Assembly: GCA_014728225.1 (NCBI GenBank)
Contig: WJLX01000126.1
Location: forward strand, 1 to 32,413
Length of the DNA: 32,413 nucleotides
Origin: Candidatus Coatesbacteria bacterium
GTDB taxonomy: Bacteria; RBG-13-66-14
Reading direction: 5' to 3'
Positions within the stretch are counted from its first letter, which is position 1. Each line of letters opens with the position of its first letter. This document shows positions 1 through 32,413 of the stretch, piece after piece. A program made the position numbers and the translations under genes. Under the pieces are notes generated by a model. It was not told where the DNA came from. It did no database searches and was given only the letters and a program-made list of their open reading frames with translations.

Positions 1-150
1 CGTTTCTTCCGGCTAAGCGTTCCGGCGGCGGCCGCAGCCAGGGCGGTCGGCATATCCGCGAAGACAGTCTCCAAATGGTGGCAGATCAACGGCATCGAGA
101 ACTTCCGGGGCTGTGCCGAGCGACGGTCGACAGTCCACCGCTCAGGTTAG
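1..150 (+). pseudogene. IS1595-type transposase relic, left-truncated by window
   Basis: Frame 1 is open from the window edge to a TAG at 148-150. It reads a helix-turn-helix-like stretch (VPAAAAARAVGISAKTVSKW) joined directly to QINGIENFRGCAER. The second part matches the conserved HINGIENF block near the end of the IS1595 DDE domain seen in other relics of this window (27548-28246, 21590-22290). The catalytic core that should separate the two is missing, so this is a deletion derivative or decayed copy. After about 130 the similarity is lost. It cannot encode a working transposase. Confidence 0.6.
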
Positions 151-177
151 ATGATGCCCTATCCCATCAGGGACATC

Positions 178-215
178 TACTCCTATCCCGTTCAACTACT
201 CCTATCCCGTTCAAC
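178..215. repeat. 19-bp direct tandem repeat, two units
   Basis: The 19-mer TACTCCTATCCCGTTCAAC occurs at 178-196 and again at 197-215 with no spacer. It lies in the gene-free stretch 151-500. Apart from this repeat and the promoter at 424-452, I see nothing recognisable between 151 and 500. Confidence 0.9.
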
Positions 216-423
216 ACCATGCACTTAGGTAAGCTCAAAAACCACGATTACGGCGGTCGGTACAACCGCTGCTTCCGATGCCCGCAATCAGCCTTTCGCT
301 GGATTTGAGACAGCGGTAACCACCATCTGCCGGATGCTTCGCGAGCGCGCAGGTGCCAAGCTTTTGCTGAATCTGGCTGACAGCTCCAGTAAAGCAACTA
401 AGCCGCGTCAAGTCAAGGCCGCC

Positions 424-452
424 TTGTCAGCGCGCCGAACCGGGGGTATAAT
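424..452 (+). promoter_or_regulatory. sigma70-type promoter of the lipoprotein gene
   Basis: TTGTCA (424-429), a 17-bp spacer and a perfect TATAAT (447-452). The start codon at 501 is about 40 nt past the expected transcription start. Confidence 0.8.
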
Positions 453-500
453 CGACCGGTAAACCCTGCGGCTGGAACCCCTGACGAGCAAAGGAAGGCC

Positions 501-1094
501 ATGCGGCGTCTACTCCTGATGGTGATTGCGACGGCGGTGTTGCTGACTCTGGCGGGTTGTGATGAAACCGGGGACGAACTCGGACCGACCTACGACTACA
601 TGCCCTTGGACACCGGCTCGCGCTGGGACTACGAGTGGGGCCTGGCCGACGGCGACGATCTGTCCCTCGAGGCCACCGCGCGGGACGGCGGTGACTGGAC
701 CGTAGAGCAGACCATCGGCGACGACGTCGAAAACCAGACCTGGGTCCACACCTCCGGCGGTGAGCTGCGGGTCACCCGCCCCGGCCGCCAGAACCACCGC
801 GTTATCCTCAAGACACCGATCAGCGTCGGCACCGACTGGACCTACCTCGACGACGACGGGATCAATTGGATCGGCCGGATCGTCGATATCAACGCCAGCT
901 TCGATCTGCCCGCGGGCAGCTACGAGGACCTGGTGCTGGTGGCACTCCATCCCGATTACGAGGGTTGGACCGATTATATGTACAAGGAGAACCTGTGGTT
1001 CGCCGAGGGCGTCGGTCTGGTGCGCGTGGCCGTCGATGACGACGACGACGACTACAACTCCGACTACCTCTGGGAGCTCGGCGCGGTGCAATAA
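501..1094 (+). CDS. Hypothetical lipoprotein
   Basis: 197 aa. The N-terminus is a type II signal peptide: MRR, a hydrophobic stretch, then lipobox LAGC with Cys20 as the predicted lipidated residue. The mature protein is acidic, with an early PLDTGSRWDYEW segment of a kind common in secreted proteins of uncultivated bacteria that begin 'PL..G..W.Y', and a run of aspartates near residues 176-182. No catalytic motif is visible and I do not recognise a named family. AAGGAAGG at 491-498 is a good ribosome binding site for ATG 501. The gene is monocistronic, with a consensus promoter at 424-452 and a hairpin terminator at 1119-1149. Envelope location is inferred from the lipobox; function is unknown. 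Confidence 0.85.
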   Translation: MRRLLLMVIATAVLLTLAGCDETGDELGPTYDYMPLDTGSRWDYEWGLADGDDLSLEATARDGGDWTVEQTIGDDVENQTWVHTSGGELRVTRPGRQNHRVILKTPISVGTDWTYLDDDGINWIGRIVDINASFDLPAGSYEDLVLVALHPDYEGWTDYMYKENLWFAEGVGLVRVAVDDDDDDYNSDYLWELGAVQ

Positions 1095-1118
1095 ACCCGG
1101 CAAACGCGTCACAAGCAC

Positions 1119-1149
1119 ACGACGAGGCCCGCCCGGCCTCGTCGTTTTA
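1119..1149 (+). terminator. Intrinsic terminator of the lipoprotein gene
   Basis: Perfect 11-bp stem ACGACGAGGCC (1119-1129) / GGCCTCGTCGT (1135-1145), 5-nt loop, followed by TTTAG. It lies 25 bp after the stop codon at 1094. Confidence 0.8.
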
Positions 1150-1223
1150 GCGGGTTGCAGCTAACGCAGCCGCGCGAACCCGTCGACAGTCCCCCGCACC
1201 CCGGCCCGTCACGCTTCTTGCAC

Positions 1224-1252
1224 CCCGAGGTCGCCTTAGCGGCGACCTCGGG
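1224..1252. repeat. Perfect 12-bp hairpin in the smc 3' intergenic region
   Basis: CCCGAGGTCGCC (1224-1235) pairs with GGCGACCTCGGG (1241-1252) over a 5-nt loop. Flanking bases (about 1203-1223 and 1253-1270) pair imperfectly and extend it to a roughly 65-nt hairpin. It has no T tract on either strand, so it is not a standard intrinsic terminator. It lies in the 324-bp gap between the lipoprotein and smc. Confidence 0.7.
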
Positions 1253-1350
1253 CAACAAGCGCGCCGGGCCTTCAGCGTTGCGCGCCCGTCCGGCGTGTCT
1301 CTCATCGACCGGCGTGAGTGCAGGTCGGGCCGTTGTCGAGGGCCGGCGCT

Positions 1351-1400
1351 GTTTTTGCGACGACGGGCCGCGCGGGCCCGTCGTCGCATTAAAAAACCGT
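1351..1400 (-). repeat. GC-rich hairpin flanked by T and A tracts, 3' of smc
   Basis: Perfect 13-bp stem at 1357-1369 / 1375-1387 (GCGACGACGGGCC), 5-nt loop. TTTTT precedes it and ATTAAAAAA follows it on the + strand, so the tracts extend the stem instead of giving a terminator tail on either strand. Read on the smc strand it begins CACGGTTTTTT and ends GCAAAAACAGCG. Both words also occur in the nested inverted-repeat elements of this window, so it may be a diverged relative. It begins 19 nt beyond the smc stop. Confidence 0.6.
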
Positions 1401-1418
1401 GACGTCCCGGCGCCGGGG

Positions 1419-4400
1419 TTACTCGTTCTTGCGGCGCAGGGAGAAGCGGCGCTGATCCTCCTCGGTGACCAATTGGCCCTGACTGAAGGCCAGGCCGTAG
1501 ATCCGGCTGACGCCGGGCTCGTCCATGGTCACGCCGATCAGGGTGTCGGCGGCCTCCATGGTGCGGCGGTTGTGGGTGATGACCAGGAACTGGCTGCCGC
1601 CGAGGTGGCGGCGCAGCAGGCGCAGGAAGCGGTCGACGTTGGCGTCGTCGAGGGGGGCGTCGATCTCGTCGAGGATGCTGAACGGGCTGGGCTTGACCTC
1701 GAAGAGGGCGAACAGCAGGGCGATGGCGGTCAGGGCGCGCTCGCCGCCGGAGCGGGAGATGAGTTGCTGGAGGCCCTTGCCCGGCGGTCGGGCGTAGATC
1801 TCGACACCGGCTTCGAGGGGGTCGTCGTCGGTCAGCTTGAGTCGGGCTTCGCCGCCACCGAAGAGGAAGCGGAAGGTGTTCTCGAAGTTGACGACCACCT
1901 GGTTGAAGGTGGCCAGGAAGCGTTCGGTGGCCTCGGCGTTCAGCTTTTTGATCGAGGTCCGCAGGCGGCGGTCGCTTTCGCGCAGCTCGTCGCGCCGCTC
2001 GCGCAGGTAGTCGCGCCGGGTCAGGCTTTCCTCGTAGCTTTTGCGGGCGTGGAAGTTGATCTCGCCCAGGCGGTTGCGCCGCTTCTCCAGCTTGCCGATC
2101 TCGGTGTGGGCGGCGCTGAGGTCGAAGGCGTCGGGCAGTTCGAGCTCGAGCAGCTCGTGCCCGGTGTGTTCGCGAGCTTCATCTTCTAGCCGATTGCTCT
2201 CGTCGGCGACGCCCTTCTTTTCCAGCTCGAGGGCGGAACGGCGCTGGCGCAGCTCGCCCAGGCGGGCGTTGGCCGCGGCGCGGCTCTCGGTCAGTCCGCC
2301 GAGTTCTTCGCCCAGTTCGTTGAGGGCGCGGCGCAGCTCGATGAGGTGCTGCTCGTCGGATTCCTTGCCCAGGGTCAGCTCGGCCAGGCGGCTGTTGAGT
2401 TCCTCGAGGTCCTGATCGGCTGCGGCGTCCTCCTCTTCGATTTCCCGTTCGGCGGTTTCTACGTCCCGGCGACGTCGCTCGTTATCGCTCAGGGCGGCTT
2501 CGACGCGTTGCAGTTCGTCGGCGACGGAGTCCAGGTCGGAATCCAGCCGCTGCAGTCCCAGCTTCTCCTCGGCGACGGTCTCGCGCAGGGCGTCCAGGCG
2601 GGCGCTGGAGCGATCGCGCTCCTTGAGCGCTACGTCGTGTGCCGCGCGCAGCTCGCGTTGTTCGGCACCGTCGTCGGTCTCGGGGGCCGGTTCGGCGTCG
2701 AGAGCTTCAAGCTCGAGGTCGGCGCGGCGTCGGGCGGCGGCTGTTTCCTGGCGGCGCTCGTCCAAACGCTTCGTTTCGCGCCGGCGGTTATCGGCGGTTT
2801 CCCGGGTTCGCTCCAGTTCCAGTCGGGTTTGCGAGACCTGCTCCCGCAACTGCTCCAGGGCGCTGGAGGAGGCCGAAAACTCGTCACGCAGCTCGTTTTC
2901 GCGGGCCCTGGCCGCCTCGTACTGTTGCTTCAACGTCGCCAGGTTGTCGCGCAGTTGTTCCAGTTCTCGTTCCCGGCCCAGCAGGCCGCCGGAGCCGGAG
3001 CGGGCGCCGCCGCCGGAGATCGCTCCGGAGGATTCGACCAGCTCGCCGTCCAGGGTCACCAGACGCCGGAAGCGCACCCGGTCGCGCCAGGCGCGCAGCA
3101 GGGCCGTGGCCGACGCCATGTCCTCCAGCACCAGGGTGCCGCCGAGGGCGAACTCGATCGCCGGAGCGACCTCGTCGGCGAAGTCGACCAGGCCGAGGAC
3201 GTCGCCGATCAGGCCGGGCTGCTGGATCTGCTTGGCGCAGTAGATCGGCCGCCGGGGGCGGATCAGGTCCAGGGGCAGGAAGCGCACCCGGCCGGCGCGC
3301 AGGCGCTTGAGCAGCTCGATGGCCGCCGCAGCGGCGTTCTCGTCGGCGCAGACCACGGCCTGGGCGGTGAAGCCCAGGGCGGCCTCGACGGCGGCTTCGT
3401 AGCGTTTGTCCGTGCGAACGAGTTGGGCCACGGCGCCGAGGGTACCGCCGAGCTTCTGCTTGTCGGCGGCCGCCAGGACCACGGTGACGGCGCGTTTGAA
3501 GCCCTCGTTACGGTCGTAGAGGCGTTCCAGGCTGGCGAACTGCGTCTGGGCCCGGGTCAGCTCCTCGAGCTTACTACGGGTCTCGGTGGCGGCACGGCTG
3601 ATTTCCCGGTTGCGCTCATTCTGGCGCTCGAGGGCTTCGTCGAGGCGCTCCTGTAACTTCTCCAGGCGGCCCTCGAGCTTGGCGGCTTCGTCGACGGCGT
3701 CCGTTTGGGCCAACTCGGCGGTCTCTTCCTCCAGAGCGGCGAGTTCAGCGTCCAAACGCTGGAGCTCGCGCTCCAGCTCGCGCCGCCGGGCCCGCGCCTC
3801 GGCGAGATCGCGCTCCCGCCCCGCGGCGCTTTCGACGGCGCGCATCAACCTGGCGCCCAGTTCGACGCTGCGGCGTTCCGCTTCCTCGAACTCACCGCGC
3901 AATCCGCTCAACTCGGCTTCGAGATGGGCCAGCCGCTCCTCGGCGGTCTGGTGTTCCCGCCGACGGTCCGCCAGGCTTTCCTCGGCCGTGGCGTGTCGCT
4001 CCTCGAGGGCCGCGCGCTGCTCGGTGAGCTCTTCGCGCTCCCGTTGCAGCTCGCGCGCTCGACGGCGGCGCTGAGTGCGGCGGTCCTGGTTGAGGCTCAG
4101 CCGGTGCTCGTAGTCCTTGACCTCCTCCAGGGAGCGGTAGCGGCGATCCTCGGCGGCGTTGACCCGCTCGCGCGCCTCGATCTGGCGCGTCCGCAGCTCG
4201 GTCAGCTCGCCCTCCAGCCGGGTGAAGTCGGCCTCCGCGCCCAGGATGGCGTCGTCGAGTTCCGCCAGCTCGCCGTCCAGCTCCTCCAGGCGACCGCGAC
4301 GACCCTCCCAGTGGAACCGCAGGGTCAGGGCCCGGAAGCGGTGGATCTGCTCGCCCAGGCGCCGGTGATGCTCGACCTTGCGCACCTCGCGCTTGAGGGA

Positions 4401-5009
4401 GCGCAAATGTTTGGCGATCTCGTCCAGCCGTTCGTCGAGGCGCAGCAGCTGGTCGACGGTTTCACCGAGCTTGCGCTCAGCCTCGGCGCGCTGGGCCTTG
4501 TAGCGCCCGATCCCGGCGGCCTCGTCGAAAACGCCGCGGCGCTGGCGCGGATCGCGGGAGAGGATCTGATCCACCTGGGCCTGCTCGATCAGCGAGTAGG
4601 CCCGGGTGCCGATCCCCGTGTCGGTCAGCAGGCCGGTGATATCTTTGAGCCGACAGGGTTTCTTGTTCAACAGGTAGGCCGACTCGCCGGAACGGAACAA
4701 CCGCCGGGTGATCAGAACCTCCTCGAAGGGGGCGTCGAGGAGGTGGCTCTCGTTGGACAGCAGCAGGGAGACCTCGGCCATCCCGAGGGGTTTGCGTTCC
4801 TCGGAACCGGAGAAGATCACGTCGCTCATCTGGCCGCCGCGCAGATTCCGCGCGCTCTGCTCACCCAGGGCCCAGCGAACGGCGTCGGAGATATTGGTCT
4901 TGCCGCAGCCGTTGGGGCCGACGATGGCCGTCATCCCCTCGCGCAGGTCGAGCTCGAGGGGATCGCAGAAGCTCTTGAAGCCGGAGATGTAGATGCGCTT
5001 GAGGAACAC
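1419..5009 (-). CDS. smc: Chromosome segregation protein SMC
   Basis: 1196 aa, the usual length for bacterial SMC. The ATPase of the condensin-like SMC-ScpAB complex that organises and segregates chromosomes in the cytoplasm. The N-terminal head carries Walker A GPNGCGKT at residues 31-38 after GFKSF. Long charged coiled coils flank a hinge at about residues 515-665 (GGTLGAVAQLV onward, then the glycine-rich GAISGGGARSGSGG). The C-terminal head has the ABC signature SRSGGERAL near residue 1085 and Walker B FSILDEIDAPLD near residue 1113. The start is GTG at 5009-5007, giving MFLKRIYISGFKSF, which matches the family N-terminus; no clear Shine-Dalgarno precedes it. scpA and scpB are not adjacent. 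The gene is divergent from the M1 peptidase, with a promoter at 5067-5095. The long opposite-strand frames here are shadows of its biased codon use. Confidence 0.98.
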   Translation of the reverse strand: MFLKRIYISGFKSFCDPLELDLREGMTAIVGPNGCGKTNISDAVRWALGEQSARNLRGGQMSDVIFSGSEERKPLGMAEVSLLLSNESHLLDAPFEEVLITRRLFRSGESAYLLNKKPCRLKDITGLLTDTGIGTRAYSLIEQAQVDQILSRDPRQRRGVFDEAAGIGRYKAQRAEAERKLGETVDQLLRLDERLDEIAKHLRSLKREVRKVEHHRRLGEQIHRFRALTLRFHWEGRRGRLEELDGELAELDDAILGAEADFTRLEGELTELRTRQIEARERVNAAEDRRYRSLEEVKDYEHRLSLNQDRRTQRRRRARELQREREELTEQRAALEERHATAEESLADRRREHQTAEERLAHLEAELSGLRGEFEEAERRSVELGARLMRAVESAAGRERDLAEARARRRELERELQRLDAELAALEEETAELAQTDAVDEAAKLEGRLEKLQERLDEALERQNERNREISRAATETRSKLEELTRAQTQFASLERLYDRNEGFKRAVTVVLAAADKQKLGGTLGAVAQLVRTDKRYEAAVEAALGFTAQAVVCADENAAAAAIELLKRLRAGRVRFLPLDLIRPRRPIYCAKQIQQPGLIGDVLGLVDFADEVAPAIEFALGGTLVLEDMASATALLRAWRDRVRFRRLVTLDGELVESSGAISGGGARSGSGGLLGRERELEQLRDNLATLKQQYEAARARENELRDEFSASSSALEQLREQVSQTRLELERTRETADNRRRETKRLDERRQETAAARRRADLELEALDAEPAPETDDGAEQRELRAAHDVALKERDRSSARLDALRETVAEEKLGLQRLDSDLDSVADELQRVEAALSDNERRRRDVETAEREIEEEDAAADQDLEELNSRLAELTLGKESDEQHLIELRRALNELGEELGGLTESRAAANARLGELRQRRSALELEKKGVADESNRLEDEAREHTGHELLELELPDAFDLSAAHTEIGKLEKRRNRLGEINFHARKSYEESLTRRDYLRERRDELRESDRRLRTSIKKLNAEATERFLATFNQVVVNFENTFRFLFGGGEARLKLTDDDPLEAGVEIYARPPGKGLQQLISRSGGERALTAIALLFALFEVKPSPFSILDEIDAPLDDANVDRFLRLLRRHLGGSQFLVITHNRRTMEAADTLIGVTMDEPGVSRIYGLAFSQGQLVTEEDQRRFSLRRKNE

Positions 5010-5066
5010 GGACGGCGACTCGCTGGCTGTCGGCGGAGGTCGGATGGGCCGGTCGGGGGAAGGGGT

Positions 5067-5095
5067 ATTATAACCTACGAACGGGCGTTAGTGAA
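5067..5095 (-). promoter_or_regulatory. Promoter of smc
   Basis: On the minus strand: TTCACT (5095-5090), 17-bp spacer, perfect TATAAT (5072-5067). It is about 60 bp upstream of the GTG start of smc. Confidence 0.65.
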
Positions 5096-5300
5096 ACTCC
5101 CGCGCCGCCTTGCCAGCCGATAAGTTTTGTGCAATCATGTGCCACGAATGTCGAGCGGATTGCCGTAGAATTTCCTGCGTTGGTTATCCAGCTCAGCCGT
5201 TGCTCTCGGCTCCGGCGGCGGTGACCAGCCTGCTGGATAGAGATTTCGCTGCCGATCATCCTCAGAGATCAAGCTTAGCATCCCACGGGAAGGAACATCG

Positions 5301-7559
5301 ATGAAAAGAACCCTGAAGAAGCGAGCCTTGCAGACCGGCATCCTGCTAATCGTCTTTCTCGTCGGCGCGGCCGGCGCCGGTTTCGCAATCCCTCTCGATC
5401 CGGCCTATCCGGGAGCTTGGTACGAGGATCCTCTGGCCGCCGAGATGGAGGCCAAGGCGACCAACGCTCTAAAGGCCGCCGGCGACGTCGAACCGCCCGC
5501 CGTCGGCTTCGATCAGGTCCATTTGGATCTCGACCTCGAGCTGAGCTATTACGGGCCCAACGACGGCTACCTCGAGGGCACGGCCGCCTGGACCATGGAA
5601 AGCACCACGGCGGGTCTGGACGAAATCGAGTTACAGCTCGACGAGCTGACGGTCAGCGCGGTCTCCGGTGACGCAACCTCCTTCGACCATGTCGGCAACA
5701 CCCTGACCATCTACCTCGACGGTGCCTACGACGATGGTGAGCAGTTCAGCGTCTCGATCGACTACGCCGGCGAGCCCACCGCCGGGATGTACTTCGACGA
5801 CGCCAACGGCGGCCTGATCCACACCTTCACCGAGCCCTACGATTCCAGCCACTGGTTCCCCTGTTACGACATGCCCGACGACCGCTTCACCTGCGACCAG
5901 CACTACACGGTGCGCGATGACTGGCTGGCGGCCTCCAACGGCGACGAGCTGCCCACGGTCGTCGATAACGGCGACGGCACCAAGACCTTCAGCTGGGAGC
6001 TGACCTACGAGGTTCCGACCTACCTGGTGGCCATGGCGGCCTCGGACTACGCCTTCTTCACCGATTACTTCGACCTGGGCTCCGGCGACCAGCCAGTCCA
6101 TAATTGGGTCTACCGGGATCACCAGGCCGCGGCCGAGGAGGACCTGGGGATCACCCCGGAGATGGTCGAGCAGGTCTCCACCTGGTTCACCGATTACAAG
6201 TATCCGCGCTACGGTCACATGATCACCGAGATCGGCGGGGCGATGGAGCATACGACGACGACGTCGCTGAGCTCCAGCTGTATCACGGGCGCCCACGACT
6301 ACGACTGGATCGTCGTCCACGAGCTGGGCCATCAGTGGTTCGGCGACTGGATCACCTGCGAGACCTGGGAGGATATCTGGCTCAACGAAGGCTTCGCCTC
6401 CTACACCGAGGCTTTGTGGGCCGAGCACCTCGACGGCCAGCCCGGCCTGGAAAGCTACATGCAGTACTTCAAAAACCGCTACTTCTATGAGGACGGCTAC
6501 CGGCGCTATCCCGTCTACGATCCCGATTATCTCTTCGGCACCACGGTCTACAAGAAGGGCGCCTGGGTACTGCACATGCTGCGCCACCTGGGCGACGACG
6601 CCACCTTCTTCGCCATGCTGCAGGAGTACGTCGACGCCTACCCCAAAGGTACGGTGCTGACAGCGGAGTTCATCGACACCGCCGACGATTACTACGGCGG
6701 CGACGGCGCCCTGGATCAGTTCTTCTGGCAGTGGGTCTACATGGCCGGCTACCCGGAATACGAGATGCTGACCTGGACCGAAGCCGCCGGGGGGCAGACG
6801 ATCGTCCACGTCGAGCTGGAGCAGGTCCAGTCCACCGCCGACGACACCCCGGAGGTCTTCGTCACCCCCATCGACCTGAAGATCGTCACCACGGCGGGGG
6901 AGTACGAGGTGGTCTTCAATAACGACCAGCGCGTCGACGCCCGGCATTATTACGTCGACGGCGAGCTGATCCGGGTGGAGTTCGATCCCGACGGCTGGCT
7001 GCTGTACAAGATGAACTACAGCGACGCCCCGCTGGTCAGCCTGGACGCCGCGGCCGGAGAGGACGGCCTGTTGTGCAGTTGGAGCATCGAGGGCGCCGCC
7101 GTCGCCGTCGATCTCTACCGCCTGACGGAGCTGGGTTCGACCAAACTCAACGGGAACGACCTGCCGACGACGGGTTCCTTCCTCGATCGACCCGAGCGGG
7201 CCGGCAGCTACGCCTACCGTCTCGAGGTCGTCGACGCCGACGGCGAGCGCTACACCTTCTCCACCGGCGAGCTGGACTGGATCCGCTCCGGCGCGCCCCT
7301 GGAGTTGGCCGCCCCCTGGCCCAGTCCGGCCCGGGACGAGGTCAACCTGTCGTTCACCCTGCCGACGGCCGGTCCCGTCGAGCTGGCCGTCTACGACCTG
7401 GCCGGCCGCCGGGTGGCCACCCCCCTGCGCGGCGACTACGCCGCCGGCCGCCACCAGGTCAGTTGGTCGGCCGGCGGACTGAGCGGCGGCGTCTACCTGC
7501 TGCGACTGGAAACCGTCGACGGCGCCGTAACGAACCGGATGGTCAAGACCGAGCGCTGA
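5301..7559 (+). CDS. Secreted M1-family metallo-aminopeptidase with C-terminal sorting-type domain
   Basis: 752 aa. Removes N-terminal residues from peptides using one zinc ion; it acts outside the cytoplasm. A signal peptide covers residues 1-29 (KR-rich start, hydrophobic core, AGFA). The M1 N-terminal beta domain follows, then the exopeptidase motif GGAMEH at 312-317 (GAMEN in most members, here with His last). The zinc site HELGHQWFGDWIT has H340, E341, H344 and third ligand E363 (WLNEGF). Y417 in VYKKGAW is the likely transition-state tyrosine. The last 85 residues (PSPARDEVNLSFTLP, YDLAGRRV, GGVYLLRL, MVKTER) form a FlgD/Por-secretion-like Ig domain, suggesting cell-surface anchoring or type IX-like export. 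AAGGAAC precedes ATG 5301. Divergent from smc, with 26 nt to the expected -10 of the next gene; no clear terminator separates them. Confidence 0.95.
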   Translation: MKRTLKKRALQTGILLIVFLVGAAGAGFAIPLDPAYPGAWYEDPLAAEMEAKATNALKAAGDVEPPAVGFDQVHLDLDLELSYYGPNDGYLEGTAAWTMESTTAGLDEIELQLDELTVSAVSGDATSFDHVGNTLTIYLDGAYDDGEQFSVSIDYAGEPTAGMYFDDANGGLIHTFTEPYDSSHWFPCYDMPDDRFTCDQHYTVRDDWLAASNGDELPTVVDNGDGTKTFSWELTYEVPTYLVAMAASDYAFFTDYFDLGSGDQPVHNWVYRDHQAAAEEDLGITPEMVEQVSTWFTDYKYPRYGHMITEIGGAMEHTTTTSLSSSCITGAHDYDWIVVHELGHQWFGDWITCETWEDIWLNEGFASYTEALWAEHLDGQPGLESYMQYFKNRYFYEDGYRRYPVYDPDYLFGTTVYKKGAWVLHMLRHLGDDATFFAMLQEYVDAYPKGTVLTAEFIDTADDYYGGDGALDQFFWQWVYMAGYPEYEMLTWTEAAGGQTIVHVELEQVQSTADDTPEVFVTPIDLKIVTTAGEYEVVFNNDQRVDARHYYVDGELIRVEFDPDGWLLYKMNYSDAPLVSLDAAAGEDGLLCSWSIEGAAVAVDLYRLTELGSTKLNGNDLPTTGSFLDRPERAGSYAYRLEVVDADGERYTFSTGELDWIRSGAPLELAAPWPSPARDEVNLSFTLPTAGPVELAVYDLAGRRVATPLRGDYAAGRHQVSWSAGGLSGGVYLLRLETVDGAVTNRMVKTER

Positions 7560-7561
7560 GC

Positions 7562-7577
7562 GGGTCTGGTTAGACCC
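7562..7577 (+). other. Short hairpin after the aminopeptidase stop
   Basis: GGGTCT/AGACCC with a GGTT loop, 3 nt after the stop. There is no T tract, so any termination would be weak. Confidence 0.35.
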
Positions 7578-7589
7578 CGGACGAGGTGC

Positions 7590-7644
7590 TACAATGGGTG
7601 TTCCGCGACACGACGGCCGTCCGCCGCCGCTGCGCGGAACACCC
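7590..7644 (+). promoter_or_regulatory. Leader with a perfect 12-bp inverted repeat before the radical SAM gene
   Basis: A TACAAT box (7590-7595) is followed at once by GGGTGTTCCGCG (7596-7607), which pairs perfectly with CGCGGAACACCC (7633-7644) over a 25-nt loop. The repeat ends 34 nt before the GTG start at 7679. The -35 region is poor, so the promoter is tentative; the inverted repeat is exact. It could be a leader hairpin or a repressor site. Confidence 0.5.
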
Positions 7645-7678
7645 GCTTATCAGCGCCCGTAGACAGCCTAGGAGCCCC

Positions 7679-10279
7679 GTGAGTCATCGCAGCCCCAGCA
7701 GCGCCGATCTGGAACGCCTCCTCGTAGGTGTACAGAAACCCGCCCGCTATGTAGCCGCCGAGTACGGCGCCTGGAAGAAGGACCCCGCCGGTCTCGTCAA
7801 TGTGGTCTGGTGCTTCCCCGACATCTACGAGATCGGCATGAGCCATCTCGGGGGACGCTTGATCTACGATCGGCTCAACCGGCGCGGGGATGCCGCCTGC
7901 GACCGGGCCTTCATGCCCTGGACCGATATGGAGGAGCTGCTGCGGCGGCGGAATTGGGACCTGTACTCCCTGGAGCAAGTGCGGCCGCTGGCCGCCTTCG
8001 ACATCATCGCCGTCACTCTTTCCTACGAGCTGTCCTACACCAACTTCCTCCACCTGCTGGAGCTGGCCGGTCTGCCTCTGGAGGCGGCGGAGCGCCGGGC
8101 CGATCCCCGCTTGCCCCTGGTGGTGGTCGGCGGTCCGGCGCTGCTCAATCCCGAACCCCTGGCCCCCTTCTACGACGCCGCCCTGATCGGCGAGAGCGAG
8201 ACTTTCTGGGACGAACTCGTCGAGCTGGTCAAGCTCCACCGTGACACCGACGGTCTGGACAAGCCGGCTCTGCTCGAGGAGCTGGCCGCCGTCGACGGCG
8301 TCTACATCGGTGAACGGGTGGCTGTGGAAACGGAACCGGCGGCGGGCTGGTCGGTGCCGGTTCCGGCGGCCCCGTCGACCAACCGGCGCCTGGCCGAGCT
8401 CGAGCCGCGCCTCGAGCGGCCCCTGGTCCCCGGGGTGGACATCGTCCACGACCGGGTGACCCTCGAGGTGATGCGTGGTTGCACCGGGGGCTGCCGTTTC
8501 TGCCAGGCCGGGATGACCTACCGCCCCGTGCGCTCCCTCGACGCCGCCGAGGCCTTCACGGAGCTTCAGCGCCAACTGCGTCTGACCGGGTACTCCGAGG
8601 CCAACGTCTCCAGCCTCTCCTCGACGGACTGGCGCGGTCTGGCCGGGTTGATCGAGCGGATGATGACCGAATTCGGCCCTAAGGAGCCCAAAGTCAGCTT
8701 TCCCAGCCTGCGGGTCTCCGAGACGGTTGTCCAGTTGGAGAGCATGCTGACGGGTCGCCGGCGGGGCAGCCTGACCATGGCCCCTGAGGCCGGAAGCGAG
8801 CGCCTGCGGCGGATCATTAACAAGCCCCTGTTTACCAACGCCGAGGTCATCGAGCTGGCCGGGCGGATCTTCGCCGCCGAGTTCTCCACTGTAAAGCTGT
8901 ACTTCATGTTCGGGCTCCCTGAAGAGACCGACGAGGACCTGGCGGCCCTGGTCGAGCTGGCTCGGGCCTGTGCCCGACGCGCCGGTAACAAGCAGCGGGT
9001 CAACGTCGCCCTGTCGCCCTTCATTCCCAAGCCCCACACCCCCTTCCAATGGGCGCCCCAGGCGCCGCTCGAGGAACTCGAACACCGGTTGAGCTGGCTG
9101 CTGGAGCGCCTCAAGGGCCGGCGCCTCAAGGCCAAGTGGAACAGCCCGCGGCAGGCCGTCGTCGAGGCCGCGTTGAGCCGGGGCGACCGCAGAACGGCCG
9201 CGGCCTTGCGTGAAGCCCATCGCCGCGACGCCCGCTTCGACGCCTGGGACGAGTTCTTCGACCTCGACCGCTGGCGTGAGGCCTTCGCCGCCGTCGGGCT
9301 GGACCTCCACGCCTACGCCGAGCGCCGCTTCAACCTCGACGAACGACTGCCCTGGGACGCCGTCGACAATCGGGTCAGTCGGCGTTACCTGGCCGAGGAG
9401 TACGAGCGCTCCCGCAGCGGCGAAACGACGGCGGACTGCCGCCGCTCCGGCTGCAACGCCTGCGGTATTCCCGCCGACTCCTGCGATACCGGCGGCCTGC
9501 TCGAGTTGGACGCCGAACTGGAACGCCTGGTCAACTACCCGCCCGCAACCCGGCAGCCCACCTCCCAGTTGCGCTCCACCGTGCGCTTCGAGTTCACCAA
9601 GACCTGGCCGGCTTCCCTTCTCGGCCATCTCGAGCTAAAGAAGGTCCTGGCGCAATCTATCCGCCGGGCCGGTTACCGGCTGCGCCTCTCCTCGGGCTAC
9701 AACCCCCAGCCCAAGCTGGTCGTGGCCATGCCCCTGTCGTTGGGGGTGGAGAGCCGGGCCGAAGTCGCCGACGTCGAACTGGCCAGTTGGTTCGATTCCG
9801 CCACTTTCAACGAACGGCTCAACCAGGCCCTGCCGCCGGGAATGGAGGTCAAGCGCTCCCTCGAACTGCCCCACCGGGCCCCACGGCTGTCTCAAACCGC
9901 CGAGTTGGCCACCTATCTGGCCACCTTCGAACATCCCCCCGCCGACCTCCAGCGCCGCCTCGACGCTCTGCTCGCCCAACGGGAAATCTGGGTCGAGCGG
10001 GAGAAGAAGGGCGAGACCAAACGGGTCGAGGTCCGTCACTCCCTCGTCGAAGCCCGCAGCCGCGGCGGTCTGCTGAGCTTCACCCTGCGCCTGGAGCCCT
10101 CGAAACCCGCCCTGCGCGTCGACGAGTTCTGTGGACCGCTCCTGGAGCTGGACCCCGCTGAACACCCCCGGGTGGTGCGCACGGCGATCCTCGGCGAGGA
10201 CGAGCGGGGTACCCGCAAGGACCTCTTTTCGCCGGTGTTGCTCAAACCGCGCCGAAAGAAGAAACACCGGCGACGTTAA
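7679..10279 (+). CDS. TIGR03960-family B12-binding-like radical SAM protein fused to TIGR03936 (DUF2344)
   Basis: 866 aa from GTG 7679, chosen because TAGGAG at 7669-7674 sits 4 nt upstream; an in-frame ATG at 7586 would add 31 unlikely residues. Residues 20-230 match the cobalamin-binding-like N-terminal region (KPARYVAAEYG, FPDIYEIGMSHLG). The radical SAM core has C268, C272 and C275 in RGCTGGCRFC, binding the 4Fe-4S cluster. A second cysteine group near residues 587-602 (DCRRSGCNACG) may hold another metal centre. From about residue 632 the DUF2344 domain begins (VRFEFTKTWPASLLGHLELK, SSGYNPQPKL, PLSLGVES). In many bacteria these are neighbours or fused and sit beside RNase G and ribosomal L21 genes; none of those are here. 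The substrate of the family is unknown to me; tRNA or rRNA modification is only a guess from that context. Confidence 0.93.
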   Translation: MSHRSPSSADLERLLVGVQKPARYVAAEYGAWKKDPAGLVNVVWCFPDIYEIGMSHLGGRLIYDRLNRRGDAACDRAFMPWTDMEELLRRRNWDLYSLEQVRPLAAFDIIAVTLSYELSYTNFLHLLELAGLPLEAAERRADPRLPLVVVGGPALLNPEPLAPFYDAALIGESETFWDELVELVKLHRDTDGLDKPALLEELAAVDGVYIGERVAVETEPAAGWSVPVPAAPSTNRRLAELEPRLERPLVPGVDIVHDRVTLEVMRGCTGGCRFCQAGMTYRPVRSLDAAEAFTELQRQLRLTGYSEANVSSLSSTDWRGLAGLIERMMTEFGPKEPKVSFPSLRVSETVVQLESMLTGRRRGSLTMAPEAGSERLRRIINKPLFTNAEVIELAGRIFAAEFSTVKLYFMFGLPEETDEDLAALVELARACARRAGNKQRVNVALSPFIPKPHTPFQWAPQAPLEELEHRLSWLLERLKGRRLKAKWNSPRQAVVEAALSRGDRRTAAALREAHRRDARFDAWDEFFDLDRWREAFAAVGLDLHAYAERRFNLDERLPWDAVDNRVSRRYLAEEYERSRSGETTADCRRSGCNACGIPADSCDTGGLLELDAELERLVNYPPATRQPTSQLRSTVRFEFTKTWPASLLGHLELKKVLAQSIRRAGYRLRLSSGYNPQPKLVVAMPLSLGVESRAEVADVELASWFDSATFNERLNQALPPGMEVKRSLELPHRAPRLSQTAELATYLATFEHPPADLQRRLDALLAQREIWVEREKKGETKRVEVRHSLVEARSRGGLLSFTLRLEPSKPALRVDEFCGPLLELDPAEHPRVVRTAILGEDERGTRKDLFSPVLLKPRRKKKHRRR

Positions 10280-10285
10280 CACGGC

Positions 10286-10474
10286 GGCCGGGAAAAACAG
10301 CCCCGGTTTGAAAACGTCGGGGGAACCTGCCGAACCCCGGAACCGGCACGGTTTTTGCATCTCGGCGACCGTTGGAACGAGGATAACGGTCGGCCTCCGC
10401 AAAAACCGTGCCGGTTCCGGGGTTCGGGCGTTGCGGGTCGTCCGCGGCGGGGCGTGGGGCTGTTTTTCCCGGCC
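10286..10474 (+). repeat. Nested inverted-repeat element, copy 1
   Basis: The outer arms are a perfect 19-bp inverted repeat, GGCCGGGAAAAACAGCCCC at 10286-10304 against 10456-10474. The inner arms are a perfect 29-bp inverted repeat at 10330-10358 and 10399-10427, containing GGCACGGTTTTTGC. The 40-nt centre forms an apical hairpin: GGCGACCGTT pairs with AACGGTCGGCC with one bulged base, and the loop is GGAACGAGGAT. The element begins 6 nt after the radical SAM stop codon and is in sense orientation to that gene, as judged by the apical sequence. T runs lie inside the 5' arms, so it is not an ordinary terminator. Confidence 0.92.
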
Positions 10475-10497
10475 TGCTGGGCGATTGCGTCCTGCGC

Positions 10498-10544
10498 CGT
10501 CAGGGTGGTGATGTCCGTTGAGGAGCTCGCCGACCACCCTGACG
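10498..10544. repeat. Perfect 12-bp hairpin next to nested element 1
   Basis: CGTCAGGGTGGT (10498-10509) and ACCACCCTGACG (10533-10544) pair over a 23-nt loop. There is no T tail. It lies between nested element 1 and the promoter-like box at 10663, in a 455-bp gap that otherwise holds nothing recognisable. Confidence 0.75.
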
Positions 10545-10639
10545 GGTCCGGAGGAGTACGCGCTGTTTGACCGGTCGCCGAAGACTTGACGGGCTAAGCT
10601 CGGTACTGGAGCGGGAAGGGGCGTCGTCGGCGATTAGTG

Positions 10640-10668
10640 CTGCAAAAATGCGGTTCAGCGGTTACAAT
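10640..10668 (+). promoter_or_regulatory. Possible promoter of the secreted-protein operon
   Basis: TACAAT at 10663-10668, with a poor -35 (CTGCAA at 10640-10645) at 17-bp spacing. It is placed correctly for the TTG start at 10735. Confidence 0.4.
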
Positions 10669-10734
10669 ATAGATCGTCACCGTATCGACCACACCAGCGC
10701 GGCGGCACCGTCGCGCCGACCGAAGGGGGCTGCC

Positions 10735-11379
10735 TTGCGTTACGCCGCCGTACTTATCCCGCTGTTAGTCTTTATGCTGGTGCCCGCCGTCGCTCAGGAG
10801 ACCACGGAGGAGTACGATTTCCTCGGCGAGGAGATGATGTACTACGAGGAGAATCCGTTGGAGACGGCGATCGACGAAACACTGTGGTACGAGCCGGCCC
10901 AGGACTGGGTCGTCGAGGGTCCGGAGGTGGCCTTCTACGACGCGGAGGATGCGGAGTATTATGTCGCGCGCCTCTACTCCGTCTACCTGTACTACGATAC
11001 CGAGTGGGGTTATCAAGAAGCGGGCTATCATCTGACCAACAAGACCGCGGACGAGAACCCCGCCGAGAGCGTCGAAAGCCCTTTCGACGGCGACTGGGCT
11101 CTGGTGGATGAGCAATTGCGCGGCATCGTTGATTACTACTACACCGAGCCGGTCGACATCGTCGGTCCCGTCGAGGCTGACGGTTACATCTACTACGAGC
11201 TGGACGAGTACGGTTTTCATTACATCGAGTGCGGCCTGCCCGTCGATGAGGGCGGCTACGCCAACTTCTGTGTCGAGTGCGACCAGGAGTGGTGGCCGGA
11301 GTTGGAGGGTGAGATCCGCGAGATGCTTGAGAGCGGGGTCGAGGCCTGTCTGACCTACCTGGCGGAGAACCAGCCGTAA
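10735..11379 (+). CDS. Secreted acidic Tyr-rich protein, first gene of a four-gene operon
   Basis: 214 aa from TTG 10735. This start places a typical signal peptide (LRYAAVLIPLLVFMLVPAVA) at the N-terminus and has AAGGGGG at 10723-10729, 5 nt upstream; the ATG at 10567 would add 56 residues with no export signal in place. The mature protein is very rich in Glu, Asp and Tyr. The C-terminal half has HYIECGLPV and NFCVECDQEWW; its three cysteines could pair or bind metal. It is followed without a gap by the next gene (TAA then ATG). Its late pattern (a short tyrosine strand, a second strand ending in Cys, then a helix ELEGEIREMLES) resembles its three downstream neighbours, so it may share their DcrB/PsbP-like fold. 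Function unknown. Confidence 0.75.
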   Translation: MRYAAVLIPLLVFMLVPAVAQETTEEYDFLGEEMMYYEENPLETAIDETLWYEPAQDWVVEGPEVAFYDAEDAEYYVARLYSVYLYYDTEWGYQEAGYHLTNKTADENPAESVESPFDGDWALVDEQLRGIVDYYYTEPVDIVGPVEADGYIYYELDEYGFHYIECGLPVDEGGYANFCVECDQEWWPELEGEIREMLESGVEACLTYLAENQP

Positions 11380-11898
11380 ATGATGAAACCCCGGGCCTTG
11401 ACGATTGGTTTACTGCTGGTAACGGTGACGTTGTGCCTCGCCGAGGAGGGCGTGCGCAGCGAGGCGGCCGGCATGCTGCTCAGTGCGCCGCCCGATGGTC
11501 GACGCTGGGAGGACCGCGGCGACGTTAACGGTCCCGAACTCTACTCCTGGGACGCCGGCGGTCCGCGGATCGGCGCCCTGGCGCTGCGCATCGCCGAGCC
11601 GCCGGAGCTGGGGTTCGTCGAGGGACGTCAAGCCGGGGCTTCGGTTCTGCTGGATTATCTGGAGCGGATCGTCGAGGAAAGCTACACGGAGGTTGAGGAT
11701 CCGGCCGGACCCTACTATTTCGGCGATGACGGCCCCCTGGTGGTTTCCCTGGAGTTCGTTTCCGGAAAACGCTACTATCGGGAGTATCTGATCTGGGACG
11801 ACTCGAAGCTATACAATCTGACCATTTGGTGCCGTTCGGGCTTGCAGGAGGGGCTGGCGGGAATGCTGGACGCCTTGCTGGCCGGTTTCCGTTGGTGA
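11380..11898 (+). CDS. Secreted protein, DcrB/PsbP-like pattern
   Basis: 172 aa. An N-terminal signal peptide (MKPRALTIGLLLVTVTLCLA) is cleaved near residue 22. Then come an early APPDGRRWEDRG, beta-rich middle strands, KRYYREYLIWDDSKLYNLTI, WCRSG and a final helix LAGMLDALLAGF. This order (strand with Trp, LxxYLxxI helix, two long strands, last helix) is the layout of DcrB/PsbP-like single-domain proteins; the match is mine by eye, not a search result. ATG 11380 follows the previous TAA directly, and a second ATG is adjacent. The TGA overlaps the next start (TGATG at 11896-11900), so the genes are translationally coupled. Confidence 0.78.
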   Translation: MMKPRALTIGLLLVTVTLCLAEEGVRSEAAGMLLSAPPDGRRWEDRGDVNGPELYSWDAGGPRIGALALRIAEPPELGFVEGRQAGASVLLDYLERIVEESYTEVEDPAGPYYFGDDGPLVVSLEFVSGKRYYREYLIWDDSKLYNLTIWCRSGLQEGLAGMLDALLAGFRW

Positions 11899-12446
11899 TG
11901 CCGCGCCACCCGCTCACTTCCAGTGTTCTACTCCTATCGCTGTTGGCGCTATCGGCGGCGGGGTCGGCTTTCGAGGTGCCCGCCGACGGCCTAGTCGATT
12001 GGGCCGGCGCCGTTTTCAGTGTTCCCGGCGCGGGCTGGACGGCCAACGTCGGTGACGAAGCCGTGGTGCTTTACCACGGCGTCCGGGCGGCGGCGGATTT
12101 CGTCGTCGTCTCGCTGGAGTCACCGACCCCGGACGCCGGTCTGGGCAAGCTGATCCCCGGAGCCGACGGCGTCGGGCTGCGCGAGGAGCTGACCCGCTAT
12201 CTGGCCGACTGGTGCGCCCGCCATTACGGCGAGCTGCGTCGACTGCGCCGCTACGACGCCGCGGGCGCGGCGCCGGCGGTGCTGTTGGAGTTCCTGACCA
12301 TCGACGAGCTGAATCACCACCGGGTTTGCCTGTTCCTGCCGCCGACGGGGCGGCTGTATCTGTTGACGATCCGCTGCCGTGCCGCCGCCCCCGAGCAGCT
12401 CCACTTCGGTCTGGAGCGCCTGGCCGAGACGATCGTCTTCCAGTGA
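11898..12446 (+). CDS. Secreted protein, DcrB/PsbP-like pattern
   Basis: 182 aa from ATG 11898. I chose this start because it overlaps the upstream TGA by one base (TGATG) and places a signal peptide (LLLSLLALSAAGSA) at the N-terminus; an in-frame ATG at 11826 lies inside the previous gene. After the signal peptide it reads WAGAVFSVPGAGW (the 'F..P..W' opening of DcrB-like proteins), a helix LREELTRYLADW, strands VLLEFLTI and RLYLLTIRC, then the closing helix QLHFGLERLAETI. It is a diverged paralogue of its neighbours at 11380 and 12499. No catalytic residues were identified; it is probably periplasmic. Confidence 0.78.
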   Translation: MPRHPLTSSVLLLSLLALSAAGSAFEVPADGLVDWAGAVFSVPGAGWTANVGDEAVVLYHGVRAAADFVVVSLESPTPDAGLGKLIPGADGVGLREELTRYLADWCARHYGELRRLRRYDAAGAAPAVLLEFLTIDELNHHRVCLFLPPTGRLYLLTIRCRAAAPEQLHFGLERLAETIVFQ

Positions 12447-12498
12447 AGCCGCGCCGCTGGACTTCAATGCACCGATTTACAGTGAATAACCGTTTACT

Positions 12499-13470
12499 AT
12501 GAAAACTCGCACCAGGATCATCGCGGCGATGCTGCCGACGTTGCCGCTTTTGTTACCGGTCGGCTGCGCTGAGCCTCCCGGCGAGACCGTTTCCGCGGGC
12601 CGGGTCGCTCTGGCCTATCCCGGTGAGCTGTGGCATGTCGACCGCGAGATTACCGGGATGCTGACCCTTAAACACGGTGTCGATCACCCCGATGCCGTCG
12701 CCCGCCTCTACCTCAGCGGCTGGGACGCCGACGATACCGTCGATAGCTTCGACGAACTGGAGCGCCGGTTGCGCGCCTCCCTCGCCGAACGCCGGGGGCT
12801 GGAGTACCGCGGCGAGGCTGAGGAACTCAATGAACCGCTGCGCGGCGTCAGCCTGAGTTATCGGGATTACCTGGGCGCCGCAGAGTATTACAATCGCGAC
12901 ACCCTGTTCTACGCCGACGGGCGTTACGCCGTCCTCGAACTGGCCTGCGACGCCGGACTGGAGGAGGAGTTGGCCGCCGACTTCGAGCTGCTGCGCTCCT
13001 CGGTATCGATCGCCGAGCCACCCGCTCCGCGACAGGTAGCGCCCGGCGAGGAGCTGGTCCTCGACGGCCTGATCCTCACCGTCGCCGGCGACGGTTGGCT
13101 GGTGCGGGAGGAGGAGACCGGCCTGCTGCTGTCGCGCGGCGAGCAGCGCCTGCACTTTTATAAACGCCAACCCCACACCGGCACCGGCGAGGGCTTCGAC
13201 CTCGGCGACGGCCTGCGGCGGGAGATCGGGCTGCTGCATCGCGAACCGGATTACCTCGGTGAACCCCGGGTGCGCGACGGGTCCTTGAGCTCGGCGGCCC
13301 AGGCTTATCAAACCGTACGCCGCTGGCGATACGACGCCGCCCTGCTCCACGGTAAAAGCTTCTACCTCGTCGATACCGCCTGCCCCGTCGACACTGACAG
13401 TGACGTACGCGATACTCTGCGGCGCATGGTCGATGGGATCAAAGCGGCCCGGTTCGGTACCGGCGACTGA
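12499..13470 (+). CDS. Lipoprotein with two tandem DcrB/PsbP-like domains
   Basis: 323 aa. The signal peptide ends in lipobox LPVGC with Cys23. Two halves repeat the same layout. Residues 30-175 hold VALAYPGELW, a helix FDELERRLRASL, YYNRDTLFYADGRYAVLEL, then ELAADFELLRSSV. Residues 190-318 hold LILTVAGDGWLV, a helix, YDAALLHGKSFYLVDTAC, then VRDTLRRMVDGI. The layout matches the single-domain proteins encoded just upstream, suggesting tandem duplication and fusion. It lies 52 nt after the previous gene and ends the operon, with a terminator at 13502-13524. Outer- or inner-membrane anchoring is inferred; function is unknown. Confidence 0.8.
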   Translation: MKTRTRIIAAMLPTLPLLLPVGCAEPPGETVSAGRVALAYPGELWHVDREITGMLTLKHGVDHPDAVARLYLSGWDADDTVDSFDELERRLRASLAERRGLEYRGEAEELNEPLRGVSLSYRDYLGAAEYYNRDTLFYADGRYAVLELACDAGLEEELAADFELLRSSVSIAEPPAPRQVAPGEELVLDGLILTVAGDGWLVREEETGLLLSRGEQRLHFYKRQPHTGTGEGFDLGDGLRREIGLLHREPDYLGEPRVRDGSLSSAAQAYQTVRRWRYDAALLHGKSFYLVDTACPVDTDSDVRDTLRRMVDGIKAARFGTGD

Positions 13471-13501
13471 TCAAGCCCGAAGCGAGCGACAGCAGACCAG
13501 C

Positions 13502-13524
13502 AACGGGGCCGACGGCCCCGTTTT
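13502..13524 (+). terminator. Intrinsic terminator of the four-gene operon
   Basis: AACGGGGCC (13502-13510), loop GAC, GGCCCCGTT (13514-13522), with a TTTT tract at 13521-13524. It starts 32 nt after the stop codon. Confidence 0.85.
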
Positions 13525-13555
13525 GTCGTCTGGATAACCATAATTAGCGCCGCCC

Positions 13556-13740
13556 CGGAACGACCGCGGCGACGGAACGGCGGCGCCCGCCGGGACGAAG
13601 CGCGGAACCGGCACGGTTTTTGCGGAGGCGCCGCGTTGATCACGTTCCAACGGGCGCCGAGATGCAAAAACCGTGCCGGTTCCGCGCCCGTGCCTGACGG
13701 ATTGACTGTGAGGTTTGGCTGGATCGCCGCGGTCGTTCCG
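13556..13740 (-). repeat. Nested inverted-repeat element, copy 2 (minus orientation)
   Basis: Outer perfect 17-bp arms CGGAACGACCGCGGCGA (13556-13572) / 13724-13740. Inner perfect 24-bp arms at 13600-13623 and 13664-13687, with GGCACGGTTTTTGC. The 40-nt centre matches the other copies only when read on the minus strand: GGCGCCCGTT pairs with AACGCGGCGCC with one bulge, and the loop is GGAACGTGATC. On that strand it lies 40 nt beyond the stop codon of the radical SAM gene (13781-14638), so it is again 3' and sense. Its outer arm has a different sequence from copies 1, 3 and 4 but is still perfectly paired. Confidence 0.9.
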
Positions 13741-13780
13741 TCGCCGCGGACGGCGGCCGGCTTGTCGGCGCTGACGAGGT

Positions 13781-14638
13781 TCAGCCCGACAGGGAGAAGC
13801 CGAGCTCCAGCGCCCGGCGGCGGACCTGCGCCACCTCGGCCCGGGTTGGACGGCGGTTGAGTCCGTGGAGCTCGTTGGCGCGGTAACGGGGTCGGTACTG
13901 ACCCATGACGTTGAGCCGGTGTCCGGGACGCAGTATTGCGGCCAGCCGCTCCAGCAGGCCGAGGGAATCGGCCAGCTCGCCGGGCAGGACGAGGTGACGG
14001 ATTATCAACCCGCGAACGGCGACACCGTTTGCGATTTCCAGCGAGCCGACCTGCTCCTCCATCTCCACCAGGGCGTCCAGCAGCCGAGGGAAGTAATCGG
14101 CGGCGCCGGATAGTTCGTCCGCCGGGGCCGCCGGACCGTACTTGGCGTCGGGCAGATAGACATCCACCTGACCGGTCAGGATGCGCAGCGTCTCTGCGCT
14201 CTCGTAGCCGCCGCAGTTGTAGACCACGGGCAGGTTGAAGCCCCGTTCGCGGGCCGACCCGAGGGCTTCGAGCAGACCGGGGGTGAAGTGGGTCGGGGTG
14301 ACGAGGTTGAGATTGACGCAGCCGCGCCGTTGGAGCTCGAGGAAGACGTCGGCCAGACTCGTGGCGGCGAGGACCCGTCCGGCGGCGTGATGGCTGATGT
14401 CGTGGTTCTGGCAGAAGATGCAGACCAGATTGCAGCCGGCCAAAAAGACCGTACCCGAGCCGCCGCGGCCGACGAGTACCGGCTCCTCACCGAAGTGGGG
14501 TCCGTAGGAAGCCGCCAGGAGCCGGTGGCCGACGCCGCAGAAGCCGGTTTCGCCGGCGGTGCGATCCACGCCGCAACCGTGGGGGCAAAGGCGGCAGTGG
14601 CGGTACAGCTTGAGCGGGTCCGCTGGTGTGCTGTTCAT
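13781..14638 (-). CDS. PflX-like radical SAM protein (COG1313 type)
   Basis: 285 aa. An uncharacterised relative of pyruvate formate-lyase activating enzymes, using S-adenosylmethionine and a 4Fe-4S cluster in the cytoplasm. An N-terminal cysteine set (C15, C18, C22, C34 in CRLCPHGCGV...GFC) is typical of the family and may bind a second metal. The radical SAM motif is C69-C73-C76 in CNLVCIFCQN. Then come VTPTHFTPGLLEAL, the strand with VYNCGGYES, and DVYLPDAKYG, all usual landmarks. The length is slightly short but complete. No glycyl-radical enzyme and no AmmeMemoRadiSam partner lie nearby, so the substrate cannot be read from context. ATG 14638 has no obvious Shine-Dalgarno. A nested inverted-repeat element follows 40 nt downstream. 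Confidence 0.88.
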   Translation of the reverse strand: MNSTPADPLKLYRHCRLCPHGCGVDRTAGETGFCGVGHRLLAASYGPHFGEEPVLVGRGGSGTVFLAGCNLVCIFCQNHDISHHAAGRVLAATSLADVFLELQRRGCVNLNLVTPTHFTPGLLEALGSARERGFNLPVVYNCGGYESAETLRILTGQVDVYLPDAKYGPAAPADELSGAADYFPRLLDALVEMEEQVGSLEIANGVAVRGLIIRHLVLPGELADSLGLLERLAAILRPGHRLNVMGQYRPRYRANELHGLNRRPTRAEVAQVRRRALELGFSLSG

Positions 14639-14821
14639 CGCTCGAGGGGTAGTCGATAACCGGGCTGGTCAAACGAGGCAAAGCGGTTTTGTTAATGGCA
14701 TTGCAACTGTTCTTAGCCATACTCCCGCTGGAGGATGCTGCTTGCTAATTTCGAAAGGGCATAACAATCGTGAGTGGATGAAAAACTGCTAGGGATCACG
14801 TAACGGCGAGGGAGCAACAAA

Positions 14822-15541
14822 TACCTATAGGCATTATCACCTAATTATGAACAAGCGCGAAGTATGGTCCTGAGAATGTATAGCGCGTTTTCGTCGTCTC
14901 GATGGTTGAAGCGGAACGACCTTTCACGGATAAAGAGTCTGAAGTTACGCTTGAATCCTTTATGGCAGGCTTTTTGGCGGCGTTTGGCGTAGCCCCAGAC
15001 CAACTAGATGCCGTTTATGCTTATCCCGCCGTTGGCGAACTCTTCCTGGTGCTTGATCCGCCTGTGGTGGAAGCCCTTGAGTGACAGCTGCTTATAGCCC
15101 CGCCGGCCGTCGGCGTATCGGTGTAGCTGGTCGGGTCGAGCGCGGCTTGGCGAGCGGCGGCGCGGCGCCGGCGGATTAGCTTCTAGTGGCGATATGCCGT
15201 ATTGCGATGGTCACCAAGTCCGTTGCGACCCGCGCCGCCGGGACGCCGAGCCGGAACAGACGGGCTATCTCACTGCGTTTTTTCCGGCGGCGGCGCGTTG
15301 CGGCGCCTCGGGGACGACGCTTGAACAACTTGCCGCATCGCTTGCACTGATGCCGTCCGTCGGCGCAGCGCTAGTGATAGCGGTAGTTGTACTGGGACGG
15401 TTGGCGTGCCGCTCCCCCGTCCCGCTCTTCCCCGCCACATTGCCCCCCTCGTCGGTGGCGGGCTGACAGACCCGTTCACGCCGCTATAGGAAGTCAACTG
15501 CAACAGCTGATGTTCATCTTCTGCGATGATCTCTACCTATA
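14822..15541 (-). mobile_element. Internally deleted IS1595-type element with 8-bp target duplication
   Basis: The element is 14830-15533 (704 bp), flanked by exact 8-bp direct repeats TACCTATA (14822-14829 and 15534-15541), the target-site length expected for IS1595. The ends are GGCATTATCAC on the left and, read inward, GAGATCATCGC on the right; other copies read GGGATTATCAC and GGGATCATCAC. The transposase remnant on the minus strand shows a zinc-ribbon region, a helix-turn-helix region, then directly the last DDE part (RRIKHQEEFANGG, then FNHRDDENALYILRTILRA). It is broken by several stops and frameshifts. The region with the first catalytic Asp is missing. The short + strand frames at 14902 and 15194 are shadows. 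Confidence 0.82.
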
Positions 15542-15545
15542 ACAT

Positions 15546-15870
15546 ATTCATAGAAAGGCAGTTGGAAAAGAGCGGCAGGCACATAGACGCTTATTGTTAT
15601 GGCGGGGCTCGAGGTGAATCGCGGTTACCAATCCGGTTCTACCATCCGGAACTGATCGCTCCACCGTCGGGCGCTGTGAATCTCATCACGGAGCGTCCAT
15701 TTCCATTACCGTTCAACCCCAACCAGTTAGGACTGCTCATTGATCACCGTAAAGCAATCGGTCAAAGCCGCTGCCGGTGAAGTCCTCTATCAGCCTTCTT
15801 AGCGATTTGCAACAAAAGTATCCCCTCCCGGCGGAGTGGTCCGGTAGGGTGGGGGATGCCAACTGCTATT
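15546..15870. repeat. Dispersed repeat R2, copy A
   Basis: About 325 bp that aligns, diverged but along its length, with 23265-23317 plus 23992-24255. Shared blocks include AGAAAGGC.GTTGGAA near the left, CCACCGTCGGGCGCTG (15661-15676), AAGTCCTCTA (15780-15789) and TGGTCCGGTAG near the right. No coding function was recognised on either strand, although a short + frame (15526-15780) is open. Copy B is split by an IS; this copy has an IS immediately to its left. Confidence 0.65.
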
Positions 15871-15928
15871 AGATCGTTGGCTTTTTTCTAAGTGTACTTT
15901 TTCACCGTCATTACATGAAGGTGGAGCT

Positions 15929-16069
15929 GTGGCAGAGAAGCTCGGCTTGCGAATACTCGAGTTAATAAGCGGAAAGAGACGGGTGGCGCCGGGCATCGTC
16001 GGAACCGAGATTAGGAAAAGTATAAAACCGGCTGTTGCTCTGCTGAGGAATGCCGGTCGGCTTGACTAA
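15929..16069 (+). CDS. Possible small protein or fragment, winged-helix-like
   Basis: 46 aa from GTG 15929, preceded 4 nt upstream by AAGGTGG. It reads LGLRILELISGKRRVAP, then GTEIRKSIKPAVALLRNAGR. The helical, basic pattern recalls the helix-turn-helix of a small DNA-binding protein ('..ILELI..GKR.VAP..V...I...I......L...GRL'), but it is short and may be the end of a decayed gene. It lies in IS debris with no clear promoter. 16070-16440 holds nothing I recognise. Confidence 0.3.
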   Translation: MAEKLGLRILELISGKRRVAPGIVGTEIRKSIKPAVALLRNAGRLD

Positions 16070-16465
16070 GGATGTAGTTCCAACTGCCGTGCTGATCCCA
16101 ATGCCGATTGACCATGTTGCTGAGTGTGGATACCGCCAGCGAATCGTGAAGAAGGCTGATTGAAGACAACACGAGGGGCGGTTTTCCGGCAGCCTTTGCC
16201 GTACGGTCGATTGACAGTCCTCGCCGGTTGGTATTGAACGATATAGTGGCGGGTGCTCCCTGGTGGGACTATCATCATCAGCTAGCGGCTCAGACAGCTC
16301 CGGCTAACCGTAAGCGGTAACGCGACGCGGGGCTGTTTGAGCCTATCCACAACAATGCAATAACAATCGTCTACTCCGCTCGCTTCCAAACGCTTTTCTC
16401 AGCGGTTAGTTATCGATATACCGTAGTCCGCTACCATGAAGTAGTTCATTGCCGAAAAAAGTGCC

Positions 16466-16507
16466 GGCGGAGCGGGACCGGCGGACGGGACCGGCGGAGC
16501 GGGACAG
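16466..16507. repeat. Short imperfect GC-rich tandem repeat
   Basis: Three consecutive units of about 14 bp of the form CGGCGGAGCGGGAC, CGGCGGACGGGAC, CGGCGGAGCGGGAC, 3' of the CAP-domain gene. Probably slippage-derived. Confidence 0.7.
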
Positions 16508-16532
16508 CGGCGGTCGGCGGCTGTCGGGGGCG

Positions 16533-17441
16533 CTACTTGGGCATTTCGTCGAGCAGCAGGGCCTCGTCGGCGGGAGCGTCGGTGTCCACGTACCATTCAT
16601 TGTAAAGCATCCGCCGCCCGAGGCGTTCCGGGCCGACGCCGAGGGAGATCAGCCGCCGACCGGAACCCGCGGGCAGGTAGAGCTCGAGGTCGAAGCGGCC
16701 GTCCTCAGCGGTGACGATCGGTGACCAGCCGTAGGGTGAGCGATCGATCAGCGCCGTGGCGTAGCCTTCAGCGAGCAGACGGCCGCGGATTCGCAAGCGG
16801 TAGAGGGGTTCGTCTTCACTCTCGACCGCATCCAGCGCGATGGTCCGGAGCTCGAAAACCCGGGTGGAAAAGTTCTGGGTGATGTGCAGGCCGACTTGGC
16901 GTCCGTCCCGGCCCTTGACCACCCCGAGGCCGATGCGGTTGTACTCGGGGTGCAGCAGGTTGTCCCGGTGTCCCGGGGAGAACATCAGGCCCTGGTGGGC
17001 TTGCTCGACCAGCTCGCGCCAGTCGTAGATACGACTGCTGTACTCCCGGGCCAGGTTCTCCCCGACGCCGGCGTCGGTGATACCGCCGGCGCGGATCCGC
17101 TCCCGGTAAGTTTTACGGCCCGACGTCGGTGAAAGGTGGGAGAAGTAACCCAGCTCGATCATCTCGCGGGAGTGGGCCTCGGCCACCTTGGTCAGCTTGT
17201 CGTCGAGCTCGAGGGGCTGGAGACCGGCGCTGCGCCGGTCGCGGTTGATCAGCTCCAGCAGGTAGTCGGCGGCTCGGTCCTCGGCGGCGATGACGGCGCG
17301 TTGCGGGGCGTGGGCCGCTCCGAGAACGCCGGCCTGGACTTCGCCGACTGTCGCTTCGTCCTCCTCGAAACGACAGGCCGTCGACAGGAGCGGCGGCAGC
17401 AGTGCTACGGCGACTAGGACGTGCTTGGCGCGCTGGGGCAT
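16533..17441 (-). CDS. CAP/SCP-domain lipoprotein
   Basis: 302 aa from ATG 17441, chosen because it places a lipoprotein signal directly at the N-terminus: MPQRAKHVLV, a hydrophobic core, then LSTAC with Cys23. An in-frame ATG at 17486 would add 15 polar residues. The CAP domain covers roughly residues 50-200, with conserved landmarks AHSREMIELGYFSHLSP, GENLAREY and SPGHRDNLLHPEYNRIGLGV; the two His and the Glu of the CAP cavity are present. The last 100 residues look like a beta-rich (carboxypeptidase-regulatory-like) domain with SPYGWSPIVTAEDGRFDLEL. CAP proteins are extracytoplasmic; bacterial members have poorly defined roles at the cell surface. Single gene, divergent from the GNAT gene. 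Confidence 0.9.
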   Translation of the reverse strand: MPQRAKHVLVAVALLPPLLSTACRFEEDEATVGEVQAGVLGAAHAPQRAVIAAEDRAADYLLELINRDRRSAGLQPLELDDKLTKVAEAHSREMIELGYFSHLSPTSGRKTYRERIRAGGITDAGVGENLAREYSSRIYDWRELVEQAHQGLMFSPGHRDNLLHPEYNRIGLGVVKGRDGRQVGLHITQNFSTRVFELRTIALDAVESEDEPLYRLRIRGRLLAEGYATALIDRSPYGWSPIVTAEDGRFDLELYLPAGSGRRLISLGVGPERLGRRMLYNEWYVDTDAPADEALLLDEMPK

Positions 17442-17603
17442 GATTGATGGGTGACCGTTGTGTCGGGACGGCGAAGCTACACGCAAGTCAAGCTTAGCCG
17501 GAAAAGCCAGGAGACGTCAAGTTCAGCGTCAGATCGAAGGCCCCTTGCCGTTGCCGGGATGCTGGTGTAACATCGCCGCGACAACCGAACAGGAACGAGA
17601 AGC

Positions 17604-18431
17604 GTGCCCGAGCTGCGAGCCCTCCAGGATCCTCAGGCCCTGTTGCCACTGCTGGACTCCGAACGCCACCTGACCGAGGACGTCCGCTACAGCCTCTTGC
17701 TGCGCGGCTCCACCCCCTGGGAAGAGACGACGCGCTATCTCGTCGACGATCCGACCTCGCCGTCGCTGGTGCTCAAGTGCGAATGGCACCACACCTTCTA
17801 CGCCCGGCGGACGAAGGACTTCACCACCGCCCTGGACTACCTGGAATCGACGGACTATCGCAACGAGCGCGAGGCCGCCGCAGCCGATTGGAAGACAGAG
17901 GAGCGGGAGCGCCTGCTGGGTGAGCTGCACTTCGGTGGTCTGGCCGAACGCTGGTGCCGGATACTGCGCAACCGTTATCCGATCGAGCACGAGAACCCCT
18001 GCTACGTTTACTACTGGGATGGTCCAGCGCCACGGGAGCCGCGGATCGAGCTGCGTGATCTCGGACCCGAACACGCCGAACTCGTCGAACAGCACTGGGA
18101 GTTCGGCGGTCACGACGAGGATTCCATCGCCTACATTCGCTGGCGCCTGGAGACCGGCCCGGCTCCCGCCGTCTTCGAAAACGACGAGCCCGTCGCCTGG
18201 TGCATGACCCACGGCGGTGGCTCGATGGGCAACATCTTCGTCCTGCCCGAGTATCGCCGACGGGGCCTGGGCCTGGAACTGACCTACGGGATGATCCGCC
18301 GGGTGCTGGACGGCGGCTGGCTGCCCCTCTGCCACATCAAGCAGGTCAACAAGGCCTCGATCAGCATGTCGGAAAAGGCCGGCCTGGTCTGCGGCGGCCC
18401 GGTCTCCTGGATTGCGGCGCGGCTGCACTGA
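17604..18431 (+). CDS. GNAT-family N-acetyltransferase
   Basis: 275 aa, GTG start at 17604 after AGGAACGAG. The first 145 residues are a divergent N-terminal region (KCEWHHTFYARRTKDF, a long acidic helix EREAAAADWKTEERERLL). The catalytic GNAT fold begins near residue 148 (IELRDLGPEHAELVEQHWEF). Motif A, the acetyl-CoA pyrophosphate loop, is FVLPEYRRRGLGLELT at about residues 211-226, and motif B is KQVNKASISMSEKAGL. The layout resembles FR47-like or glycine N-acyltransferase-like proteins; the substrate is unknown. The TGA stop (18429-18431) lies inside the outer arm of nested element 3. Confidence 0.88.
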   Translation: MPELRALQDPQALLPLLDSERHLTEDVRYSLLLRGSTPWEETTRYLVDDPTSPSLVLKCEWHHTFYARRTKDFTTALDYLESTDYRNEREAAAADWKTEERERLLGELHFGGLAERWCRILRNRYPIEHENPCYVYYWDGPAPREPRIELRDLGPEHAELVEQHWEFGGHDEDSIAYIRWRLETGPAPAVFENDEPVAWCMTHGGGSMGNIFVLPEYRRRGLGLELTYGMIRRVLDGGWLPLCHIKQVNKASISMSEKAGLVCGGPVSWIAARLH

Positions 18432-18627
18432 AGCCCCGTTGAAAAACAGTTCACGGACCAGCGGACGATGGTCAGCCACCGCCGCCGGAACTGGCACGGT
18501 TTTTGCTTCTCGGCGAACGTTGGAGCTTTACTCAACGGTTCGCCTCCGCAAAAACCGTGCCAGTTCCGGCGGTGGAGCGTCGTGGCCGTCGCCGATCTTA
18601 GGCGGCAGTTTTTCAACGGGGCTTCAG
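18428..18627 (+). repeat. Nested inverted-repeat element, copy 3
   Basis: Outer perfect 20-bp arms CTGAAGCCCCGTTGAAAAAC (18428-18447) / 18608-18627. Inner perfect 25-bp arms at 18482-18506 and 18548-18572, with GGCACGGTTTTTGC. The centre is 41 nt: GGCGAACGTT pairs with AACGGTTCGCC with one bulge. The left outer arm contains the stop codon of the GNAT gene, so the element starts inside the coding sequence and is sense to it. Relative to copies 1 and 2, the inner arms carry a C-G to T-A pair change on both sides (GGAACTGGC / GCCAGTTCC). Confidence 0.92.
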
Positions 18628-18649
18628 AACCGTCGGTGGAATGACGTGA

Positions 18650-18685
18650 AACAACCGGGACCGTTTTTGAGCGGTCCCGGTTGTT
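18650..18685 (-). terminator. Hairpin terminator between convergent genes
   Basis: Perfect 14-bp stem AACAACCGGGACCG (18650-18663) / 18672-18685, 8-nt loop. On the minus strand it follows the dehydrogenase stop (18703) by about 17 nt and ends in TTGTTT, a short T tract. Confidence 0.7.
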
Positions 18686-18702
18686 CGTTGGAAGCTGCGC
18701 TT

Positions 18703-19791
18703 TTAGTCGGCGGCGATGCGGTAGACGACGCCGGCGTGGTCGTCGGAGACCAGCAAAGAGCCGTCGGGCAGCTCGAGGACGTCGACGGGGCGGCCCCAAG
18801 CCGTACCGTCGCCGAGCCAGCCTTCGACGAAGACCTCGTAGCCCGTCGGTTCGCCGGCGGTGTTTAGCGGGACGCGCATCACCCGGTAGCCGATGGGGAT
18901 GCTGCGGTTCCAGGAGCCGTGCTCGGCGATGAAGATATCGCCGTGGTACTCGGGCGGAAAGGCTGCGCCGGTATAGAAACACATCCCCAGGGCGGCGACG
19001 TGGGGTCCGAGTTCTAGGGCGGGAGGTGTCAGCTCCAGGTCGGCGGGTTGACGGTCACCGTACTCCGGGTCGCGGACGTCGCGGCCGTGGAGATAGGGGT
19101 AGCCGAAGTGCAGGTCGCGCTCCGGGGCGCGGTTGAGTTCGTCGGGCGGTCGGTTGTCGCCCAGCCAGTCGCGGCCGTTATCGGTGAAGTAGAGCTCGTT
19201 GGTTGTGGGATGCCAGTCGAAGCCGACGGTGTTGCGGATGCCCCTGGCGTAGACGCCGACACTGTCACCATTGGGTCCGACGCTCAACAGGCAGCAGTAG
19301 GGCTCGTCGGGATCACAGATGTTGCAGGGGGCGCCGACGGGGATATAGAGCCGGCCGTTGGGACCGAAGGCGATGTACTTCCAGCCGTGGCGCTTGTCGT
19401 CGGGCAGGCCGTCGTAGAAGACCTTGGCCGGCGGCGGGTTGCTCAGTCGATCCAGAATATCCGGGTAGCGCAGGACGCGCTCGATCTCGGCCACATAGAG
19501 ATCGTTGTCGGCGAAGGCCACACCGTTGGGGGTCTCGAGGCCTTCGAGGACGACCAGGGTTTCCTCGACGACGCCGTCGCCGTCGGTGTCACGCAGGGCG
19601 TAGACCCGACCCTGGCTGCGGGTGCCGACGAAGACGGTGCCGTCGGGGGCCAGGCAGAGGGAGCGGGCGCCGGGGACGTCGGCGGCGTAGAGTTCAACGC
19701 TGATGCCCGGTGGAGTGTCGAGCTCCTCGAGGGGCAGGGCGGTCGCAGCGACGGCGATGAAAAGGACGGTTAGCGCAGTAAGCTTGGTCAT
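18703..19791 (-). CDS. Secreted PQQ-dependent sugar dehydrogenase-like protein
   Basis: 362 aa. A signal peptide covers about residues 1-19 (LTVLFIAVAATA). The rest is a six-bladed beta-propeller of the soluble glucose/L-sorbosone dehydrogenase type. Landmarks are GTRSQGRVYAL, DTDGDGVVEE, ETPNGVAF, RHGWKYIAFGPNGRLYI with H135 at the position of the catalytic base, VGAPCNIC, RNTVGFDWHP (calcium/PQQ region), NRPPDELN and the closing DHAGVVYRI. Family enzymes oxidise aldose sugars or sorbosone with PQQ in the periplasm; many relatives are uncharacterised and PQQ use here is inferred. No PQQ synthesis genes are in the window. No Shine-Dalgarno is seen before ATG 19791. It is the last of three same-strand genes, with a terminator-like hairpin at 18650-18685. 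Confidence 0.9.
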   Translation of the reverse strand: MTKLTALTVLFIAVAATALPLEELDTPPGISVELYAADVPGARSLCLAPDGTVFVGTRSQGRVYALRDTDGDGVVEETLVVLEGLETPNGVAFADNDLYVAEIERVLRYPDILDRLSNPPPAKVFYDGLPDDKRHGWKYIAFGPNGRLYIPVGAPCNICDPDEPYCCLLSVGPNGDSVGVYARGIRNTVGFDWHPTTNELYFTDNGRDWLGDNRPPDELNRAPERDLHFGYPYLHGRDVRDPEYGDRQPADLELTPPALELGPHVAALGMCFYTGAAFPPEYHGDIFIAEHGSWNRSIPIGYRVMRVPLNTAGEPTGYEVFVEGWLGDGTAWGRPVDVLELPDGSLLVSDDHAGVVYRIAAD

Positions 19792-19984
19792 CGGTAATCA
19801 CCCGATCTCACTGACGGCGGCGCGGTTTCCACGGGAGCGAACAGACCTCGATCTTCAGCTTTACATTGTGGGTCCATGGGTTGGGCCGTTTTTTTGGGGT
19901 TGTAAGAACGGGGCACTGGACAACGCGCCCTAAGCGGGTCTCGAGCAGACCAGGCGAAGGTGGGTTCTGGTCGCTGTTGTTCGA

Positions 19985-20671
19985 TTAGAGGAAATATTTG
20001 ATGTGCAGGCGCAGTTCGAGACCGTCGCCGTCGTTGCCGTAGCCCTCGTCGTCGGTCTCGGCGTTGTCGTCGTCGGAGACCAGGGAGATCGGTGCCAGGA
20101 TCCGCCCGCCGAGGACGAAGTTCTGGCCGAAGCGCAGATCGACGCCGAGCTGGGGGGTGAGGCCGGCGGTCCAGGTGTCGCCGGAGATGCGCTCCCAGTC
20201 CTCCTCCTCGGTGGTGAAGTCGTCGAAGAGGAACTCGTAGCCGGCCAGGATATAGAACCCGCCCAGGCCGAGGTTGACGCTGATCTCGTCCACGGTCAGA
20301 TAGGTCAGCACGTCGAGGCCGAAGCGGTGGAAGCTGCCGCTGACCTCGTCGAGGTAGCTGGGCAGGGCGGCCTGGGGTTGGAGGGGGATCTGGCTGCCCC
20401 ACCAGGCGCGCAGGTTGAGGCGCTCGACGGGGCTGTAATCGACGGTCGCGCCGATGTCCAGGCCGTTGCCCGGGTAGAGAGGCACGGGAACGATGATCGA
20501 CCACTCGGCGTCCGGGGCGGGCTCGAACTCGATCGGCAGCAGCTCGCCGACGGACAGGGAGCCGCCGAACTCGAAACCCAGGCCCAGGCGACCGACGAGA
20601 TCAGCGGTCGCCGCAGCCGCGGGAAGCGATAGGAGGACAACCAAAAACAGTAGCGAGATTAGACGGGGCAT
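19985..20671 (-). CDS. Outer-membrane beta-barrel protein
   Basis: 228 aa. A signal peptide (PRLISLLFLVVLLSLPAAAA) is followed by alternating amphipathic strands (LVGRLGLGFEFGG, LNLRAWWGSQIPL, ISVNLGLGGFYILAGYEFLF, LTPQLGVDLRFGQNFVLGG). It ends LRLHIKYFL, with a Phe next to the last residue as in BAM-assembled barrels. An acidic loop (SDDDNAETDDEG) precedes the last strand. The excellent ribosome binding site AAAGGAGG overlaps the stop codon region of the upstream gene, which ends 9 nt before ATG 20671, so the two form an operon. Pore or structural role unknown. Confidence 0.85.
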   Translation of the reverse strand: MPRLISLLFLVVLLSLPAAAATADLVGRLGLGFEFGGSLSVGELLPIEFEPAPDAEWSIIVPVPLYPGNGLDIGATVDYSPVERLNLRAWWGSQIPLQPQAALPSYLDEVSGSFHRFGLDVLTYLTVDEISVNLGLGGFYILAGYEFLFDDFTTEEEDWERISGDTWTAGLTPQLGVDLRFGQNFVLGGRILAPISLVSDDDNAETDDEGYGNDGDGLELRLHIKYFL

Positions 20672-20680
20672 CGTCCTCCT

Positions 20681-21499
20681 TTAGCGCTGGCCGGCCTTGA
20701 TCGAGCCCCAACTGGCGGGAACGATCTCGCTCCAGGGCTCGGGTTCGATGTTGGAATCCGCCAGCACGTAGAATTTGGCATAGCTGGTAAAGCTCGGCGC
20801 GCCGCCGTCGACGCTCTCCACCGAAGCCACCCCGCTCTGACCGATGAAGCCCCCGGGGACGATCCAGCCATAGATCCAGACGTCCTTGTCGGTCTGACCC
20901 CAGTTGTCGCTGACCACGGCGTGCTCACGCAGGACGAGGCAGGGCCACCACTCTCCCTGCGAGGCCGGGACCTTGACCCGGCCTTCGGCGATGATCTCCT
21001 TGTCGTGACTCTCGTCGACGATGACATGGATGATGGCCACCCAGAAATCGTAGGTGTAGTCGTAGCTCCAACTCGTACCGACCTGGAGGGGCAGGTCCCA
21101 GAAGGTGATGTCGGGGTCGTAGGTGGTTTCGAACTGCAGGCCGCCCCAGGGCAGGGTGGCGCCGTACTGACGGTAGTCGTTTCCCAGGCCGCTGTAGAAC
21201 CACACCTCGCCGACGTCGTCCTGCTCGATGCGCTCGGCGTAATCGGCGGCGGGGAAGGAATCTCCGTGAGGCGAGTCGGCTTTGTCGAGAACCTCGAATT
21301 CGGCGTACTGGGCGGAGCTCAGCGAGGAGAAGTCCCACTCCTCGGCCGCCGGATCCCAGCCCGACCAGGTGCCGTCGGTCAGGTAGTAGAAATCGCCGTA
21401 GACCCCCTCCTGGTAGTTGTAGTCCTCGACGCCGATGGTCAGCGCTCCGGCGATTGCAACAACGATGAGCAGCAGGGTGCTGGTGGACCGGATGCTCAT
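20681..21499 (-). CDS. Secreted hypothetical protein
   Basis: 272 aa from ATG 21499, chosen because AGAAAGGGG precedes it and the signal peptide (IRSTSTLLLIVVAIAGALT) then starts at the N-terminus; an ATG at 21577 would add 26 residues unlike an export signal. The mature protein is rich in Trp, Tyr and Asp, with WSGWDPAAEEWDF, LPLQVGTSWSYDYTYDFW and CLVLREHAVVSDNWG. The 'P..VG..W.Y.Y' phrase resembles the lipoprotein at 501-1094 (PLDTGSRWDYEW), suggesting a shared beta-sandwich family. It is first in an operon with the barrel gene, so it may work at the cell surface with it. Function unknown. Confidence 0.82.
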   Translation of the reverse strand: MSIRSTSTLLLIVVAIAGALTIGVEDYNYQEGVYGDFYYLTDGTWSGWDPAAEEWDFSSLSSAQYAEFEVLDKADSPHGDSFPAADYAERIEQDDVGEVWFYSGLGNDYRQYGATLPWGGLQFETTYDPDITFWDLPLQVGTSWSYDYTYDFWVAIIHVIVDESHDKEIIAEGRVKVPASQGEWWPCLVLREHAVVSDNWGQTDKDVWIYGWIVPGGFIGQSGVASVESVDGGAPSFTSYAKFYVLADSNIEPEPWSEIVPASWGSIKAGQR

Positions 21500-21589
21500 G
21501 GCGCCCCTTTCTCCCGTTACGCTGGTCGGTGGTGGTGTTGTGCTGCAGTCAGGATGGTTAATAAAACAATGGATCACACACGATCATGG

Positions 21590-22290
21590 ACTAATCAGGC
21601 TGCTTTTTAGGTAATCTAGCCTGCCGGGATCGTTTCTGTGGTTGAAGCTGAACGACCCTTCCCTGATAAAGAGCCTGAAGGTGCGCTTTAAGACGTAGTG
21701 GTCGGATATTAGGCGGTGTTTGGCATAGCCCCGGAAGCTCTCGAGGCCGTTGCTTGCCGCCAACCAGGGTCTTATCGTGGTTGATGCGCCTGTGATGGAA
21801 GCCGTTGAATGAGACAGCTTGTAATAGGCCTTCCAGCCGTCGGAGTAGACGCTCGAGTCCAGCTCGACGTTCTCCAGGATCGCGCCCAGCAGGTGCTTCT
21901 CGCCGCAGTTGGGCGGCAGGATGACGCGGACCTCACCACCCCGCTTGAGCAGCCAGAAGACGGGGATCTTGCCGCCGCCCCCCCGACCACGTTTGCCCTG
22001 CCGTGGCCGCCGAAGTAGGACTCATCCACCTCGATGTGCCCCTCGAGCTTCTCCAGCTCGGCCTCCCGAGCGGCGGCGATGCGCTCGCCAATGATACGCT
22101 AGTGCTTGGCGAGCGTACTGGGATGGATGCGGGCCGTCTTTGCCGCTCGGGCCGCGGTTGCTTCAAGCCACAACAGCGCGGCGATCAACTCGCGCTGTTC
22201 TACGGCGCTCGCACATCCGCCGCCCGTCACCTAACATGTTGTGATAGCGATAGTTACACTTCGGACACGTGACGTGCCTGTCAGGATTAC
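21590..22290 (-). pseudogene. IS1595 (ISXO2-like) transposase, near full length but frameshifted
   Basis: Read on the minus strand the family order is complete. The zinc ribbon (CPKCNYRYH) is near 22260-22235. A helix-turn-helix (AARAAKTARIHPSTLAKH) is broken by a stop near 22100. First catalytic Asp block VDESYFGGHGR is at about 22031-22000. After a frameshift in a G-run near 21980 come KIPVFWLLKRGGEVRVILPP, VELDSSVYSDGWKAYYKL and the C-terminal SFNHRNDPGRLDYLK. This is the only copy in the window that keeps the catalytic core, so it shows what the others have lost. It is inactive. Exact ends and target duplication could not be set. Confidence 0.8.
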
Positions 22291-22729
22291 CCTTTAAGCC
22301 GGCGGCCACAGCGCCTCCATTGCTCGTGACATGACGGCATCCTGGTAACTCTCGTGACTACAAGACAATCACAATATATGATGACCCATGAGCGTTAAGG
22401 TATCCCTAAAACAATGGTAAGCTAATGGTATTAGGGTCCGGGCTGATTGTCAATCCAGGTCGTCGAGATAGCGGTTAATAGCAAGATTGGCAATAATGTA
22501 CGGGTTGCTATCCGGACTGGTTTTGGCGTTCCTTAGATTCACTGAATGGTGGGATTGAGTAGCTCCGTCCCGCTGCGAACGAGTAAACGATAGGGGTGGT
22601 GTTTCGCGCTGGTTCGCCCTGCTCAGCGCGCTGGGTTGATCGTTTGTGCGGCTGGTTAACACAACCGGGCATCACTTGACGGCAATGGGCCTGCAAATAC
22701 CGCTAGGCCTCAGCTAACCTGAGCGGAGC
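22291..22729. other. Gene-free stretch in IS debris
   Basis: About 440 bp of lower GC than the surrounding genes. A minus-strand frame at 22450-22662 is open (ending SNPYIIANLAINRYLDDLD) but has no start with a ribosome site and no family match I can make. I see no RNA gene, terminator or promoter that I would support. Confidence 0.4.
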
Positions 22730-23115
22730 AATGGAGCAGTTTATCCTGCAGGTCGTCGAGACAACGGTCGTCCTGCCTGGGGTTGAAGCGGAACGATCTT
22801 TCACGGATAGCGAGCCTTAAGTAACACTTGAACCCGCCGTGGTCGGCTGTCAGCCGTCGCCGGCGAACGACCGGCTTCTTGTCGTCATCGACGCGCCTGT
22901 AGTAACGATATGCCGTATCGCGCCGGCTGCCCGGGTTCTTGGCGATCCGCGCCGCCGGGACGCACGGCCGGAATGGGCGAGCGCGTTGAGGGTCAGCTCG
23001 AGACAGCTTCGTCTTGGGCGCTGTGGACATTTCTTGCCGCATCTCTTGCGGCTACATCGACCAGCGGCCACCTCGCAGGGCTGCCGATGGTTACATTAGG
23101 GGCAACTAATCCACC
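22730..23115 (-). pseudogene. IS1595-type transposase relic, internally deleted
   Basis: The minus strand shows, in two frames, a zinc-ribbon remnant (RKRCGKKCP), the helix-turn-helix (VPAARIAKN, DTAYRYYRRV) and then directly the last DDE part (DHGGFKCYLRLAIRERSFRF, NPRQDDRCLDDLQD). The catalytic core and the HINGIENF block are both absent, a larger deletion than in the 14.8, 23.3 and 27.5 kb copies. Terminal repeats were not found. Confidence 0.72.
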
Positions 23116-23264
23116 GGCCGCTTGCTTCTTTCCGCCGCCATTTTCGCCCCCCTATTTGTGACGGAACAACCCAGCCCGCCGCGCATGTTAACGCTGAGTT
23201 ACATACAGACATCGGTCCGGAGACGCTGTGCGAGCCCGACCGATGAGATACTCCCGAACAGCCT

Positions 23265-24255
23265 ATTCTTAGAAAGGCGGTTGGAAGAGGGCAGTCGGGT
23301 ACATTGACCTTTCGTTTGGGATTATCACCTAGTTATGACCAAGCGCGAAGTCTGCTCCTGAGGTAGTTTAGCGCGTTTTCGGCGTCTCGATGGATGAAGC
23401 TGAACGACCTTTCAGGGATGAAGAGTCCGAAGCTGTGATTGAAGCCGTCGTGGCAGGCTTTTCGGCGGCGTTTGGCGTCGCCCCGGAAGTTCTCGATACG
23501 ATTGATGTTTATCCCGCCATCAGCGAAATCCCGTTGGTGGCTGAAGCGCTTGTGGTGGAAGCCGTTGAGTGACGGTTTCGTCCAGACCCGCCGGCCTTCG
23601 GCGTAGCGGTGTAGACGGTCGGCTCGAACTCGGCCGACGAGCGATTTGCCGTATTGCGCCGGCTGCCCAAATCCCCGGCGGCTTGGACGGTCGGGACGCC
23701 GAGCCGGAACAGACGCGCAGTCTCGGTGCGTTTTACCGGCGGCGGCGCGTTGCGACGCCCCCGGGGATGACGCTTGAACGACTTGCCGCGAGGCTTGCAT
23801 TTTTTAACGTCCCCTCGGCGCGGCGGTAGTGATAACGGTTGTTGCAGCCGGGACGGTTGACGTGCCGGTTCCCCCGTCCCGCTCTTCCCCGCCACATTGC
23901 CCGCCTCGATCGGTGGCGGGCTGACAGACCCGTCCACGCCGCTGGAAGAAACCAACGGCAACAGCTGATGTTCAGCTTCTGTGATGATCCCGTTTGTTTT
24001 AGCGGCGCTTGAGGAAAGTCAAGTTGGGAAAACGTTTCTAACGAGCCGGGCCGTTCGGTCCACCGTCGGGCGCTGGTAATCTCCTCAGGCAACATCCTTC
24101 TGATATCATTCTACATCTACCATTCAGGACCGGGCATCGACCACCGTTAAAGGTCGGACAAGCCGATACCGCTAAAGTCCTCTAGCGGCTTTCTTAGCGA
24201 TAGGCAACGAAGGTCGCCACTTGTAGCGGAATGGTCCGGTAGCGTCTGGGATGTC
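23265..24255. repeat. Dispersed repeat R2, copy B, split by an IS derivative
   Basis: 23265-23317 and 23992-24255 together align with copy A at 15546-15870. The IS derivative at 23318-23991 sits inside. Matching words across the junction include AGAAAGGCGGTTGGAA before the IS and CCACCGTCGGGCGCTG and AAGTCCTCTAGC after it. The bases either side of the insertion (TTTCGTTT and GTTTGTTT) look like a decayed 8-bp target duplication. No coding function seen. Confidence 0.62.
23318..23991 (-). mobile_element. Internally deleted IS1595-type element inserted in repeat R2
   Basis: 674 bp with ends GGGATTATCAC (23318 onward) and, read inward from 23991, GGGATCATCAC. The minus-strand transposase remnant has the N-terminal region, a helix-turn-helix, a YRYYRRVRADRLHRYAEG junction, then GFHHKRFSHQRDFADGG, INRIENFRGDAKRRRKACHD and SFIHRDAENALNYLRSRLRA. 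The segment between the helix-turn-helix and the second catalytic Asp region is missing, the same deletion as at 14830-15533 and 27548-28246. Reading frames are broken. Confidence 0.8.
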
Positions 24256-24295
24256 AAAAACGCCAAACCGGGGCGGGTCCGAAGACCGCCCCGGT
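24255..24295 (-). terminator. Intrinsic terminator of the DUF5916 gene
   Basis: On the minus strand, ACCGGGGCGGTC, TTCG tetraloop, GACCCGCCCCGGT (24295-24267, one bulge), followed by a TTTGGCGTTTTT tail. It lies about 20 nt after the stop at 24316. Confidence 0.82.
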
Positions 24296-24315
24296 CGTCC
24301 ACCGTTTCGACGGCT

Positions 24316-26505
24316 CTAGAACTGTAAAGTGTAATCGACCTTGAGAAACACGCCCTGGTTGACCAGCTCGAACTCGTCGGCGTCGTTGTCGTACCAGCGC
24401 TCGTAGGCCAGGTAGACGTGGCTGTCGGGCAGGAACTCCCAGCCCAGCAGGCCGCGGAAGGTGTAGAGGTCGTTCTGGTCCGAGCCCTGGGTGAACAGGC
24501 GGAAGTACAGCTCCCGGGTGAACAGGTAGTCGGCGGTGGCCTGCCAGATGTTGATCTGATAGTCCTCGACACCCTCCGCGGGCCCGAAGCTCCAGTCGTA
24601 GAAGTTGTACTCGGCGGACAGGCGCAGGCTGGGGATGGGCTGGATGATCAGGATGGCGGTGTCGGCCAGCAGGTCGCCGTAACCCATGGTGGTGTAATCG
24701 ACCATCTGACCGTAGAGGGCGAAGTTGCCCAGCCAGATCGGCTTGGCGAAGTCCGATTCTACATTGAACTGAGTGTACCACCAAAGGTCCTTCTCGCCGG
24801 GGTTGTAGTACAGGTTGTCGTAGCCCACCGAGCCCTGGACGGTGAAGTTCCAGAGGAAATTCGTCGTCGTGCCGACCTGCATATCGTACTGGGCGAAGGC
24901 GGGCTCCCAGTCACGCCCGTAGGTCAGATTAGCCTTGCCCCAGAAACGCAGGTTGCGGAGGAAGGACTGGTCGAAGCGCAGCTTGTACTCCGCCGAGTAG
25001 ATGAAGCTGCGGGCGTTGGGGATGCCCCAGAAGAAACCCGTTTCGTTGATGTCGAACTGGGGCGCGTTGTCCGAGTACTCGATGTAGTTGGAAAAGTTGC
25101 CCTTGCTGAAGGACACGCCGCCGTTGATGGCGAACTGATCCTCGAAGGTGTTTTCCGGATCTCGGCTGTCGTAAGAACCGACCACGGAACCCCAGGTGTT
25201 CCAGAGGCCGTCGGCGAAGTAGAGGTCGAAGTCGGCGCCGTAGGTTGCATAATCGTAGGCTGGCAGTACGGTGTCCCAGTCCGTCTCCACGGAGCGGGCG
25301 AAGCGCGCCGTGCCCATCGCGCCGATGAAGGAACCCTGCCCCAGTTCGTAACTCAGCCGACCGACGGCCCAGTCGCTCTCGGGCTCGGCGTCCAGATCGG
25401 TCACCGCCTCCCCGGTGTGGGCGTAGAAGCCGCCGACGCCGAAGCGTCCCAGCCGACCGGTCAAACGACCACCGGCCAGGATCTGGGAGTCCTCGTATAG
25501 GCCCTCCGAGGTGAACAAGCGCTGGCCGATCCGCCGGGAGTAGAAGGGGGTGTAGTGGATGAAGTTGAAATAGGTCGAATCGCGTAGGAAGAAGGGCCGC
25601 GTCTCCGTCACATAGACAGGGTCCAGACCGATCTGATACTGGTCGGGGTCCAGGTCGATCTCGGCGAAGTCCGGCAGCACCGTCCCCGCCAGCGTCAGGC
25701 TGCGCCCCAGATCGACGTCGAAGTCCAGGCCGCCGATGCCCTTCCAGTCATCGATGTCGCCGTTGCCGGTCTCAGGCAGGTTGCGGTACTCGCCCTTTGC
25801 GTAAGGCGCCAGCTTGACGCCTACGCCCTGGGTGATGTTCTCGATGCCCGTCAGCTCGAGGGCGTCCTCGACGTAGAACATGTTGTGGTCGTAGGGCACC
25901 GGCACGACGTAGGTCTCCTCGCTCTTGCGGCGGATGACCCGCCCGGCGTTGAACAGCCAGGGGCGACCCGGATCCTCCTCGAACTTGAAGTTGCTGAACG
26001 GGATCTCCAGCTCGGCCGTCCAGCCCTCGTCGGTGATCCGGGTGGCCACGTCCCAGTGGGCGTCCCATTGTTGACTGCGGTAGTTGGCCCGGTTGCTGTA
26101 AAGGACGTCGGCTTTGATCCCCGCCGGGTTGGTGCCGAAATAGTACAGGGACTGCCCCGAACCCGTTGGATCGAACCAGATGTCGACGTTGTCGTCCATT
26201 CCCAGGGAGGTGTCCCGACGACGCAGGTTGCTGACGATGCCCGTGGGTTCGGAATCCAGGCTCTCAATCGCCACGTAAAGGGCGTACTCCGTATAGCCGA
26301 TATAGAGCCGGGTGGTTTCCGTCGAGGGCTCACCGGTGTCAGGATCGCGCTGAATGTAACCCTCCAGAGGCTCGGCGTTCTCCCAACAGGCCTCGTCGAG
26401 GTCGCCGTCAAGCTCCGGCGGGCAGTCCAGCCGTCGGGCCTGGTAGCTCTCGACCCCTAAGACCAGCACCGGTAACAGTAGAAGCATCAAGGAACGTTTC
26501 AGCAT
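24316..26505 (-). CDS. Outer-membrane protein with CBM9-like domain and DUF5916 barrel
   Basis: 729 aa. A signal peptide covers about residues 1-19 (KRSLMLLLLPVLVLGVES). The next 180 residues are a family 9 carbohydrate-binding-like beta sandwich (CPPELDGDLDEACWENAEPL, LYIGYTEYALYVAIE, DDNVDIWFDPTGSGQSLYYF, GWTAELEIPFSNFKF). From about residue 215 it is DUF5916: PDFAEIDLDPDQYQIGLDP, TRPFFLRDSTYF and YSRRIGQ, then many amphipathic strands to the end LKVDYTLQF, whose terminal Phe is an outer-membrane barrel signal. Family members are found in Bacteroidetes-like and other FCB bacteria; a role in surface glycan or metal uptake is often guessed and not shown. Ribosome site AGGAAAG. Single gene with its own terminator. 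Confidence 0.92.
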   Translation of the reverse strand: MLKRSLMLLLLPVLVLGVESYQARRLDCPPELDGDLDEACWENAEPLEGYIQRDPDTGEPSTETTRLYIGYTEYALYVAIESLDSEPTGIVSNLRRRDTSLGMDDNVDIWFDPTGSGQSLYYFGTNPAGIKADVLYSNRANYRSQQWDAHWDVATRITDEGWTAELEIPFSNFKFEEDPGRPWLFNAGRVIRRKSEETYVVPVPYDHNMFYVEDALELTGIENITQGVGVKLAPYAKGEYRNLPETGNGDIDDWKGIGGLDFDVDLGRSLTLAGTVLPDFAEIDLDPDQYQIGLDPVYVTETRPFFLRDSTYFNFIHYTPFYSRRIGQRLFTSEGLYEDSQILAGGRLTGRLGRFGVGGFYAHTGEAVTDLDAEPESDWAVGRLSYELGQGSFIGAMGTARFARSVETDWDTVLPAYDYATYGADFDLYFADGLWNTWGSVVGSYDSRDPENTFEDQFAINGGVSFSKGNFSNYIEYSDNAPQFDINETGFFWGIPNARSFIYSAEYKLRFDQSFLRNLRFWGKANLTYGRDWEPAFAQYDMQVGTTTNFLWNFTVQGSVGYDNLYYNPGEKDLWWYTQFNVESDFAKPIWLGNFALYGQMVDYTTMGYGDLLADTAILIIQPIPSLRLSAEYNFYDWSFGPAEGVEDYQINIWQATADYLFTRELYFRLFTQGSDQNDLYTFRGLLGWEFLPDSHVYLAYERWYDNDADEFELVNQGVFLKVDYTLQF

Positions 26506-26545
26506 CGCTTTCCTTTCCGGGTTATCCGATCAGACCGCCCCAACC

Positions 26546-26575
26546 TTGACACACGGGGCGCTTTGGGGCTATATT
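26546..26575 (+). promoter_or_regulatory. Promoter of tRNA-Leu
   Basis: Perfect TTGACA (26546-26551), 18-bp spacer, TATATT (26570-26575); the tRNA begins 15 bp later. Confidence 0.85.
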
Positions 26576-26590
26576 CCTATGCCGTTACCC

Positions 26591-26678
26591 GCCGGAGTGG
26601 TGAAATTGGTAGACGCAGGGGACTCAAAATCCCCCGGGCCTTGGGTCCGTGCCGGTTCGAGCCCGGCCTCCGGCACCA
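26591..26678 (+). tRNA. tRNA-Leu (anticodon CAA)
   Basis: 88 nt with encoded CCA. The acceptor stem GCCGGAG (26591-26597) pairs with CTCCGGC (26668-26674), followed by ACCA. The D-loop has TGGTAGAC. The anticodon stem-loop GGGGA-CTCAAAA-TCCCC gives anticodon CAA, reading UUG. The long variable arm (GGGCCTTGGGTCC) is typical of class II leucine tRNA. The T-arm is CCGG-TTCGAGC-CCGG. Discriminator base A73 fits leucine identity. Confidence 0.97.
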
Positions 26679-26793
26679 GTAGACAGACAAGCCGATAACA
26701 ACGACGAGACGACTGCGACATAAACAAAGAGTATCGCCAAGGTCAACCCTCTCCCCTGTAAGGACACCTTCATTGGCGATGTCGCGCTGATCA

Positions 26794-26827
26794 TTCCTTC
26801 CTTTCCTTCCTTCCTTTCCTTTCCTCC
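26794..26827. repeat. Homopyrimidine microsatellite (TTCC/TTTCC)
   Basis: An unbroken run of C and T made of TTCC and TTTCC units on the + strand between the tRNA and its terminator. Such tracts can slip and can form triplex DNA; no role is shown. Confidence 0.85.
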
Positions 26828-26859
26828 GTCTCGTCCTCGGGCTCGTTCAGCTTGTTGCA

Positions 26860-26882
26860 CCGCCCGCGGGGGCGGCTTTTTC
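26860..26882 (+). terminator. Intrinsic terminator downstream of tRNA-Leu
   Basis: CCGCCC, loop, GGGCGG (26860-26875) followed by CTTTTTC. It is the first + strand terminator after the tRNA. Confidence 0.7.
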
Positions 26883-26964
26883 TTCGCCCGTTCATCGTCC
26901 GTTCTTCTCCCCGTCTCTCTCTAAGATACATAGCGACAGCGCCGGGTTTCAGCGGCACTGGTAA

Positions 26965-27153
26965 AACCTTTGAAAAACAGCCTAAGGACTGCTTGACGGG
27001 GACGCATGTACGGCCGCCGGAACTGGCACGGTTTTTGCATCTCGACGACCGTTGGCGCGAGGCTAACGGTTCGTCTCCGCAAAAACCGTGCCAGTTCCGG
27101 CTCGCGGGCTATGCATTAGGTTTTTGAGTTCGCCGGGCTGTTTTTCAAAGGTT
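26965..27153 (+). repeat. Nested inverted-repeat element, copy 4
   Basis: Outer perfect 18-bp arms AACCTTTGAAAAACAGCC (26965-26982) / 27136-27153. Inner perfect 23-bp arms at 27016-27038 and 27079-27101, with GGCACGGTTTTTGC. The 40-nt centre: GACGACCGTT pairs with AACGGTTCGTC with one bulge, loop GGCGCGAGGCT. The second pair of the apical stem is A-T here and G-C in the other copies, a compensatory change. The orientation is +. It lies 82 nt beyond the tRNA terminator, so this copy is not directly behind a protein gene. Confidence 0.9.
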
Positions 27154-27207
27154 GGATCCCGACGGCTCAAGTCAATCCTGAGTTTTTCGGGGGCTGCTTG
27201 ATGTGCT

Positions 27208-27233
27208 GAACGGCGGACCCGGGTCCGCCGTTC
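27208..27233 (-). terminator. Perfect 26-bp palindrome 3' of the His-rich gene
   Basis: GAACGGCGGACCC followed by its exact reverse complement, with no loop. It lies 22 nt beyond the minus-strand stop at 27255. The T tract is poor on both strands, so it may act as a weak terminator or an mRNA 3' end structure. Confidence 0.55.
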
Positions 27234-27254
27234 TTGTGCGGTTGTACTCGGTGG

Positions 27255-27452
27255 TTAGTCTTCGTGCTTGGCGATGGCTTCCTCGACGCCGGCGAGTTCC
27301 TGCTCAAGTTCAGTCTTGTACTGTTTGAGCATTTCGAGTTTTTCGGCTTGCGAGCGGAAGCGTCGGGGGATGCAGAGTCCGGGTCCGTGGTGTTCGTGGG
27401 GGTGTCTGCCGGGATGGCAGTGATGGGGTTGGGGGTGATGGTGATGGAACAT
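27255..27452 (-). CDS. Small His-rich protein, DUF5320-like
   Basis: 65 aa from ATG 27452, chosen because AAAGGAG sits 6 nt upstream; an ATG at 27539 would add 29 residues lacking a ribosome site and would start inside the promoter. The first 30 residues hold 12 His, in FHHHHPQPHHCHPGRHPHEHH, plus two Cys, a probable metal-binding segment. The rest is one charged coiled coil (QAEKLEMLKQYKTELEQELA, then GVEEAIAKHE) like the C-terminus of DUF5320 proteins. It has its own promoter (27511-27539) and is upstream-linked to an ArsR regulator now separated from it by an IS. Metal binding or cofactor-related function is inferred. Confidence 0.82.
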   Translation of the reverse strand: MFHHHHPQPHHCHPGRHPHEHHGPGLCIPRRFRSQAEKLEMLKQYKTELEQELAGVEEAIAKHED

Positions 27453-27510
27453 GGGTTCTCCTTTGGGGTTGGCTTGTTGGGTTGGCGTCAGTCGTTTGGC
27501 CGGCGAAAGC

Positions 27511-27539
27511 ATAGTATTTTCGTAACTACTTAATTTCAA
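27511..27539 (-). promoter_or_regulatory. Promoter and possible ArsR site of the His-rich gene
   Basis: Minus strand: TTGAAA (27539-27534), 17-bp spacer, TACTAT (27516-27511). The spacer holds TAACTACTT (+ strand, 27523-27531), a 9-mer that also occurs, in the opposite orientation, just downstream of the arsR-type gene's -10 box (28692-28700). The promoter ends 8 bp from the IS insertion and is intact. Confidence 0.6.
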
Positions 27540-27547
27540 ATGAAAAA

Positions 27548-28246
27548 GGGATCATCACACAAGATGAACATCAGCTATTGCAGTTGGGATCTTCCAGCGT
27601 CGTGAACGGGTCTGTCATCCCGCCACCGATCGAGGGGGGCAATGTGGCGGGGAAGAGCGGGACGGGGGACCGGCACGCCAACCGTCCCAGATGTAACTAT
27701 CGCTATCACTAGCGCTGCGCCGACGGGCGGCATAGGTGCAAGCGTCGCGGCAAGCTGTTCAACCGTCATCCCCGTGGGCGTCGCAACGCGCCGCCGCCGG
27801 CAAAACGCGGCGAGATAGCCCGCCTGTTCCGGTTCAACGTCCCGGCGGCGCGGGTCGCCAAGGACCTGGGCATCCACCGCAATACGGCTTATCGCTACTG
27901 CAAGCGAATTCGCCGGAGCCGCGCCGTCGCTCGCCAGGCCGCGTTGGATTCGATCGTCTACTCCGATGGATACACGGCCGATAAGAAACTGTCGCTCAGC
28001 GTCTTCCACCACAGGCGGATCAATGACCGGGAAGAGTTCGCCAACGGAAAGAACCATATCAACGGTATCGAGAACTTCCGGGGCTTCGCCAAACGCCACC
28101 TAAAAGCCTATCACGGTGGCTTTAAACGCAACTACAGACTCTTGATCACTGAATGATCGTTCAGCTTCAACCATCGAGACGACGAAAACGCGCTATACAT
28201 TCTCAGGACCATACTTCGCGCTTGGTCATAATTCGGTGATAATCCC
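27548..28246 (+). mobile_element. Internally deleted IS1595-type element between arsR-type and His-rich genes
   Basis: 699 bp with ends GGGATCATCAC (27548) and, read inward from 28246, GGGATTATCACC. GAAAAA flanks both sides (27542-27547 and 28247-28252) as a probable partial target duplication. The + strand remnant is the best-preserved deletion copy: CNYRYH, RCADGRHRCKRRGKLF (zinc ribbon), LFRFNVPAARVAKDLGIHRN and TAYRYCKRI (helix-turn-helix), then directly SIVYSDGYTADKKLSL, FHHRRINDREEF, HINGIENFRGFAKRHLKAYH and a stop at 28156. The first catalytic Asp region is absent, so it cannot transpose itself. The minus-strand frame at 27575-28099 is a shadow. Confidence 0.85.
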
Positions 28247-28268
28247 GAAAAAGGAACGGCCGATATCA

Positions 28269-28679
28269 TCAGCTATTGTCCGCTTCTGTTTCCAGTTCAG
28301 CGATCCGTTGCTCGATCCGGGCCAGCCTCTGTTTGAGTTGGGCGCGATGCTTGCGCAGTTGTTGGAGGTCCATCCGGGCGGGGTCGAGGCCGTGGAAGCT
28401 CTTGACGCCGCAGGCTTCGCCCAGGGAGCGCAGGCAGACGTCGAGGCTGCGATGGTTGATGTGGTAGGGCACGTGGTAGCCGTCGCGTTCGCCCTCCACC
28501 AGACCGGTCTGGCGGAGCACTCGCAGGTGTTGAGAGACGGCTGCGGTGGAGATGCCCAAAGCCTCGCCCAGTTTGACGGCGCCCAGGGGTCCGTGATGGT
28601 GCAGGATCCGCAGGATGGCCATCCGGGTGCGTCCGCCCAGGACCTTGAAGACCTCGGCTGGATCCAGCTTGTGGGTCAT
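28269..28679 (-). CDS. ArsR/SmtB-family transcriptional regulator
   Basis: 136 aa. Winged helix-turn-helix repressor, usually released from DNA by a metal or thiol signal. Landmarks are FKVLGGRTRMAILRIL (first helix), GISTAAVSQHLRVLRQTGLV (recognition helix) and ERDGYHVPYHIN (wing). Classic ELCVCD metal residues are absent; C82 and C90 and several His (27-29, 69, 73, 76) are possible ligands. The last 30 residues form a coiled coil. The promoter at 28713-28741 is a perfect consensus, so without repression it should be strong. The likely target is its own gene and the His-rich protein downstream. Confidence 0.9.
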   Translation of the reverse strand: MTHKLDPAEVFKVLGGRTRMAILRILHHHGPLGAVKLGEALGISTAAVSQHLRVLRQTGLVEGERDGYHVPYHINHRSLDVCLRSLGEACGVKSFHGLDPARMDLQQLRKHRAQLKQRLARIEQRIAELETEADNS

Positions 28680-28691
28680 GGTGGTCCAGTG

Positions 28692-28741
28692 AAGTAGTTA
28701 AGCAACATCTAAATTATAGCCTGAGCTGGAGGGGTTGTCAA
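28692..28741 (-). promoter_or_regulatory. Perfect consensus promoter of the ArsR gene with candidate operator
   Basis: Minus strand: TTGACA (28741-28736), exactly 17 bp, TATAAT (28718-28713). The candidate operator AAGTAGTTA (+ strand 28692-28700) lies between the -10 and the start codon, where a repressor would block transcription. The same 9-mer, inverted, is in the His-rich gene's promoter spacer. Confidence 0.8.
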
Positions 28742-28880
28742 GTCGCATCCGCGGCGAACGAGTTGTCCGGCGCTAATAGGGTTGTTGAAGGGGATCGTTG
28801 TGTCGGGAAATGAGCGGCGGGTCGATCGAGTGAGGCGGCCCGCCTTTTCTACGCCGTCCAGTCAGCGGTGTGGTCGTTTT

Positions 28881-30788
28881 TTACTGCGCCCGGCCGCCGA
28901 GGTGCTCGGCCAGGAAGGGTTCGACCTTGCCGAAAAAGTCCAAGCGGTTCTCCGGGCGGGCGAAGCCGTGGCCCTCATTCTCGTAGACGTGGTACTCGTG
29001 GGGAATATCGGCCCGCTTGAGCGCCGCGGTGATCTGCTCACCCTCGGCCAGCTTGACCCGGGGATCGTTGGCCCCGTAGGCCAGGATCAGCGGCGTCTGG
29101 ATGCGCTCGGCGTAGTTGAGCGGACTGCGCTCGGCGATCAGTTCGGCCTCGGTCTGCGGGTCACCGATCATCTTGTGCAGTTTCTTGACTTCGGTGCGCC
29201 AGTAGGGCGGGATGCTGGCCAGCAGGGTTGCGAGATTCGAAGGGCCGACGATGGAGACAGCGCAGCGGTAGAAACGGTAATCGTCTTCTGGAGCGTCGTC
29301 GATGTCGGGGCGTTCCGCGGTCTTGGTGAAGGTCAACCCGGCCAGGGCGGCGTAGCCACCGTAGCTGCCGCCCATGATGCACAGCCGCTGCGGATCGGCG
29401 AGGCCCTCGGCGACGGCCCAGTTGCAGGCGTCGGTCAGGTCGTCCTGCATGCGCCGCCCCCATTCCTTATTGCCGGCGTGGCGATGGGCCTTGCCGTAGC
29501 CGGCGCTGCCGCGGTAGTTGACCTGCAGCACGGCGTAACCGCGGTTGGCCAGCCACTGGGACATCGGGTCGTAACCGTAGTCGTCGCGAGCCTGGGGGCC
29601 GCCGTGGACCAGCAGCACCAGGGGCAGTTTCGCGGGCTCGACGCCCGGCGGCAGGCTGAGGTAGCCCTCGATCCGGCGTCCGTCACGGGCCGTGAACTCC
29701 ACCGGTTTCATCTCGGCCAGCTCGTAGTCCTCTAGCTGTGGATAGACCTTGAACAGCTCGGACAGCGACTTGTCGGTCCGATTGTAGCGGTAGTAGCTGA
29801 CGGCCCTGCGCGGCTCGTTAACCATCACCAGCCAGGTGTTATTGTCCCGGCTCTGGTCGGAAACCGCGAGCCAGGCCTCGGGAAACCGGCCCTCGAGTTT
29901 GGCCAGGTCGTCGCGGACCTCGTCGGTCAGGGGTCGCCACTCCAGCTTGACCCGGTTGACCGAGGCCGCCAGGGTGCGGTGGGTTTGCGGATCGCGCAGC
30001 AGGCCGAAATGGGTGTGGGCGTCGTAGCCCTCGTCGACCAGCAGGGCTTCGCCTTTGCCGCTGTGGGGGTCGAGGCGTATCAGACGCTGGGTGTCGGCGC
30101 CGCGGGGGTCGGCGAGCAGCACACCGATGTTGTCGGCGTCGAAGCCGTAGACGGCGGAGTGGGCGTCTTCATACTCCCACCTTGACACCACCCGCCAGTC
30201 GCCGTCCTCGTCCTCGCGGTAGAGCAGCTCGTTACCGGCGTCGGGCGTCGCCCGCAGGGCCAGTCGAACCCGCAGTTTCCAGTCGGCCAGGAACTCGGCG
30301 ATGTCGCCCGGGTTCTCGGCTGCCGACTCCAATTCGCCGGAGACGGTGTTCAGCCGGTAGGCGTCGAAGAGGGCTTCGTCGCGCTTGTTGAGCAGCACTA
30401 ACAGTTCGTCGGGCCGATCGGAGCTCTGCAGCGCCGGAACGGCCTTGGCGCCGGGGAAGGGGGTCAGGTCGAGGGGTTCGTCGTCGGGGTTGGTCGGATC
30501 GACCCGGAACAGGTGATTGTTCTCGTCGCCGTCGGAGTCCTGCAGGTAGATGACGTATCTACCGTTCTCGCTCCAGAAGTGCCGGCGGATACCCCGGCCC
30601 GTATCATTGGTCAACGGCCGCTCTTGGCCGTTTTCCAGCTCGCGCAGCCAGATGTTCAAAACGCCGTCCCGGGGGGCGATGTAGGACATCGAGCGACCGT
30701 CGGGGGAGAGGCGGGGCTGGACCCGGGCCGGGTTGCCGAAGATGACCTCGCGGGGGATCAGTGGAACCTGCATCTCTTTAACGTTCAT
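28881..30788 (-). CDS. S9-family serine peptidase (prolyl oligopeptidase/acylaminoacyl-peptidase type)
   Basis: 635 aa, complete. Cuts peptides after proline or releases N-acylated residues. The first 370 residues form a beta-propeller (RVQPRLSPDGRSMSYIAPRD, WLRELENGQERPLTND, HFWSENGRYVIYLQDSDGDE) that limits access to the active site. The alpha/beta-hydrolase domain follows with LVLLVHGGPQARDDYGYDP, the nucleophile elbow GGSYGGYAAL (S475), D575 in YGANDPRV and H607 in NEGHGFARP, the full catalytic triad. There is no signal peptide, so it is cytoplasmic. The ribosome site GGAAGGA lies 8 nt before ATG 30788. Single gene with promoter at 30840-30868. Confidence 0.95.
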   Translation of the reverse strand: MNVKEMQVPLIPREVIFGNPARVQPRLSPDGRSMSYIAPRDGVLNIWLRELENGQERPLTNDTGRGIRRHFWSENGRYVIYLQDSDGDENNHLFRVDPTNPDDEPLDLTPFPGAKAVPALQSSDRPDELLVLLNKRDEALFDAYRLNTVSGELESAAENPGDIAEFLADWKLRVRLALRATPDAGNELLYREDEDGDWRVVSRWEYEDAHSAVYGFDADNIGVLLADPRGADTQRLIRLDPHSGKGEALLVDEGYDAHTHFGLLRDPQTHRTLAASVNRVKLEWRPLTDEVRDDLAKLEGRFPEAWLAVSDQSRDNNTWLVMVNEPRRAVSYYRYNRTDKSLSELFKVYPQLEDYELAEMKPVEFTARDGRRIEGYLSLPPGVEPAKLPLVLLVHGGPQARDDYGYDPMSQWLANRGYAVLQVNYRGSAGYGKAHRHAGNKEWGRRMQDDLTDACNWAVAEGLADPQRLCIMGGSYGGYAALAGLTFTKTAERPDIDDAPEDDYRFYRCAVSIVGPSNLATLLASIPPYWRTEVKKLHKMIGDPQTEAELIAERSPLNYAERIQTPLILAYGANDPRVKLAEGEQITAALKRADIPHEYHVYENEGHGFARPENRLDFFGKVEPFLAEHLGGRAQ

Positions 30789-30839
30789 GGACTTATCCTT
30801 CCCGATCTGTCGTTGAGACTCGAAGGTTGCACCCTGACT

Positions 30840-30868
30840 AGATTACTCCGTCGCGGCGGGTTTTTCAA
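30840..30868 (-). promoter_or_regulatory. Promoter of the S9 peptidase gene
   Basis: Minus strand: TTGAAA (30868-30863), 17-bp spacer, TAATCT (30845-30840), about 50 bp before the start codon. Confidence 0.6.
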
Positions 30869-30926
30869 GGAGGGGTATGTCTTGAGGCAGCCGGACGACG
30901 AACAACCTCAGATCAACATTCTTTTA

Positions 30927-31368
30927 GGGATTATCACCGAATAATGAACGAGCGCGAAGTCTGCTCCCGAGGTAGTTGAACACGTTTTCGGCGTCTCGAT
31001 GGTTGAAGCGGAACGACCTTTCACGGATAACGAGCCTGAGGTTGCGTTCGAAGCCAGCGTGATAGGCTTTGCGGCGGCGTTTGGCGTCGCCCCGGAAGCT
31101 TCGAGGCCGTTGATATGCCCCTTGACGTCAACCAGTGTCCTGTCATGATCGATGCGCCTGTGGTGGAAGCCGCTGGGCGACAGTTTCTTGTGGGCCCGCC
31201 GGCCGTCGGCGCAGCGATAATTGCCTTTGGGGACATTTGACGTGCCGCTCCCCCGACCCGCTCTTCCCCGCCACATTGCCCCCCCTTTTGGTGGCGGGAT
31301 GATAAACTCGTTCACGCAGATATAAGTACCCAACTGCAATAGCTGATGCTCATCTTCTGTTATGATCC
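30927..31368 (-). mobile_element. Short IS1595-type element, heavily deleted
   Basis: 442 bp with ends GGGATTATCAC (30927) and, read inward from 31368, GGATCATAAC. The minus-strand remnant joins a zinc-ribbon fragment (NYRCADGRRAHKKLS) straight to GFHHRRIDHDRTLVDVKG, HINGL, then DAKRRRKAYHAGFERNLRL and FNHRDAENVFNYLGSRLRAR in a second frame. The helix-turn-helix and the whole catalytic core are gone. No target duplication is left. 31369-31571 shows no supported feature. Confidence 0.78.
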
Positions 31369-31571
31369 TGTCATTATTTTCAACACCGGATTCGAGGCCC
31401 TGCGGAAGAAAATCAGTTGAGCGGTTCATTCTCCGTATCTCATAATGATAGTGGATAGCGCCGTTGTTTTCGGTGTAGAGTAATCATGCAGTCTCTGCAA
31501 AACAGCAAGCTCCACGGTAAATCAGACTTAACGGACGATGAAAAGACGTACAACGGGCCAAAGGAGACGCC

Positions 31572-32413
31572 ATGAAACAGCTCTGTTCGGTTGTATTCGT
31601 CCTGCTTCTCGTCATTCCCGGGTTGGCCGCCGTAGTGGAGGTCAATACCTCCAGCGCCACGGCCAGCGCCTGGAGCGAGCATTCGTCCTATCCCGCCGCC
31701 AACTCTCTAGACGGTAATTTCAACTCTTTCTGGACCAACGACCGCGGCTCCCATCCGACCACGGACGGCGCCGGTGACTGGTACCAGGTCGATTGGCCCG
31801 GCGACGTCGAGATCGGTTTCATCCGCACCGAGGGCCGCAGTTTTCAGAGCGGCTTCTACAGCATTCCCCAAGACGTGCGGTTGCATTTCTCCGACGGCAG
31901 CACCCTGGACTTCAACTTCGACGACACCACCCAGGACCATTGGGTCCAGGAGTATGACTTCTACGCCGACCAGCAGACGACGGACTTCGTCAAGATCGAG
32001 TTCCTGACTTATTACCACCACGTCTGGGAGTACATTCAGTACTACGAGGTGGACTTCTACTACGACGACGATACCGGTGACAGCAACCCGCCCGAGGTGA
32101 CGGGTCAGGACCCGGCCGACGGCGCCGTCGACGTTCCCCTCGACAGCGACATCGTCTTCCACGCCACCGATGACAACTCCGGCGTCGACACCGCGACCAT
32201 CGACTTCACCGCCGCTGACAGCACCCTCTCCGGCGGCGCCCTGACCATGGTCAGCCCGCTGGCCGACATCAACGGCACCCTGGACGTCGATGACACCGAT
32301 CCGCTGGACGTCATCTGCACCTTCACCGCCGACGCCGACCTGCCGGCCGACACCATCACCTGCACCGTCGCCGGCAGCCTGGCCGACAACGCGGGTAACA
32401 CCATGGGCTCCGA
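31572..32413 (+). CDS. Secreted discoidin (F5/8 C)-like protein with Ig-like domain, 3' end cut by window
   Basis: The frame from ATG 31572 is open to the window end, giving 280 residues plus a partial codon. AAAGGAG lies 6 nt upstream. A signal peptide covers about residues 1-20 (MKQLCSVVFVLLLVIPGLAA). Residues 22-165 resemble a discoidin-like carbohydrate or surface-binding domain (SSYPAANSLDGNFNSFW, WYQVDWPGDVEIGFIRTEG, DVRLHFSDGSTLDFNFDD). After a linker DDTGDSNPPEVTG, a Big_5/SbsA-like Ig domain starts (QDPADGAVDVPLDSDIVFHA, then DNSGVDTATIDFT). Such Ig domains repeat in long surface proteins, so the full protein is probably much larger and may end in a sorting domain. The opposite-strand frames here are shadows. 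Confidence 0.85.
   Translation, partial: MKQLCSVVFVLLLVIPGLAAVVEVNTSSATASAWSEHSSYPAANSLDGNFNSFWTNDRGSHPTTDGAGDWYQVDWPGDVEIGFIRTEGRSFQSGFYSIPQDVRLHFSDGSTLDFNFDDTTQDHWVQEYDFYADQQTTDFVKIEFLTYYHHVWEYIQYYEVDFYYDDDTGDSNPPEVTGQDPADGAVDVPLDSDIVFHATDDNSGVDTATIDFTAADSTLSGGALTMVSPLADINGTLDVDDTDPLDVICTFTADADLPADTITCTVAGSLADNAGNTMGS

Follow-up and report, generated by a model that had tools for sequence, protein, structure and literature searches.

Two genes of a Candidatus Coatesbacteria bacterium, one for an ArsR-type regulator and the other for a small histidine-rich protein, lie in tandem on either side of an insertion element and carry the same short sequence in both of their promoters. Is this a coincidence, or do the genes form one regulated unit, and what would such a unit respond to? 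We addressed this question in the window, by which we mean the whole stretch of DNA that was analysed (32,413 nt, contig WJLX01000126.1 of assembly GCA_014728225.1; the genome comprises 2.96 Mb). The reading we prefer, at a probability of about 70%, is a self-regulated two-gene homeostasis unit in which the ArsR protein controls itself and a metallothionein-like sequestering protein via two operators.

A regulator gene and a small gene separated by an insertion element

Both genes are encoded on the minus strand and their reading frames are open over the full length in the ORF list. The ArsR/SmtB-type repressor gene occupies positions 28269–28679 and encodes 136 amino acids. The gene for the small Cys/His-rich protein (27255–27452) encodes 65 amino acids; its start was placed at the ATG at 27452 because this codon is preceded by AAAGGAG, and the upstream TTG given in the ORF list was rejected. 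The arsR promoter is composed of a −35 element TTGACA (28736–28741) and a −10 element TATAAT (28713–28718) separated by 17 bp, just as a first-pass annotation of the window had described it, and no second perfect TTGACA-N16-18-TATAAT occurs in the window. For the small gene, the promoter, also on the minus strand and with a 17 bp spacer, consists of TTGAAA (27534–27539) and TACTAT (27511–27516).

The insertion element recognized between the two genes in the first-pass annotation is an ISXO2/IS1595-like element of 697 bp at 27549–28245, its ends being set at these positions because copies elsewhere span 1–697. It is flanked by a left target duplication TGAAAAAG (27541–27548) and a right one CGAAAAAG (28246–28253) equal to the left copy at seven of eight positions. 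On the arsR strand, the right duplication sits in a T-rich stretch past the arsR stop, as found in relatives. A 12-base stretch inside the element (CATCAGCTATTG near 27568) is matched in the region of the arsR stop; this match was considered as target duplication and rejected. The element contains a 70-aa C-terminal transposase fragment (DDE_Tnp_IS1595, 31.0 versus 27 bits) and no full-length transposase frame for it is present in the ORF list. At least 56 matches to the element, full-length and partial, were found on many contigs of the same genome (40 of 121 candidates scored). Within the window, further full or partial copies with about 76–84% identity are located at 14833–15531, 23319–23990, 30922–31368 and 22894–22962.

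Removal of the element and one copy of the target duplication would place the genes 111 bp apart, in line with the initial estimate of about 110 bp. The element begins ten bases past the small gene's −35, which ends at 27539, and leaves promoter and operator of the small gene intact, so co-regulation should survive the insertion. The nearest copy of the small protein, found in a related genome (G001), is 65% identical. The neighbourhood there is alike: past the small gene lies a gene resembling, by eye, the DUF5916 gene of the window.

The regulator combines a winged-helix fold with an alpha5 cysteine pair

The 136-aa protein matches the ArsR profiles NCBIfam NF033788 (74.2 bits, cut-off 55) and Pfam PF01022 (35.0 bits, cut-off 22). 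An AlphaFold model of the monomer (pLDDT 88.7) predicts a winged helix with alpha5 at residues 76–90 and a long C-terminal helix at 105–135. Foldseek searches with this model returned SrnR (7p6f) as the best match and also SmtB, CzrA, CadC, SqrR (6o8k) and 6j05, which we take to be AfArsR.

Classic metal sites of ArsR/SmtB regulators are marked by CxC in alpha3 and DxHx10HxxE in alpha5. By reading, neither motif is present in the window ArsR, and the earlier statement that the usual metal residues are lacking holds to that extent. It overlooked a Cx7C pair, C82 and C90, at the C-terminal end of alpha5 that is invariant in 8 aligned sequences. The majority of distant relatives possess CxCGC at the second cysteine; L038, L041 and L043 have Tyr at the first. 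As alpha5 carries two cysteines in the window protein and four in the majority of distant relatives, the ligand may differ between them.

Predicted operators are found at both promoters

The 9-mer TAACTACTT noticed in both promoters is located at 27523–27531 on the plus strand and 28692–28700 on the minus strand. The claim was correct and understated: the 9-mer is part of a 24-bp imperfect palindrome (27510–27533 and 28690–28713) that represents the meaningful unit. Predicted operator A (27510–27533, sense TTAAGTAGTTACGAAAATACTATG) covers the −10 of the small gene together with the whole spacer up to the −35. Predicted operator B (28690–28713, sense TTTAGATGTTGCTTAACTACTTCA) begins at the last base of the arsR −10, spans the arsR start region and has a weak left arm (TTTAGAT).

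To define the motif independently of the window, we carried out a de novo palindromic expectation-maximisation search on 81 promoter and intergenic stretches from 42 loci (L035–L076) in other genomes. These loci were drawn from at least 68 ArsR relatives in a scan of named genomes; the 26 weakest (L077–L102, mostly actinobacterial) were left out. Keeping the phylum of the window out of the training set rests on a contig comparison (in 14 genomes of that phylum, the ArsR matches lie on contigs whose lengths are unlike those of the training contigs), and the DNA matches between training loci and loci of that phylum are short arsR coding pieces only. The resulting motif, TAAGTAtaTgcgcAtaTACTTA, corresponds to the palindrome aTAAGTATaTgcgcAtATACTTAt with a log-likelihood of 543.9 at width 24, versus 70.9 and 67.6 for two letter-shuffled sets for which smaller runs were used (4 versus 12 restarts, 30 versus 60 iterations). 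Among the 32,390 positions of the window, this motif ranks operator A first and operator B second, and the two ranks hold at all four widths scanned (16, 20, 22 and 24). Dinucleotide shuffles of the promoter regions reached the observed score in 0 of 5000 cases for operator A and in 1 of 5000 for operator B.

These results bear on the simplest explanation, that two AT-rich promoters share the 9-mer by chance, for which the shortness of the motif and the imperfection of operator B could be cited. The odds of one in ten given in the first-pass annotation are adequate for an arbitrary shared 9-mer but not for an independently learned motif that places the two sites at the top of the window. Only five copies of TAACTACTT occur in the whole genome, two of them at the arsR/small-gene locus, and the three other places are without such a palindrome (best motif scores per 4-kb stretch −1.6, −1.7 and −7.9). 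Considering this rarity, the ranks, the shuffles and the conservation in relatives described below, we rejected a chance match as scarcely credible.

Specificity was analyzed at the genome scale with a stricter model built from the sequences of 24 sites, none of them from the genome of the window, in nine whole genomes at E ≤ 10. The model yielded 11 matches at 9 places, all at the arsR/small-gene locus, and eight of the nine genomes contain one. Five genomes (G001, G004, G005, G006 and G051) had supplied model sites, so that a match there is expected; G000, G003, G037 and G045 had supplied none. No match at E ≤ 10 was obtained in G004 despite its contribution of a site. The single match in the window's own genome is operator A (E 1.0), operator B falling below the limit of this model, and the other ArsR gene of that genome (C53, locus L005) is without such an operator site. 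In the genomes searched, occurrence of the predicted operator is locus-specific.

The gene pair and its sites recur in other genomes

A protein search of 61 genomes for ArsR relatives identified four close members (G003–G006), a contig-end fragment in G001 and three more distant members (G051, G037 and G045). At these eight loci, arsR is followed by a small Cys- or His/Cys-rich ORF and TTAAG..CTTAA-type palindromes are found nearby. The next-best match (G058) is followed by a permease-like gene, by reading, and shows no operator site. For G003–G006, which were not part of the motif training, the second site scores 14.2–21.5 bits and the site at the arsR promoter itself 8.2–16.5 bits. The second site of G001 (locus L015) lies beyond the 160 nt after arsR covered by the first motif scan; it scores 18.7 bits and precedes the His-rich gene, the next best position in that stretch reaching 2.8. 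The second operator begins 19–33 nt past the arsR stop in 27 of the 29 relatives having one, and 33 nt past it in the window when the element is set aside. Absence of the motif from relatives that keep both genes had been proposed as the result that would speak against co-regulation; the comparison finds the motif conserved, and the operators predicted in orthologous pairs support co-regulation of arsR and the His-rich gene.

An ArsR-profile search of 386 genomes returned a match at E ≤ 1e-25 in 17 and contributed nine new loci, eight of which have no DNA match to loci of the earlier scan at E ≤ 1e-30. None was used for the motif. The best site upstream of arsR is among the top two positions of its 2.4–3.4-kb locus in all nine, as is the site before the small gene in seven. 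In the remaining two, the small ORF begins about 22 and 39 nt past the arsR stop (by reading), so a separate promoter is not expected. A Cys/His-rich small ORF follows arsR in all nine (eight in the ORF list, L128 by reading). Applying one fixed filter, we detected such an ORF in 15 of the 17 loci whose regulator has Cx7C or Yx7CxCGC, the exceptions being L037, which stops at a contig edge, and L060, which fails the filter. The same filter was passed by 9 of the 25 other loci of L035–L076 and by 4 of 21 weaker ArsR matches, one of which (L018) looks like an arsR/small-gene unit.

Two of the weaker ArsR controls, L017 and L022, have upstream sites of 20.6 and 15.9 bits and no Cys/His-rich small ORF by the filter. 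The operator type is therefore wider than the gene pair and belongs to a wider ArsR clade, in which the small gene is replaced by genes for ABC transporters, for a permease or for thioredoxin (by reading). Neighbouring genes give no consistent function; chromate transporter and CopD each match 4 of 99 neighbour proteins. The unit recurs across several groups of bacteria that are known mostly through metagenome assemblies. Taken at the level of sequence, the pairing and the recurrence of the site in distantly related bacteria suggest a metal- or thiol-responsive unit, and the metal-response unit initially proposed is plausible.

The small proteins are rich in cysteine or histidine

The small proteins are about 20–110 amino acids long. 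That of the window is His-rich while many of those in relatives are Cys-rich. No match above cut-off in Pfam or NCBIfam was obtained for the 11 small proteins scanned, nor any metallothionein match in either collection at E ≤ 1, so that the term sequestering rests on composition. A richness in His rather than Cys points to borderline metals for the window protein. The label DUF5320-like, given in the first-pass annotation, is appropriate for the C-terminal helix, which aligns to positions 63–97 of the 99 profile positions of DUF5320 (PF17253), but the score of 15.1 bits is below the Pfam cut-off of 27 and the N-terminal half is unmatched. Among 10 relatives scanned the best score is 21.0 bits. 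Being short and, in the 11 cases scanned, devoid of a curated family match, many such proteins may be overlooked by automatic annotation.

Variants of the arrangement were observed. L038 and L043 encode two small proteins in tandem, a helix type followed by a CGCGCGC type, and both parts occur in one open frame in L039, which links the two kinds. In L044, the position of the small gene, following a good second operator, is taken by a thioredoxin-like gene (by reading). At two loci from the phylum of the window (L031 and L032), the ArsR protein is of a different sort and carries a CCC motif close to its end. The next gene encodes a further small protein with Cys pairs (MEKKLLDVNVEEKDGEY... in L031), and the two perhaps form a second unit of the ArsR/small-protein kind.

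Regulator and predicted target have similar C-terminal helices

A profile comparison of ArsR tails with small-protein C-termini resulted in a match of 96% probability (E 4e-9). Controls remained lower. The reversed profile gave 3.4% and the best of 20 column shuffles 1.4%; among three textbook coiled coils the highest value was 3.8%, and nine windows of SMC coils reached no more than 43% (E 2.5e-4). An HMM of either set finds many members of the other, and the small protein of the window is found by the ArsR-tail HMM at E 4e-8 (68-sequence set). The tail of the window ArsR alone matches the small proteins at E 1e-4, little better than the best SMC window, and the claim of helix-likeness therefore rests on the families.

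The co-occurrence of tail and helix was compared in 34 pairs, L015, L018, L042 and L128 being left out. Of 29 pairs with a Cx7C regulator, 13 possess both tail and helix, 10 neither, 5 the tail only and 1 the helix only (Fisher p 0.0017, uncorrected for kinship); the sole helix-only pair has a weak ArsR-tail match (E 0.003). Outside the Cx7C group, all five pairs have the small-protein helix and no ArsR tail at E < 1e-3, which speaks against a strict link. Many small proteins are without the C-terminal helix.

Proposed mechanism and alternative explanations

We infer the following cycle for the two-gene unit. An ArsR dimer would bind both copies of the 24-bp palindromic operator, one in the arsR promoter and the other in that of the small gene, repressing both genes. 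A soft metal, metalloid or other thiol-reactive signal would bind C82 and C90 at the alpha5 C-terminus (CxCGC in the majority of distant relatives), upon which ArsR would be released from the DNA and the small protein made. By sequestering or buffering the same ligand, the small protein would then allow the repressor to re-bind.

Instead of acting solely as a sponge, the small protein could team up with the repressor and dock with its C-terminal helix on that of ArsR, to relay or remove the ligand or to co-regulate, as in SrnQ-SrnR. We consider this possible and, on balance, doubtful. SrnR and SrnQ of Streptomyces griseus form one complex that acts on sodF, with SrnQ being nickel-responsive (PMC7055735). 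SrnR is the closest solved fold to the window ArsR, and in both cases an ArsR protein is paired with a protein outside known families that responds to metal (predicted in our case); in the window, however, the small gene is itself a predicted target with its own operator and a complex is only a possibility. The profile match above all controls and the association of tail and helix in Cx7C pairs, with the kinship caveat given above, argue for a partner role. Coiled coils become alike by convergence, though, and the E value of the window tail near that of the best SMC window, the five pairs with helix and no tail and the many helix-less small proteins argue against it. A different ligand chemistry would follow if the alpha5 Cx7C, instead of binding a transition metal, served as an arsenic-type site or as a thiol switch for persulfide or oxidants and the small protein as a thiol buffer, a reading we regard as rather unlikely. 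There are precedents for cysteines where the C-terminal dimerisation helix ends: the As(III) site of AfArsR is formed by Cys95, 96 and 102 at C-terminal helix ends, and SpArsR, without the third cysteine, answers to MAs(III) (PMC11868830). Against this reading, the spacing in AfArsR (CCx5C; PMC11868830) differs from Cx7C in the window and CxCGC in the majority of distant relatives. The type 2 spacing of AfArsR (C, +1, +7) is absent from the window ArsR, whose cysteines there are just C82 and C90; by reading, two members of the same ArsR family, L006 and L007, show a matching CC-x5-C. The window spacing also differs from that of SqrR or BigR. In favour of thiol or arsenic chemistry, the As(III)-responsive 6j05 and the sulfide-responsive SqrR are among the fold matches, the thioredoxin gene of L044 (by reading) occupies the small-gene position after a good operator and a DsrE gene precedes arsR in L036. 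No ars family, however, is found among the best 25 of 147 neighbour families by recurrence, and the window protein with its His rather than Cys content points elsewhere, to borderline metals.

The second palindrome might also not be the operator of a separate promoter at all and act as a transcription roadblock or attenuator after arsR, with a T-run as part of it. A run of at least six T within 45 nt past the arsR stop is present in 25 of 29 loci with a second operator and in 1 of 19 without, and several relatives show no clear −35 before the second site (by eye). No hairpin precedes the T-run (mean z 0.03 over 26), which is compatible with a roadblock and led us to reject a terminator. Yet in the window a good TTGAAA-17-TACTAT promoter coincides with the second site, and the T-rich stretch would fall at the position of an UP element, which makes a roadblock improbable. 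A T-run located 3–15 nt past the arsR stop was seen in L035, L036, L047 and others and could be either an UP element or a roadblock. The broadest interpretation joins several of these features into a widespread undescribed ligand-homeostasis class with related C-terminal helices, a target that binds its repressor (an operator pair plus a protein-protein loop) and a hairpin-less T-run at the second operator; we put it forward tentatively and doubt it as a whole.

Relation to known systems

The closest parallels to the proposed homeostasis unit are SmtB-SmtA of Synechococcus and AzuR-NmtA of Anabaena. SmtB/ArsR regulators of metallothionein targets have an imperfect inverted repeat of about 26 bp (12-2-12) at the promoter (PMC8790569). 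The ArsR/SmtB fold, the tiny metal-binding target (predicted in our case) and the imperfect inverted repeat are similar. In contrast, the window genes are arranged in tandem with an operator each, neither as a divergon nor unlinked; the regulator is without the classic alpha5 His/Asp site (by reading); the operator has the form TAAGTA...TACTTA and the C-terminal helices of regulator and target are alike. The small protein matches no curated metallothionein family and is likened to SmtA in its proposed role. An ArsR repressor with a metallothionein-like target is thus a known kind of system, and this variant was not found described in the literature searched. Titles and the beginnings of abstracts yielded no description of the ArsR/small-protein pair, and the mentions of DUF5320 were unrelated.

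What looked like a weak 9-mer coincidence has become a predicted regulon, comprising an operator, a candidate sensor site and a candidate effector. If confirmed, the unit would represent a bacterial metal or thiol buffer of a new type, equipped with a dedicated sensor, and a case for testing whether ArsR regulators can be controlled by the protein they induce.

Other repeats in the window

A palindromic element is present in four copies at 10338–10419, 13603–13684, 18486–18568 and 27018–27099. Its arms of 21 nt, GCAAAAACCGTGCC[AG]GTTCCG, are about 40 nt apart (8 arm matches versus 0 in 100 shuffles). The copy at 26965–27153 possesses a second, outer pair of 18-nt arms. The element resembles REP- or MITE-type repeat families.
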